A DNA stretch of 64,000 nucleotides from Bacteroidota bacterium (GCA_013285915.1 JABDGS010000008.1:1-64000); one strand, 5' to 3'; positions 1 through 64,000 are shown, counted from the stretch's first letter. Notes: generated from the sequence alone by a model not told the origin. Program-made: numbers and translations.

Positions 1-50
1 GTACCTATAGTCACGAAGTAGGCAACCTGTCGCTGTATTTCAGTTGGTAG
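1..50 (+). CDS. 3' end of an upstream CDS, possibly an outer-membrane protein (ends ...TYSHEVGNLSLYFSW*)
   Basis: Open frame from the window edge to TAG at 48-50; alternating aromatic C-terminus ending in W is typical of beta-barrel proteins. Confidence 0.45.
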   Translation, partial: TYSHEVGNLSLYFSW

Positions 51-68
51 CTGTATCGTTAAATAATA

Positions 69-731
69 ATGCATAAAAGGAATTACATGAATAAAAAATT
101 TACGCTCTCGCTAATAATCACCCTGCTGTATTTTACCTTACAAGCACAAAACGCCTGGGTTTTAAAAGCAGACAGGGATGGCATAAAAGTGTTTACCAAA
201 TCTCAGCAAGGCTCAAAATTCAAGGCGATAAAAGTTGAATGCAGTGTGCAGTCAACCCTGTCCAGGTTAACCTATGCAATAATGGATATAGCAACCTGCA
301 GGGAATGGGTGTACAGTACCAAAAGCTGTGTTATGGTTAAGCAGGTTTCGGCATCGGAACTGTATTATTACTCTGAAATAAATGTGCCGTGGCCTGTGAG
401 CAACCGCGATTTTGTAGCCCATCTTGTTGCAACGCAAAATCCGGTAACAAAAGTAGTTACCGTTGATGCTGAGAATGTTGCCGGGCTTGTGCCTGAGAAA
501 GATAATATTGTAAGGGTTGTGCAGTCTGTTGGTAAATGGGTAATTACCCCTGTTGGCGCCAATAGTGTTAAAATAGAATATAGCTTATTCACCGATCCCG
601 GTGGCGTGGTACCTGCGTGGCTCATCAATTTGTTTGTAACCAAAGGCCCGTTTGAAAGCTTCAAAAAATTAAAAGAACACATTCAAAAGCCTGCATTTAA
701 TAACGTCCATCTAAATTATGTAAAAGATTAA
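69..731 (+). CDS. START domain-containing protein, exported
   Basis: 220-aa ORF with N-terminal signal; START-like pattern (CREWVYSTKSC...YYYSEINVPWPVSNRDFVAH). Confidence 0.8.
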   Translation: MHKRNYMNKKFTLSLIITLLYFTLQAQNAWVLKADRDGIKVFTKSQQGSKFKAIKVECSVQSTLSRLTYAIMDIATCREWVYSTKSCVMVKQVSASELYYYSEINVPWPVSNRDFVAHLVATQNPVTKVVTVDAENVAGLVPEKDNIVRVVQSVGKWVITPVGANSVKIEYSLFTDPGGVVPAWLINLFVTKGPFESFKKLKEHIQKPAFNNVHLNYVKD

Positions 732-827
732 TTGAGCATCTCGCCTGTTTGGTAAAACACCGAAAGCATTTAAAGCCAATGCACCTGTAACAATTTAGTA
801 ACAACGAAAATCTTTTCCCGCAACATT

Positions 828-895
828 TGGCGGCGGAGATTTTTCATATCCTGTCATGCCATTGAAATTAAAGGTAATTGGCAAATAACAAAAAT
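828..895. repeat. 68-bp direct repeat, copy 1
   Basis: tggcggcggagatttttcatatcctgtcatgcc...ggcaaataacaaaaat, identical to 1703-1770. Confidence 0.95.
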
Positions 896-988
896 ATTTT
901 TTGTGTTTTTTGTTCTCTGTTGTGTGTACTGGTAGTTGAGAAAAAAGAAACGCAATAAACTGGTTAGAGAAACGGCGAAGCCTACCTA

Positions 989-1645
989 TTAAATTAGTTT
1001 ATCAGCTGATATCCATATTAAGTAACCTTCACCATCGTATGCTTTCACAATTATTGAAGATGCATTAGTTACAAATAATTTCATTGACTCCACAGTTATT
1101 TCGGAGAAAGGGATGATTTTCCTTTGTTCTTCAACATCTAAATTGCTGAATGCGCAAAGGAAAACATAGCTGTTACTTGAGAAGAAGGCATCGGTTATTT
1201 TTTCTAAATTGTTGTTGCCCAAGCCAAAGAAATAATAAATATTTCTTGTATTATATTTTTGGTATTCGATACCCGAAGACTCAAGAGCAAAATCACCGGC
1301 CCATTGTGTACAGTCTTCAAAAAGGCAACATTTTGTGTTATTCAAATTTAAATACTCCTGAATTTCGGATATAACCATTGGCGTGGCATCATTTCTTACA
1401 GGCATCACAAACTGGCCTTCCTTTCGCAGGCTGTCGCTTCCATAAAGCATTCCATAATCAAAATTGTACACCTCATTCTCGGGGGCATCCTCAGGAACAA
1501 ATGAGTATACTCTGCCGGTTTCTATTGTCAACGTATTATTTAAATATTCAGATAATGATAATCCCTTGCTGAGCTCTTCTCTTATATATTTAAACGCCGC
1601 TAAACCAGTAACATCTTTTTTTCGCATCACCGCCATGATTTTCAC
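989..1645 (-). CDS. hypothetical protein (218 aa)
   Basis: Long uninterrupted ORF between the two 68-bp repeats; no family recognised. Confidence 0.7.
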   Translation of the reverse strand: MKIMAVMRKKDVTGLAAFKYIREELSKGLSLSEYLNNTLTIETGRVYSFVPEDAPENEVYNFDYGMLYGSDSLRKEGQFVMPVRNDATPMVISEIQEYLNLNNTKCCLFEDCTQWAGDFALESSGIEYQKYNTRNIYYFFGLGNNNLEKITDAFFSSNSYVFLCAFSNLDVEEQRKIIPFSEITVESMKLFVTNASSIIVKAYDGEGYLIWISADKLI

Positions 1646-1702
1646 ATTTTGCCTTTTTTGGCTTTAACAGCCACCGCCATTTTGTCAATAGCCTGTACTA
1701 AA

Positions 1703-1770
1703 TGGCGGCGGAGATTTTTCATATCCTGTCATGCCATTGAAATTAAAGGTAATTGGCAAATAACAAAAAT
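1703..1770. repeat. 68-bp direct repeat, copy 2
   Basis: Identical to 828-895. Confidence 0.95.
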
Positions 1771-1839
1771 GTTTTTGTGTTCTGTGCGAAGCCATAACAT
1801 GACTTCTGTGCTAAGTAGAACTGTAGTAACTAACAGGGG

Positions 1840-2109
1840 TTACCCTGAAAAATAACCAAGAAAATAGTTTCTTGCTATAATGAGCAATATACCCAATATG
1901 TAGCTTGCTACCCCTAACCCTAAAAGCTTCAAGGCCAACTTCCATTTGCTTGTTTTCTCAAACAGGTCAACAACCACAACTGCTAAAAATATACTGGCTC
2001 CTATAGAAAGAATCACAAGAAACCAAAAATAATAATCGGGTATAATAAAAAAGAGGAAGCTATTGAAAACCGGTATGAGCAGATACAATAGCCTATTTTT
2101 GGCTTTCAT
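1840..2109 (-). CDS. small hydrophobic membrane protein (89 aa)
   Basis: ORF with about three hydrophobic helices. Confidence 0.6.
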   Translation of the reverse strand: MKAKNRLLYLLIPVFNSFLFFIIPDYYFWFLVILSIGASIFLAVVVVDLFEKTSKWKLALKLLGLGVASYILGILLIIARNYFLGYFSG

Positions 2110-2359
2110 TTTTTCCTTAAGAAGCTTTTAGATGTGTATGTGAAATTAATTGTTTCTCTTGATAGTTTCTTCGGTCATCTTTACTTAATGGATTAGCTTT
2201 GAAACCATTGCTATTGTTTTACCACTGCGCTCCCCTTTTTCGCCGCAACATTTATACTTTTTGTCTCATTTACACAGTATTTCAAAAAATAACCTATAAC
2301 TTAACTTTTCACCAGGTTGTGTTATTCATTTAAACGCATTGCCATATTTTAAACTAACG

Positions 2360-4645
2360 ATGATGAGAAAAGCATTTTACGCTTCACTTGCTGTTTGTTT
2401 TTCCCTCGTATTGATTACAGGGTGTAACAATTCAAAAGAAAACAAGCCACTTGAGGCAGAGCCTTTTGCCTCACCGCGCACAGTTAATGCAAACCCCTCA
2501 CCCGCACATTTAACACCGGAAGAAAGTGTAAAATCTTTTCGCGTACCTGTTGGTTACCATGTTGAGCTTGTTGCAAGTGAGCCGATGATAAAAGAGCCGG
2601 TGGCCATTGCATGGGATGGCAATGCAAAAATGTATGTTGCCCAAATGGAAACATATATGCAGGATGTAAATGGCACCGGTGAACAGGGTGCTATAAGCCG
2701 TATAATGTTACTGGAAGACACTAACCATGATGGCAGGATGGACAAGAGTTCGGTGTTTATTGATAAGCTAAGATTGCCGCGTATGATACTTTGTGTTGGG
2801 CACGAGCTGCTGGTTAACGAAACAAACTCGTACAACATAACAGCTTATAAAGACACAAACGGAGATGGCGTGGCCGATCAAAAAAGAGTTGTTTACCAAA
2901 GCGCAGCGGTTGACACAAAAAACCTTGAGCACCAGCGCAGCGGGCTTGATTGGAATATTGACAACTGGATCTATATTACTGTTGACCCGGTGCGCTTTCG
3001 TTATAGGAACGGCGCACTGCAGGCAGATTCGCTGGTGAGCGGGTCTAATGGTCAATGGGGTTTAACGCATGATGATTATGGGCGCCTTTATTTTAGCAGG
3101 GCCGGCGCAGAAAATGCGGGTGCGGGTTTTCAAATAAACCCGGCTTACGGCCAGCTTGAATTTGCTGATGCCTATGATGATTCAACTTTTGGCGCTGTAT
3201 GGCCTATTATAAAAACAGCCGATGTGCAGGGTGGTTTAAAAAGGCTGCGTGCCGATACCACGCTTAACCATTTTACAGCAGGCAATGGTCAATCCATTTT
3301 CAGGGGTGATAAGTTACCCGCAAGCCTGGTAGGTGATTATTTGATAAATGAGCCTGTGGCACGCATTATCCGCCGCGCTAAAGTGACCGACACAGATGGC
3401 AAAACAACGCTTAAAAATGCTTATACACAGGATGAGTTTATTGCATCGTCTGACATGAATTTTCGTCCCGTAAATACCTATACCGGTCCCGATGGGTGCC
3501 TGTATATTGTTGACATGAACCGGGGTATAATACAGGAAAGCGAATGGACAAAAGCAGATAGTTACCTGAGGCCGCAAATTCAACGGCTCGGGCTTGATAA
3601 AAATACACAGTTTGGCCGCATTTACCGTTTGGTGTACGATGGTATGCAGCCTACCGCAACACCTAAGATGCTTGATGAACCGACAAGTAAACTTGTAACA
3701 TATCTTGATAATGCAAATGGCTGGTGGCGCGATAATGCACAGAAAGAAATTGTGTTGCGCGGCGACAAATCTGTAGTGCCTGCGCTTAAGCAAATTGCTG
3801 TTGGCGAGCAAGGGCCTCTTGCTAATAAACCAACTGCTTTAGGCAGGCTGCATGCGTTATGGACATTAGACGGGCTTGAAGCGACAGATAAAGCAGTTTT
3901 ATTAAAGGCAATGGATGACGACGATGCACAGGTAAGGCGTGCTGCAATATGGATAAGCGAACCTTTTATAAAAGCCGGTGACGCGGATATACTGGCAAAA
4001 GTTGATAAATTGAAGGATGATGACAGTTATGATGTTCGCGTGCAGGTAATGCTGTCGCTCAATTTTGCGAAAGCAAACAACGCGGCAACTGTAACAAAAT
4101 ACCTGGTTGATAAAAACCCGAAAAACGAAATGCTCACGGCGGTACAAACCAGCCTTGCAAGAACGGAGGATATAAAAAAGTTTGGGGCGAAGCTTGGCAG
4201 CCTTGATGAAGCCAGCAGGATAATGGTAACAGGCGGTGCCGTTATTTTCAGGTCGCTTTGTGCTACATGCCATGGGCCTGATGGTAAAGGGTTGCCAACA
4301 AAAGTAGCGCCGCCGATTGTTTTTGAGAATGATTTCAGGCGGATATTTGGCGCAAAAGATACCACCATCAATATTTTGCTGCATGGTTTAAAAGGCCCGG
4401 TTGATGGCAAAACATACTCAGTTGAAATGCCATCCATGGCTTCTAATAACGACCAATGGATAGCATCTGTGTTAAGTTATTTAAGGTACGACTTGAGTTT
4501 TCCCAATCGCTTTCCCGGCCCGATACCACAAACGTTTTTAGACAGGATAATGGTAAGCGCGGCGGAAGTAAAAAAAGTGCGGGAACAAACTGCCGCGCGA
4601 ACAACTCCATGGACCATGGACGAGCTAAAGAAAGGGGGTAAGTAA
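2360..4645 (+). CDS. lipoprotein: membrane-bound dehydrogenase-type propeller with HEAT-like region and C-terminal cytochrome c
   Basis: Lipobox (ITGC), GYHVELVASEPMIKEPVAIAWDGNAKMYVAQM propeller start, C-terminal LCATCHGPDGKG (CxxCH). ATG at 2360 preferred over the track's TTG at 2339. Confidence 0.85.
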   Translation: MMRKAFYASLAVCFSLVLITGCNNSKENKPLEAEPFASPRTVNANPSPAHLTPEESVKSFRVPVGYHVELVASEPMIKEPVAIAWDGNAKMYVAQMETYMQDVNGTGEQGAISRIMLLEDTNHDGRMDKSSVFIDKLRLPRMILCVGHELLVNETNSYNITAYKDTNGDGVADQKRVVYQSAAVDTKNLEHQRSGLDWNIDNWIYITVDPVRFRYRNGALQADSLVSGSNGQWGLTHDDYGRLYFSRAGAENAGAGFQINPAYGQLEFADAYDDSTFGAVWPIIKTADVQGGLKRLRADTTLNHFTAGNGQSIFRGDKLPASLVGDYLINEPVARIIRRAKVTDTDGKTTLKNAYTQDEFIASSDMNFRPVNTYTGPDGCLYIVDMNRGIIQESEWTKADSYLRPQIQRLGLDKNTQFGRIYRLVYDGMQPTATPKMLDEPTSKLVTYLDNANGWWRDNAQKEIVLRGDKSVVPALKQIAVGEQGPLANKPTALGRLHALWTLDGLEATDKAVLLKAMDDDDAQVRRAAIWISEPFIKAGDADILAKVDKLKDDDSYDVRVQVMLSLNFAKANNAATVTKYLVDKNPKNEMLTAVQTSLARTEDIKKFGAKLGSLDEASRIMVTGGAVIFRSLCATCHGPDGKGLPTKVAPPIVFENDFRRIFGAKDTTINILLHGLKGPVDGKTYSVEMPSMASNNDQWIASVLSYLRYDLSFPNRFPGPIPQTFLDRIMVSAAEVKKVREQTAARTTPWTMDELKKGGK

Positions 4646-4754
4646 CTATTTACCAGCCTGATTAATTGAGAACGGCCATATTAGTAAATAACGTGAGTTT
4701 GGGATAAGTAAAGGAAGTTAACGTCTGCCCATTTTCCTTACTCCATTAGGAGTA

Positions 4755-4789
4755 AAAGCCCGCCCGGCCCTGCCGTTCGGACGGGCTTT
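4755..4789. terminator. hairpin downstream of the dehydrogenase gene
   Basis: aaagcccgcccg...cggacgggcttt inverted repeat, 12-bp arms with one G-T pair. Confidence 0.5.
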
Positions 4790-4898
4790 GTAGAAAGTAA
4801 AATCATGATCTTCTAATTGCCCCAGCAGGAGCAACCCGCATAGAGTGCCACACCTACGGCGTGGTAACATCTTTTTTTGTTTTGCTTACTACAAAGCT

Positions 4899-4917
4899 TT
4901 TGCCCCTATGGGGCAAA
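4899..4917. repeat. short perfect palindrome, REP-like
   Basis: tttgcccc-tat-ggggcaaa. Confidence 0.6.
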
Positions 4918-4950
4918 TACGTTCAAAGGCCTAATTATTCTGAATTAACA

Positions 4951-5478
4951 TTAAATATTATTTTCTTTTAAAAAGGCATCTAACCGGCTTCTTTGCCTTT
5001 CATGATGTCTCAAGTGCATTTCAGCAAATTGAAACCATTGAACTGCGTTAAAATAACCAAGCCCCAGGTGTTTTGTTTTGCCTTTAAATGCATTTGCTGT
5101 TATAGCGGCACCCGTTTTACTTATTTTATTTTTTAAAGCCTCCAAACGTTTTAGCACATCGGCTTTATCAACCGGTTGTGGGGTAAAAGCGTTACCAGGC
5201 GGCCCGTCTAATACGGCATCGGGAAATTCGTTATTTGCAAACATGGCTTTAGCCGAAGGGGAACATTCCATATCTGCATTATCATTGTTTGCAACGCAAA
5301 TATTTACCTGCTTTATAAAGTATATTGTTGCACTTATAATATGCATATATACCTGGCCGACAGACCAGCTATTTGCCGATGGTTTTGCAAGAAATTGAGT
5401 TGAGCTGTATTTTTCAAGGTTATTTATCCAGTTGGCTATTGTGTTATTAAGATCCCTAACCAGTTGCTTATCGTCCAT
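4951..5478 (-). CDS. DinB family protein
   Basis: 175 aa; NSWSVGQVYMHI ... EMHLRHHERQ pattern of DinB-fold proteins. Confidence 0.8.
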   Translation of the reverse strand: MDDKQLVRDLNNTIANWINNLEKYSSTQFLAKPSANSWSVGQVYMHIISATIYFIKQVNICVANNDNADMECSPSAKAMFANNEFPDAVLDGPPGNAFTPQPVDKADVLKRLEALKNKISKTGAAITANAFKGKTKHLGLGYFNAVQWFQFAEMHLRHHERQRSRLDAFLKENNI

Positions 5479-5769
5479 AAAGATTATATTTTACAAATTG
5501 CCTATTTCTGCTACCAGCAAATTTAACCGCAACTTCAATAGCTGCGATAATTAACGTGACATTTTACCGTTACACAGGCCATATGTGTAGCTTGTCACTG
5601 CAGTATTTTTTTCTCAACCTTAAAAATAAATGAATCACCATTTGCTACGCTCACCAAAAAAATCGAACCCATTTTGAGCAACCCTCCAACTTTTATCATT
5701 CCCTTTCCTACTAATTTTATTATTATCTTCATCGTCGTTCCGCCATATTTTCTAACTTACCCAAAATTT

Positions 5770-6882
5770 ATGCTCATGCAATCACGCCGCCGCTTTTTAC
5801 GCAATGCATCCTTATCCGCACTTGCCATTCCGTTTTTACCGGCTTGTACTTTAGCGGGTGTTAAAAACAATGCCACCGGCAAGCCGTTGCGGGTGGCTAT
5901 TATGGGGCTTGGTAGTTATGGTACACGGGTGGCAGATGCTATGCAGGCCTGTACAAGGGCAAAGCTGGTTGGCGCTGTTAGTGGCACACCATCAAAACTA
6001 ACTGCATGGCAAAGCAAGTACAACATACCCGCTAAAAACTGTTACAACTACCAGAATTTTGATGATATAAAAAACAATCCTGATATAGACGCGGTGTATG
6101 TTATTACACCAAACGCCCTGCATAAAGAAGGTGTTATACGCACAGCAAAAGCAGGCAAGCATGCTATTAGTGAAAAACCTATGAGTGTTAATGCAAAAGA
6201 CGGGCAGGAAATGGTAGATGCCTGCAAACAGGCTGGTGTAAAATTGCTTGTGGGTTACCGCATGCATTTTGAACCAAAAACGCTTGAAATTATACGGCAA
6301 CGTAATGCAGGCGATTTTGGTAAAGTGCTGTTTTTCCAAGGTTTGTCTGGGTTTATTATTGGCGACCCAACACAGTGGCGTTTAAATAAACAATTATCCG
6401 GCGGCGGCTCAATGATGGACATTGGCATTTATTCAATAAATGGCAGCCGCTACATGATTGGTGAAGACCCAATTTGGGTTACCGCACAGGAAACCAAAAC
6501 CAACCCGGAGAAATTTAAAGAAGGTGTTGACGAAACAATAGAGTTTCAATTCGGCTTTCCCGGTGGCGCAACTGCATCCTGTTTATCAACATACAGCCTG
6601 AATAATCTAGACCGCTTTTTTTTAGACGGAACAAATGGCTTTGCGGAACTTAATCCATCAACCGGTTATGGACCAATTATGGGGCGCACAAGCAAGGGCG
6701 AGCTAAACTTTCAGCATGTTACACACCAAACGGTGCAGATGGATGAAATGGCCGCTATTATTTTTGATGGTAAACAACCAGTGGTGCCTGTTGATGGTAA
6801 TGAAGCAGTAAAAGACCTGAAGATCATTGATGCCATTTACGAGGCTTGCAAAACAGGCAAAAAGGTTGAGATAAAATTATAA
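5770..6882 (+). CDS. Gfo/Idh/MocA family oxidoreductase, Tat-exported
   Basis: SRRRFLRNASLSALAIPFLPAC twin-arginine signal; LRVAIMGLGSYGTRVADAM Rossmann motif; SEKPMSVNAKDGQEMVDAC. ATG 5770 preferred over TTG 5674. Confidence 0.9.
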   Translation: MLMQSRRRFLRNASLSALAIPFLPACTLAGVKNNATGKPLRVAIMGLGSYGTRVADAMQACTRAKLVGAVSGTPSKLTAWQSKYNIPAKNCYNYQNFDDIKNNPDIDAVYVITPNALHKEGVIRTAKAGKHAISEKPMSVNAKDGQEMVDACKQAGVKLLVGYRMHFEPKTLEIIRQRNAGDFGKVLFFQGLSGFIIGDPTQWRLNKQLSGGGSMMDIGIYSINGSRYMIGEDPIWVTAQETKTNPEKFKEGVDETIEFQFGFPGGATASCLSTYSLNNLDRFFLDGTNGFAELNPSTGYGPIMGRTSKGELNFQHVTHQTVQMDEMAAIIFDGKQPVVPVDGNEAVKDLKIIDAIYEACKTGKKVEIKL

Positions 6883-6943
6883 AAACAGCCGCAAGCTTTA
6901 CGCTATAAGCTTTAAGCAAAAGCGTTGATGCTCTGGAAAATAA

Positions 6944-6980
6944 AAGGCCCCGAAGATTTTAACGTCTCCGGGGCTTTGTT
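6944..6980. terminator. terminator hairpin between convergent genes
   Basis: aaaggccccg...ccggggcttt followed by T-rich sequence. Confidence 0.65.
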
Positions 6981-7002
6981 TATAGTTGAGGGTTGGCAGT
7001 TA

Positions 7003-8634
7003 TTATTTCATGTAATCTTTATCCAAAAATAAATAACGGGCACGGGTTGCATCGGGTTGCAGGCTTGTATTTACATCAATATACATTTGCTGGCTGCCAT
7101 CACCAGCTTTTATAGGCAGCCATTTAGGCTGGCCGCCGCCATTGGGGTTACCGGTTTTTATAAAATTGGCAAAGTATTCTTCCATTGTGGCCGACACTTT
7201 GTAATCATCAGCCGTCCATGCATACACTTTATTGCTTGACAGGTTGCCCATGGCATATTCAATTTCAGAAGCGTGTGATGCACCAACTGCAGGTGGCATT
7301 TTAGGTGCCGCAGCATTTGCGTCACCTTTTACAACACCGCCGGCCAGACCGGGTTGTGCATTGCCCATAGATGCAACCATCGCCGGCCTTACACGACCAA
7401 ATATATAAGTGTATACCGGCTTGCCACCTGTTTGGGCGCAAAGGTCTGCCCATTTCCAGGTGCTGTAAACGATAAACCTGTCGCTTGAAAGCGCTGTGGC
7501 AGAATGTATCAGTTCATCCTGGTTTGAAGCCGGATAAAGTTTTAACACTTCATCAGCCTTGTCTTTATATAGGTCCTGTATTTTCTTTGTATAATTTTCT
7601 GTTGTAAGCGCAGTGCCACCCATAAAAAACTGGTAAGGCACTTCTGCTGAGTTCCAGCCAGCAAGCAAAGGCACATGCGCCTGTTCGCCTGCTGCATATA
7701 TAGCCTCGGGTGATTTTGGCAAAAAGTAACCGTCAATAGTTGCAGCAGTTCTGAAAGCACCTGGCTTTGAAGCTGAATCAAGCAGTTGGTCTGCACTCAT
7801 GGCACGCAGATCAGCAAGAGAGTTTGCGTTAACACGTTTTGCAAAGTTTACACCATTAAGTTCGCCTTCAGCAAGCGGTATAGCAGGCAGTGTTGGCTTG
7901 ATCATACCACCGCTTTCGCCTATCGCACCTGCAATAAGATTTTTTGATAATGGCGAAGCCATTTGTGCACACACTGAAATAGAGCCTGCTGACTCCCCGG
8001 CTATGGTTACCTTTTTGGGGTCGCCGCCAAAAGCAGCGATATTTGCCTGTACCCAAAGCAGCGCCGCATTTTGGTCAAGCATACCATAGTTGCCTGATGA
8101 ATGGTGTGAAGATTCCTTTGTCAGTTCAGGATGTGAGAAGAAGCCAAAAATGCCAAGCCTGTAATTTACTGTAACGGCAACAATGCCTTTACGTGCCATA
8201 CTTTCACCATCATAGCGCGGTTCGCTGCCATCGCCCGCAACATAACCACCACCATAAAAATATACCAGTACCGGCAGTTTGCCTTTTGCAGCCTTTGCTG
8301 GCGCCCAAACATTCAGGTAAAGGCAATCTTCACTGTTTCCGCTTGACCGAAAGTTCATATCGCCAAAAACTTTTTTCTGCATGGCATTACCACCAAAATG
8401 GGTCGCATCCTTAACGCCATCCCAGTTTTTAACTGGCTGAGGCTCTTTCCAGCGCAGGTCTCCAACCGGCGGCTGAGCAAATGGCAAACCCCTGAAAATG
8501 TGTATGCCTGAATCATCGGCGCCTTCTACTACGCCGTTTACGGTGGTTACCTGCAGGGCTTTGTTGCCTGTTTGGGCAGAAGCGGCTGTGTAAACACCCA
8601 ATAAAAATAAAAGACTAAAATGCCTGATCTTCAT
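7003..8634 (-). CDS. carboxylesterase type B / para-nitrobenzyl esterase family
   Basis: 543 aa with signal peptide; GESAGS nucleophile elbow; FRGLPFAQPPVGDLRWKEPQP and SEDCLYLNVWAP motifs. Confidence 0.92.
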   Translation of the reverse strand: MKIRHFSLLFLLGVYTAASAQTGNKALQVTTVNGVVEGADDSGIHIFRGLPFAQPPVGDLRWKEPQPVKNWDGVKDATHFGGNAMQKKVFGDMNFRSSGNSEDCLYLNVWAPAKAAKGKLPVLVYFYGGGYVAGDGSEPRYDGESMARKGIVAVTVNYRLGIFGFFSHPELTKESSHHSSGNYGMLDQNAALLWVQANIAAFGGDPKKVTIAGESAGSISVCAQMASPLSKNLIAGAIGESGGMIKPTLPAIPLAEGELNGVNFAKRVNANSLADLRAMSADQLLDSASKPGAFRTAATIDGYFLPKSPEAIYAAGEQAHVPLLAGWNSAEVPYQFFMGGTALTTENYTKKIQDLYKDKADEVLKLYPASNQDELIHSATALSSDRFIVYSTWKWADLCAQTGGKPVYTYIFGRVRPAMVASMGNAQPGLAGGVVKGDANAAAPKMPPAVGASHASEIEYAMGNLSSNKVYAWTADDYKVSATMEEYFANFIKTGNPNGGGQPKWLPIKAGDGSQQMYIDVNTSLQPDATRARYLFLDKDYMK

Positions 8635-8692
8635 ATTTAATTTGTTTTAGCAATAGAATAATGCGGTTATTTGAAAGGCTAATGTTATCTTT

Positions 8693-8713
8693 ATTGTAAC
8701 ATTTTGTTACAAT
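8693..8713. promoter_or_regulatory. perfect palindromic candidate operator in divergent promoter region
   Basis: ATTGTAACA-TTT-TGTTACAAT, 9-bp perfect arms between esterase and NUDIX-regulator genes. Confidence 0.65.
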
Positions 8714-8770
8714 AGTAAATACTTTTATTAATCCGGAAAAATTTTTTGTTAGTTTTCCACAAAATTTAAT

Positions 8771-9490
8771 ATGTCAAAGCAGGGAGATGGTGCAAAAGAA
8801 GGGGAGGGTTTTATGGCCGGCCTTGCTATTGACGCGGTTATATTTGGCTTTCACGACAGGCAGTTGAAAGTGCTGCTGCTTGAGTATAAAAGCACGGGGC
8901 TGTTTGCCTTGCCCGGTGGTTTTATAAAGGATACTGAGGATGTTGATGATGCCGCCAAAAAAATGGTTACCCGGCGTACCGGGTTGCACGATATTTTTCT
9001 TGAGCAATTTTACACATTTGGCGACTATAGCCGGTTTGACCCCGAGCCAATGAGGGCTATTATGAGTGCCAAAGGGACAATGCCACCGTCTGACCATTGG
9101 CTGCTGCAGCGGTTTATAACCATTGGCTACTATGCCCTTGTTGATTTTACACAAGCCATACCAACACCCGATGAAATATCTGACAGTTGCAAGTGGTACC
9201 AGCTTGATGCTTTGCCCGTTTTAATGCAGGACCACGCCCTTATTATAAAGAAAGCGCTGGAAACATTACAGGTAAGCCTTGACCAAAAGCTTACCGGCTT
9301 TAACCTGCTGCCAGAGCAATTTACCATGGGCGAGCTGCAAAGCGTTTATGAAACAATTTTAGGCAAAACCCTTATCCGCGCTGCCTTTCAGCGCAAAATG
9401 CTAAGCCTGGATATTTTAGAACTGGTGGCCAAAAAAATGACTGGCAAGGCACACAAAGCGCCTTATTTGTACAGATTTGTAAAGAAATAG
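8771..9490 (+). CDS. NUDIX domain protein with C-terminal winged-helix (NrtR-like regulator)
   Basis: DAVIFGFHDRQLKVLLLEYKSTGLFALPGGFIKDTEDVDDAAKKMVTRRTGL degenerate Nudix box; C-terminal ~80 aa resemble NrtR-type wHTH. Confidence 0.85.
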   Translation: MSKQGDGAKEGEGFMAGLAIDAVIFGFHDRQLKVLLLEYKSTGLFALPGGFIKDTEDVDDAAKKMVTRRTGLHDIFLEQFYTFGDYSRFDPEPMRAIMSAKGTMPPSDHWLLQRFITIGYYALVDFTQAIPTPDEISDSCKWYQLDALPVLMQDHALIIKKALETLQVSLDQKLTGFNLLPEQFTMGELQSVYETILGKTLIRAAFQRKMLSLDILELVAKKMTGKAHKAPYLYRFVKK

Positions 9491-9608
9491 ATTGATTTGA
9501 TTGCACTGCAAGAAATGCTATATAAATATTTCGTTGTTTCCACCTTAACCAAACTTTGTAAATTACGCTTTAATAAGCCTTCGGTAACTCTAACTGCTTC
9601 ATAACCTT

Positions 9609-12600
9609 ATGCGGATTGCTTTATTTATATTATTGACTTTCCCGTTAACTGCATTATCTCAAAATAATGGCACCGCCGCAATTGCATTGCCTGAAAGCAT
9701 TTATTTTAACAAGCCGGAGGTTTTACAAACAGCAGGCGTAAAATATGTAAACGAAATCTATAAAGATAGCAGGGGTTTTATGTGGTTTGCTACCGGCAAT
9801 GGCCTGTTTCGTTTTGATGGCACCAATGTGTTGTACGCCCGCCAAAGGCTCGATGATTCAACAGCACTGCCTTCAAACGATGTTAACAGTGTAACTGGAG
9901 ATAAGCTGGGCAACATTTATGTGGGCACCAGTAAAGGTGCGGTAATAGTTGACCCCAACACGCTGGTTTGCACAAGGCTAAGGGAGAGCAACGGTAACTG
10001 GCCGGGTTATAAATTTAAATGCTTTGCTGATGAAGACGGTACTGTTTGGGCAATAAATGATGTAGGCCTTTACCAGTTTGACAAAGAGAAAAAGAACCTG
10101 AAGCTTGTTTGGGCTCAAATGAAAAATGGAGATGTTGCAACACAGGCTATATCATCCATTGCAACGTATAACAAGGATGAGCTTGTTGCGGGCACCCTGG
10201 GCGATATTGTTTTTATAAATAAGAAAGATTTTTCCTCGCACAGGCTTAATATTCTACCCGGTAACGCCGGTGTCGATGTATCAAAAGTATACGTGGATGC
10301 CAATAAACAATTGTGGGTTTGCACCTGGGGATTTGGGTTGCTTTATTACGATAAAGCTTCACGATCATTCAAAACATTTCAGATACAAAAAAACATACCG
10401 GCTGACGCCTATAACGTTTTATTTGACATAGTAAAAGTTACCATAAGTAATAAAAGTTTTTTGTATATCGGTGCGCCGGGTGGCTTGATAAAAGCCCCTT
10501 TGCAAAAAGACGGCGTTTCGCCTATTGAAAATGCCCAGGCCTATTACATACATAAACCAGACACGGAAGGCAGTATACCTGCAGGCAGTATTTATAAACT
10601 ATACCCCGCTGAGAACGACAATTTATGGATAGGCAGCAACGGCGATATTGGTGTTGCCAAAATAGAATTGAGCGAATCGCTGCTATACACTTTACCGGTT
10701 AAGCACGAAGGCAATGTGCAGGATATTGACCAGCTTAGTGCAGCAGGCAAAAAGTATTATGCAATATGCAGTTGGCACGGCTCAACCGGGCTTGTGCTGC
10801 TGGACGAAGGTTTTAACCAGTTGAAGGCTTTCGACAAGGTACCCGCAGATGCTGACCACGATGGGGTAAATGTTTCATCCGTTGGGCTCGATAAAGAAAA
10901 CAGGTTTTGGGTATCGTCGTGGAAAGGGGTTACTGTAATGGATAAAGACCTGCATGTGGTAAGGGTGCTTGACCACAGAACAAAAGGCCCCGACACCCTT
11001 TACAGGGAAAAAAATAATTTTCTGCTTATAAGCAATGATACCGTTTGGATAGCATCGTACAAACGGGGCATTGATCTTTTTACAACCGGTTTTAAACGGC
11101 TTAAGCATTACTCAATAATGCAGGACAATGGCCTTCTTGAAGATCTTATCTGGAAATTTTACCGTACCCACGATGGCAAAATTTGGCTGCTCGGCAATGC
11201 ATTTTTATACAGTTATGATGCCCATAAAGACAGGTTTATACCTTACCGTTTTTCAAAAGATGGTGCGCCCTACGGGCCTGTTGATATTGCCGAAAAAAAA
11301 GATGGCAGCCTTTTAATGGCAGCGGCTACCGGGCTAATAAGTTTTAAACCCGGCGACAGCAATTACACATACCTGCGCAGCCCGCTGCTTGATAAGGAAG
11401 ATAATGTAAATGCTGTTAGTGTTGATGAGAATGATAATGCCTGGTACTTAACCGACGACCACCTGGTGTATTATAATTTTAGCAGCAACGTTTACACTAT
11501 ATATGGCAAGCAGGATGGGCTTGATGTTTCAAACGGGCTGTATATGATGCGCTATGTAGGCAATAACAAAGTGCTTATAGGGCAATATAATAAGTTGACT
11601 ATTTTTACAGCGCCACAATCATCGCAACAAAACCGGCCGCCCGGCCTTGCGGTTACCGGCATATATGTTAACGACAGTCTTTTCAACAGCAGCCTGCCGG
11701 CTAAAGGCTTACATTTAAGCTATAATCAAAACAAGATAAATATTGCTTTCGCTTGTATTAATTATAACAGGCCCGAACAAAATATTTACGCTTACAGGCT
11801 GAAAAATGCCGATACTGCATGGACATATACAAGGCAGGGCAATGTAACCTATGCAAACCTTTCACCTGGCCAATATACTTTTGAGGTAAAGGCTGCCAAC
11901 TTTGCAAGGGTTTGGAGTAAAGTAAGCGCCTTCCAGGTAAATATCAGCCCCCCCTTTTGGCAGTCATGGTGGTTCAGGATACTGGTGTTAGCTATTGCAG
12001 TGTCAGCCACATACATGGTGTTTAAATGGCGCGTTAACAATATAAGGAAGGAGGAGAAAATTAAAACCGATCTAAACCGTAAAATGGCGCAGCTTGAAAT
12101 GAAAGCCTTACGCGCGCAAATGAACCCGCATTTTGTTTTTAATTCTCTTAGCTCCATACAGGAAAGTATTGTAACAGGTAAAACCGAAGCAGCATCAAAA
12201 TACCTGTCAAAGTTTTCAAAACTCATCCGGCTGATACTTGAAAACTCTGGCAAACAGTTTATTTCACTTAAAACAGAAATAGAATCGCTGACATTATATC
12301 TTGAGCTGGAATCGTTCAGGTTTGAAAACTTCACCTATACTTTTTCTATTGACCCGCACGTTGATGCAAATTTTACCATGATACCCAGCATGGTTATACA
12401 GCCTTTTGTAGAAAACGCCTTAAAACACGGCCTGTCAAAAAAGAAGGATGACAAACACCTTAAAATAGACATTCGTAAAGACAGCGGCAGGCTTGTAGCA
12501 GTAGTGGAAGATAATGGCGTTGGGCGGTCAAAGGCTACTGAAATGAAATCTGACGAAAGAAAAGACCACCATAGTATGGGCATTAAAATAACTGAAGAGC

Positions 12601-12719
12601 GCCTGCAGTTGCTGGGTGTACAAAGTAATGCGGCAACAGAAATTACTGACCTTTACGATAAACAGGGTAACGCCGCCGGTACACTTGTTAAAATAATATT
12701 GCCTGAAGAAAATGTATAA
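9609..12719 (+). CDS. two-component regulator propeller / LytS-type sensor histidine kinase
   Basis: Reg_prop repeats (DSRGFMWFATGNGLFRFDG), Y_Y_Y region, TM, then LRAQMNPHFVFNSLSSIQ His_kinase motif and HATPase. Confidence 0.93.
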   Translation: MRIALFILLTFPLTALSQNNGTAAIALPESIYFNKPEVLQTAGVKYVNEIYKDSRGFMWFATGNGLFRFDGTNVLYARQRLDDSTALPSNDVNSVTGDKLGNIYVGTSKGAVIVDPNTLVCTRLRESNGNWPGYKFKCFADEDGTVWAINDVGLYQFDKEKKNLKLVWAQMKNGDVATQAISSIATYNKDELVAGTLGDIVFINKKDFSSHRLNILPGNAGVDVSKVYVDANKQLWVCTWGFGLLYYDKASRSFKTFQIQKNIPADAYNVLFDIVKVTISNKSFLYIGAPGGLIKAPLQKDGVSPIENAQAYYIHKPDTEGSIPAGSIYKLYPAENDNLWIGSNGDIGVAKIELSESLLYTLPVKHEGNVQDIDQLSAAGKKYYAICSWHGSTGLVLLDEGFNQLKAFDKVPADADHDGVNVSSVGLDKENRFWVSSWKGVTVMDKDLHVVRVLDHRTKGPDTLYREKNNFLLISNDTVWIASYKRGIDLFTTGFKRLKHYSIMQDNGLLEDLIWKFYRTHDGKIWLLGNAFLYSYDAHKDRFIPYRFSKDGAPYGPVDIAEKKDGSLLMAAATGLISFKPGDSNYTYLRSPLLDKEDNVNAVSVDENDNAWYLTDDHLVYYNFSSNVYTIYGKQDGLDVSNGLYMMRYVGNNKVLIGQYNKLTIFTAPQSSQQNRPPGLAVTGIYVNDSLFNSSLPAKGLHLSYNQNKINIAFACINYNRPEQNIYAYRLKNADTAWTYTRQGNVTYANLSPGQYTFEVKAANFARVWSKVSAFQVNISPPFWQSWWFRILVLAIAVSATYMVFKWRVNNIRKEEKIKTDLNRKMAQLEMKALRAQMNPHFVFNSLSSIQESIVTGKTEAASKYLSKFSKLIRLILENSGKQFISLKTEIESLTLYLELESFRFENFTYTFSIDPHVDANFTMIPSMVIQPFVENALKHGLSKKKDDKHLKIDIRKDSGRLVAVVEDNGVGRSKATEMKSDERKDHHSMGIKITEERLQLLGVQSNAATEITDLYDKQGNAAGTLVKIILPEENV

Positions 12720-12761
12720 GCGTGGTTTAATATTGCAAATGATCTCAAAATAAAAACGCTG

Positions 12762-13508
12762 ATGATAACTGCTGTTATAATAGATGATGAAAAAAAATGT
12801 GTCTCGTTACTGAAACATTTAATAGAAAACCATTGCAAAGATATTAACGTTGTTGGTGAGGCAGAAAGTGCAGCACAGGGGTTACAGGTTATTCAGCAGC
12901 ACAAGCCAGACCTGGTTTTTTTAGATATTGAAATGCCCGACAAAACCGGGTTCGAACTGCTTAAGAGTTTACCAGAAATAAATTTCGATATAATTTTTAC
13001 AACTGCGTATAACCATTATGCCATTAAGGCAATACGCTTTAGTGCGCTTGATTACCTGTTAAAGCCAGTTGACCTTGATGAGCTGAAAAACGCGCTGGCA
13101 AGGGTTTATAAAAAACACCAAAAAGCAGGACCGCAGCAAAATGTTGACGTACTGATGAGCAATATCAAGTCGCCGCAGCCAAATTTTTCCCGTATATCAT
13201 TATCAACACAGGACGGTCTGGTGATATTGCATGTTGATGAAATCATATACTGCGAAGCTTCGGGCACATATACCATTTTCTATCTCAAGAACCGGGAAAA
13301 GATAATAGTTTCAAAGACACTCAAAGAATATGAAGAGCTTTTAAAAGATCATAGTTTTTTTCGTGTGCACAACTCCTTTCTTATTAATCTCAATGAAGTA
13401 AAAAAATACGTTAAAGGAGATGGCGGCTCGGCTTTTATGAGCAATGGGGATGAAGTATTTGTATCAAAAAGAAGAAAAGAAGAATTTTTGTCGGTACTAA
13501 ATAAGTAA
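12762..13508 (+). CDS. LytTR-family response regulator
   Basis: REC domain (DLVFLDIEMPDKTG, LKPVD) plus LytTR C-terminus (IIYCEASGTYTIFYL...FFRVHNSFLINL). Confidence 0.95.
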   Translation: MITAVIIDDEKKCVSLLKHLIENHCKDINVVGEAESAAQGLQVIQQHKPDLVFLDIEMPDKTGFELLKSLPEINFDIIFTTAYNHYAIKAIRFSALDYLLKPVDLDELKNALARVYKKHQKAGPQQNVDVLMSNIKSPQPNFSRISLSTQDGLVILHVDEIIYCEASGTYTIFYLKNREKIIVSKTLKEYEELLKDHSFFRVHNSFLINLNEVKKYVKGDGGSAFMSNGDEVFVSKRRKEEFLSVLNK

Positions 13509-13658
13509 GCCTCCGGCACCTCTGTTCAAAAGTCCCCTTACCGCCTGTTAACCAAATAAAGCAATGCGGCTTCAATTTAATGCCACTTATTAAGTGCGGC
13601 AAATGCATATTTTATCCTGCGTTTAATTTGCACTTCCCGTCTTTCATAAAAATCAGCT

Positions 13659-13886
13659 ATGCACAGGATTGGCATTTATATTGACCCTTCAGGTTCATTC
13701 TTAATAATTGAGACCCCGTCGGCGCTTCAGTTTGAGTTGCGTGACAGCAACGATAAATTGCTTATTACCGGCAATAAATTAAGGCAGCCCTCCTTAAGCA
13801 TCAGCATAAAGAGGCTTATAAAAGGCAGCTATACCTTAAAAATTACAATAGACGGCGAGGTTGTGTCTAAAACCATTGAGTTATAA
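13659..13886 (+). CDS. small protein resembling a free-standing T9SS type A C-terminal sorting domain
   Basis: 75 aa; GSFLIIETPSALQFELRDSNDKLLITGNK...LIKGSYTLKITIDGEVVSKTIEL. Confidence 0.5.
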   Translation: MHRIGIYIDPSGSFLIIETPSALQFELRDSNDKLLITGNKLRQPSLSISIKRLIKGSYTLKITIDGEVVSKTIEL

Positions 13887-13983
13887 CAACAATCACCTTC
13901 CCTTGTTTTATATTACAGCATACACCACAGCATCCTAAACTGTTGTATTTTTGAAACAGTGCCCCACACCTGCACTGTTTAAT

Positions 13984-15108
13984 ATGAAAAAATTGCTGCC
14001 ATACATTATTGCAATAAGTTGTTTAACCTGTGTTTCCGCTGCTGCCCAACGCCAGCACCCAACACTGCCCATCGGTTCCGCTGCGCCTGGTTTTAAATTA
14101 TTGGGTATTGATGGCAAATATTACACACTTGCATCCTTTAAACAGGCAAAAGTGCTGGTCATTATTTTTATGTGCAACCACTGCCCTACCTCGCAGGCCT
14201 ACGAACAACGTATTATTCAGCTGACCACCGATTATAAGGACAAAGGCGTTGCGGTTATAGGCATCAATCCAAACAACCCTGCATCTTTAAGACTTGATGA
14301 GCTGGGCTACAGCGATGTTGGCGATTCCTACGCAGATATGAAAGTGCGTGCCAAAAATGCCCATTTCAATTTTCCTTATTTATATGATGGCGAGACAGAA
14401 ATAGCCTCCAATAAATATGGGCCGGTGTCAACACCACATGCTTTTATCTTTGATGCGGAAAGAAAACTGCGTTACCAGGGGCGTATTGATGATATGGAAA
14501 ACCCGCACAAAACGCCGCATAGCCTTGATACACGCAATGCCATTGACGCCCTTTTAAATAACCAGCCCGTGCCTGTTGAAACAACAAAAGTGTTTGGCTG
14601 TTCCATAAAGTGGGCAGAAAAAAAAGACTGGATAGATAAAGCCAAAATTAACTGGGCAAAAGAACCTGTGAACATTTATAACGCTGATGCTGACAGCATT
14701 GCCGCCTTACTAAAAAATTCCTCTGATAAGCTGCGCCTTATAAATATTGGCTATACGCTCAACAGCACAAACGCTGCTCAATTCCCCCAATTTATTACGA
14801 TCCATCATTTGTACCGCGACCGCGGTTTTGAGTTTATGAGCATTAGCCTCGACAACGCAACGGAAAAAGATAAATTACTGGCATTTTTACAAAAAAACAA
14901 TGCATCAGGCCCCAATTATTTATTTTCCGGCGAGGATAAGAAAAAGCTTATTACCACTGTTGACCCCAAATGGAACGGCACCACCCCTTATGCCATTCTC
15001 GTTGAACCCGGTGGCAAGATCGTTTATGCCAAAGCGGGCGTTATTGATGCCGAAGCTATGAAGCAGATAATATTTAACGATGCCCTTATTGGCAGGGTAT
15101 ATAATTAG
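13984..15108 (+). CDS. redoxin/thioredoxin-fold protein, exported
   Basis: Signal peptide; APGFKLLGIDGKYYTLASFKQAKVLVIIFMCNHCPTSQAYEQRI AhpC/TSA-type region. ATG 13984 preferred. Confidence 0.85.
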   Translation: MKKLLPYIIAISCLTCVSAAAQRQHPTLPIGSAAPGFKLLGIDGKYYTLASFKQAKVLVIIFMCNHCPTSQAYEQRIIQLTTDYKDKGVAVIGINPNNPASLRLDELGYSDVGDSYADMKVRAKNAHFNFPYLYDGETEIASNKYGPVSTPHAFIFDAERKLRYQGRIDDMENPHKTPHSLDTRNAIDALLNNQPVPVETTKVFGCSIKWAEKKDWIDKAKINWAKEPVNIYNADADSIAALLKNSSDKLRLINIGYTLNSTNAAQFPQFITIHHLYRDRGFEFMSISLDNATEKDKLLAFLQKNNASGPNYLFSGEDKKKLITTVDPKWNGTTPYAILVEPGGKIVYAKAGVIDAEAMKQIIFNDALIGRVYN

Positions 15109-15513
15109 TCTCACCCACCAGTTCCGTCATCTTTCCCGGGGCGATGGGAGGAAAAAAGGAGGAAAAAGTTTACCATCCAATTTTACTCAATTAATTGATA
15201 ATCAAGTTTTTACAAAAAAAATTAAATAAATTACCAATAAAATTCAATTTGGTATTTATTGCTTTTATTGTCCGCCGTGAACTATTTTAATGCCTGTAAA
15301 ATCAACCAAAATTTCAAAGAACCTTTCGTGCTTCCGCCTTAAACCTTCTTCCTTCCACCTCCCTGTACTATATATAAAAACTGCTGTTTTGTCCGCTGTT
15401 TTTCACAACTATTTTTTTCCACACATGATTGCAGATTTGTGCCATGGAGAAGGGTCGGACGTTTCCCGTTGCACGGCTTCAGCAACAGTTCAGCCGTGGT
15501 GTTCAATGTTATC

Positions 15514-15548
15514 AAGACCTATAAGGTTTCTAAAACCTTATAGGTCTT
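15514..15548. repeat. 16-bp perfect inverted repeat, 3-nt loop
   Basis: aagacctataaggttt-cta-aaaccttataggtctt. Confidence 0.9.
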
Positions 15549-15743
15549 ACCTTTGCGCTTCATACGCTCCTTAAACTTCCGGAGGGTGCCCAGTTTTCGG
15601 CCCTGATGTTTAATTCTCAGCTTTAGTTCATAACTTCAACAGCTTTTCAATTCAACACTTGCACCGCGCTTAACAATCAATCAATTCGCTGCCTTCACAA
15701 ATATTTGAACATTTTATATAATACTGCTAACCACCCCACAACT

Positions 15744-16673
15744 ATGATAAGACTTTTAAGTATATTTTTATTGGCCTTTTTATTTTCATCTTCTTTTAGC
15801 CAAACAATGGAAACGCAAAAAATTCCAATAATGAATAAGCGGTATTTTACAGAAGAAGATTTTAATAAGAAGTATGGAAAGGAAATGGTTTCTGCAATCA
15901 CCGTTTATCAAGACATGACTAAAAGCGGTTTTGAAGAAAATGCGCTGGCAACTTTTGACTTTGATTTCACTTCTGACACAAAAGAAAAACTTGACTCATT
16001 GGCAAAGTTCTTAACAGACAACTATGGCTTCAAACTTAAAAGCCCCGAAAAAGAAAACGACCTTTGGATTGTAGAAGGCGATGCAATAGAACTGCCTTAT
16101 ACTGAGGACAACTTAATGTTTTGGGCTCTTGACCTTTACTGCAAAGGCTACGAATTTGATTGCAGGCTGAATGGTTATGGGGCTTTGACAGATCCTAAAA
16201 ATTTGACCTGCCTAAATTTAGAAAATCAAACCGAAGACAGTTTTCATAAAAAAGGAATTGACGCACTAAACAAAAGAGATTTTGGTGCTGCAATTATTTA
16301 TTTTACAACAGCATTAAAATTAGACCCCCAAAACAAAACAACATTATTGGCAAGAGGATATTGCAAGGATGAAATTCATACCTGGAAGGCAGCCAGGAAA
16401 GACTATGACAAAGCATTGGAGATTGACCCAAATTACGTTGACGCTTTATTAATCAGGGCGACAAACAAAGACGATGCAGGAGAACATAAGGAAGCACTAA
16501 AAGACTATGACAAAGTAATTCAACTCGAACCTGAAAATGATTTGGCTTACTTTAATAGAGGCAACACAAAATTTAGTTTAGGTGACAAAAAAGGTGCTTG
16601 TGAAGACTGGACAAAGGCAAAAGCATTGGGTTCGCCTTATGCACAAGATAGATTGGCCGCAGAATGCAAGTAA
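15744..16673 (+). CDS. exported RraB-like domain plus TPR protein
   Basis: Signal peptide; middle region (FDFDFTSDTKEKLDSLAKFLTDNYGFKL...YEFDCRLNGYGALTDP) resembles RraB; three TPR units after it. Confidence 0.65.
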   Translation: MIRLLSIFLLAFLFSSSFSQTMETQKIPIMNKRYFTEEDFNKKYGKEMVSAITVYQDMTKSGFEENALATFDFDFTSDTKEKLDSLAKFLTDNYGFKLKSPEKENDLWIVEGDAIELPYTEDNLMFWALDLYCKGYEFDCRLNGYGALTDPKNLTCLNLENQTEDSFHKKGIDALNKRDFGAAIIYFTTALKLDPQNKTTLLARGYCKDEIHTWKAARKDYDKALEIDPNYVDALLIRATNKDDAGEHKEALKDYDKVIQLEPENDLAYFNRGNTKFSLGDKKGACEDWTKAKALGSPYAQDRLAAECK

Positions 16674-16795
16674 AGACAGTATCCCGGTTCTTAGTTAGGT
16701 GTAGTTAAAGCTTTGGGCGCAGTATAACTTTAGCTCAGCTACTATTTTCAAATTCCAGTCAAAGCCCGAGAAATCAGGCTGGCTCTTATTTATAA

Positions 16796-16824
16796 TCCAA
16801 AGAGCGTTGCACTAACTCTTTGGA
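16796..16824. repeat. 9-bp perfect inverted repeat (hairpin)
   Basis: tccaaagag-cgttgcactaa-ctctttgga. Confidence 0.5.
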
Positions 16825-17032
16825 TAGCACCACGATTTTTTGTACTGAACACTACGAACAGCCCGGAGACTAATTCTAAGAAAGCAACCGTAAAGTATAG
16901 CTCGGATTGCGTTGTTTTTGGTTGTTCTACAGTAAGGATAATTCTGTTGTGGTACCACATTAGTAGTTCATGATAAAGTTTTACCAATCCAATTGAATTC
17001 TGATAAGATTAGTTTTGGGCGAGGATTTCCTC

Positions 17033-17923
17033 TCAAAAGCTAACCTCAAGCTTATATCCTTTGCCACGGATAACAACGATATTGATATTAGGATCAAGTT
17101 CCAGTTTTCTTCTGAGTTTTGATATGAACATATCAAGACTGCGGCCTACTATAACTCCTTTATCTTCCCATATCTCTTTTTGCAGCCTGCTTCTCTCTAT
17201 GGTCTCGTTAGGTGAAGATGCGAAGATGTGCAACACACGGGTTTCAGTTTCGGTGAGATCAATCGTTTTTCCATTTATTATGAGCTTACGGTTTTTTTCA
17301 TCAAACAACATTGAGCCCAAAGTGATTACATCGGTAACCTCGCCACCAGGTAAACTCCGGCGCGGCCTGGCAGACCTGAAAAATATAAAACCCATAAATG
17401 CTAAAAAGGGCAAACCGCCTAACAAAACCACGGTCTTTACTGTATTTAGGCTTGTGGGTTTAAATTTTATGTTGATCATGTAAGGTGCCCTGGGTTGCAC
17501 CCTTCCCCTGCAGGCTACAATATCATCTTTTTTGTTTTTGGATATAGCATATCCATAGGCTACACCAGGTTTGCCACTGTTAAGTACTGTTACCACATAA
17601 TCAGTTGCCATGGGGTCTTTGCCCAGCAAACGCCGGGTAGTATTCACCAGCGAGTCTGGTTGAAAAGTAAGCTCATTCTCAAAACTTACCTGGTATTCAT
17701 TTTCGGCCATCTTTTTTACCGGAAGCACCCTTGATTTATTGTCGCCCGACTGTGTGAGCAGTTCGTCGCCTATCTTCCGGAGCAAAACTTCCCTCCTGGC
17801 GATAGCAAAACCGTCACTGCCGGTGGTACTGAAGGCGACGCAGATTACAGAGATAAACACGAGTAGTATTAATCCCAATAGATATTTGCGTTTCCCGTAA
17901 AGTAGGTTTTGGCTATAAAACAT
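17033..17923 (-). CDS. membrane-anchored winged-helix (ToxR/OmpR-type) transcriptional regulator
   Basis: Two hydrophobic segments, then Trans_reg_C-like domain (LTETETRVLHIFASSPNETIERSRLQKEIW...SLDMFISKLRRKL...VVIRGKGYKL). Confidence 0.85.
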   Translation of the reverse strand: MFYSQNLLYGKRKYLLGLILLVFISVICVAFSTTGSDGFAIARREVLLRKIGDELLTQSGDNKSRVLPVKKMAENEYQVSFENELTFQPDSLVNTTRRLLGKDPMATDYVVTVLNSGKPGVAYGYAISKNKKDDIVACRGRVQPRAPYMINIKFKPTSLNTVKTVVLLGGLPFLAFMGFIFFRSARPRRSLPGGEVTDVITLGSMLFDEKNRKLIINGKTIDLTETETRVLHIFASSPNETIERSRLQKEIWEDKGVIVGRSLDMFISKLRRKLELDPNINIVVIRGKGYKLEVSF

Positions 17924-18026
17924 GCCGTTTTACGATTTATTTACAAAGGTTACGTTTTTATTTACAATCCAAATACCCGGGCGGAAAGGTATCTGGGTAA
18001 TTTCGCTGAACCAATTGTAAAAGGAT

Positions 18027-18599
18027 ATGAAAAATAAAATAATCGTTTTGTCCTGCCTGGTTATTCTGTTAATAGGGGTAATTTATTTTGCCGTACAGGC
18101 TCATCAAAAAAATGGCACTCATCGCGCTAACTTTTCTGGCGAATGGAAATCCAAAGAATCGATAAGTATGGGCGGAAATATTGTTTGCACGTATGTTGAG
18201 GGTGATCGTATGCTCTCTAAAACAACGAAAATAGCAGAGCAGGCAGATTTTCTAACTATAGAAACACCAAACCTGTCTCCTGGAGCAACGCTGGCTGCAA
18301 GCCAGGAGAAACTGGCCTTCGACGGTAAAGAAAGCCAAATTAGTTATGGCCAGCAAAGAGGAAAGAAGTTTACCGCAAAGTTGTCAGCTGACAGGCAAAC
18401 TATGACTGTTAACTCAATTGTGCACCTGGTGGTTGCCACCCCTTACCATGTAAATGTTCAGGAACAATTAATTGTTTACGTAACAGAGGTTTGGAAGCTG
18501 AGCAATGACGGCGGGTCTATTTCTGTTCAGGCCAATGCAAAATCAAACTTATTCGGCCCGGAGCGTTCATGGAAGACCGTTTTCGATAGGGTCGATTAG
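18027..18599 (+). CDS. hypothetical exported protein (190 aa)
   Basis: ORF with N-terminal hydrophobic segment, divergent from 17033-17923. Confidence 0.75.
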   Translation: MKNKIIVLSCLVILLIGVIYFAVQAHQKNGTHRANFSGEWKSKESISMGGNIVCTYVEGDRMLSKTTKIAEQADFLTIETPNLSPGATLAASQEKLAFDGKESQISYGQQRGKKFTAKLSADRQTMTVNSIVHLVVATPYHVNVQEQLIVYVTEVWKLSNDGGSISVQANAKSNLFGPERSWKTVFDRVD

Positions 18600-18662
18600 T
18601 ATACCTTGAACGAACCTGGTTTATCAGCAAATAGATTGATGTTAATTAAACCTGCAAAAAAT

Positions 18663-19190
18663 ATGAAAAAAGTAATGTATGCGCTTATCTTACCGCTGGT
18701 GGTGGTAGGGGGGCTGGTATTTGCTAATCGCGAAACTTCTAAAAAGGCCGCCCCCAAGCCGCTTACTGCTGCAGAAATAGCGGCCGAACGGAAAAAATGG
18801 GAGGCCAGCCCTGAGGGTATAAAGTATACAAATTGGGTAGCTTCTCCCGAAGGTAAAAAAGTGTATGCCGGTATTGCTAACATACGGAAGGATGTAAGTG
18901 CTTTTACCAATATGGAGGCTGTTATAACTTCTCTTTCCCTTCCGCCTGGTTCAAGATTAGGTTTCGGTGTAATGGCAAGGATTAAAGGCGAAGATTACAT
19001 TGTAAAATTTGATGCGAATGAGTCTCAAATTGAGCAATTGCAGGGCCTGAAAGTTAACGACAAAATAATTATAAGAAGCCATAACATATCGCTTGCGCCC
19101 AAGTATGCATACCCAATAGTATCTGCCGAATATGCAGAACAGGATGGTAAAGCAATTTTTAAACGTATCCATCCCAAAGGCGGTTGCTAA
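18663..19190 (+). CDS. hypothetical exported/membrane-anchored protein
   Basis: ORF 18606-19190; ATG at 18663 starts a signal-anchor (MKKVMYALILPLVVVGGLVFA). Confidence 0.7.
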   Translation: MKKVMYALILPLVVVGGLVFANRETSKKAAPKPLTAAEIAAERKKWEASPEGIKYTNWVASPEGKKVYAGIANIRKDVSAFTNMEAVITSLSLPPGSRLGFGVMARIKGEDYIVKFDANESQIEQLQGLKVNDKIIIRSHNISLAPKYAYPIVSAEYAEQDGKAIFKRIHPKGGC

Positions 19191-19202
19191 GTAAATAAAA
19201 TT

Positions 19203-19532
19203 ATGAAATACGTATTGTATGCCTTATGCCTGGTACCTGTATCGTACACTTTTCATTAAAACCTGGCTTCGCAAAAAGGCACCGGCTTCTGCCAGTGCCG
19301 TGTTTTTCCGGTTGCGCAACAGCTTCCGGATTTCCCCATTTTTTGTGCGCTAAAGGCGTGCCAGATAACGGCCGTCTTTTTGACAAAAGGCAGCGAAACA
19401 TTTTGTGGCAATTATACGCGCGATTTTTTCAACAGGTGCGTGTTATGAAAAGGCATTTGCTGTATGATCGGCCCTGCAATTCCACAAACAGGTTGGGTTG
19501 CCAGTGCCTGTAGTCTTTATAAATTCTGTTAA
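19203..19532 (+). pseudogene. Cys-rich exported small protein frame with two in-frame stops
   Basis: MKYVLYALCLVPVSYTFH*NLASQKGTGFCQCRVFPVAQQLPDFPIFCALKACQITAVFLTKGSETFCGNYTRDFFNRCVL*KGICCMIGPAIPQTGWVASACSLYKFC*; TAA 19257-19259 and TGA 19446-19448. Confidence 0.5.
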
Positions 19533-19664
19533 TAGTTTTGAGAAAGGGGCAAATGAAAATGGCTTGATAGTTGTACAGGTGAACACGGTTTTTCAAAGGA
19601 TATTGGAATTAAAACGGGGCGGGATTTTTATCCGGCCCTTTTTATTTACAGCAAGCTAAAGTTA

Positions 19665-20081
19665 TTACGACGATGGCAGCAAGGCGGTTGCAAACCAGTA
19701 CGCGCAAACAGTTGTCAGCATATGGCTCCAGGTCTTAATATCGTTGGGCTTGGGAATAAAACTATTGGCACCGGCTTTATAACTAAGCCGGACATCTTCC
19801 TGCCATGCTGAAGTACTCATAACTACCACGGGTATGTGTTTGTACCGGATATCTTGTTTGAGGGTTGCGAGCAGTTGTGTGCCGTTCATACGCGGCATAT
19901 TCAGGTCTGTCAGGATCAGGACAGGGAAATCATTTGGATGGCCGGCAAGAAATTGCAATAATTCTTCCCCATCTTCAACGAATTCAATCTTTGCAGGGCA
20001 CGGAACACTCTTAAAAACTTCCCCCATGATTTCGCGGTCTTCTTCATCGTCTTCCGCAGCAAGTATATAGGGTTTGCTCAT
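19665..20081 (-). CDS. single-domain response regulator (REC)
   Basis: LAAEDDEEDREIM, LILTDLNMPRMNG, VVMSTSAWQEDV, FIPKP motifs. Confidence 0.92.
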   Translation of the reverse strand: MSKPYILAAEDDEEDREIMGEVFKSVPCPAKIEFVEDGEELLQFLAGHPNDFPVLILTDLNMPRMNGTQLLATLKQDIRYKHIPVVVMSTSAWQEDVRLSYKAGANSFIPKPNDIKTWSHMLTTVCAYWFATALLPSS

Positions 20082-20351
20082 TGCATTTTTTTTACACTGG
20101 TTATTTTACTCTTATACTCACAAACAGCAGGGACGGTTGAAGCAGCAGTTTGGCGGGACGGATGATCCGGTTGAAACAGGACGCAAAGGTAAAATGTTCA
20201 ATCTTTTTCGGGATGAAAATTGCGTTTTTAAGCGAAAATTAATAGTGGCGGTGTTTGCGTAAAAACTGTGCGGATGTTGCGTTTGAAGCTTAAGAAGAAA
20301 AGCGGATGCGCCCGCTAAGTATTCTGCTTGCATTATAGTTTTAATCCCACT

Positions 20352-20414
20352 GGCGCAAGTGTTCCCGCCACGCGGGGCCACTTGTGTCTTGTAGTGTTAG
20401 GGGACTGTGTCCCC
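20352..20414. repeat. REP-like twin-hairpin element, copy A
   Basis: ggcgcaagtg...cacttgtgtc and ggggac-tgt-gtcccc; similar to 21455-21509. Confidence 0.8.
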
Positions 20415-20611
20415 CATTACAAAAACATTTCCGTATTACACAGCCAAATGAATGTTACAGGCCTTGCCGCGTATAACCTACGTGGGTTTAAGGGTAATTA
20501 GCTCAAAATGCCACCTTGCCGCACATCAAAAAAACAATACTATGTAACCATTCGCCGCCTTATATTTGCGCCATTAAATTTTTCAACCGGCAGTATAAAC
20601 CTTTAAAAATT

Positions 20612-21436
20612 ATGCGGACTCCTTTCAATGTTTTGTTTGTTTCAGTTGTAGTGCTTTTTTCTGCGTGCTCAAAATCAGGCAACAGCGGTAATAATAACGG
20701 CGGAGGTAATAATGGTGGCGGTAATAACCCCACACCCCCGCCAAACTATCTTTTGCATACTTCTTATACGGTGCAGCGCAATTCGTCTGGCGCGGTAACC
20801 AACAGCGAAGGCAATATATATGCTTATGATAAAACCAACAATACTGCTACCATTTACCGCGCTGATACTATAAACGGCCTGCCATACCCAGACACCCTGC
20901 TTTTTACACTAACTGGCGATGTGGTATCACTTACCTATAAAAAGGCCCATATAACCAGTACTACTTATTTACACAGCGGGCACAACTACCCCGACAGTAT
21001 GGTATTGGTAAACAGCCCAATTACCAACCGCACAAAATACGAATATACCTTTGATGGCAATGGTAAATTAGCCACCCGTAAGCTTACAGAAACTATTTAT
21101 ACAAATGGCACCCAGGGCTCTGCCGAGGTTAGCACAAACGTATATACCTGGGTGAACGGCAATATGGTAAGTGATAACCTTACCGATAACTCCTTTACCT
21201 ATTCCGCCACCTTTGATGCAAACGCGCTGGCAGCGGCGCCAGACCCTATAATGAATTTAATAAGCCCTTTAAACCCTGTGTTGACAAACAAGAACATTAT
21301 AAAAACATCCGTATCAACCTTTAGCGGCTCCGTGCAAAACCTTGTTTTTACATACGACGATAAGGGCAGGGTTATAAACGAAGCCTATTCTGATAACCAT
21401 GGCACTACTTCTGCCATTATTAACACGTATTATTAA
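20612..21436 (+). CDS. hypothetical lipoprotein
   Basis: Lipobox (LFSAC), Gly/Asn-rich linker, beta-rich body; ATG 20612 preferred. Confidence 0.8.
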   Translation: MRTPFNVLFVSVVVLFSACSKSGNSGNNNGGGNNGGGNNPTPPPNYLLHTSYTVQRNSSGAVTNSEGNIYAYDKTNNTATIYRADTINGLPYPDTLLFTLTGDVVSLTYKKAHITSTTYLHSGHNYPDSMVLVNSPITNRTKYEYTFDGNGKLATRKLTETIYTNGTQGSAEVSTNVYTWVNGNMVSDNLTDNSFTYSATFDANALAAAPDPIMNLISPLNPVLTNKNIIKTSVSTFSGSVQNLVFTYDDKGRVINEAYSDNHGTTSAIINTYY

Positions 21437-21454
21437 GCCTGGTATTTCTATACT

Positions 21455-21509
21455 GGCACAAGTGTTCCCGGGCCACTTGTGCCTTTTAGTGTTCGGGGAC
21501 TATGTCCCC
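21455..21509. repeat. REP-like twin-hairpin element, copy B
   Basis: ggcacaagtg...cacttgtgcc (perfect 10 bp) and ggggac-tat-gtcccc (perfect 6 bp). Confidence 0.85.
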
Positions 21510-21525
21510 ATTTACAAAACTGTTT

Positions 21526-21645
21526 ATACCAATTAGACTTTAAAATTGCCTCTTATTCGCCTCATCCCCTAACCCCTTCTCCTCGCGGAGAAGGGCCCGA
21601 CGAGATTGTGGAGAAGACCATATATTTTTAAAGTCCAATTGGTAT
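21526..21645. mobile_element. MITE-like 120-bp element with 20-bp terminal inverted repeats
   Basis: ataccaattagactttaaaa ... ttttaaagtccaattggtat (19/20 complementary) around ccttctcctcgcggagaagg hairpin. Confidence 0.5.
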
Positions 21646-21948
21646 TACCTATAATTAAGGTATAAAATATGCAGCTTTAGCTAAAGCGCTTTTCAAAAGA
21701 AATTAAATGATAAATCTGCTTTAAAAACCGCGTTTTATTCATTAACGCCAGGGCGGCAAAGAGCAAATATTCCTTATTTTTCTGCACCCCAAACAATCCG
21801 GCACCCGGGCATCAAGGGTTGAAAAATGCATACCGCAAATCCTCAACGGAAAGGGGTTAAATGATGATTACTTACAGGCGGTAAAATAAATTACCAAACT
21901 TACCGTCCTGAAAGGGTTTCGTTGATTGCCATGGGCAGACATGTATTG

Positions 21949-22872
21949 CTATTGTGAAGCATTTTCCTTATTAAGTAATCTTGTCAAGTTTGCCACCCCC
22001 ACAGCTCCAGCGTCTAATGCCTCGGGCATGCCTGCAAGTAATCCTAATGTCGCCATAGTGGTTGGCGCATTTTTAGTTGTAAATAGAGAACATACTTTGG
22101 CTTGATACCAATAAAACAAGTTGCCATTTGGGTTCTCTTTTGTGCGGGAAAGTGCATATTTGTCTGACCATAATTTATAGGTATCGTCAAAATTGTCAGT
22201 AAAAAACCCAAGGGTCTTATTAGCTTCAATTTTTAAATCTTCATATGTTTTTTTCCCGAGATCATTGATTGTAGTTAACCCAATTGTTTCAAATGGTACA
22301 GTGTTCCTATAAAGTGACTTAACAATATCTTGCGACTTGCTAATATCTTGTTGCTGGCTTAGGTCCACAAGCTTACTTAGCTCAGTAAGTTGGTTCAAGT
22401 TTACAGGTTGGCTCAATTGAACCGCTTTACCAAGTTCTGCAACTTTGCTTAATTCAACGGGCTTACTCCATTCAACCGGCGCACTCATCTGCTGTACCGG
22501 TGTACTCATCTGCTGCACAGGTGTACTCATCTGCTGTACAGGTGTGCTCATCTGCTTAACCGACGTGCTCATTTGCTGAACAGGTGTGCTCATCTGTTGT
22601 ACCGGGGTACTCATTTGTTGAACGGGTGTACTCATCTGCTGTACAGGTGTACTCATCTGCTTAACCGGCGTGCTCATTTGCTTAACCGGTGTACTCATTT
22701 GCTTAACCGGTGTACTCATTTGCTGCACTGGCTTGCTCATCTGCTGCACCGGTCGGCTCATCTGCTGTACTGGCCTGCTCATCTGCCGCACTGGCTTTGT
22801 CCATTGACTTTGTGCATTTAAATAATTTAACCCCGGCATTAAAGACATTAGTATTAATAAAGAACGTATCAT
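21949..22872 (-). CDS. exported protein with tandem 7-aa (PV[QK]QMST) then 6-aa repeats
   Basis: Signal peptide; about 15 consecutive heptads followed by hexads (KPVELS KVAELG KAVQLS QPVNLN ...). Confidence 0.85.
   Translation of the reverse strand: MIRSLLILMSLMPGLNYLNAQSQWTKPVRQMSRPVQQMSRPVQQMSKPVQQMSTPVKQMSTPVKQMSTPVKQMSTPVQQMSTPVQQMSTPVQQMSTPVQQMSTSVKQMSTPVQQMSTPVQQMSTPVQQMSAPVEWSKPVELSKVAELGKAVQLSQPVNLNQLTELSKLVDLSQQQDISKSQDIVKSLYRNTVPFETIGLTTINDLGKKTYEDLKIEANKTLGFFTDNFDDTYKLWSDKYALSRTKENPNGNLFYWYQAKVCSLFTTKNAPTTMATLGLLAGMPEALDAGAVGVANLTRLLNKENASQ
22483..22797. repeat. 21-bp tandem coding repeat (about 15 units)
   Basis: ctcatctgctgtacaggtgta-type units in the plus strand; encode the heptads above. 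Confidence 0.9.
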
Positions 22873-23072
22873 ATTGTTAAAGATTTAAGTATTATACTCA
22901 AAATTTCGTTCACGGGCTTGATATAAATGTGGATGAAAGTATGCTTCAAAAAAAGCAGCTTAAAATAGCAATCAATTTCAATCTCTATACCGAACAAAAT
23001 ATAAAAAGATGTTGATATTTCAAAGCTTTTATAAGAATATTATTTCAGGGCGCTTTCCTCCCTTTTGTAAAG

Positions 23073-23163
23073 GGCATTTGAAAAACCACAGCCGAAGTGA
23101 GTGGCACCCACTTGAACGTCCCGATTTCGGGAGGGCAGGCAACTACAGTTCAGCAAGGCTATG
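23073..23163. repeat. dispersed REP-like repeat, family 2, copy 1
   Basis: ggcatttgaaaaaccacagccgaagtgagtggcac...cagttcagcaaggctatg; related to 31051-31108. Confidence 0.7.
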
Positions 23164-23355
23164 GTGCCCTTTCGCCAACAGCCTTCAACTTTGCGTCCTT
23201 GTACCTTTTGGTACCGGGGGACTGTCTCCCCCACCCATTTCCCCTCAATACTTTGCGTTGTTATAAAGTTTGGCTATGTTTAGCCCTGTAATGGTTATTA
23301 GTTGTCGCAAAACACAACTTCAAAAAATGCCTGCGGTTTTTTCAATTGAGTTTGT

Positions 23356-24399
23356 ATGATAAAAAGCTTGCCCTTCGTATTTACTGCATTATTATTTATT
23401 GCCGGGTGCCGGGAGAAAGAAAACTATCCGCAGGTATCAACATTTGCAGGTACAGGCGCTATGGGCAAAGCGGATGGTACCGGCACTTCCGCGTCATTTG
23501 CAAACCTGATGGGGTTAGCAATAGATACTGCAGGTAACATATTCGTGGCAGATTCGCACAATAACCTGGTGCGAAAAATAACCCCGGGCGGGGTTGTTAC
23601 AACAATTGCAGGCAACGGCAACATCGGGGCAGCAGATGGTACAGGGGCAGCAGCATCTTTTTTTAATCCAGAATATGTGGCTGTTGACAAAAGCGGCAAT
23701 ATTTACGTAAGCGATACACACAACAGCCTTATACGTAAAATAACGCAAGCCGGTGTGGTTACAACAATTGCAGGCCGAAGGTTTGATAGCGGCACTACCA
23801 CAAAAGATACTTCAATAAAATTTGATAACCCGGCCGGTATCGCTGTTGATGAATATGGTAATGTGTATGTAGCCGATTGGGGTAATGATCGTATACGAAA
23901 AATAACCGCTTCGGGTAGGGTAACAAATTTTGCGGGTTGCGGCGTGCCCGGTGCAAAGGATGGCGTTGGAGATGCTGCCTCATTTTACCTGCCGTGGGGC
24001 ATTGCGGTTAATTCAGCAGGCAGCATATTTGTTGCCGACAGTTATAACAACATGATACGCAAAATAAGCCCTGTGGGTGTTGTTACAACTTTTGCGGGTA
24101 AAAAGGCGCGTGGCGCAAACGATGGAAAAGATACTGCGGCTTCATTTTTTCACCCGGCAGGTATTGCTATTGATGCCCACGATAATATATACGTGGCCGA
24201 CGCAGGCAATAATAAAATTCGCAAAATAACCGCTGGTGGGGTTGTTACAACAATAGCGGGCAGTGGCCTGCGTGGCTTCGCAAATGGCAGGGACACAGCA
24301 GCAACCTTTTACCGGCCTTACAGCGTGGTTGCAGATAAAAATGGAAATGTTTTCGTAGCTGATTATCTTAATAACGTGGTACGTAAAATAAGTTTTTAA
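23356..24399 (+). CDS. NHL-repeat lipoprotein
   Basis: Lipobox (FIAGC); repeated GVVTTIAGNG...ADGTG..ASF..P.G.AVD..GNIYVAD..N..IRKI units. Confidence 0.92.
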   Translation: MIKSLPFVFTALLFIAGCREKENYPQVSTFAGTGAMGKADGTGTSASFANLMGLAIDTAGNIFVADSHNNLVRKITPGGVVTTIAGNGNIGAADGTGAAASFFNPEYVAVDKSGNIYVSDTHNSLIRKITQAGVVTTIAGRRFDSGTTTKDTSIKFDNPAGIAVDEYGNVYVADWGNDRIRKITASGRVTNFAGCGVPGAKDGVGDAASFYLPWGIAVNSAGSIFVADSYNNMIRKISPVGVVTTFAGKKARGANDGKDTAASFFHPAGIAIDAHDNIYVADAGNNKIRKITAGGVVTTIAGSGLRGFANGRDTAATFYRPYSVVADKNGNVFVADYLNNVVRKISF

Positions 24400-24442
24400 T
24401 TTTATACAGGTGCACTGCTTAATTATTCAAACCCCTCAGTAT

Positions 24443-26137
24443 ATGATCAAACGTTTTGCTTTGCCGCTTTTATTAACAGCATCGGTTTTTATGGGCTGCT
24501 CAAAAAAAGGTGGTGGTGGTTCAAACAACAATCCCCCTCCGCCGGTAAATAGCCAGCATATTTCTGTGCTTACCCAGCATAATGATAATACACGTGCAGG
24601 CCTTAATGATAAAGAAACAAGCCTTACAACAACCAATGTAACAGGCGCACATTTTGGTAAATTATTTACGCTTGCCGTTGATGACCAGGTATATGCCCAG
24701 CCATTAGTTGTGGGTAATTTATCAATTGCATCAGCCGTCCATAATGTGGTATTTATAGCAACTGTTAATAATACGGTATACGCTTATGATGCTGACAGTG
24801 GCAAATTATATTGGCAAAAAAACTTTACGGTTTCCGGCATGAGGACTCCCAATGCAGGTGATATGAAGTCTGACTGGTGCTCACCTTACACCAACATTAC
24901 AAATAACATTGGCATAATAGGCACACCTGTTATAGATTCTGTTTCGCACACAATTTATTTCGTTGCCCGCAGTACAGATGGCACCCACTTTGTTCAGCAT
25001 TTGCACGCAGTTAACATTATTACCGGCAGCGAACAGCCGGGCAGCCCCGTGATAATTACCGCAAGCGTACCCGGCACCGGCGATGGTAACGTGGCCAGTA
25101 TAGTAAGTTTTGACCCCATGCGTAATAACCAGCGGCAGGGACTTGCATTGGTAAACGGCGTGGTATATATAAGTTACTCCTCGCATTGCGACTGGAACCC
25201 TTACCACGGTTGGATACTTGGGTATAATGCGCAAACGCTGCAGCAGCAAATAGTGTATAACGACACGCCTGATGGCGAAGGCGGCGGTATTTGGGAAAGT
25301 GGCCAGGGTATTGCTGCTGATGTGCAAGGCAACCTGTATATAACTACCGGTAACGGCACTACCGGAAAGGGCAATTTGTACACTGCCACCGGCAACGGAA
25401 CGCAGGATAACGGTCCGAATCCCGACCCAACTGATGTTAAAAACCGCTCAGAGAGCGCGCTTAAATTAACACCATCCGGTTCAACCTTAAAGGTTTCAAG
25501 CTATTTTACACCAACCAACTACTTTAACCTTAATACAAACGATCTTGATTATGGAGTAATGGGTACTCTCTTAATACCCAATTCCGACTACTATTTTACG
25601 GGTTGCAAAGATGGTAATATATACCTGCTTAATAAGGATAACATGGGCAGTTATTCCGCAAGTACAAACCTGGTGCAGCAAACAGTATCACTTAACACAA
25701 ATTTTCATTGCCAGCCTGCATATTATAAGGGCGCGGGCAATGAATTTGTATTTGTGTGGAGCGAGAACGACAGGCTGCGTGCGCTTTCATTCATCAGGAG
25801 CAGCAATACATTTTCAAACGATCAAATAGTTTCTTCTGATATCGGCCCGTCAGGCCAAACAGGGGCGATGTTGTCTGTATCATCTAATGGCACGTTGGCT
25901 GGCACAGGCATACTTTGGGCTTACTGTGCCGCCACAGGAGATGCGGAATCAAACACCACACCAGGCGTGCTGCGGGCATACGACGCAAGCGATGTAACAA
26001 AGGAAATCTGGAGCAGCAAAACCAATGCGGCAGACTACCCGGGCAATTTTGCAAAGTTTGCTTCACCAACTATTGCCAATGGCCATGTATACCTGGCTAC
26101 CTTTTCAAACGAGGTTGAGGTGTACGGGTTAAAGTAG
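24443..26137 (+). CDS. PQQ-like beta-propeller lipoprotein
   Basis: Lipobox (FMGC); HNDNTRAGLNDKETSLTTTNVTGAHFGKLFTLAVDDQVYAQPLVV; VYAYDADSGKLYWQKN. ATG 24443 preferred. Confidence 0.8.
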   Translation: MIKRFALPLLLTASVFMGCSKKGGGGSNNNPPPPVNSQHISVLTQHNDNTRAGLNDKETSLTTTNVTGAHFGKLFTLAVDDQVYAQPLVVGNLSIASAVHNVVFIATVNNTVYAYDADSGKLYWQKNFTVSGMRTPNAGDMKSDWCSPYTNITNNIGIIGTPVIDSVSHTIYFVARSTDGTHFVQHLHAVNIITGSEQPGSPVIITASVPGTGDGNVASIVSFDPMRNNQRQGLALVNGVVYISYSSHCDWNPYHGWILGYNAQTLQQQIVYNDTPDGEGGGIWESGQGIAADVQGNLYITTGNGTTGKGNLYTATGNGTQDNGPNPDPTDVKNRSESALKLTPSGSTLKVSSYFTPTNYFNLNTNDLDYGVMGTLLIPNSDYYFTGCKDGNIYLLNKDNMGSYSASTNLVQQTVSLNTNFHCQPAYYKGAGNEFVFVWSENDRLRALSFIRSSNTFSNDQIVSSDIGPSGQTGAMLSVSSNGTLAGTGILWAYCAATGDAESNTTPGVLRAYDASDVTKEIWSSKTNAADYPGNFAKFASPTIANGHVYLATFSNEVEVYGLK

Positions 26138-26212
26138 TGTAGTTGCTTTAGTGTTTTATAACAACAAACAAAGTAATCTATCCCCATAAAAGCGTGGTAG
26201 CATAAAAATATT

Positions 26213-28993
26213 TTAAAACCGCATAAACCTTTCAATACCGCCTACCTTACCTACCTTGCTGCCCTGCAGGTTTCTAAAGTTGTAGGTAAATGTTAGCATA
26301 AAATACCGGCGCAGCACATTAACCTGTGTGTTTACATTATAATTTTCGGTAGTGTATTTTGTAATGGCAAGGTTTTGATTAAACAGGTCGCTTACTGAAA
26401 ATTTTAGCTGAGCTGCATTGTCTTTAAGAAACAAATAATTCACAGCGGTATTTACTACGGTAACATCTGGTGTTATGCCGCCAATAATGCCGGTATTGCT
26501 GCGGTAGTTCAGCGATTCCTCCCAAACAAAATGCCTGGGCCAGCGCAGCACAAGCTCTGCTATAACGGCATTTGTTTGAAAAGCAACATCGCTGAACTGG
26601 TTGTTATTGTATGCCGTTTTGTTAAATGAGTGCTGGTAATTCAATGTCCACTCAATAACATCTTTCCAGTTTAAGGTGGCATTTAGTAAAGGTGCAATAC
26701 CCGTTGTTTGCATTAACGACCTGTTGCCGTTTACCATTATGTAATTTCTGTTGTACGATAAATTGTAGCCGCTCCCTAAACTTCCCCTTAGCACAGTGCT
26801 GAATTTCTTCTGTTTGTTAAAATGAAAGTTGTTGTTGAATGCAGCGGTACCATTGGCATTATACGGGTGTGTTATTTCAGCACCATTTGTATTTACCGTT
26901 TTACTTACATAAACAGCGTTTTGATAAATAGCGCCATTAACAAAAAAACCCACAAACAAACCTTTATGCGGGTTAAACTTGCTTAACGACAAATTAATAT
27001 TATGCGTTATTAACGATTTAAGTGCCGGGTTACCTTCTCTTATATACAGCGGGTTGCTGTTATCTGGCACCGGTTGCAGGTACGATACACCAACAGGCGT
27101 TACATCCACATTATAACCAAAGCTGAAAATGTTTGCATTAACAACCAGCCCGGGGAACAGGTAATTTTCATGTTGCCTGATGACGTCTGTTGATTTTTGA
27201 AAGTTGTTGCTTACATCAATATGTGTATAATTAAGCGTGAAGGCAACGTATAGATTTTGGCTAACATAATTAATACCTGGACTTATGGTGTTTTTAAGCA
27301 ATTGCTGGTTTACCCTGTCGCTCAGCTTAATGTTCGGCACATCATATTTAGCTGATGCATTGTTATAATCATAACTATACAACTGGTCGGTGTTGTTATA
27401 ATAAGTTCCGTTATACCCGGTGCGGAACCTGAACTTTGCCGAAATGGGGTCAGTATAAATAGCGCTTATTAATGCATTGTTTGATGTTAGGTGCGTAGCC
27501 CTTAGCTGCTGCAGTACAGACGAGTCCTGGGGATTGTAAAATACGCTGTTGGCCTTGTCAGTTTCATCATCATTTGTTCTGCCAATGTTAACCGTGTTTG
27601 AAATGTTCAGCGTACGCCCCTTTTTCCTGAATGTTTTAAACAACAGTAATGTATGTGTATAGTTAATATCATTTATTGTTTCACCAGCACTGCTTACATT
27701 TCTGTTTAAAATTTTTGCACCGTTTTGTGTAAAGCTTTGGCTGTTTTCTTTGTTATTTTCATCAGACACAATAAGCCCCGGCCTGAAATCAATGCGCAGG
27801 GTTGAATCAATTTTCCCCTTCAGCACAAAAGCAAAACGGTGGCTGTTAATTACTGGTTGCCTTTTTAAGGCTGCAGTTGTTTGCAATGTGGTATCGCTAA
27901 AAAATTGCTGCTGTACTGTCTGCTGATCAACAACCGTGTTAACATGACCGTAAAAGTATTGCGAGTTAAGTATCAACCCATTTTTAAACACATTATTCAA
28001 GTTAAAACCTGCTCCACCGCTTGCAGTAATACCCTGGTTGTTGCCGCCAAATGTTAGCCCGTTAACCGAGGCTGTACCGGCATGCGACACTTCTATGTTT
28101 CCTCCTCCCCTGTCAAATCCGCCTAAACTTCTTAGATCATCTAAGCCAAAGGCCGCCCTGTTTAAGTTGTTGGCATAGCCCAATAAACTTATTTGAAAAG
28201 TGTCTTTAAAAATATTGGCAATACCACCTGCTTCATAACGCCCGTCTGAGCCCGCACCGCCATAGCTCTTACCAAACCATCCTTTTTTAATAGCCTTTCT
28301 CAGCTTTAAATTTATTATCTGCCCTAAAGCGGCCTTCGGCTTATCGGGGTTCATCTCTGCTTCATCTTTGTCGTCTGTAACCTGTACTTTGTCTATAATG
28401 TTCGCGGGTAAATTTCTCGTTGCCATGCGTGGGTCACCGCCAAAAAATTCTTTGCCATCAACAAGTATCCTGGTAACGCTTCTGCCGTTTACAGTAATAT
28501 TACCTGCGGCATCAACTTCAACACCAGGTAGCTTTTTCAAAAGGTCTTCCACAAAAGCGGTGGGCAATGTTTTAAATGCCGATGCATTAAATTCAATAGT
28601 GTCTTTGCGAATGTTTATTGGTGGCCGCTCTGCAGAAACTTCTATTGCTTGTAAAGCATTGGCATCGGGCTGCAGAACTGCATCTATATTTAAAGTATGC
28701 TGCGCATTATTAAGCTCAACAACTTTCCTGTACACGCTGTAACCTGCATACGTAACAAGCACCCTGAAAGGCTTGTTAACAGGCAGCTTGGGTAAAGTAA
28801 ATTTTCCAGAATCGTCACTCAACCTGAATTTAATTACCGTTGTATCCATTGTAAAAACGGTAATGGTCGCAAGCGGCAATGGCTTTTTTGTAATTGCGTC
28901 CATAACACGTCCGTTAACTGTTCCGGTATTATCGTCCTGCGAATACGCATTAAATGAAAGTACAGTTACTAATATCAGTAAGCAGCAGCGCAT
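26213..28993 (-). CDS. TonB-receptor-like outer-membrane beta-barrel with carboxypeptidase-regulatory-like N-domain
   Basis: 926 aa; GTVNGRVMDAITKKPLPLATITV, plug-like GVEVDAAGNITVNGRSVTRILVDGKEFFGGDP. Confidence 0.92.
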   Translation of the reverse strand: MRCCLLILVTVLSFNAYSQDDNTGTVNGRVMDAITKKPLPLATITVFTMDTTVIKFRLSDDSGKFTLPKLPVNKPFRVLVTYAGYSVYRKVVELNNAQHTLNIDAVLQPDANALQAIEVSAERPPINIRKDTIEFNASAFKTLPTAFVEDLLKKLPGVEVDAAGNITVNGRSVTRILVDGKEFFGGDPRMATRNLPANIIDKVQVTDDKDEAEMNPDKPKAALGQIINLKLRKAIKKGWFGKSYGGAGSDGRYEAGGIANIFKDTFQISLLGYANNLNRAAFGLDDLRSLGGFDRGGGNIEVSHAGTASVNGLTFGGNNQGITASGGAGFNLNNVFKNGLILNSQYFYGHVNTVVDQQTVQQQFFSDTTLQTTAALKRQPVINSHRFAFVLKGKIDSTLRIDFRPGLIVSDENNKENSQSFTQNGAKILNRNVSSAGETINDINYTHTLLLFKTFRKKGRTLNISNTVNIGRTNDDETDKANSVFYNPQDSSVLQQLRATHLTSNNALISAIYTDPISAKFRFRTGYNGTYYNNTDQLYSYDYNNASAKYDVPNIKLSDRVNQQLLKNTISPGINYVSQNLYVAFTLNYTHIDVSNNFQKSTDVIRQHENYLFPGLVVNANIFSFGYNVDVTPVGVSYLQPVPDNSNPLYIREGNPALKSLITHNINLSLSKFNPHKGLFVGFFVNGAIYQNAVYVSKTVNTNGAEITHPYNANGTAAFNNNFHFNKQKKFSTVLRGSLGSGYNLSYNRNYIMVNGNRSLMQTTGIAPLLNATLNWKDVIEWTLNYQHSFNKTAYNNNQFSDVAFQTNAVIAELVLRWPRHFVWEESLNYRSNTGIIGGITPDVTVVNTAVNYLFLKDNAAQLKFSVSDLFNQNLAITKYTTENYNVNTQVNVLRRYFMLTFTYNFRNLQGSKVGKVGGIERFMRF

Positions 28994-29208
28994 AGTAGTT
29001 GGCTTTGGTAATAAAATACAAGTATATAACGGTTGTTAATTGATTTACAGGTGGTGGTACTGGCCATCACTAAATTGTTATGACGGTGGCGAAATATGTT
29101 TTTTATCCCTGCATTGCAGGTTTCGGCTGTTTTGTACCAGCTTTTTGGCATTTGCAACCATTTACACAAAAGCGCAGCAGTTATACCCCGAATTTTATAT
29201 ATTTAAAA

Positions 29209-30291
29209 ATGGCAGCTAACATTAATGTAAGGTTTGTTATAAAGGTGCTGTTGGTTGTGCTGTTAATAAGCATAAACGGCTTTGTATTTTTTGGTTTTCA
29301 GCACCAGGTTAATTGGTCAGACGCAACCAAGGGAGCAGGCAATCAAAATTTATTGCTGCTGGTGTTTGCAATACATATTGCGCTGCAGTTGGTGTTTGGA
29401 TATGTATTATTATACAAAGTTTTCAGCCGCTCCCAACCGCTAAAAAAAGGTGCAAAGCTAATAGTAACCTTAACAGGCCTGCTTTTACTTTTTTATATTG
29501 CCGACAATATTATCACAGGCCATTTTTTAGCAATAGTTTATCACCACAAAACTGTGTTCGCCCACTCGCCTCGCTGGATCATTTCTTTTGTACTCTATGC
29601 TTTTACTTTAATAATCGCAGTATCATATCGTTTAGGGGCAAGGGCTTATGCAGGTGAGAAACAAAAGCAGTTATTAATTGAAAACCAGCTATCAACCGAA
29701 CTAAATTTCTTAAAGGCACAGATTGATCCGCACTTCCTTTTTAATTCGCTTAATAATTTATTCTTTCTTGCACAGCAACAAAATAATGCAGCGTTAATGA
29801 ATGGTATTGCAAAACTGTCTGACCTGATGAAGTTTTCATTATACGAAACCAACCGGCCATTTATTGAGCTTGAAAAAGAAATTGAGTATATTAAAAATTT
29901 TATAGGCCTTGCTCAATTAAGATATAAAGAAAAGGAAATAGAAACCAGTTTAACCATAACCGGCGATGTAAAAGGTGTCTGCATTGCTCCAATGATCTTT
30001 TTACCCTTTGTTGAAAATGCTTTTAAATATTCATTCGATTTCGAGAACCCTTCTTACATTAATATTCAAATAAATGTTGACAATAAAATAGTTTTGTTTA
30101 CATGCAAAAACCGGGCGAATACGGCCTTAAAACAACCTTCCGCCTCCGCAAAAGGCGTAGGTCTTAAAAATGTAAAGCGCCGGCTTGAATTAATTTATGG
30201 CAACAGCCATACATTAACATTGCAGGAGAAAGAGGAAGTATTTACTGTACATCTGCAAATTAATACCGATGATAAGCTGCATTATAATTGA
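29209..30291 (+). CDS. LytS-type sensor histidine kinase
   Basis: TM helices; LKAQIDPHFLFNSLNNLFFLAQQ; GVGLKNVKRRLELIYG. ATG 29209 preferred over 29080. Confidence 0.92.
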   Translation: MAANINVRFVIKVLLVVLLISINGFVFFGFQHQVNWSDATKGAGNQNLLLLVFAIHIALQLVFGYVLLYKVFSRSQPLKKGAKLIVTLTGLLLLFYIADNIITGHFLAIVYHHKTVFAHSPRWIISFVLYAFTLIIAVSYRLGARAYAGEKQKQLLIENQLSTELNFLKAQIDPHFLFNSLNNLFFLAQQQNNAALMNGIAKLSDLMKFSLYETNRPFIELEKEIEYIKNFIGLAQLRYKEKEIETSLTITGDVKGVCIAPMIFLPFVENAFKYSFDFENPSYINIQINVDNKIVLFTCKNRANTALKQPSASAKGVGLKNVKRRLELIYGNSHTLTLQEKEEVFTVHLQINTDDKLHYN

Positions 30292-30970
30292 TGATGAACC
30301 AAATGCAATAGAGATATTAAAAACTTATTTGCAAAATATTTCATCGGTTAAGCTGGTGGAATGTTTTCGCAACCCGGTAAAAGCATTAAATTACCTGCTT
30401 GTTAAACAGGTTGATCTTATCTTTCTTGATATAAATATGCCGGGTATGTCTGGCATTGATATTATAAGATCGTTGCATTATAAACCGGCAGTAATATTTA
30501 CTACTGCCTACATGGAATATGGGGCGCAAAGCTATGACTACAATGCTGTTGATTACCTTGTAAAACCTATAATACAGGAGCGTTTTATTAAAGCCATAAA
30601 CAAAGCAATGGCACTGCTAATACCAGTAACTAAGGGCGAAGCCACTATAATTGAAAGCGATCATGTTTTTCTAAAAAGCGGTACAGAACATATTAAAGTG
30701 CAATTGGCTGATATAATAATGGTTGAAAAAAAGGAAAACTACCTGTGTTATGTAACCCCCGATGCAAAAATTCTTGTGCGTGGCAATATGCAGGATGTTC
30801 AGGGCTTTCTTCCTTCATCAAAATTTTTGCGGGTACACAAGTCGTATATAGTTGGGCTGCTGCACATAACAAAAATAGACAGCAATTCCATTTTTATTGG
30901 TTCATATCACATCCCCATCAGTGACCCATATAAATCTCAAATTCAAAAAATTTTACAGCCAAAAAAATAA
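30269..30970 (+). CDS. LytTR-family response regulator
   Basis: REC (DLIFLDINMPGMSG, VDYLVKP) and LytTR domain; overlaps the kinase gene by 23 nt. Confidence 0.95.
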   Translation: MISCIIIDDEPNAIEILKTYLQNISSVKLVECFRNPVKALNYLLVKQVDLIFLDINMPGMSGIDIIRSLHYKPAVIFTTAYMEYGAQSYDYNAVDYLVKPIIQERFIKAINKAMALLIPVTKGEATIIESDHVFLKSGTEHIKVQLADIIMVEKKENYLCYVTPDAKILVRGNMQDVQGFLPSSKFLRVHKSYIVGLLHITKIDSNSIFIGSYHIPISDPYKSQIQKILQPKK

Positions 30971-31050
30971 GGCAGAGTTAGTTTTAGCGCTTTTCGGATT
31001 TCTAATAAAAGCTATCCCGGAATATCGGAACGAAGTTTCGGGCCACGACT

Positions 31051-31108
31051 GGCATTTGAAAAACCATAGCTGAAGTGAGTGACACAACCACAGTTCACCA
31101 AAGCTATG
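31051..31108. repeat. dispersed REP-like repeat, family 2, copy 2
   Basis: ggcatttgaaaaaccatagctgaagtgagtgacac...agctatg; catagct/agctatg stem. Confidence 0.7.
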
Positions 31109-31205
31109 CAGCTCACACCCATAAAACCTTCTTCCTTTGCGCCTTCGCGCCTTTGCGTGAACCTAACCGGCATGCCCGAAGGGTATGTGCAACCGTCTCC
31201 CGCTA

Positions 31206-33092
31206 TTATATTGCCTCATGCCCTGTGCCATCCTTAGTAACCTTTATATTAAAAGGCGGTGCTTTGTAGTTTTTATCCAAATAATCAGTGGGTATAGTTG
31301 AACCATTGCCGTCCCTTGCAGCCCGGTAATGCGGCGACATTATTTCTATACCTGCTTCATTGCAGCAATCCTGTATATTCTGGTGCAGTTGCGAGTAAAT
31401 GCCAGACTGCCTGTTTGCCTCTTTCGTATGGGCATTTAGCTGGTACGAAACATAAAAATCGTCAAGGCTTGTTTGCAGCACAAATGGCATGGGGTCATTC
31501 AAAATAAATTCAGTACGCAGCCCCGCGTTTATCAATGCCTTGTGCACATCTCGCCAGGGCACATCGTAGCCAATAGTTACAGTGGTGTGTAATATAACGC
31601 CTTTGTCGGCCGGTTTTGTATTGCTTGAGTAGTTAATGGTGCTGCCTGATAAAACAGTTGAGTTGGGTATGGTAATATCTTCATTTTTGCTGGTACGTAT
31701 TCTTGTAACAAGCATGGTTTTTTCTATTACATCGCCTGTTATATCACCAATTTTTATACGGTCGCCTATTTTAAACGGGCGCATATAAGTTATCACCATA
31801 CCCGCTACCATGTTGGCAATGGCGTTTGACGAGCCTAATGAAAGTATTACACCAACAAAAACCGATACCCCCTGGAACGCGACAGATTTACTGCCCGGCA
31901 GGTACGGAAATATCAGCACGATCATAAATGCATACAGCAAAAATTTTACAATATTAAAAGTGGGTTGTGCCCAATCTGCATGAAAACCGCTTAAAGTAAT
32001 GTTTCCTTTTTCAATTTCATCTACAAAATATCTAAATCCTTTTATGGTGTACCTGAAAATAAAATAAATAACAAGTATGGTAAATAAATTTGGAAGGAAA
32101 TGAAATACACCGGCCATTGCAGACCTTGCCGGGGTTAATATCCAGCCTAATAGTATATCTGTCCATGCTTTGGTTTCAGGAAATACGCTAAACAGCAACG
32201 GTAATGAAAGGTATACTATTAAAATAAGCAGTATTATCCGCAGCACATTGCTTACCTGCAATTCTATTAACTGCAACTGCTCGGCACTTAGTATTTTTAT
32301 TTTTCTAATAGTTAAGCCGCCAACATATTTGTGTGTGCCTGTTTTGCGAAAATTAATTACCAGTTTAAACAGCTTGTTTACAAAAAACACCAGTATGCTT
32401 AAGCTTAATATTATAAGGCACACCAAACCAATGCGCCTTAGCCAGCTTTTCAGGCTGTTTGCATCTCTTTCGGCAGCTATATTTTTTTTAATTTTTGCAA
32501 CATAATCACTGGTCAGTTGCTTTGGGTCTGCGCCAAGCCACAGGGCATCCATTCCCGTAACTGTCAAAATAAGTGTTTCATTATTATACAAAACATCAAA
32601 CCCATTCTCTGTTTCATTTATTTTCAGCGAATCGGCGTTATAAAACGGCGCATTGTATAATTTTTTAATTCTTTCATTTATTGCCTGCGCCCTCTCACGC
32701 GGGCTAAATGATCCAACTTTTGTGTAAATAAAAAACAGGGTATCCGTAAACGGTACTACTGCAAAACCGGTTGCGTTCTTTTTAAGCTCCGCAATTTTCA
32801 GTAACTGTTGAGCCTTATGTATGGAGTCGGTTGTAACAAACAGCCTTAACCTGTCTTCAAGTTCTTTTGTTTTTTGCTTGTCGCCGGTTGCTAATTGCAG
32901 TTCATTTTGTAACTGTGCTTTCATTAACGAATCTAATTGTTGCTGCTGGCGTTGCTGTTGCAGTAAATTTTCTATGTTGCGGCGCAGGCTATCGGTTTGC
33001 AGGCTGTCAACCGCGTTCTTGTTTTGCGCGAATAGTGTTGGGGCAGCAAAGCACGCTGCAATTAAAATAACTACAAATTTTAGCTTATTCAT
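31206..33092 (-). CDS. mechanosensitive ion channel family protein (MscS-like)
   Basis: TM region followed by GVILSLGSSNAIANMVAGMVITYMRPFKIGDRIKIGDITGDVIEKTMLVTRIRTSKNEDITIPNS. Confidence 0.94.
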   Translation of the reverse strand: MNKLKFVVILIAACFAAPTLFAQNKNAVDSLQTDSLRRNIENLLQQQRQQQQLDSLMKAQLQNELQLATGDKQKTKELEDRLRLFVTTDSIHKAQQLLKIAELKKNATGFAVVPFTDTLFFIYTKVGSFSPRERAQAINERIKKLYNAPFYNADSLKINETENGFDVLYNNETLILTVTGMDALWLGADPKQLTSDYVAKIKKNIAAERDANSLKSWLRRIGLVCLIILSLSILVFFVNKLFKLVINFRKTGTHKYVGGLTIRKIKILSAEQLQLIELQVSNVLRIILLILIVYLSLPLLFSVFPETKAWTDILLGWILTPARSAMAGVFHFLPNLFTILVIYFIFRYTIKGFRYFVDEIEKGNITLSGFHADWAQPTFNIVKFLLYAFMIVLIFPYLPGSKSVAFQGVSVFVGVILSLGSSNAIANMVAGMVITYMRPFKIGDRIKIGDITGDVIEKTMLVTRIRTSKNEDITIPNSTVLSGSTINYSSNTKPADKGVILHTTVTIGYDVPWRDVHKALINAGLRTEFILNDPMPFVLQTSLDDFYVSYQLNAHTKEANRQSGIYSQLHQNIQDCCNEAGIEIMSPHYRAARDGNGSTIPTDYLDKNYKAPPFNIKVTKDGTGHEAI

Positions 33093-33252
33093 TTTTTGGT
33101 TGCTGGCTTGTTAACCGGCCTTTAAAAGGCGCCCGTAAATATACTAAACGCGTACTTATAACCTGCTATACATTCGGTAGTTTTAATAGCGGGTGTATAA
33201 CTGTATTTTACACGCAGTGCAAAACACCGGGCTTTATATAAAACCTTGTTAT

Positions 33253-35646
33253 TTAGTTATTTTCCGTATTCTCCACCGGCGGTGGCGTAAAAGCAGGCTT
33301 CTTTTCTTCGGTGTGGTTTATACCAAAATTGTAGCGTATGGTAATGCCGCAGCGGCGGCTGTCCTGCAGGCGTGTACCATCCACAGTTATGCCCTGCTGC
33401 TGTATACGAAAGATGGATTTATTGGTATGAAGCAGATCATTCCCCGAAACAATAATACTTAGCTTTTTATGCATCAGGTTTTTGGTTGCGCTAAGGTTAA
33501 GCTGCCCCATGGTTTTTAATTCGTTAAACAGGCGAAAGCCGTTCACCAGCATCCAGCCATTCAGGTTAAAGCTGAGCGTTGGTGTGGCCTTAAACTGGTG
33601 TCCGGTAAAAAATGTCCAGCTTGCACGGCTGTAATCTAATGGTGCATTGTTGTATTGTCCGGTATAATGCACATAGTTAAACTGCACACCGGCATACATA
33701 AAATATTTGTGGCCGCCCGGCACACCACCAAACAGGCGCCAGTATATTTCGCGGTAGCTGCCCAGGTTATCATAAGTGCGAAATGCAATTTTGCTGGTAT
33801 CGTTTTGATAAGTTACCATGCTGAACACATCTTTGGTGCGGTTTATACCAATTGCAAAAACCGGGAAGTCATTATACGTAGCATTCACTTCGTAATTAGT
33901 AGTAAACTGCGGCTGCAGGTGCGGGTTACCGCTATTATAGGTAAACTGGTCAACAAACTGCGGGGATGGGTTTAGCTGCTCATAGCCAGGCCTTGTAATA
34001 CTCCGGCGTAAAACTACATTACCCACAAGCGGGTAGCCGAATACACTAAACAGGTTCTTTTTAATATACAGGTATGGAAAAAGGTCTGTGCGTTTAATGG
34101 AAAAAGGAATACCAACCGGCACAGTTTGGTGGCCCGATATATCCGTATACTCAAGCCGCAGCCCTGCTTTAAATGTATAACCGTGGTACAGTTTTGACAG
34201 TTGTGTATAAGCCGACCCTATATTTTCATCATAATTAAAAGTGTTCGTTTTAAAACTGTCCAATTGTTTTACCTGCCCTGTTTGCTGGTAATACAAAGCC
34301 ATATTGTCATTGGCGGCACTGCTGAATTTTAGTCCCGTTTCCAAAACGTAATCGTGCTTCATTCTCAGCGAGAGGTCACTCTTAAAACTTACAGCATTTG
34401 CCTTACTGTTCGTGTTGCCATTGCCATATAATAATAAGCCCTGCGGCAAAACCTGCTGCTGCGTGTAGGTTTGCATGTTAGTGTTATGGCTGTACACATA
34501 ATCCAGTTCATTATCCCACTCACTGCCTGCGGAATCAATCTTATATTTCGCAAAAACAGTATTATTCAATACCAGCGAATTACCACCGCTGTTTATGGGG
34601 CTTTGTGTTTCAAAAAAAGCATCCTGTGTATTGCTTATAGTGTTATAGGTACTGGCAAAATTGGTGTTATGTGTAGCGGTAACACGAACGTCATAACTCA
34701 AGTCGAATTTGTTGCTAAAAGCAACACCAATACCGCCACTGGCATAATTTGTTACAGGCGCATATTTGGTAAGCGACCTTTGCATCAGCAATGTATCAGC
34801 TTTTATTATGCGGGTTGATTGTATGTCGTCAAAATAATGGCGGCGTGTGTATTGATACGAGAGGTATGAGCGCATTTTACCCACGCTCCTGTTTAATGTT
34901 ATTCCCGCCGTTGTGTTATTATATACCCCCTGGTCAATCCTTACATTGGCACTGCCCGATGTACCTACCTGCACACCTTTTTTCAACACAATATTTACAA
35001 TGCCGCCATTGTTGGCAGCATCATACCGTGCCGAGGGCGTGCGTATAATCTCAATCCGGCTAACGCTGCCGGCAGGCAGGCTTTTTAGCAACGCAGCAAT
35101 ATCATCTGTGCTCATGTGTTGTTGCACACCGTTTATATAAATAGCCGCGGGGGCAGAGCTGTTAAGGTAAACATTCCCGTCCTGGTCAAGCACTACGCCG
35201 GGCACTTTTTCCAATACCTCGTATGCGTTGGTGCTGGTTGTAGCTAATTGCTCGGCATCAACCAGTGTTTTATCATCTTCCTGCCGCATTAACGGCTTTG
35301 TTGCTGTAACTGTTACATCGTTTAGTTTTCCAAAAGATGATCTTAGCACAAAGCTTACGTTTATTGGCCTGCTGCCAGCAGTAATGGTTTTATACTGTTC
35401 TTCATAACCCACAGCAACAATATAAATACGATATGTGCTGTTGGCCCGCACATGCAGCGTGTTTATGGGCTTGCTTATTATGGTTTGCAGCAATGTACTA
35501 TCAGGCCAGGAATAAAGCTGTATGGTTGCACCGGCAACGGTGTCTTTGCCAATGGTTGACAAATTAACCCGAACAGGTACTGTTTGGGCTTTAATAACAT
35601 TACACATTAAAACAAGAAAAGACAATGCCAATAATTGTTGCCGCAT
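33253..35646 (-). CDS. outer-membrane beta-barrel / TonB-dependent receptor-like protein
   Basis: 797 aa; plug-like KVPGVVLDQDGNVYLNSSAPAAIYINGVQQHMSTDDIAALLKSLPAGSVSRIEIIRTPSARYDA. Confidence 0.9.
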   Translation of the reverse strand: MRQQLLALSFLVLMCNVIKAQTVPVRVNLSTIGKDTVAGATIQLYSWPDSTLLQTIISKPINTLHVRANSTYRIYIVAVGYEEQYKTITAGSRPINVSFVLRSSFGKLNDVTVTATKPLMRQEDDKTLVDAEQLATTSTNAYEVLEKVPGVVLDQDGNVYLNSSAPAAIYINGVQQHMSTDDIAALLKSLPAGSVSRIEIIRTPSARYDAANNGGIVNIVLKKGVQVGTSGSANVRIDQGVYNNTTAGITLNRSVGKMRSYLSYQYTRRHYFDDIQSTRIIKADTLLMQRSLTKYAPVTNYASGGIGVAFSNKFDLSYDVRVTATHNTNFASTYNTISNTQDAFFETQSPINSGGNSLVLNNTVFAKYKIDSAGSEWDNELDYVYSHNTNMQTYTQQQVLPQGLLLYGNGNTNSKANAVSFKSDLSLRMKHDYVLETGLKFSSAANDNMALYYQQTGQVKQLDSFKTNTFNYDENIGSAYTQLSKLYHGYTFKAGLRLEYTDISGHQTVPVGIPFSIKRTDLFPYLYIKKNLFSVFGYPLVGNVVLRRSITRPGYEQLNPSPQFVDQFTYNSGNPHLQPQFTTNYEVNATYNDFPVFAIGINRTKDVFSMVTYQNDTSKIAFRTYDNLGSYREIYWRLFGGVPGGHKYFMYAGVQFNYVHYTGQYNNAPLDYSRASWTFFTGHQFKATPTLSFNLNGWMLVNGFRLFNELKTMGQLNLSATKNLMHKKLSIIVSGNDLLHTNKSIFRIQQQGITVDGTRLQDSRRCGITIRYNFGINHTEEKKPAFTPPPVENTENN

Positions 35647-35900
35647 ACTGGCTGCAAAGGTACAAGTTTGCGCTGCTGCATGTTTTGCAACATGTTAAAA
35701 ATATCCCTTTTGTTACCGGCAGCAGTATTTCATAGCATCTTCGTTGCTACGCAAGCTCTTTAGCTGCTGTGCAGGTGTCGTCTTTTTAAAACCTGGTAGC
35801 CAAAAGCCATATTTAATTTCACCGGACTATCTAACTAAAAAATCTTTCCTGCCCATTCAAATAAATACAGACCTTTAGCGTCCCTTTAAAATTACATTAC

Positions 35901-36761
35901 ATGAAACGATTAATTGTGTCGCTTACCGGTATTGCCTTGTTTTGCATTGTATACACAAACAGTCAGCCTTACAAAGGCGCTTCCTTTATTAGCCCTTCTA
36001 AAGATTGGAAATTTGGCATTGCCCTCTGGACTTTTCACAGCGTGCCGTTTGCCGACGCGCTTGATAAAATTGACAGTGCAGGCATACAGTACATTGAGCC
36101 CAACACTTTTACCAAAGCTGGTGGCGAACTTAAAGATTCGATTATTATGCAGCTTTCACCCGCAGGCATTATAAAGCTTAAGGCCATGATAGCCGCCAAA
36201 GGGCTTAAATGCGAGTCTGTTTATATTGCAGGCGGCCCAACCATACAATCGTGGGTAAAACAGTTTGATATTGCCAAAGCCATCGGTGTTAAGTTTGTAA
36301 CAACCGAGCCACCGCTGAATATGTGGGATGCTATTGACAGCCTGGCCGGCGTGTACAAAATGAAAGTGGCCATTCACGAGCACTGGAAAGGTTTTAGCCA
36401 CTACTGGAACCCCGATACTACGCTTATGGCTATAAAAGGGCATCCAAATTTTGGTGTATGTGCCGATTTGGGCCATTGGCCAAAAAGTGGTATTAACCCC
36501 ACAGAGGCTATAAAAAAATTAGCTGGTCATATAATCGCGATCCATCTGAAAGATATTGCAGCTTATAACGATACAAAGCTGGTTGACGTGCCTGTGGGCA
36601 CGGGCGTTGTTGATTTTCCGGCTATTTTCCAGGAGCTGAAAAAGCAGGGCTTTAAAGGTTACATATATATTGAGCGCGATGCGGAAGACAAACCTAATAA
36701 CCTGCCATCGGTTATACAGGAGAAAAAATATTATTACGACCAGGTGAATAAGCTAAAATAA
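35901..36761 (+). CDS. sugar phosphate isomerase/epimerase family (TIM barrel), exported
   Basis: Signal peptide; GIALWTFHSVPFADALDKIDSAGIQYIEP; FGVCADLGHWPKSGINP; IHLKDI. Confidence 0.85.
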   Translation: MKRLIVSLTGIALFCIVYTNSQPYKGASFISPSKDWKFGIALWTFHSVPFADALDKIDSAGIQYIEPNTFTKAGGELKDSIIMQLSPAGIIKLKAMIAAKGLKCESVYIAGGPTIQSWVKQFDIAKAIGVKFVTTEPPLNMWDAIDSLAGVYKMKVAIHEHWKGFSHYWNPDTTLMAIKGHPNFGVCADLGHWPKSGINPTEAIKKLAGHIIAIHLKDIAAYNDTKLVDVPVGTGVVDFPAIFQELKKQGFKGYIYIERDAEDKPNNLPSVIQEKKYYYDQVNKLK

Positions 36762-36840
36762 ATACCACATCGCGAAATATTTAATATCAAACCCAAAAAA
36801 TATCCATCTTCAATATAAGAATAGATTACGCTGTTGCTGT

Positions 36841-38289
36841 ATGATAAAGTATGTTTTACTGCTGTTGCCACTGTTTGCCCGTGCAGGCGAAGATTATAAA
36901 GCTTCGCTGTTTGGTATACGGTCAGATGGCAGCACGCTAAATACCCGTTCCATACAATACGCGGTTGATTACATTAATAACAAGGGTGGTGGCACGCTGG
37001 TATTTGAAGTTGGCAGGTATATTACCGGCTCAATTCATTTAAAATCAAATGTGTGCATCGAGTTGAAAGAAGGCGCTGTTTTAGTAGGCTCTCTAAACCC
37101 CTTCGATTACGATAAAAATGGCTTTACCGCATTGCTGCTTGCTGATAGCCAGCAAAATATTACCATAACCGGCAAGGGTATAATTGATGGGCAGGGCAGG
37201 CAGGTTGCCGCAAACATTGTTGCGTTGGTACATGGCGGGGTTATTAAAGACCCCCTGGTGCAGGACAGGCCAAATGAAACCATAAGGCCAATGCTTATTT
37301 ATTTTAAAAGCTGCAGTAATGTTACCATCAAAAACGTCACGCTAAAAAATGCAGCTTCATGGGTTGAAACATACGACCAATGCCAGAACCTTAGTATCGA
37401 CAGCATACATGTTTACAGCAAAGCATATTGGAACAACGACGGCGTTGATATTGTTGACTGCAACCACGCAAGTGTTACAAATTGTTTTATTGATGCGGCC
37501 GATGATGGCATTTGTCTTAAATCACACAGCGCGTCTGCTTCCTGCGACAATGTTTTAATACACGGCTGTACCATTCGCAGCAGCGCCAGTGCAATTAAGT
37601 TCGGCACCGCATCTTTCGGCGGTTTTAACCACATACGCATTATTCAAAACAAAGTATATGATACTTACCGTTCAGCAGTTGCCCTTGAAGCTGTTGATGG
37701 TGGGAGTATAAAAGATGTTGTTGTTGACAGCCTTGAAGCCATTAACACAGGCAATGCAATTTTTATACGCGCAGGCAACAGGAACGGCAACCATACCAGC
37801 AGTGTTAGTGATATACACTTAAGCAATATTTCTGTTGAAATAGCAACCACCAAGGCCGATGCCGGTTATGAATATGAAGGCCCCGTTGAAGATGAACCAC
37901 GCAATATATCACCAATGGTTTTTGCAGGCTTGCCGGGTGTGCCGTTAACAGGCATACATCTATCAAATATTACCATCACCTATCCCGGCGGCGGTAATGC
38001 ATTTATCGCCAACCGCAGCCTTGATGCTTTAGACAGTATTCCTGAATTGCCTGCTAAGTACCCTGAATTTTCCATGTTTAAGGAATTGCCTGCGTGGGCT
38101 TTGTACATAAGGCATGCGAAAGATGTAGATATGCAGCAAGTAACATTTACCTGTGCTGCTAAAGACTACCGCACAGCAGTTGTGCTTGATGACGTACAGT
38201 CGGCCAATATAACGGCACTAACAATAAAAGAACCGGGTAATAAAAAGCCTGTCTTTCAGCACAACACAAAAGGCATTGCAATAAAATAG
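36841..38289 (+). CDS. glycoside hydrolase family 28-like (polygalacturonase-type)
   Basis: Parallel beta-helix pattern; WNNDGVDIVDCNHASVTNCFIDAADDGICLKS (NxD/DD motifs). Confidence 0.9.
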   Translation: MIKYVLLLLPLFARAGEDYKASLFGIRSDGSTLNTRSIQYAVDYINNKGGGTLVFEVGRYITGSIHLKSNVCIELKEGAVLVGSLNPFDYDKNGFTALLLADSQQNITITGKGIIDGQGRQVAANIVALVHGGVIKDPLVQDRPNETIRPMLIYFKSCSNVTIKNVTLKNAASWVETYDQCQNLSIDSIHVYSKAYWNNDGVDIVDCNHASVTNCFIDAADDGICLKSHSASASCDNVLIHGCTIRSSASAIKFGTASFGGFNHIRIIQNKVYDTYRSAVALEAVDGGSIKDVVVDSLEAINTGNAIFIRAGNRNGNHTSSVSDIHLSNISVEIATTKADAGYEYEGPVEDEPRNISPMVFAGLPGVPLTGIHLSNITITYPGGGNAFIANRSLDALDSIPELPAKYPEFSMFKELPAWALYIRHAKDVDMQQVTFTCAAKDYRTAVVLDDVQSANITALTIKEPGNKKPVFQHNTKGIAIK

Positions 38290-38313
38290 CTACCAGGTTT
38301 ATTCCGAAGGTGT

Positions 38314-38799
38314 TCACCGCTTCCCAAACCCTTTGGGAAAACGGTCCGCAACAAGGTTTAGCTGTATGCCATATTCAAGATATGCTTTAAGGCCGGCCAG
38401 CACCCAGGTAAACCCGCCGGTTGAGTCAAGTGCCTTTTTTACTACCTCGTCGCCTGTGCCTTTAAATCCTGAATTTGTTACATTTAAAAATGTGTAGTTA
38501 TTTTCATAAGGGGTAAACACCCACTCAATTCTTGTATAACCGGCGGCATCGCTGCCCCAATCCATAACAATCCTTTTATTTGCTTCAACAGTTAATACTT
38601 TAACATGGGCGTGCACATTATACATCTCCCAATCCCATTGCACTGTTTTACCTTCTTCAATTCTTCCACTGCTTTTTGTAAACCAAAACTTAGTAATTTT
38701 TTCAGGGTCAACTATAGCGTCAAATACCTCTGCAATTGGCTTGCGTATTAGCATGCCTGTTTCAGCAATTGGGTCAATATGTAATAGTAAATCTCCCAT
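38314..38799 (-). CDS. SRPBCC / AHSA1-like protein
   Basis: IRKPIAEVFDAIVDPEKITKFWFTKSSGRIEEGKTVQWDWEMY pattern. Confidence 0.85.
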   Translation of the reverse strand: MGDLLLHIDPIAETGMLIRKPIAEVFDAIVDPEKITKFWFTKSSGRIEEGKTVQWDWEMYNVHAHVKVLTVEANKRIVMDWGSDAAGYTRIEWVFTPYENNYTFLNVTNSGFKGTGDEVVKKALDSTGGFTWVLAGLKAYLEYGIQLNLVADRFPKGFGKR

Positions 38800-38879
38800 A
38801 ACACAAAGCTATACAAACTTATTTTATGCGGCTCTAATGACATCTTGCATGATGCTTTATGCCAACCGGGTAGATATTT

Positions 38880-40910
38880 TTATTTCCTCAACACTGCCTT
38901 CAAATTTTTAGGAACTACCGCAAGTTTTTCGCCGGTAAATAGATCTGTTTGCGGGTTAACCGATAGATAGTCGCTAAATATTGCCGGCAATTGTTGTGCA
39001 ATGGCAAGTATGTTGCCCTCCATTGACCCTGTTCTGTCAGTATCCGGTTGCGAATTCATATAAAAGAGTACATCAAAACCGTTATCAAACATATAGGCAT
39101 ACGTTTCAAGCCCGCATAAACCGCCATTATGCTGCAGTCTGCCAGCTGTTCTGTACCAGTCTTTGGCAAAGCAATCTGTGCATCCTGTACTGGGTGTTGT
39201 AATTGAATCAAGCCAGTTGGGTTTTATAGGTGCAACCCTTTTTTTCACCCGGTCAACAGCAGTTAAAAATTTCATGTGGTCAACAATATCTATTACCCAG
39301 GCGCCCTCGGCTTCTGTCGCATTTATACTCAGGTTATCCGGATCACAGGTCCTGTACGGGTTTGGGTAATAGGTTACTTCATTAACTTTATTATGAATAT
39401 CTATAATTGACATTTTTGCCACATCTATGCCCAGCGGCGCCATAATATCTTTTATATAATCAGGGTATTCGCTGCGTCCGCTTTTCAATTCAATTATTTT
39501 GCCAAGCACTGCATAATTAAAATTTGCATACATGGGCATTTGCCCTGGGTTATATAGCAACACAACCTTAGATATCACACTCGATATATATTTTGTTTTT
39601 GCAGTGCTGTAGTCAAGGTTGTTATAAGTCTCTGGCCCTGGCACACCTAGTGAAACAACGCTGTCGTTAAAACCGCTTGTATGCTCAAGCAGGTTATCAA
39701 TGGTTATATTATTTAGCCTAACATCTTTTTTACTTAACGTGTTTAAAAACGGGTAATCACGAAAAGGATGATCAGAAAGCCTGATGATACCATCATTAAC
39801 TAAATGAATAATGCCATAAGCGGTTATTTGTTTGCTGAGGCTCCCAATTCTAAAGCGGTTATCTACCCTGAGTTTTTCGCCTGTAGCAGTATTAGATACC
39901 CCATAGCTTTTTGCAAAAATAAGCCTGTCGTCATAGGCTACAGCCATAGTAAAACCAGGCATGTGCATGGTAGGGTATTTACCCATAAGACCGTTTATAT
40001 CATTGTCAATTTTATTTATGGCAGCAGTATTTTGTGGAACGGAGGCCCATACACCTGAATACTTGGCTTCGCCACCAGCCTCATACCCGCAAATGTCAAT
40101 TTCATTATAGTTCTGGTAATAGTATTCGTCAGAAACATGTTGAAAATTGTCGCTGGTTTCGTTATACCAAAAAGCATAAGGTGTTGCCGCGCGTTTTTCA
40201 TATATGCCGCAGAATTTTACAGTTCCGTTAACGTTGTATGGATATAATTGAACAGGCATATAGCCCTGCGCAGACAATTGTTTATTTCTTGCTTCAAAAT
40301 CAGTGGTATTTAATGTATGAAAGGAAGCCCATGGCGTACTTAGGTCGTCTTTCAAAAATAACGCGGCAATACATTCCTGCCCGTTTGCCATATAACCGCA
40401 TACTTTTACGGGTTTGTAACCCTGCTGTTTATAGGTATTAAAAATAGCCTGGTAACTGCTAACGGGTATAAGGTATCTAACATACCAGCCTGTGGCGGGT
40501 GTATTTTTAACCCACAGGCCGGTGTAATAATCGGCGCCATTACAATTAAAGGCAGAAATATCTGCAAGCCTGTAACCTTGTGCCGGCAGGGTTTTAAAGT
40601 CATTCTCAAACTGTGCACGGTTTAAGCCATGGTGCGCTATAAAAGCCTTATGCTGGATATTTGCCTCAAACAACACTGAATATTTAATACTGTTGTTTAC
40701 GCAATACCCATTTAAGCGTTTTGGGTAAAAGCCGCTTGCCATAAAAGTATTAAACTGGCTTTGGTATTGCGCAGCATCAAGGCCGTACCGTGTTGCCCAT
40801 GCCTGTGCAAAATTTTTGTTTACAAAAACGGTTAACAGTATAACTGTTAATAAAAGATGGGTTGGTTTATGAAGTTTCATAATTAATGGTTTTGAGTTTA
40901 TTAAATGCAC
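38880..40910 (-). CDS. serine hydrolase (beta-lactamase fold) with N-terminal bacterial tandem repeat (BTRD1-like) region
   Basis: Repeated W.ARYGL.AAQYQ..F......GY.P..L.GY..NG units; catalytic FRIGSLSKQITAYGIIHLV (SxxK) and HTSGF. Confidence 0.88.
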   Translation of the reverse strand: MHLINSKPLIMKLHKPTHLLLTVILLTVFVNKNFAQAWATRYGLDAAQYQSQFNTFMASGFYPKRLNGYCVNNSIKYSVLFEANIQHKAFIAHHGLNRAQFENDFKTLPAQGYRLADISAFNCNGADYYTGLWVKNTPATGWYVRYLIPVSSYQAIFNTYKQQGYKPVKVCGYMANGQECIAALFLKDDLSTPWASFHTLNTTDFEARNKQLSAQGYMPVQLYPYNVNGTVKFCGIYEKRAATPYAFWYNETSDNFQHVSDEYYYQNYNEIDICGYEAGGEAKYSGVWASVPQNTAAINKIDNDINGLMGKYPTMHMPGFTMAVAYDDRLIFAKSYGVSNTATGEKLRVDNRFRIGSLSKQITAYGIIHLVNDGIIRLSDHPFRDYPFLNTLSKKDVRLNNITIDNLLEHTSGFNDSVVSLGVPGPETYNNLDYSTAKTKYISSVISKVVLLYNPGQMPMYANFNYAVLGKIIELKSGRSEYPDYIKDIMAPLGIDVAKMSIIDIHNKVNEVTYYPNPYRTCDPDNLSINATEAEGAWVIDIVDHMKFLTAVDRVKKRVAPIKPNWLDSITTPSTGCTDCFAKDWYRTAGRLQHNGGLCGLETYAYMFDNGFDVLFYMNSQPDTDRTGSMEGNILAIAQQLPAIFSDYLSVNPQTDLFTGEKLAVVPKNLKAVLRK

Positions 40911-41032
40911 TGTAAAGGTTGCTAAAGTGTTTGCCTTTTTAAATACACGTTTAGAGTGATTTTGCTATACACCAAAATAATTACCACATACACTAAAATG
41001 GGTATGGCATGCAGCTTGCATCACTAAAGGGA

Positions 41033-41419
41033 ATGGAACATCATAACGATCTAATAGCAAAAGCCCGCGCACTTGAACAGGAAGAAAAGCCTGAAGAGGC
41101 CGCCGCTTTCTATGAAAAAGTAGTGAAGGAAGATGCCCTAAATGAAAATGCTATTGGTCGCCTGCTCATTATTTACCGGAAATTAAAAGAATACCGTAAA
41201 GAGATGCAATTGTTAAATGCATCAATAAAAGCCGGTACCACCAAAGTACAGGATAAGCAGGCGGCATGGAGCAAAAAGCACCCAAAGGCAGCGAAGGCCA
41301 GTAAGTATTTATTGTACATTTTAAGCACAGCAAAAACAAAAGCCTTTACCAATTACGAAGAACCTGCAGTACAAAGCTGGCGCAAAAGAAAGGAGGGCCT
41401 GGCGAAGAAAATGAAATGA
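41033..41419 (+). CDS. small TPR-like helical protein
   Basis: MEHHNDLIAKARALEQEEKPEEAAAFYEKVVKEDALNENAIGRLLIIYRKL; ATG 41033 preferred. Confidence 0.7.
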   Translation: MEHHNDLIAKARALEQEEKPEEAAAFYEKVVKEDALNENAIGRLLIIYRKLKEYRKEMQLLNASIKAGTTKVQDKQAAWSKKHPKAAKASKYLLYILSTAKTKAFTNYEEPAVQSWRKRKEGLAKKMK

Positions 41420-41472
41420 TTTTATAACAATTACCTGCTTTTGCAGGTGACGCTGCACGATAAGCAGTACTA

Positions 41473-42552
41473 TCACTTTCTTGCATTTTTAGTAATTGCG
41501 CGGTACCTTGCAAATCTTATTGCCTGGTAACTTTTTACAAAAAATCCGGTATCAGGGAACCGATACTTTATATTAATCCGCAGATTTTTAAACAGCGTTG
41601 CATACAATTTCATTTTTGGTAATTTTACCCCTGAAGTAAAAGTGAGTATATCAACTTTAGCATTAACATTGCAGGGGATGGGCGCATAAACACCGTGTTG
41701 CAATAAAATATAACAGCCATAATCAAACAGGTGTTCTTTCTTTTCCAGCACTGCCAGCTTACGGGCCTTATCCCAAAAGTTTTTATTTTCTTTGCTATTA
41801 AGTAAAGCAATATCAACAATCCAGTTTAAATTATCCATTTGCCGGTTTACCACGGCATGTATAATTATCATAAAAACTTCATATTCAATTGACGGCTTCA
41901 GCGCACCGGGCAGAAGACTGTAACTTTCAAGATTTTGCATCAATTTCTCGTTAAACTGTTTGGAGCATAGTGATCCAAATTTCCAATGCAGGTCAAGCCG
42001 CGTTCCAGTAAGGGAATGAGTAAAATCAAATGAATGAGAAAAAGCAGTAATTAAACCGAAGTGTTTAAAAAGCAAAGGCTCTTTTGCCTTATCTGCTTCA
42101 TAACCAATAGTCTTTAAAATTTCGAGTGCTTTTTTTATTTCGGCTGGCCGGATCAGAACATCAAAATCCGCCATGGATCTCAATTCCGGCAGTACGTAAA
42201 ATGACATTATAGAAGCCCCTTTAATAACTATGGGTTGTATTCCGTGCTTTAGCAAAGTTGCGTTCACAACTTTTAACTGGTTAAAAGTATGTTGGGTTTT
42301 AAGCCACCAATACTTATATATAACTTTTAAACGCTTATCATGCAAAGTGGCAATGCCCCATTGTTTGTTTTTATGCATAAAAAAAGGCACCAACCGCAAA
42401 CACCTGTAATCCATTTCATTCATCACTACAGTTGCTTCCCATTCCCTCACAGCTGCGCTATGCCCGCTTGCTGATTTAGCGATGCACGCTTTTATCATAA
42501 GCAACTGCGTTTTGCTTAGGCTATCGGTTGTATTAAAACCATTTAATTTCAT
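41473..42552 (-). CDS. nucleotidyltransferase family protein (NTP_transf_5-like)
   Basis: VIKGASIMSFYVLPELRSMADFDVLIRPAEIKKALEIL; ATG 42552 preferred over TTG 42567. Confidence 0.85.
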   Translation of the reverse strand: MKLNGFNTTDSLSKTQLLMIKACIAKSASGHSAAVREWEATVVMNEMDYRCLRLVPFFMHKNKQWGIATLHDKRLKVIYKYWWLKTQHTFNQLKVVNATLLKHGIQPIVIKGASIMSFYVLPELRSMADFDVLIRPAEIKKALEILKTIGYEADKAKEPLLFKHFGLITAFSHSFDFTHSLTGTRLDLHWKFGSLCSKQFNEKLMQNLESYSLLPGALKPSIEYEVFMIIIHAVVNRQMDNLNWIVDIALLNSKENKNFWDKARKLAVLEKKEHLFDYGCYILLQHGVYAPIPCNVNAKVDILTFTSGVKLPKMKLYATLFKNLRINIKYRFPDTGFFVKSYQAIRFARYRAITKNARK

Positions 42553-44158
42553 CGGCAATATTTTCAAAGCCCTCCTGGTGACTGATAATTATTATGATCG
42601 CGTTATTTTTTGCGTTAACAACTTCTTTTTTTATTTCGCTTATAGCATACTCATCCAAATGGTTAAGTGGTTCGTCTAAAATAATAAGGTCTGATGAACG
42701 AAGCCATTCACGGATAAGCGCAATACGCCTGGCTTCACCGCCAGACAGGCCTTCCCCCTTTTCACCTATCCTTCTCAGCTCAGGCGGCCCACCTGGTAAT
42801 AACGCAGATAGCCAGTTGCCTGTCAATCCGGCCCATGCTTCAGCTGGTGAAGGGTGGCCAAATAAAACGTTATCTTTTATTGTGCCGGTAAACATGGGGG
42901 CATCCTGGTGCAAAAACGCAAACCGGCTCCTAAGTGCTTTCAACTCTTCCCAGACTGTTTCTTTGCCATTAATGCATAGTTTGCCATGTTGTGGCTGCAG
43001 CAGGCCAAGCAGTATATGCGCAGTGGTGGATTTGCCACTTCCATTAGCACCATGCCACAGGTATATTTTGCCTTTCTCCAGCCGCACGCAAATATTATTT
43101 ATGGCCGCGTTGCCACCGTATGAAAATGAAACATTATTTATTGAAATCGTATCAACCTTTGGAATATCATTTAATGGTAACCCCGCAGCATCGTCTTCCG
43201 ATGGCAGCTCAAAAAAAGCAGCTATTGTTTTTGCAGCTTCCTGTCCTTCCATAAAACTCACTATTGCCGCAGGCACATTCGCCATATTGTTTTGTATAAC
43301 GCTCACAATAAGCAAAACAAGCAGCAGGCTGGTAAAGTTTATGTAACCAACCTGTACCCAGTAAATGCCGGTAATAAAAATAACAACCCTTACAAGGTTA
43401 ATACACACCTGGTTTATCGCCCGCCAGCGGGATTGGCTAATTACCATTGCTTTATTAGTGGCCAGGAACACCTGCGTATTTTCATTGTTACGTGCTGCAG
43501 ATCGCTGGTAGCCGCGGCCCATTTTAAGCAGGTCAAACTGGTCAACAGTAGCGGCAACCCAAAAATGTTGCTCACGCCACGCATTATGAAATTTTTTAAG
43601 GTAAGGCCTTACCCGGGTGGTTGAATAAAAATGCAATCCTGCAGTTAATAATAAGCCTGCAGAGCAAACAATAAACATTGGTACGTTTATAAGCAATATG
43701 GTTAATGCCAGTACAAGTACAAGAACAGTATTTACAATTACCATCTCTAGTAAAGCGGCCATACCCTGCCTTAGGCGCCATGCTTCTATCATCATCATAT
43801 CAAAAAAATAAACCCTGTTTTTGTTGTGAAAAACCAGCCATTCAATACTGTTCATTTTTTTCCAAATCCGCTCTCCTAATTTTAGCGAGAACTCCTGCAT
43901 AATTGATGCATTCACTTTTGACTGCATATGCGCGGCTATACCGCCAATGGTAAACATACCTATAACACCAATACTAAGCCATGTTATATATGCTGCGTTA
44001 TTATTATGATTTTTTTGCAGAAAATGATACAGTATATAGGGCCACACAGCAGAAAACAATATTCTTACGCAGCCATAAAGCAGCGATAAAAAAAGTTGCC
44101 GGCGCGGCAAGGACACTAAGAATCCAGTCCAGTTTGTATCTTTTAGTTTTGTTTCCAA
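42533..44158 (-). CDS. ABC transporter ATP-binding protein/permease (no C39 peptidase domain)
   Basis: N-terminal TM domain; Walker A GANGSGKST, signature LSGGEARR, Walker B LIILDEP, IISH. Confidence 0.95.
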   Translation of the reverse strand: METKLKDTNWTGFLVSLPRRQLFLSLLYGCVRILFSAVWPYILYHFLQKNHNNNAAYITWLSIGVIGMFTIGGIAAHMQSKVNASIMQEFSLKLGERIWKKMNSIEWLVFHNKNRVYFFDMMMIEAWRLRQGMAALLEMVIVNTVLVLVLALTILLINVPMFIVCSAGLLLTAGLHFYSTTRVRPYLKKFHNAWREQHFWVAATVDQFDLLKMGRGYQRSAARNNENTQVFLATNKAMVISQSRWRAINQVCINLVRVVIFITGIYWVQVGYINFTSLLLVLLIVSVIQNNMANVPAAIVSFMEGQEAAKTIAAFFELPSEDDAAGLPLNDIPKVDTISINNVSFSYGGNAAINNICVRLEKGKIYLWHGANGSGKSTTAHILLGLLQPQHGKLCINGKETVWEELKALRSRFAFLHQDAPMFTGTIKDNVLFGHPSPAEAWAGLTGNWLSALLPGGPPELRRIGEKGEGLSGGEARRIALIREWLRSSDLIILDEPLNHLDEYAISEIKKEVVNAKNNAIIIIISHQEGFENIADEIKWF

Positions 44159-44159
44159 T

Positions 44160-44852
44160 TTAGCTTAAACTATCCAATCCGCGTTTTTTATCAATATGCG
44201 ATTTTAATATTTTAAGATACGCATTTTTATTTACACCCCGGGTTGTATTAGCATTATGCACGCGCCTGTATGCCAGCACTTCCTCAACCATTACCATGTT
44301 TTTATTATCACGAACAAGCCGGCTAAACCATTCAATAAAATCCCCCATGCTTATTTTTTCATCAAACCCACCATATTTAACAAAGTTTAAGCGGTGTGTA
44401 AGCATTGTTGTTTTAAAATAGCCTTTTATGGGTTTTAAACGTGCTGCGTATCCATGGCTATGGTCACCTGGTGATATTGTATCAAATTCGCTGATGTACG
44501 TAAAACACATATCAGCATCATCGCGTTCCATCTGCAGCATTTGCTTTTTCAGCTTATCGTTATGCCACAAATCATCAGCATCAAGAAGGGCTATGTAGTT
44601 TGCTGTTGATGCTGCTACTCCTGTATTTAACGCGGTAGCTACGCCCGTATGCGGCAGCGGTATAATTTGAATATTTGCATAAGTTACTTCCAGCTGATGT
44701 AACACAGCCAGGGTGCCGTCGGTACTGCCGTCATCAACAACAATTATCTTAATATTTTGCCAGCTTTGCCGCACTGCCGATTCAATGGCTTCCGCAACAA
44801 ATGCCTCGCAATTATATACGGCAATAATAACGTCAATTAATGGTTCATTCAT
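44160..44852 (-). CDS. glycosyltransferase family 2
   Basis: IDVIIAVYNCEAFVAEAIESAVRQSWQNIKIIVVDDGSTDGT; LLDADDLW. Confidence 0.93.
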   Translation of the reverse strand: MNEPLIDVIIAVYNCEAFVAEAIESAVRQSWQNIKIIVVDDGSTDGTLAVLHQLEVTYANIQIIPLPHTGVATALNTGVAASTANYIALLDADDLWHNDKLKKQMLQMERDDADMCFTYISEFDTISPGDHSHGYAARLKPIKGYFKTTMLTHRLNFVKYGGFDEKISMGDFIEWFSRLVRDNKNMVMVEEVLAYRRVHNANTTRGVNKNAYLKILKSHIDKKRGLDSLS

Positions 44853-46267
44853 CGGCCGTTCATTTGTTTATGAAGCAGGTTTAATATCTCGTTTCGCAAT
44901 AGTTTCTTATTAAAGCTTGCATTGGTACCATGTAACCATTTTAGCAATAACAATACATCTGCATTGTCTTCTTTAAACCCGGCATTTCTCAGCCGTCTTA
45001 TAAGGTCCATATCACTGCTTACTGTAAGGTCGGCCTTAAATCCGCCAATACTTAACAGGGCATGCCTTCGTATAAGCAGTGCGCTTGGTATAAATGACCG
45101 ATGTTCCTCCTTTAGTTTTTCATCAAAATAAACCGGAAAATCAACATTGTCATAGCACACCAAACGCTGGTTACACGTAACAAAAGCACAATAAGGATCA
45201 CTGCGTAAAATATTCCATTGGGTTGTTAGCTTATCCTGCAACCACTCATCATCCTGGTCAAGAAAAGCGATCAATTCACCGGACGAAACTTTAATACCCT
45301 TATTACGCGCGGCAGCTACACCCGCGTTTTTTTGCCTGGTTATTTTTGCAACGGGGTAATGTTTTTCAATCCATTCAGCGCCGCCGTCACTTGATCCATC
45401 GTCTATTATACAAAGTTCCCAGTTGGTATATGTTTGTGCCAGCACACCCTGTATTGTTTTTTCAATAAATGCTTTGCCATTGTACAATGGCACGATAATA
45501 CTTATAAGTGGCTCATTTCTCAATACCCTAAAGTCGGCAACCTGTGGTATTTGCTTTGTTTGATTGCCATAGTTACGCCGCTGAAGCGATGCATGCAATA
45601 CTTTTAAAAGCTGAAGTTCCTTAAGGCTTTTATTGACCGACATATTGTTACCGTGTACATGATATAATAAAGTCGTGAACTCAGTAATAACAATATGGAT
45701 ATTATTTTCACGCAATCTCAGCCACCAGTCCAGGTCCTCGCTAAATTTCAGCGACTCATTGAAATAGAAGCCCCGGTCAAAAATCGTTTTACGCACCAGC
45801 AACGAACCGAGGTGCACATGGGTTAACCTGTGATTGGTATCTTCGTAACGTAATATGGGCGATGCCTGGCCCTCATCTATTACATATTGTATCTTTCCGC
45901 CGGCAACTTCCGCCACGTCATCTTCAAAAAAAGGCAATAATTGCATTAATTTATCCTCTGGCCATTCATCATCAGCATCTAAAAACCCTATAATATCACC
46001 CTTCGCCTGTTTTATTCCAAAGTTTCTTGCTGCCGCCGGCCCCATTTGCTTTTCCAGTTGCAATAACTCTATTGCCCGGTAATTGGTTGCAAGCTGTTGC
46101 AGGCCGTTAGTAAATTCCGCTGCAGACCCATCGTTTACAATAATTATCTGCAGGTTATATTCTATATTCTCCGGCTGCTGCTGGTTAATAATGCTTTTAA
46201 CAGCGCGTTCTATTTCCGGGCCGTTGTTAAACGTTGGAATAATTATGCTTACACCGCCCTTATACAT
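44849..46267 (-). CDS. two-domain glycosyltransferase (tandem GT2)
   Basis: Two GT-A domains: GVSIIIPTFNNGPEIERAV...FLDADDEW and LISIIVPLYNGKAFIEKTIQ...FLDQDDEW. Confidence 0.93.
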   Translation of the reverse strand: MYKGGVSIIIPTFNNGPEIERAVKSIINQQQPENIEYNLQIIIVNDGSAAEFTNGLQQLATNYRAIELLQLEKQMGPAAARNFGIKQAKGDIIGFLDADDEWPEDKLMQLLPFFEDDVAEVAGGKIQYVIDEGQASPILRYEDTNHRLTHVHLGSLLVRKTIFDRGFYFNESLKFSEDLDWWLRLRENNIHIVITEFTTLLYHVHGNNMSVNKSLKELQLLKVLHASLQRRNYGNQTKQIPQVADFRVLRNEPLISIIVPLYNGKAFIEKTIQGVLAQTYTNWELCIIDDGSSDGGAEWIEKHYPVAKITRQKNAGVAAARNKGIKVSSGELIAFLDQDDEWLQDKLTTQWNILRSDPYCAFVTCNQRLVCYDNVDFPVYFDEKLKEEHRSFIPSALLIRRHALLSIGGFKADLTVSSDMDLIRRLRNAGFKEDNADVLLLLKWLHGTNASFNKKLLRNEILNLLHKQMNGR

Positions 46268-47282
46268 TGTTTATAAAATTGTGAAATGATGATTGAAAAT
46301 TTTGAACATCATAGCCAAGCATCCATGTATACGCTGGTATGCGGGATGAAAGATAACTGAGTTTTTTGTATGAGATATCCCTGTTATGGGGTAAATGGTG
46401 TAATGTAGTTGGCGCCATGCAAAGTAATGCCTTTGAGGGCGGCGCATTATGAAATGACGAATATTGCCGCTTGCCTATTGCTGGTAATACAATTGCTTTT
46501 AGTGTAATGCAAGGCAACCACTGTTGTGGAAATAATTCTTTAATATCAAAAATTGCTTTTTCATCATTATACGTCTGGCTGTTTTTTATAAAAGGCATCC
46601 AGTCATAAAACTTGCCCCGCAGGTTATCCGCTTCAATTTTTGCGGTTTGGTAAAGTGCGTGTACCACCGGCGTTTCATCAAACTCAATCCAAACATAGTC
46701 ATCCCCTAGATATTTGTAACCCGCTTTTAATAAATTAAGGCATGAAGTTGATTTGCCCGAACCGCTTGGCCCGGTTATTAAAACACCCGTTGTTTCATTA
46801 GCAATTGCTCCTGCGTGCACCAGCTGCGCGGGCAGGTTATAGCTCCAAAAATGAAATATTATCCTGAATGAAAATGTAACTTCCCACCACGGCACATCAC
46901 TTACTGTATCAACCCAATAAATAGCCGTTTGCTTTGATTTTGAGTAGAGAAAAACCTGCTTTTGCCAGGGTTGAAAAAACACCCGTACATCTCCATTTTC
47001 ATTAGAGGCATTATAACCCTGGGCATTAAATTCCGCCCAGGGTGGGGCATTAAGCTTGCCAGCTAAATTTTTACCCTCGGCGTACCAAATAGTGAGGCCG
47101 GGTTGTTTATTGTTCTTATCAACAACCAGGTGCGATAAAGCCGGAAGGAAAAGATTTCGCAAGGCTTCAGACGGTGTATTAAGATGTACTAACCGGCCTG
47201 CCAGTAATAACACATCGGTTTTAAAAGATGGAAGGGAGGTAAATAGCTGCAGGGCATCGTCAAAATATTTGTCAGCTTCCAT
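46260..47282 (-). CDS. HPr kinase/phosphorylase-like (HprK-related) protein
   Basis: VLITGPSGSGKSTSCLNLLKAGYKYLGDDYVWIEFDE (P-loop plus LGDD). Confidence 0.82.
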   Translation of the reverse strand: MEADKYFDDALQLFTSLPSFKTDVLLLAGRLVHLNTPSEALRNLFLPALSHLVVDKNNKQPGLTIWYAEGKNLAGKLNAPPWAEFNAQGYNASNENGDVRVFFQPWQKQVFLYSKSKQTAIYWVDTVSDVPWWEVTFSFRIIFHFWSYNLPAQLVHAGAIANETTGVLITGPSGSGKSTSCLNLLKAGYKYLGDDYVWIEFDETPVVHALYQTAKIEADNLRGKFYDWMPFIKNSQTYNDEKAIFDIKELFPQQWLPCITLKAIVLPAIGKRQYSSFHNAPPSKALLCMAPTTLHHLPHNRDISYKKLSYLSSRIPAYTWMLGYDVQNFQSSFHNFINNV

Positions 47283-47291
47283 GTCCTTTTT

Positions 47292-47699
47292 TTAGGGAGT
47301 TTGCTTAACGGCCCAGCCTTCTTCATCAACGTCGTGTATCGGGTCCAGCATTAAAAGGTCCTGCATATCAGCGTAGCGGTTAAAACGTGATGGAACATAC
47401 ACACCCGCTACTGGCAATTCCCGGTTTGCAGGGGTAACAGGCGCGTCAGATTGTTTTACAATTTCCTCGGCCAATAACTGTTGCCATATGTTGCCCAGTT
47501 CAGTTTCTATGCCAGCAGCATTTGCGGGGTTTGCCTGCATTACCTGTGTTATATAATCAACCGGCGCATCAAACGGCAGTGCCTGCAAAAGCGAAACTGC
47601 AGAGCCCTGTACATTATAATAAAGCCCTGTATCAAGATTGGCAATAACATACTCGTTATCAAATATATCTGCAGCTAGCCTCGGGTTTAAATAATACAT
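47292..47699 (-). CDS. PqqD/RRE-family peptide chaperone-like protein with C-terminal extension
   Basis: DIFDNEYVIANLDTGLYYNVQGSAVSLLQAL PqqD-like N-domain; tail ends RYADMQDLLMLDPIHDVDEEGWAVKQTP. ATG 47699 preferred over 47726. Confidence 0.75.
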   Translation of the reverse strand: MYYLNPRLAADIFDNEYVIANLDTGLYYNVQGSAVSLLQALPFDAPVDYITQVMQANPANAAGIETELGNIWQQLLAEEIVKQSDAPVTPANRELPVAGVYVPSRFNRYADMQDLLMLDPIHDVDEEGWAVKQTP

Positions 47700-47743
47700 A
47701 ATAAAGAAAAACAATGTGTCACGCAATATATATATAAAAATTC

Positions 47744-47777
47744 AAAAAAGAGGTTGGAAATCGGTAATCACCAACCT
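47744..47777 (-). terminator. intrinsic terminator after anmK, upstream of the PqqD/HPrK operon
   Basis: On minus strand: aggttgg-tgattaccgattt-ccaacct followed by CTTTTTT. Confidence 0.65.
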
Positions 47778-47785
47778 GCAACTGC

Positions 47786-48871
47786 TTACGCCTCCAGCCC
47801 AATCCATACTGCACCGCCAATGCTGTCACGGCTTGCACCGGTAACGCTTGCCATCACCGTATTTTCTTCACGCCAGCGCAGCAAACCAAGCAAAGCCATT
47901 ACCAGCGCCTCTTTATATTCAACAACATTTTTACCTAGTACAACCACTTCTACGGCAAGGGGGTTAAGCATACTTTGCAACCTTTCAATCAAAAAGCTGT
48001 TAAACGCGCCGCCACCTGTAACAAGCAGTTTGCCTTTGCCTGCTTCCATATCGTAAAATGCGCCGCATACCTGTTCCGCAATATGCTCTGTAAACGTTCT
48101 TAATGCATCTTCAACGGGCAGCCCCGCTGATAGTATCTCCGGGTACAACACATCTGTTCCAAATTCGTTGGCCAAAGCTTTGGGGGGCGGCTGCCTGTAA
48201 TACTCCTGGCGGTTTAATTTTACAAGCAGGTCAATATCCACGTTACCGGTTTTTGCAATATCACCATCTTCATCAAACGGCTTATCCTTTAATTGGGCCA
48301 GCATGTTAAGCACGCGGTTGGCAGGGCATATATCGTATGCAATAAATGAATCATTTTTTTTGAAAGAGGCATTTGCAATACCACCAATATTTAAAAAGTA
48401 ATTGGTATCACTCCACAAAAGTTTTTCACCCATCGGCACAATCGGCGCACCCTGGCCGCCCAAGGCTACATCTATCGCCCGCATATCGCTCACTACATTA
48501 ATACCCGTAACGGCAGCAATAGCAGCGCCATCGCCTAATTGAGCCGTCATTTTTTTCCCCGGTGTATGAAAAACAGTGTGGCCGTGGCTTGCAATTAACT
48601 GCACCTGGTGGTGCAGGTTATTTGCCTCAATAAAAGCATTTATTCGTTCGCCAATATAGCGGCCATATTCGGCATGCAACGCTAAATAATCAAATGCATT
48701 TAAATGCCTGGCGCTCTTCAATTTTTCTACCCACTCACTCCCATATTCAATACAATCAGCACAAACTATATTAAATGCCCATTTGCCACCGCTGTCGTCA
48801 AGTTCAATAAAAACAATATCAAGCCCGTCTAACGATGAGCCGCTCATTACACCAATAACCCTGTAAACCAT
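47786..48871 (-). CDS. anmK: anhydro-N-acetylmuramic acid kinase
   Basis: VIGVMSGSSLDGLDIVFIEL; QLGDGAAIAAVTGINVVSDMRAIDVALGGQGAPIVP; LVTGGGAFN. Confidence 0.93.
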   Translation of the reverse strand: MVYRVIGVMSGSSLDGLDIVFIELDDSGGKWAFNIVCADCIEYGSEWVEKLKSARHLNAFDYLALHAEYGRYIGERINAFIEANNLHHQVQLIASHGHTVFHTPGKKMTAQLGDGAAIAAVTGINVVSDMRAIDVALGGQGAPIVPMGEKLLWSDTNYFLNIGGIANASFKKNDSFIAYDICPANRVLNMLAQLKDKPFDEDGDIAKTGNVDIDLLVKLNRQEYYRQPPPKALANEFGTDVLYPEILSAGLPVEDALRTFTEHIAEQVCGAFYDMEAGKGKLLVTGGGAFNSFLIERLQSMLNPLAVEVVVLGKNVVEYKEALVMALLGLLRWREENTVMASVTGASRDSIGGAVWIGLEA

Positions 48872-48931
48872 AATTTATTAATTAACAGCGCTAAGGTAAA
48901 CGCTATTGTGTTTGTTTGCTAACTTAGCGTT

Positions 48932-49585
48932 ATGGTTGTAAACCTTAGTCAAAAGCACAGCCTTGTAAGCAACTGGATGAGCGAGCTGCGTAATGTTGAA
49001 ACGCAGGGTGACCGGCCGCGCTTTCGCCGTAACCTTGAACGGCTTGGCGAAGTTGTGGCTTATGAAATAAGTAAGGAATTGCCCTGCAAAACGGTTGAGG
49101 TACAAACACCGCTTGGTACGCATACCGGTAAGGTTTTGGTTGATTACCCGGTGCTTGCTGCTATATTATGGGCAGGGCTGCCCATACACCATGGCATGCT
49201 GAATTATTTTGATAAGGCCGGTACTGCGTTTATTGGCACAACACGAAAAACCCGCCACGACGGCAGCATTGAAGTTAATATTGACTATGTAAGCAACACT
49301 TTTATTGAAAACAGCGTCATAATCATCAGCGATGCTATGATTGCAACGGGGGCAACAATAATAAAAACGCTTGCAGCGTTAAAAGGTGCAGGTACACCTG
49401 CCGATATACATATTGTTTGTGCAATAGCCAGCACCATAGGCATTGAATATATAAGGCGCGAGGCCGGCAGGAAAATTAAGATATGGTGCGGCGATGTAGA
49501 TGACGAAATTACTGCTAAAGGTTTTATAGTGCCGGGACTTGGTGATGCCGGTGATTTGGCGCTGGGGATAAAAAACACCGATTAA
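48932..49585 (+). CDS. upp: uracil phosphoribosyltransferase
   Basis: LAAILWAGLPIHHGML; VIIISDAMIATGATIIKTL PRPP motif; KGFIVPGLGDAGDLALG. Confidence 0.88.
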   Translation: MVVNLSQKHSLVSNWMSELRNVETQGDRPRFRRNLERLGEVVAYEISKELPCKTVEVQTPLGTHTGKVLVDYPVLAAILWAGLPIHHGMLNYFDKAGTAFIGTTRKTRHDGSIEVNIDYVSNTFIENSVIIISDAMIATGATIIKTLAALKGAGTPADIHIVCAIASTIGIEYIRREAGRKIKIWCGDVDDEITAKGFIVPGLGDAGDLALGIKNTD

Positions 49586-49659
49586 AAGTTGATAATCATA
49601 GCTGTTTTAGCAAAACATATTATATAATTAGCTATTTTAGATTTTCCAAAAACTGCAGA

Positions 49660-50667
49660 ATGAGAGTTATTTTTTTGATGTTGTTAGTGACGTATGCAGG
49701 AAGTTGTATAGCGCAGGATCCGCATTTTTCTCAATTTTATTCCTCGCCGCTAACCCTTAATCCCGCATTTACCGGCAAGTTTGACGGTAATTTTCGCTTC
49801 GCCGGCAACTACCGTAACCAATGGCCCAGTATTGACCATGCCTATGAAACCGGTACTGCCTCAGTTGATTTCCCCATTTTTCGCAACAAAATTTCTTACA
49901 GGGATACGTGGGGAATGGGTTTTATGGCCTATACTGACAAAAGTTCAAACGGGGCAGTATCGTATAACTATTTCTCGGCTTCTACAGCTTTTCATAAAGG
50001 GCTTGATGAAGATGGCTATAACCAGTTAGGCGTGGGTTTCCAGGCTACTTACAGCAATATGCTTATTAACACCAGTAAGTTGTTTTTTGAAGACCAGCTT
50101 ACGCCTACCGGCTTTGACCCGTTTAAGCCCACCGGCGAAATATTTAATTCTTCTACACTAAGCTCCCACTATGTTGACCTTAATGCAGGCCTGCTGTACA
50201 CTACCAGCACCAGCGATAAGGATAACTATTATTTTGGAGTTAGCGTGTATCATATCACCAGGCCAAAACAAACATTTACCGGCGCGTTATACCTGCTTGA
50301 TCCGCGCGCTACTTTTCATGCGGGTGGCTACTTTCCCATAGGTGAAACAACAACCCTGCATTTCAGTGGCTTGTACAGTACCCAGGCAAACGCCCACGAA
50401 ACAGTATTGGGTGGCGCGATGGAATTTAATGTTACACAGGATGAAGACAACCCCGTTAATTTTTACGCAGGCGCCTGGATGCGTTTGGGCGATGCCCTCA
50501 TACCCTATATAGGCCTTGAGTATGGCCAGTTCAGGCTGGGCACCACCTACGACATTAATACCTCAAGCTTAAAGACTGCCTCCCAAAGCCGCGGCGGTAT
50601 TGAACTATCAATTATCTACATCGCAAAATCAGCAGGCAGCAAAGGCTTGCCTTGCCCGAAGTTTTAG
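49660..50667 (+). CDS. type IX secretion system PorP/SprF family membrane protein
   Basis: QDPHFSQFYSSPLTLNPAFTGKFDGNFRFAGNYRNQWPSI signature. Confidence 0.94.
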   Translation: MRVIFLMLLVTYAGSCIAQDPHFSQFYSSPLTLNPAFTGKFDGNFRFAGNYRNQWPSIDHAYETGTASVDFPIFRNKISYRDTWGMGFMAYTDKSSNGAVSYNYFSASTAFHKGLDEDGYNQLGVGFQATYSNMLINTSKLFFEDQLTPTGFDPFKPTGEIFNSSTLSSHYVDLNAGLLYTTSTSDKDNYYFGVSVYHITRPKQTFTGALYLLDPRATFHAGGYFPIGETTTLHFSGLYSTQANAHETVLGGAMEFNVTQDEDNPVNFYAGAWMRLGDALIPYIGLEYGQFRLGTTYDINTSSLKTASQSRGGIELSIIYIAKSAGSKGLPCPKF

Positions 50668-50740
50668 AGGGGGTGAAGGAGATTACAAAATTCGCCTGTA
50701 GCAATACGCGTCAATGGAATTAATTATATTTGCATTGCTA

Positions 50741-50947
50741 ATGAGCAATAAAGATTTAAATATAAAATTAAAGCAGGTTTTATACAAGGCGCTTGAAGAA
50801 AAAGCAAGCAAAAACCTGCCACTTGTTTACCGCAACAGGTTTTGTACAAAAGAAAACCAGTTTATTCACGCTTACCCTAATGGCCGTAAAGTTCTTATAC
50901 AGCAAGATCCTAAAACTTCAGTAGAGAAAGTTATAAAAGAGTTTTGA
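50741..50947 (+). CDS. small partner protein (candidate antitoxin) of zeta-like kinase
   Basis: ~68-aa ORF abutting/overlapping the P-loop gene; TATATTTG -7-like box at 50725-50732 just upstream. Confidence 0.55.
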   Translation: MSNKDLNIKLKQVLYKALEEKASKNLPLVYRNRFCTKENQFIHAYPNGRKVLIQQDPKTSVEKVIKEF

Positions 50948-50955
50948 TATTGGTG

Positions 50956-51567
50956 ATGCCCCCAGCACTTTTTATAATAGCAGGGCCAAATGGCGCAGGC
51001 AAAAGCCTTTTTTCAAGTTCACTTGTTGAGGTTGATTTCGAAGTTTTTGACGGTGATAAATACATTGCCGAATTGAAAGTAAAATACCCTGAAACAGGGA
51101 GCGATGTGTTGCAAACAAGTGTAAATGAAAATCAATTTTATAACGCTAAAGAGCTTGCTATTAAAACAAGAGGAAGTTTTGCTTTTGAAACAAACTTTAG
51201 CTCTGATGATCCCACGCAGTCATTAAGGCAATTTAAGAATGCAGGTTATCATTGTCATCTTATTTTTATGGGGTTGAACACAATAGGAGAATGCGTTCAG
51301 AGAGTGTCTATGAGAGTTAAAGCAGGGGGGCATAAGGTTCCTGAAAGTTCCATTGAATATAATTATGTTCAGGGGCACAAAAACTTATATACTTATTATG
51401 ACCATTTTGATACAGTAACACTAATGGACAGTTCTTTTCCCGAAAATGAAGAAATTAAAGTTCCTGAAAAAATATTGTTGTGGAGAAATGGTCGAATTAA
51501 ATTATTCAAAACAGCGTTTCCTAAATGGGTTGAAAAATTTATTGCAGTGACGCAAGGTCAAAAATAG
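50956..51567 (+). CDS. zeta-toxin-like P-loop kinase/ATPase
   Basis: PALFIIAGPNGAGKSLFSSSL; DGDKYIAEL; SFAFETNFSS; ORF track starts at TTG 50944. Confidence 0.82.
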   Translation: MPPALFIIAGPNGAGKSLFSSSLVEVDFEVFDGDKYIAELKVKYPETGSDVLQTSVNENQFYNAKELAIKTRGSFAFETNFSSDDPTQSLRQFKNAGYHCHLIFMGLNTIGECVQRVSMRVKAGGHKVPESSIEYNYVQGHKNLYTYYDHFDTVTLMDSSFPENEEIKVPEKILLWRNGRIKLFKTAFPKWVEKFIAVTQGQK

Positions 51568-51958
51568 CAGCTCGCTGATTACAGCTTGTACGGATAAAAA
51601 TATTATTCCAAGTCTGTAATAACGAGATTGAATGCCATTGGTGGTAAGATAATTCCGCGTGGTTGCAGATATTGCACTAAAACAATTACAAACCATTTTA
51701 TCAATACCCACAATCTCACTCATGCTGTTGATGTACAAAAAATATGATGGCTATTATAATGGCGAGTATTATAAGAACTGCGATAACAACTTTTACTGAC
51801 GATACAGGCTTTTTACAATAAATTTTACCTGTTTGACCGTTCCCTATTATTCTGTTTTATATTTAAAAGTAAAATAAAAATATGCTGCCGCTGCAAATAG
51901 AGGTGTTAATTTTATTGCAGCAACAATGCAGATAATACTGCAGCGTTAAATTATAACC

Positions 51959-53185
51959 ATGCAATCAAAATACATATCAATATTCTTTTTAGTGTTGCTG
52001 TGCACAACCAGCAGCGCGGGACATTGCCAACCTGATACGACACGCAAACTGTGGCTTGGTTACTTGGATAAAATTGCCCGGCCTGTAATAAACAACCTTG
52101 CGGATGATAACTTAAGGGTCGCAATGCCGGTTGATTTATCTAAACAAAGTGATAATACAGACAGCCGCACAAAAGCAGCATATCTTGAAGCCTTTGGACG
52201 CACGTTGAGTGGTATTGCACCCTGGCTTGAGCTGGAAGGTGGTGCAAGTGAAGAAATTACTTTGCGGGATCAATACCGTAATTGGTGCCTTAAAGCTATA
52301 GCCAATGCAGTAAATCCAAACGCGCACGATTACATGCAGTGGCAGGGTGGGCAGGCATTGGTTGATGCATCTTTTTTTGCATTAGCGCTGGTTAGGTGCC
52401 CGTGGTTGTGGCAACACCTTGATGCAGCGGTTAAACAACAGGTTATTACTACGTTAAAAAGCACCCGCAGCATTGTGCCTGTGTATAATAACTGGTTGTT
52501 ATTTAGCGGCATGATAGAAGCATTTTTATGCAAGTATGATTTAGGGGACGACCCGTTACGTGCAGATTATGGCGTTCGCGAGTTTATACAACATTGGTAT
52601 GTGGGTGATGGAATGTATAGTGATGGAATGACCTTTCATTTTGATTATTATAGCAGTATTGTTATACACCCTTTTCTTAGCGAGATTTTAAAAATTTATA
52701 ATGAAAAGAAAAAGAATTACCTACCGGAAGCAGTAAAAGAATTGGCGGCCGGGCAGCGTTACGCAGAGATAATGGAGCGGCTAATAAACACCGATGGCAG
52801 CTACCCTGCAACAGGACGCTCTATAACCTATCGCACCGGTGTTTTTCATCACCTGGCCAATGCAGCTTATTTAAGGCAGCTGCCTCAATCATTAGCACCA
52901 GCACAAGTACGTTGCGGGTTAACCGCTGTGCTGAAAAAAACCATGGAACCACCTTCAACTTTTACAAACAATGGCTGGCTTAATATTGGCCTGTATGGGC
53001 ATCAGCCAGGCCTTGCAGATTTTTACATTACCACAGGCAGCCTTTATATCTGCACAGAAATTTTTCTGCCGCTTGGCTTACCTGCAACCGACGAATTTTG
53101 GAGTGCACCACCACACCCATGGACCTCAGTTAAAATATGGAGCGGCCAGGATGTAAATGCCGATCACGCACTGGATTTGAAGTAA
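51959..53185 (+). CDS. DUF2264 domain-containing protein, exported
   Basis: KAAYLEAFGRTLSGIAPWLEL; NNWLLFSGMIEAFLCKYD; YSDGMTFHFDYYSSIVIHPFL; WSGQDVNADHAL. Confidence 0.9.
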   Translation: MQSKYISIFFLVLLCTTSSAGHCQPDTTRKLWLGYLDKIARPVINNLADDNLRVAMPVDLSKQSDNTDSRTKAAYLEAFGRTLSGIAPWLELEGGASEEITLRDQYRNWCLKAIANAVNPNAHDYMQWQGGQALVDASFFALALVRCPWLWQHLDAAVKQQVITTLKSTRSIVPVYNNWLLFSGMIEAFLCKYDLGDDPLRADYGVREFIQHWYVGDGMYSDGMTFHFDYYSSIVIHPFLSEILKIYNEKKKNYLPEAVKELAAGQRYAEIMERLINTDGSYPATGRSITYRTGVFHHLANAAYLRQLPQSLAPAQVRCGLTAVLKKTMEPPSTFTNNGWLNIGLYGHQPGLADFYITTGSLYICTEIFLPLGLPATDEFWSAPPHPWTSVKIWSGQDVNADHALDLK

Positions 53186-53236
53186 CCCAGGATGTTATTT
53201 TATTACGCTCGTCATGGCTTGCAGGCAAAAGAATAT

Positions 53237-53686
53237 TTACCAGCTTTGCCGGCTTTTTAATTGCGCGCATATACCAAAACACAGGTTAGCCGTGCCGGCA
53301 TAGTCAGCCTGTGCAAAAAGGTGACCCCACCTTAAACGCGCGCTCACTCCAGCTTTCCAGCCGTTTTGCCAGGTTATCCCCTTAACCTCGTCTGAACTGT
53401 ATTTTAAATAAGCGGCTTCTATTTGGGGTAAAAAAGCCAGGTTATCCGCAAGCATAAATTCGTAACCGGCCTTGAATGACATCGTTGCAGGATCGGCCAC
53501 ATTCATGTCAATTGGCGGCGCTTTCATTTCAACTTCTAACACTACGTGTTTCAACTGGCAACCGCCATACAAATTAATTACGGCAGACTTAAAACTATTG
53601 GTACCGGCGCCGAATCCCATAAATCCCTGCGCCATTAATGTGGTAAATAAAAATGAACTTACCACCAGTAAGGAGGTTTTTTTCAT
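53237..53686 (-). CDS. hypothetical exported (outer-membrane-like) protein
   Basis: 149-aa ORF with signal peptide MKKTSLLVVSSFLFTTLMAQ. Confidence 0.65.
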   Translation of the reverse strand: MKKTSLLVVSSFLFTTLMAQGFMGFGAGTNSFKSAVINLYGGCQLKHVVLEVEMKAPPIDMNVADPATMSFKAGYEFMLADNLAFLPQIEAAYLKYSSDEVKGITWQNGWKAGVSARLRWGHLFAQADYAGTANLCFGICAQLKSRQSW

Positions 53687-54142
53687 AGAAATTTATATTG
53701 GATGATTGGATAAAATATACAGGTAAACAGGTGGCTGCAGGCATTTGCCGCTTTAGCTGTTTAGCACCATGCAGTAATACCATTTAGCTACCCGGTAAAT
53801 AAGCACAGGTGTGCTGCTATTTGCGTTTGCTTATGCGCACAGGCTATCGCTTTTTAAGCGTATGCAAAGTATTTTGTGGAAGAAAGGCTGGGTAATAAAA
53901 TGACAATAATTCGGGTGAAATTGTGTTGGGCTTCATAGAATTGGTTTTATTGTTTTGGATTTATAGCGTTAAGTTAAAACAATATTTTGATAAAAAGTGC
54001 ACGGGCTGCCGATTAAAATTTGGGCTGTGGCAGCTGTACAAATTTTACTTTGTTGTGGGATTTGATTTAATGAGGGATATTTAGTTGGTACACAGGCTTT
54101 AATACCAAAAACATAAATAAATTTCATCACAGCAGCCATGCG

Positions 54143-54172
54143 AATGCTGAGCATGCACTGGATTGGAAGTAA
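54143..54172 (+). pseudogene. possible remnant of a DUF2264 gene 3' end
   Basis: Encodes NAEHALDWK*, 26/30 nt identical to 53156-53185 (NADHALDLK*). Confidence 0.35.
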
Positions 54173-54273
54173 TACGCCACAATTCTTGATACGAGGATTT
54201 GTTTGATTTAGATTCTAAACCGCTTACAATAAATTTGTGCTGCTAAAAGTGCTCATTTAAGAGATTGGAGCCG

Positions 54274-55236
54274 CTACCCTTTTAAATTAAACAGCGTATC
54301 TACAAACTCGTGTTTGTCAAAAATTATCAGGTCGTCAATTTTTTCACCAACACCAATATATTTAACGGGTATTTTAAACTGGTTGGCTATTGCCAGCACA
54401 ACGCCACCTTTTGCAGTGCCGTCTAATTTAGTTATAACCATGGCGGATACATCAGTTGCAGCAGTAAACTGTTTGGCCTGTTCCAGTGCGTTTTGCCCTG
54501 TAGAACCATCCAAAATAAGCAGCACTTCATGCGGGGCATCCGGTATTACTTTTTGTATAACACGCTTTATCTTGCTCAGCTCATCCATCAGGTGAATTTT
54601 ATTGTGCAGGCGGCCTGCCGTATCAACTATTAACACATCTGCCTGCCTTGCTATGGCGCTTTGCACAGCATCAAACACCACCGCAGCAGGGTCGCTGCCC
54701 ATGGGCTGTTTTACAATCGGCACTCCCACCCTCTCGCTCCATATAGTCAATTGGTCAACAGCAGCCGCACGAAACGTGTCACCTGCTGCCAGTATTACAC
54801 TTTTACCGGCCTTTTTATAGTTGTTCGCCAGTTTGCCAATGGTGGTAGTTTTACCTACACCATTTACACCAACCACCAAAATAACGTAGGGCTTTTTGCC
54901 CGCTGGTATATCAAAGTTTTTATAGCTGTTATCTCCCGCATCCGCCAGCATATTCACAATCTCTTCCTGTAATATGCCATTTAGCTCGCTCGTGTTAATA
55001 TATTTATCACGGGCAACGCGCTCTTCAATTTTCTTTATTATCTCAATGGTGGTATCAATACCCACATCGCTGCTTACAAGGGCATCCTCAAGGTTATCCA
55101 GCACTTCTTCATCAACGGTACTTTTACCGGCCACAGCCTTTGCTATTTTGTCAAAAAAGCCGGCCTTCGTTTTTTGTAAACCCTGGTCAAGGCTTTCCTT
55201 TTCCTTTTTTCCAAACAACTTTCCGAGAAAACTCAT
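54274..55236 (-). CDS. ftsY: signal recognition particle receptor FtsY
   Basis: VVGVNGVGKTTTIGKLAN; AAGDTFRAAAVDQLTIW; VLIVDTAGRLHNK; ITKLDGTAKGG; ATG 55236 preferred. Confidence 0.97.
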   Translation of the reverse strand: MSFLGKLFGKKEKESLDQGLQKTKAGFFDKIAKAVAGKSTVDEEVLDNLEDALVSSDVGIDTTIEIIKKIEERVARDKYINTSELNGILQEEIVNMLADAGDNSYKNFDIPAGKKPYVILVVGVNGVGKTTTIGKLANNYKKAGKSVILAAGDTFRAAAVDQLTIWSERVGVPIVKQPMGSDPAAVVFDAVQSAIARQADVLIVDTAGRLHNKIHLMDELSKIKRVIQKVIPDAPHEVLLILDGSTGQNALEQAKQFTAATDVSAMVITKLDGTAKGGVVLAIANQFKIPVKYIGVGEKIDDLIIFDKHEFVDTLFNLKG

Positions 55237-55470
55237 CTTGATTGATTTAGCGTAAATGTATTGCAGATTGGTCACGCCACAGCGTGGCAGATTGCAGATT
55301 TTTATGAAGTATTTATGGAACGCAGATTGAAGGGATTTTCAGGATTTGCAGGATTTTTTTTATCTGCGGGTATCTTTAACATCCATTCAATCAGCGTTCA
55401 ATTCATCCTCTTCAAAAACTTTAAACTGGAAACTTTAAACTTCAAACTTTCTTTAAGCCTTTCAAATACA

Positions 55471-55500
55471 AAAAGCCATCCCGGTTAGAGATAGCTTTTT
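55471..55500 (-). terminator. terminator downstream of rpmB-rpmG-DUF4295
   Basis: On minus strand aaaagctatc...gatggctttt hairpin with T-run, one G-T pair. Confidence 0.55.
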
Positions 55501-55525
55501 ATAGTTAGTTTGTACTTGCGGCCTG

Positions 55526-55699
55526 TTATTTCTCAGCCAAAAAATCTTTTATCTTATCCTTGTGCACTATAGCTTCTTTAAAAGTATAGGCGCCGCTTTT
55601 GGGGCTACGCACAGCTTTAATAACTTTTGTCCAGTTTTTAGCTTCGGCTGCGGCCTTTTGGTCTTTTGTCTTAATCGCGGTTTTAGCTTGCTTAGCCAT
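55526..55699 (-). CDS. DUF4295 family protein (57 aa)
   Basis: MAKQAKTAIKTKDQKAAAEAKNWTKVIKAVRSPKSGAYTFKEAIVHKDKIKDFLAEK; below ORF-track cutoff; next to rpmG. Confidence 0.88.
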   Translation of the reverse strand: MAKQAKTAIKTKDQKAAAEAKNWTKVIKAVRSPKSGAYTFKEAIVHKDKIKDFLAEK

Positions 55700-55701
55700 G
55701 A

Positions 55702-55884
55702 TTATTTAATTTCTTTATGAACAGTAACTTTTTTCAAAATAGGATTAAGCTTCCTTAGCTCTAAACGCTCAGGAGTATTCTTTTTATTTTTCTGGGTTAT
55801 GTAGCGGCTGGTACCGGGCATGCCACTTGCTTTATGCTCAGTGCATTCCAATATTACCTGTACCCTGCTTCCTTTCTTTGCCAT
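55702..55884 (-). CDS. rpmG: 50S ribosomal protein L33
   Basis: [56 protein letters not shown]. Confidence 0.97.
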
Positions 55885-55910
55885 TATATAAACAATTTAA
55901 ATTGTGCTGA

Positions 55911-56147
55911 TTAGATTTTTGTGCCTTTGGCTTTCAATTCCTTGATCACAGAAGCCAGGCCATTTTTATTAATGGTACGGATAGCTTCAGTTGAAACCTT
56001 TAATGTAACCCAGCGGTCTTCTTCAGCGTAAAAAAAGCGCTTGGTTTGTAAATTTGGCAGAAAACGGCGTTTGGTTTTAATGTTTGAGTGTGAAACACTG
56101 TTACCAGTAACCGGCTTTTTTCCTGTAACCTGACATACTCTTGCCAT
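55911..56147 (-). CDS. rpmB: 50S ribosomal protein L28
   Basis: [38 protein letters not shown]. Confidence 0.97.
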
Positions 56148-56461
56148 GACTGTAATTTTTTCTTCCCGATATTTTGGGCCGGAATTATCCCGGTCGTTTT
56201 TTTTCGGACGGCAAAGGTCGTAAAAACCACCGAAATAACAAAAAGAAATACGGGTTTTTTACATTAATTATTCACATCGCGGGAATAAACAACGCTTTAA
56301 ACTTATTTTAAACAAATATAACAAACAGCAACCCAACCTTTTTTGTTTACATTCAATCTATTTGCGGCTAAATGCCCGGGATGTTATTTAAATGCAAAAA
56401 GGGTATTTTCCACGTACTTAAACAATGCAACAGCCGTTTTTCCTAAAAAATTGAGTATCGT

Positions 56462-56905
56462 ATGAAAAAATTACTGGTTTTACCGTGTGTGGCTATGCTT
56501 TTTTCTTTCACCCAGTGGCATTACGACTTAAAAGAGGCAGAGCAAATTGCCCGAAGCCAGCACAAGTATATAATTCTTAATTTTTCCGGCAGCGATTGGT
56601 GCGGCCCGTGCATAAGGATGCACAAGGAAATTTTTGAGAGTGATGCTTTTTCAAAATTTGCTGATACAAGCCTGGTAATGATAAATGCTGACTTTCCCAG
56701 GATGAAGAAAAACCAGTTGCCTGCAAAACAGCAGGCAATTAATGATGACCTGGCAGATAAGTATAACTCAAATGGTGCTTTTCCACTTACGGTGCTGCTA
56801 AATGCCGATGGAAAGGTTATAAAGCAATGGGATGGCTTGCCAAAAGAGTCGCCGGAAGATTTTGTTTATGATGTTAAAATAGCCATTAACAGTGACGGCC
56901 ATTGA
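56462..56905 (+). CDS. thioredoxin-family protein, exported
   Basis: Signal peptide; YIILNFSGSDWCGPCIRMHKEIF (CxxC). Confidence 0.9.
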   Translation: MKKLLVLPCVAMLFSFTQWHYDLKEAEQIARSQHKYIILNFSGSDWCGPCIRMHKEIFESDAFSKFADTSLVMINADFPRMKKNQLPAKQQAINDDLADKYNSNGAFPLTVLLNADGKVIKQWDGLPKESPEDFVYDVKIAINSDGH

Positions 56906-57842
56906 TATTAATACAAAGCGGCTATTTAAAAAACAGGTAAAACTGATGGGTAACCAGTTTGAAATAAGCGCGGTTGCCACAGATGAATATTGGGCTGAAG
57001 GTGTTATACAGGCAGCAATTGACGAAATAAAACGCATTGAGCAATTGCTTACTACTTACAGGGATGACAGCGAAACAAACCTGGTTAACCAAAACGCAGG
57101 CATTAAGCCGGTTAAAGTTAGCCAGGAAACTTTTGACATTATTGAACGCTCAATACGTATTTCGCAGGCTACACAGGGCGCCTTTGATATTTCTTATGGC
57201 TCTATAGATAAAAAGCTGTGGAATTTCGATACCACTTCAGTAAGCCTGCCGGATAAAAAAACGGCGCTTAAAATGGTGCGGCTTATAAACTATCGCAACA
57301 TTATACTTAACAGGCAGCAGCTAACTGTTTTTTTAAAAGAAAAAGGTATGCGTATTGGCTTTGGGGGTATTGGCAAGGGTTACGCTGCAGAGAAAGCCAA
57401 ACAGGTTATGATAAATATGGGCTGCACCAGCGGCATAGTAAATGCTTCGGGTGACCTTACCGCGTGGGGTTATCAGCCTAACGGTAACCCGTGGACGGTT
57501 GGCATTGTTAACCCCAATGCAGCAAATACAGCCTTTTCATACATGAATATTACTAACATGGCGGTTGCAACATCGGGTAATTATGAAAAATACATAATGA
57601 TCGGCGGCAAAAAGTATTCGCATACCATTAACCCCAAAACAGGGCTGCCGGTTACCGGTATTAAGAGTGTTACAATAATTGCCCCTAATGCCGAAATAGC
57701 CGATGCAATGGCTACGCCGGTTATGGTTATGGGCATTGAAGCCGGCCTTTATATGATAAACCAGATGAAAGACATTGAAGCAATACTGATAGATGATAAT
57801 GACAAAATTTACGCGTCAAAAAATATCCATTTTACCAATTAA
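56892..57842 (+). CDS. FAD:protein FMN transferase (ApbE family)
   Basis: TQGAFDISYGSID; RIGFGGIGKGYAAEKAKQ; GIVNASGDLTAWG; HTINPKTGLPV; GTG start overlapping the Trx gene. Confidence 0.92.
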   Translation: MTAIDINTKRLFKKQVKLMGNQFEISAVATDEYWAEGVIQAAIDEIKRIEQLLTTYRDDSETNLVNQNAGIKPVKVSQETFDIIERSIRISQATQGAFDISYGSIDKKLWNFDTTSVSLPDKKTALKMVRLINYRNIILNRQQLTVFLKEKGMRIGFGGIGKGYAAEKAKQVMINMGCTSGIVNASGDLTAWGYQPNGNPWTVGIVNPNAANTAFSYMNITNMAVATSGNYEKYIMIGGKKYSHTINPKTGLPVTGIKSVTIIAPNAEIADAMATPVMVMGIEAGLYMINQMKDIEAILIDDNDKIYASKNIHFTN

Positions 57843-57852
57843 ACAAAATTTC

Positions 57853-58077
57853 ATGATCAAGAATGTGGTGATCAAAATAGTTGTAGCAGTTACAGGTATC
57901 CTTATGGCAGCCTCGTGCGCCAACGTAAAAGCTTACCAGAAAAGCAGGTTAAATGATTCGGAAATGGCCCTTTCCGGAAGAAAAATAGAAAAAACAGATG
58001 CAAATTTTCAATCGTACCGTGAGGGCTCATCTGGCGCCAACGGTGGTAAAACAGGCGGTGGCTGCGGCTGCAATTAA
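57853..58077 (+). CDS. DUF4266-type small lipoprotein ending GGGCGCN
   Basis: Lipobox (MAASC); ANVKAYQKSRLNDSEMALSGRK...GGKTGGGCGCN; between apbE-like and DUF3570 genes. Confidence 0.85.
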   Translation: MIKNVVIKIVVAVTGILMAASCANVKAYQKSRLNDSEMALSGRKIEKTDANFQSYREGSSGANGGKTGGGCGCN

Positions 58078-58119
58078 TGCCCGCTTATTCCTTCATAAAA
58101 AGTTGATCACTTAAAGCAC

Positions 58120-59376
58120 ATGAAAAAATTATTTTTAACTACCATTGGCCTTTACCTGCTGTTATTAAACGCGTTCTCTCAAAAATCATCTGCAGATTCA
58201 ACAGGCTATGCACCCAAGCCTTTAAACCTGGAAGAAGTAAACCTTGTTTCAAGCTATTATACACAAAATGGAGACCACTCACCTGTTACCGGGGGCATCG
58301 GTACCGAAAAGGTAACCGACCTGTCAAACGGGCTTGACGTAAAATTTACCGGGGTAGATCTAAAAGGCCGTAAGCACACTATAACGGCGGGTTTTGGTGT
58401 TGACCATCATACATCAGCCTCATCAGCATTTGTTTCAAAAACAGGCGCATCACAAACAGGCGGCTCACGTATATATCCTTCTCTCAATTGGGAAGTAGAG
58501 AACCCGGTTAAAAAAAGAACTTTTGGGGCTGGCCTGTATTATTCTTCCGAGTATAACTACCAGTCGTTTGGTTTGGATTTGGAATATTCTAAAAAAACAA
58601 AAACAAACGGAGAATTCAGCGCTAAGGCAAATGCCTATTTTGACCAGGTAAAAATGATCTATCCTTCTGAACTGATACCGGGTACTACTACCACAACCGA
58701 TGGTGGCACTACTACTTATACTACAGCAAGCGGCAGAACGGTAACACTTGGCGGCGGTGAGGATAAGAAGTATAATATACCAAGCAGCCCAAGAACTACG
58801 GTAAGCGGCTCTTTTTCATTCGCTCAAATTATAAACAAAAGGCTACAGGGCAGTATTAGTGTTGATGTTGTTGGGCAAAGCGGCTATTTGGGTTTGCCTT
58901 TTCACAGGGTGTACTTTACAACCGGCACAGATGCCGTTGAAAACCTGCCGTCAAGCCGGTTTAAATTACCTATTGGCGCACGTTTGAATTACTTTTTAGG
59001 GGATAAGGTTATACTGCGAAGTTATTACCGCTATTATGTGGATGATTGGGGTATACGATCGCAAACGGCGAGCCTTGAAGTACCCGTTAAAATAACGCCG
59101 TTCTTTTCAATAGCGCCGTTTTACCGGTATTATACACAAACCGCATCTACATATTTTGCGCCTTTTGAACAACATAAAGAAACAGATACTTATTACACAA
59201 GCAACTACGCATACTCAGCATTTTCAAGCGGTTATTTCGGCTTTAATGTGCGTATAGCACCACCAAAGGGCTTGTTTAATTCTTACTTAAATACACTTGA
59301 AATAAGGTATGGGCATTATACCCAAACCACTGATCTGGTATCGAATGTAATCGCATTAGCCTTTACGTTTAAATAG
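58120..59376 (+). CDS. DUF3570 domain-containing protein
   Basis: Exported beta-rich protein; GLDVKFTGVDLKGRKHTITAGFGVDHHTSASSAFVSKTGASQTGGSRIYPSLNWE. Confidence 0.85.
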   Translation: MKKLFLTTIGLYLLLLNAFSQKSSADSTGYAPKPLNLEEVNLVSSYYTQNGDHSPVTGGIGTEKVTDLSNGLDVKFTGVDLKGRKHTITAGFGVDHHTSASSAFVSKTGASQTGGSRIYPSLNWEVENPVKKRTFGAGLYYSSEYNYQSFGLDLEYSKKTKTNGEFSAKANAYFDQVKMIYPSELIPGTTTTTDGGTTTYTTASGRTVTLGGGEDKKYNIPSSPRTTVSGSFSFAQIINKRLQGSISVDVVGQSGYLGLPFHRVYFTTGTDAVENLPSSRFKLPIGARLNYFLGDKVILRSYYRYYVDDWGIRSQTASLEVPVKITPFFSIAPFYRYYTQTASTYFAPFEQHKETDTYYTSNYAYSAFSSGYFGFNVRIAPPKGLFNSYLNTLEIRYGHYTQTTDLVSNVIALAFTFK

Positions 59377-59398
59377 CTAATTAAAAACATGGCAAATA

Positions 59399-59423
59399 AA
59401 AAGGGCCCGTTTTGGGCCCTTTT
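59399..59423. terminator. bidirectional terminator between convergent genes
   Basis: aaaagggccc-gtttt-gggccctttt perfect stem. Confidence 0.85.
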
Positions 59424-59465
59424 GCATTATTATATTTTCAATCACTTATTTATAATTTATGCTCT

Positions 59466-61502
59466 TTACCAAACCCTTACCCTTGTGCTGTCAGGTTTGT
59501 ACATTTTATTATTGGGTTGTACATTAAAGGTTTCGTAAAACGCGTCAACGTCGGTGAATGGCCCATTAACACGAAATTTAGCTGGTGAATGTACATCCGT
59601 TAATACAAGGCTGCGTAATAACTCAGGGCGGTCGCTTTCAAGCCACCCAAGTGCATACCCTAAGAAATATCTTTTTGCGGGAGTTAAACCAGCAACAGGC
59701 TGGTTGTTTTTGTATTCATCGGTAAGCTTAAAGGCGTCCCACCCAAGCAATATACCACCAAGGTCGGCAATGTTCTCCCCCAGCGATGCCTTTCCATTTA
59801 AATGAAACGTGTCAACGGCAACATACTGGCTAAACTGGTCGGCAAGTTTGTTAGCTTTTTGCTGAAATTGGGCAGAATCATTTTTTGTCCACCACATTTT
59901 TAAATTGCCCTGCGCATCATATTGCCTGCCTTCATCATCAAAACCGTGGGTAAGTTCGTGGCCAATGGTTGATGCTCCGCCATAACCATAAACAAGCGCA
60001 TCATCCAGTTCGTTGTCTTTATATCCCGGCACGGTAAATATACCCGCTGGCAGCACTATTTCGTTATTGGTTGGGCTGTAATAAGCATTGTAGGTTTGCG
60101 GGTACATACCCCATTCGTCTTTATCAACCGGCTTTCCTAGTTTATTTATGTTGTAATTATGCCAGAACACATTTGCATTAATTACATTTTGCACATAGCT
60201 TTCTTTATCAATTTTCATGGCCGAGAAATCTTTCCATTTATCGGGATAACCAACTTTCTTTTTTACTGCCGCCAGTTTTGTGTAAGCTTTTTGTTTGGTG
60301 CTGTCACTCATCCATGTAAGGTTTGCTATGCGGTTTTTTAGTGCAGTACGAATATTCTCCACCATGTCCGAGTATCTTTTCTTTGCAGTTGAATCAAAAT
60401 ATTCCTGCACATAAAGGTGGCCCATCAATTCGCCCATTTGTCCCTCTTCAGCGCCTATAACCCTTTTCCAGCGCGGCCTTCGTTCTTTCGCCCCCGAAAA
60501 TAATTTGCCAAATTCAAATGCTTCTTTGCCAAATACATCAGGGAGTGAGCCGGAGAATGACATCAGCAGGTTATACCGCATATACTCCTTCCAGGTGTCA
60601 AGCGGTACGGTTTGCAAAAGTTTGCCGGCTTCTTTATAATAGTCTGGCTGGCCTATAATTACAGAGTCAACCTTATTCACACCATATACGGTCATGTAGT
60701 TAACCCAATCAATATCCGGCGATACTATGTTAAGTTTTGCAACCGCAAATTTGTTGTAGTTAAGATAAGGATCGCGCAGGTCTTCAAGCTTTCGGTGCGA
60801 TCTTGCCATTTCTGTTTCCATGGCCATAATATTTTTTGAAGCAGCATCTGCTTTTACTGAATCCTCACCAGCAAGCATCAACATCCTGGCTATATGTTTT
60901 ACATAAGCTTTGCGTATAGCAACGGTTGATGAATCGGTTTTAAAATAATAATCCCTCTGCCCAAGGCCTATACCGGTTTGCCCCATTTGCAATGCGTAAA
61001 CATCGCTGTTCTTATCATCCTGCCTTACATTCATATCAATTGGGCCGCCAACGCCTATTTTATCCAATTCTGCAAAAGTGCTTTGCAGTGTTTTTTTATC
61101 ATTCACAGCATTTATCATGTCAAGGTAAGGCTGCAGTGGTTTTATTCCATCGCTTTCAATTTTAGTTGTATCCATTGCCACCGTCCAGAAATCCCCTATT
61201 TTTTGTTCTGTGGTTCCTTCTGCAGCATTTGCTTTAGCAGCTTTTTCCGCAATCTCCCTTAGCCTGTTGCGGTTTTCCTCCATAACAAGGCCGCCAATGC
61301 CCCAGGTGCTCTGGTCACCGGGTATTGGGTTGGTTTTTATCCACCCGCCGTTTGCATACTCAAAAAAATCATCTGCCGGGTTTACAGTTGTATCAAGGTT
61401 GGCAGCAAGTATATCTTTTTTGTCTGCGGAGGAAGTTGTATCATTTTTACACGCAGCAAGGGTAATAACGGCTGCAAAAAGCAGGTACCGGCAATAACTC
61501 AT
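59466..61502 (-). CDS. M13 family metallopeptidase (neprilysin-like), lipoprotein
   Basis: STIGHELTHGFDDEGRQYD (HExxH) and ENIADLGG motifs. Confidence 0.97.
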   Translation of the reverse strand: MSYCRYLLFAAVITLAACKNDTTSSADKKDILAANLDTTVNPADDFFEYANGGWIKTNPIPGDQSTWGIGGLVMEENRNRLREIAEKAAKANAAEGTTEQKIGDFWTVAMDTTKIESDGIKPLQPYLDMINAVNDKKTLQSTFAELDKIGVGGPIDMNVRQDDKNSDVYALQMGQTGIGLGQRDYYFKTDSSTVAIRKAYVKHIARMLMLAGEDSVKADAASKNIMAMETEMARSHRKLEDLRDPYLNYNKFAVAKLNIVSPDIDWVNYMTVYGVNKVDSVIIGQPDYYKEAGKLLQTVPLDTWKEYMRYNLLMSFSGSLPDVFGKEAFEFGKLFSGAKERRPRWKRVIGAEEGQMGELMGHLYVQEYFDSTAKKRYSDMVENIRTALKNRIANLTWMSDSTKQKAYTKLAAVKKKVGYPDKWKDFSAMKIDKESYVQNVINANVFWHNYNINKLGKPVDKDEWGMYPQTYNAYYSPTNNEIVLPAGIFTVPGYKDNELDDALVYGYGGASTIGHELTHGFDDEGRQYDAQGNLKMWWTKNDSAQFQQKANKLADQFSQYVAVDTFHLNGKASLGENIADLGGILLGWDAFKLTDEYKNNQPVAGLTPAKRYFLGYALGWLESDRPELLRSLVLTDVHSPAKFRVNGPFTDVDAFYETFNVQPNNKMYKPDSTRVRVW

Positions 61503-61674
61503 ATAACTAATATTTTGTGGCTAATGTAGTTAGTTTTCAAAAGCGGTTAATATGTTTTTTATACACAGCAGCAGCCGGCAAATATTAAAAAACTATTATA
61601 AAAGCCTACTTTACAGCAACTTAATTAATTAATTTATAAGTAACATTGTTATACATTATAATTTATTTTGAGGT

Positions 61675-64000
61675 ATGAAAAGATCAATAATAACCAGGTT
61701 ATATATTGGCTTTGCAATGGCAATTATTTTGGTAATTGGCGTTGGTGTTTCATCTTACCAGGCATCACAGCACGAGGCTTATTCAGGCCAGTGGGTTAAG
61801 CATACTTACGAGGTAATGAATAAAACAAAAGACCTGCAGCTGATAATTGTAAGAATGAGGGCTGCCGGTAAGAATTTTTATATTTCTGGTGACGAGCGCT
61901 TTTTTCTGCCTTACAAGCTTGGTTTGTCAACTATTTTTAAAGAAACTGATGATCTTAAAAGCCTTGTTGCAGATAACCCGCTGCAAATAGCGCGGGTTGA
62001 CAGTATGGTAGTTGCCATAAAAAACCTGCTAATGTTTTGGGAAGGGCTGAAGGTAAGTGATACCGCCTCGAAGCAGGTTAAAACAGCACTGATGCTGCAG
62101 GAAGAGGAGCGGATTGATGAGGTAACTAACTTAATAAGAAGCTTCTATTCTGATGAGCAGCGGCTGCTTTTGGTAAGGGAAAATGATGATAATGATTCAA
62201 ATAGCCTTTCGTCAGAAGTGCTAATTGCGGGTATTACGCTTATACTTGTGATTGTAATAACCCTTATGTATTTTATACTTAAAGAGTTTAAACAGAGAAC
62301 ACTGGCGGAAGAAGGGCTTAACAAAACACTGGGAGACGTACGGTTACTTAATGATGCTGCCGATAAGCGAAACTGGCAGCTAACCGGCGTTGCCAATATA
62401 AGCAATGGCCTGCAGGGTAAAGAAAGTGTTGCGGGCATTGCAGGCAGTGTTTTAGGCACTTTAGCAAAATACTTTGAAATACCTGCTGCCGCGTTTTATA
62501 TTGCTGACGGAGATAAGGGCACCCTTACCCTGCTGGATTCCATTGGCTTTAAGCCGGCTGCAGGCACCACTTACGCTTTAAAGCAATTGCCGGGAGGGTT
62601 GCCTGCAAATAAGGAAATTAAAATTATAAAGGATGTACCTGCGGGCTTTTGGAAGATACAATCGGGTTTGGGTAATGCAATGCCAGGCGAACTTGCCATT
62701 TTTACCCTTTACTTTGGTGCAGAATTAAAAGGGGTTGTTGAGCTGGCCAATTTTAAACCCTTTACAGCCGAGCAAATTGAATTGCTGAAAGTAATAAGCG
62801 ATAACATAGGTGTAGCGCTTAACACCGTACAGGCAAGTGAGCGTATTATGGTCTTGCTGGCCCAGGTACAGGAGCAAAAAGAAATATTGGAAAACCAGCA
62901 GGAAGAACTGCGCCAGAGCAACGAAGAACTTACCCGGCAGGCTGAGGTTTTGCAGGCATCAGAAGAGGAACTAAAAGTGCAGGAAGAAGAATTACGCCAC
63001 ATAAATACAGAGCTGGAAGAAAAGAATGAAGCAGTTGAGCTGGCGCGCCAGGCCTTGCAGGTAAAAGCAAAAGAACTGGATGATACCAGCAGGTATAAAT
63101 CAGAGTTTTTGGCAAATATGAGCCACGAGTTAAGAACACCGCTTAACAGTGTGCTTATTCTTGCAAATATGCTTGCTGAAAACAAGAAGAGCAACCTTAC
63201 TGAAAAGCAAGTTGAGTACGCACACATTATCCATAAGTCGGGCACAGACCTGTTAAACCTCATCAACGACATACTCGATCTGTCGAAAATTGAAGCAGGC
63301 AAAATTGATGTGCAGATTGAGCAAACGTCCCTAAAAGGAATTGTGGATGACATCACGCCGTCCTTTATCATTCTTGCCGAAAACAAAAAGCTGCATTTTG
63401 ATACTGTTATTAGCGAAACTGTTCCTGCATATATTTCAACAGATAAATTAAGGCTTGAACAAATAATAAAAAATCTTTTAAGCAACGCCTTTAAGTTTAC
63501 TGAAGAACGTGGTTCTGTCACATTATCGTTTACCACAGCTGCAGGTAACGAAAATGCCGGGGAAAAAGAGTTTTTGTCAATTGCAGTTACGGATACCGGC
63601 ATCGGTATTCCCGCCGATAAACAGCGGCTTATTTTTGAAGCCTTTCAGCAGGCTGATGGCTCAACCAGCCGTAAATACGGCGGCACAGGGCTGGGGCTTT
63701 CCATTAGCAAGGAGCTGATACGCATACTTGGCGGTTTTATTACAGTTAGCAGCGGGCAGGGCGTTGGCAGCACATTTACCATATTTGTACCGATAAACTT
63801 AACCGAGAGTGTACAAAAGCCTGCAGCACAGGTGATAAAAACTTTAAGCTTGCCGCAGCAGGCCGATGTTAGGCAGCAAACTGAATTAAAAGATGACAGG
63901 AACGATATTGAGAAGGGCGACAAGGTAATGCTGATAATTGAGGATGATGTAAAGTTTGCCTTTATTTTACAAAGTTTTGCCCGCGACAGGAATTATAAAA
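61675..64000 (+). CDS. sensor histidine kinase, CHASE3-like, GAF-like, HisKA-HATPase, start of REC (truncated by window end)
   Basis: MKRSIITRLYIGFAMAIILVIG...; FLANMSHELRTPLNSVL; DKLRLEQIIKNLLSNAFKFT; GGTGLGLSISKELI; MLIIEDDVKFAFIL. Absent from ORF track because no stop in window. Confidence 0.93.
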   Translation, partial: MKRSIITRLYIGFAMAIILVIGVGVSSYQASQHEAYSGQWVKHTYEVMNKTKDLQLIIVRMRAAGKNFYISGDERFFLPYKLGLSTIFKETDDLKSLVADNPLQIARVDSMVVAIKNLLMFWEGLKVSDTASKQVKTALMLQEEERIDEVTNLIRSFYSDEQRLLLVRENDDNDSNSLSSEVLIAGITLILVIVITLMYFILKEFKQRTLAEEGLNKTLGDVRLLNDAADKRNWQLTGVANISNGLQGKESVAGIAGSVLGTLAKYFEIPAAAFYIADGDKGTLTLLDSIGFKPAAGTTYALKQLPGGLPANKEIKIIKDVPAGFWKIQSGLGNAMPGELAIFTLYFGAELKGVVELANFKPFTAEQIELLKVISDNIGVALNTVQASERIMVLLAQVQEQKEILENQQEELRQSNEELTRQAEVLQASEEELKVQEEELRHINTELEEKNEAVELARQALQVKAKELDDTSRYKSEFLANMSHELRTPLNSVLILANMLAENKKSNLTEKQVEYAHIIHKSGTDLLNLINDILDLSKIEAGKIDVQIEQTSLKGIVDDITPSFIILAENKKLHFDTVISETVPAYISTDKLRLEQIIKNLLSNAFKFTEERGSVTLSFTTAAGNENAGEKEFLSIAVTDTGIGIPADKQRLIFEAFQQADGSTSRKYGGTGLGLSISKELIRILGGFITVSSGQGVGSTFTIFVPINLTESVQKPAAQVIKTLSLPQQADVRQQTELKDDRNDIEKGDKVMLIIEDDVKFAFILQSFARDRNYK

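Follow-up and report, generated by a model that had tools for sequence, protein, structure and literature searches.

The window analysed here, a 64,000-nucleotide stretch of a Bacteroidota genome assembly (G000; 63% complete, 226 contigs), carries six minus-strand ORFs between positions 41473 and 47699, which are separated by gaps of 9 and 1 bp or overlap by 8, 4, and about 20-35 bp. The first encodes a PqqD-like protein whose start codon is probably the ATG at 47699, giving 135 aa. The genes, together with the segments of this protein, are as follows:

47292..47699, minus strand: PqqD/RRE-like protein with a C-terminal tail, stop at 47292
47451..47699, minus strand: RRE (PqqD-like) domain of this protein, residues 1-83
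47400..47450, minus strand: fast-evolving linker, residues 84-100
47349..47399, minus strand: leader-like segment YVPSRFNRYADMQDLLM, residues 101-117, picked out by a lasso-leader PSSM
47313..47348, minus strand: core-like segment LDPIHDVDEEGW, residues 118-129, kept as far as a cyanobacterial plasmid
46260..47282, minus strand: HprK-like P-loop kinase with H156, GPSGSGKST, and D194-D195 present
44849..46267, minus strand: tandem GT2-GT2 protein (domain search), fused to HprK in relatives
44160..44852, minus strand: single GT2 (domain search)
42533..44158, minus strand: ABC exporter without a C39 peptidase (domain search)
41473..42567, minus strand: NTP_transf_5 nucleotidyltransferase, start TTG 42567 or ATG 42552, motif KGAS...DFD

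The ORF coordinates and domain searches bear out the preliminary description of this region as a six-gene operon, and also its description as a RiPP-like tailoring set without a cyclase, peptidase, or separate precursor, none of which was found among the ORFs of the operon. The nucleotidyltransferase matches NTP_transf_5 (PF14907, E=1.9e-24), and the ABC gene matches ABC_tran (E=6e-23) with a weak membrane domain and no C39. HprK models match the kinase around the P-loop only. A pairing of PqqD-like and HprK-like proteins is shared with the HPr-rel-A system (TIGR04352/TIGR04353), to which the preliminary description had likened the operon. That assignment is not supported, as TIGR04353 is unmatched and TIGR04352 covers about 50 residues of the kinase at 7e-8, which, like the match to TIGR04355 at 2e-8, is far under the 200-bit cut-off. 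The base composition of the operon is not unusual. A hairpin at 41433-41448, right after the last gene, is possibly its terminator, with regional hairpin counts not above chance, and the adjoining positions 38880-40910 encode a serine beta-lactamase-like protein with five BTRD1 (polyglycine hydrolase-like) repeats.

Conservation of the six-gene block in related genomes, proposed earlier as a neighborhood check, was found in three further Bacteroidota genomes with identical gene order: Pedobacter changchengzhani, a Flavobacteriia MAG, and another genome of the window's family (L009, L008, and L010). These copies, located with the kinase as query, have 40-60% protein identity and unrelated flanking genes. 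A kinase of the window type occurs in 2 of 299 genomes of the window's family, the window's own included; the other three matches of this family-wide search were weak, and their wider loci (L011-L013) include typical lasso loci. We infer from this sporadic occurrence and the unrelated flanks that the cassette has spread horizontally.

The window's PqqD alone has no match in Pfam or NCBIfam, and it is homologous to PF05402 proteins, PF05402 being found in its relatives. Searched against the PDB, the profile of its family matches solved lasso B1/RRE structures (TbiB1, 5v1u, E=1.6e-13), and the matches to TbiB1 and other B1 structures are confined to residues 1-83. By its homology to the PqqD/B1 fold, the protein is thus an RRE protein. 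The preliminary description overlooked the conserved C-terminal tail, which consists of two parts, a lasso-leader-like [YF]xxPx[LF]xx[YF].. followed by LDPIH[DE]V..xGW(P). The PqqDs of the four six-gene copies share a near-identical C-terminal FN[RK]YADMQDLL[LM]LDPIHDVDE[ED]GW preceded by a variable linker, and PqqDs of the lasso type have no such tail. AlphaFold2 models from three input sequences reached a mean pLDDT of 54 for PqqD and 33 for HprK, too poor to show docking of the tail.

Among the four six-gene copies, pN/pS is 0.79 in the linker (16.5% amino acid identity), 0.34 in the RRE, 0.16 in the leader-like segment, and 0.019 in the core, which is 96% identical even though synonymous sites are saturated. 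The order of the segments is unchanged in six PqqDs from the class of G485. Because the core is held constant next to a drifting linker and across saturated synonymous sites, the tail functions as an element distinct from the RRE and is under purifying selection at the protein level.

Profile searches recovered 20 tail-bearing PqqDs in 17 genomes, all from Bacteroidota apart from one cyanobacterial plasmid; they are related to one another and the counts given below are therefore not independent. Their sources are the class of G485, another class (G547), further genomes of the window's own class, and a plasmid of Crinalium epipsammum, phyla outside Bacteroidota having been sampled via plasmids. 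This plasmid was the sole match of a plasmid tblastn search (Roseivivax matches at E=5 were taken as chance), and scans of viral contigs for the tail returned nothing. PqqD profile scores are bimodal, with seven full-profile matches at 140-195 bits and the remaining PqqDs of that search ending near column 95-118 at no more than 51 bits, save for one contig-end fragment (65 bits). The tailless proteins are the kind accompanied by a cyclase, B2, or their own HprK. The cyanobacterial version lies on a mobilizable plasmid (pCRI9333.04, 5896-17248, L021) and adds an FkbM methyltransferase, an SMP-30 protein, a TPR protein, two nucleotidyltransferases, and an ABC transporter. Three genomes (G888, G960, and G1012) each hold two distinct tail-type systems (L119 and L121, L117 and L123, and L118 and L122, respectively). 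In the second type (L121-L123) PqqD is shorter, and its tail retains DPIH[DE]V...GWP without the YxxP segment.

The leader-like part of the tail was compared with genuine lasso leaders by position. Counted from the conserved Asp of the 20 tails, position -10 is Tyr or Phe in 14 (17 if Leu is included), -7 is Pro in 11, -5 is aliphatic or aromatic in all, -3 is Lys or Arg in 18, and -2 is [YF] in all. In 13 of the tails [WYFL]xx[PLI] is found at this one offset, against at most one tail for any other offset tested, which fits the published RRE recognition sequence W/Y/LxxP/L/I of lasso and PQQ recognition elements (PMC12710340). With a PSSM built from genuine lasso leaders of other loci, the tail was the best of about 130 windows in 15 of the 20 PqqDs; in the window's own PqqD it ranked first of 129, and none of 1000 shuffled tails scored as well. 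Dropping one leader that came from a cyclase-less locus left the result unchanged. If the Y, P, and L columns are removed, only a weak signal remains and the tail ranks first in 3 of 20, so these residues account for most of the resemblance. In three of the four copies of the window's own subfamily, Ser takes the place of the leader Pro, and the three divergent copies (L121-L123) lack the leader motif.

A lasso cyclase or B2 was found within 9 kb of none of the 20 tail PqqDs, some of these loci being cut by contig ends. The window genome has one PF00733 match, on another contig with neither PqqD nor B2 beside it, and B2 (PF13471) is absent from this 63% complete assembly. B2 is likewise absent genome-wide from seven tail-cassette genomes that are 93-100% complete (G305, G667, G547, G888, G960, G973, and G1012). 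In G485, G517, G425, and G704, B2 is present away from the tail cassette, and those of G485 and G704 were read as a lasso locus with a tailless PqqD. It is very improbable that the cassette is a decayed lasso cluster which lost its cyclase, B2, and precursor. HprK, nucleotidyltransferase, PqqD, and ABC genes are also present in lasso loci (L011-L013), as decay would predict, but the six frames are intact, conserved in four genomes, and under strong purifying selection, and a kinase tree separates tail-type from lasso-type HprKs with 100/99 support, the exceptions being three tailless, cyclase-less loci (L054, L056, and L069) whose kinases cluster with the tail-type ones via a long branch. The preliminary description had named decay as an outcome that would count against its reading; the intact cassettes and the absence of B2 from whole near-complete genomes speak against it. 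Direct BLAST of the window nucleotidyltransferase against that of a lasso locus gives E=0.02 only.

A precursor encoded elsewhere was not found either. In the examined cassettes no small ORF carries a leader motif, and no further small ORF is conserved alongside them. A separate precursor with a [WY]xxPxL leader and a Thr near the cleavage site is likewise missing; the leader pattern is found in the tail, which has neither Thr nor Gly1. At the DNA level, DPIH[DE]VD is encoded exactly one time per genome in 11 of 13 cassette-bearing genomes, always in PqqD, and this pattern revealed no free-standing tail peptide in any of the 13. When the tail profile was run against 395 class-level and 396 phylum-level genomes, no free-standing tail peptide emerged either, and the convincing tail-only matches all lay in PqqD frames (we regard two marginal matches with E near 0.002, one in a 408-aa and one in a 1025-aa frame, as noise). 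By comparison, all four lasso loci that were read (L011, L013, L093, and L095) have a separate precursor, and two of them, L093 and L095, combine free precursors with short PqqDs in genomes that also hold a tail system. The tail and a separate precursor therefore appear to be mutually exclusive.

The P. changchengzhani lasso-type locus L093 (1468-3052 and 3204-7326) is separate from the cassette and encodes two HprK homologues in tandem, a PqqD without the tail, and six near-identical precursors whose leaders read WVKPELL... Tailless PqqDs with a divergent HprK and no cyclase nearby are found in L124, L125, and L126 (3603-3713 and 3816-6481 in L126, which also has a nucleotidyltransferase). 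These loci were considered as a split version of the system and rejected, as they encode no DPIH peptide and only one lasso-like candidate precursor, in L126, ending in FVPPTLERLDDLVQATSQKFPPPPAS.

An HprK lies within 9 kb of 19 of the 20 tail PqqDs, the remaining contig ending too soon, and the His, the P-loop GK[ST], and the catalytic Asp pair are present in all 19 of these kinases. At the same distance GT2 is found in 19 of 20 loci and a nucleotidyltransferase in 18, so that HprK is a constant and GT2 and nucleotidyltransferase near-constant companions of the tail. HprK is fused to one GT2 in L022, L023, L025, L087, and L088, and an HprK~GT2~GT2 fusion in L120 corresponds to the window kinase and tandem-GT2 gene in a single chain. 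ABC matches are inconstant, being absent or only distantly related in many relatives, and some are of other kinds.

Several features of the core bear on what these enzymes act upon. The last residue of the tail varies and is Ser only once in 20, and the tails share no invariant Ser, Thr, or Tyr in the core, so phosphorylation of a C-terminal Ser as in paeninodin is unsupported. The cassette also contains no peptidase. The lack of a conserved Ser/Thr and of a protease leaves a serious rival, namely that the tail is a docking peptide recruiting the HprK-like kinase and glycosyltransferases to the RRE scaffold, with the true substrate being another peptide or a glycan made elsewhere. Extreme conservation of the tail would suit such a protein-protein interface, as would the presence of an HprK-like gene near every tail PqqD whose locus is long enough to tell. 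Docking is the main rival, but we consider it less likely than not: the leader-like part is spaced as in lasso leaders bound to an RRE, an unexpected feature in a site for docking a kinase, and the cassettes have no other conserved small ORF.

A glycan product is also possible given that in L120 (2068-8495) the cassette directly adjoins an exopolysaccharide cluster (Bac_transf, DUF1972/GT4, and Wzy_C). The PqqD tail could then be a primer or scaffold for a GT2-built, ABC-exported polysaccharide, its RiPP likeness being ancestral only, and the many GT2/GT4 genes and the FkbM methyltransferase of relatives would fit such a role. This appears unlikely because the cassette lacks a flippase, polymerase, and initiating transferase. 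Adjacency to a polysaccharide cluster, which the preliminary description would have counted against a peptide system had it been constant among homologous loci, applies to this one relative but not to the four six-gene copies, whose flanks as read contain no polysaccharide genes.

The best-supported reading is one that the preliminary description had mentioned in passing, that the substrate is encoded inside PqqD itself, as the tail has both a leader-like recognition segment and an invariant core-like segment. We propose, with a chance of being right that we put close to even, that this is a compact, horizontally spread RiPP-like cassette in which recognition protein and precursor form a fusion in cis, the core of the tail being modified and the product exported. 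The N-terminal RRE would fold like a lasso B1, and the tail, comprising a lasso-type leader (Y..[PS].F..Y) and the fixed core, would fold back onto its own RRE or bind that of a second PqqD copy, thereby presenting the core to the HprK-like kinase, the GT2 enzymes, and the nucleotidyltransferase. These may attach phosphate and sugars to the core, and the product would be released by a host protease and leave, itself or as a glycan built upon it, via the ABC exporter in those cassettes that have one. That the tail itself is the modified substrate is our inference. In pseudomycoidin, HprK and a nucleotidyltransferase install phosphate and hexose (PMC9266682).

With paeninodin and pseudomycoidin clusters the cassette shares a PqqD-like RRE, an HprK-homologous kinase, a nucleotidyltransferase, an ABC exporter, and a YxxPxL leader-like segment; it differs in lacking the ATP-dependent cyclase, B2, separate precursor, and C-terminal Ser, in adding GT2s, and in a core that is not of the Gly1...Asp/Glu type. 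Borosins are similar in placing the core at the C-terminal end of a pathway protein, which in their case is an alpha-N-methyltransferase, whereas here the partner is the recognition domain, and the kinase, nucleotidyltransferase, and glycosyltransferases would act in trans. PQQ and mycofactocin likewise pair a near-invariant peptide, such as a fixed product implies, with a chaperone of the PqqD type, and mycofactocin uses a GT2 (MftF), but the cassette has no radical SAM enzyme and its peptide is fused instead of free. What is new here is that the RRE and the peptide it holds appear to form one chain, and no published description of the cassette or of an RRE-precursor fusion was found in open-access papers. 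It is conceivable, although we would not yet expect it, that the family represents a new RiPP-like class extending from Bacteroidota to Cyanobacteria, in which leader and core stay permanently attached to the domain that recognizes them and a fixed, cofactor- or signal-like core is phosphorylated and glycosylated by HprK~GT2 and nucleotidyltransferase.

In a 2025 survey, 21% of PF05402 proteins were larger than a discrete RRE and had no other annotation (PMC12710340). The tail-PqqD family falls among these oversized, unannotated proteins and offers an explanation of the added length that can be tested. Programs that predict precursors look for small stand-alone ORFs and would overlook one that is joined to its RRE. 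The near-invariance of the core in two phyla suggests either a single conserved product or a single essential interface.
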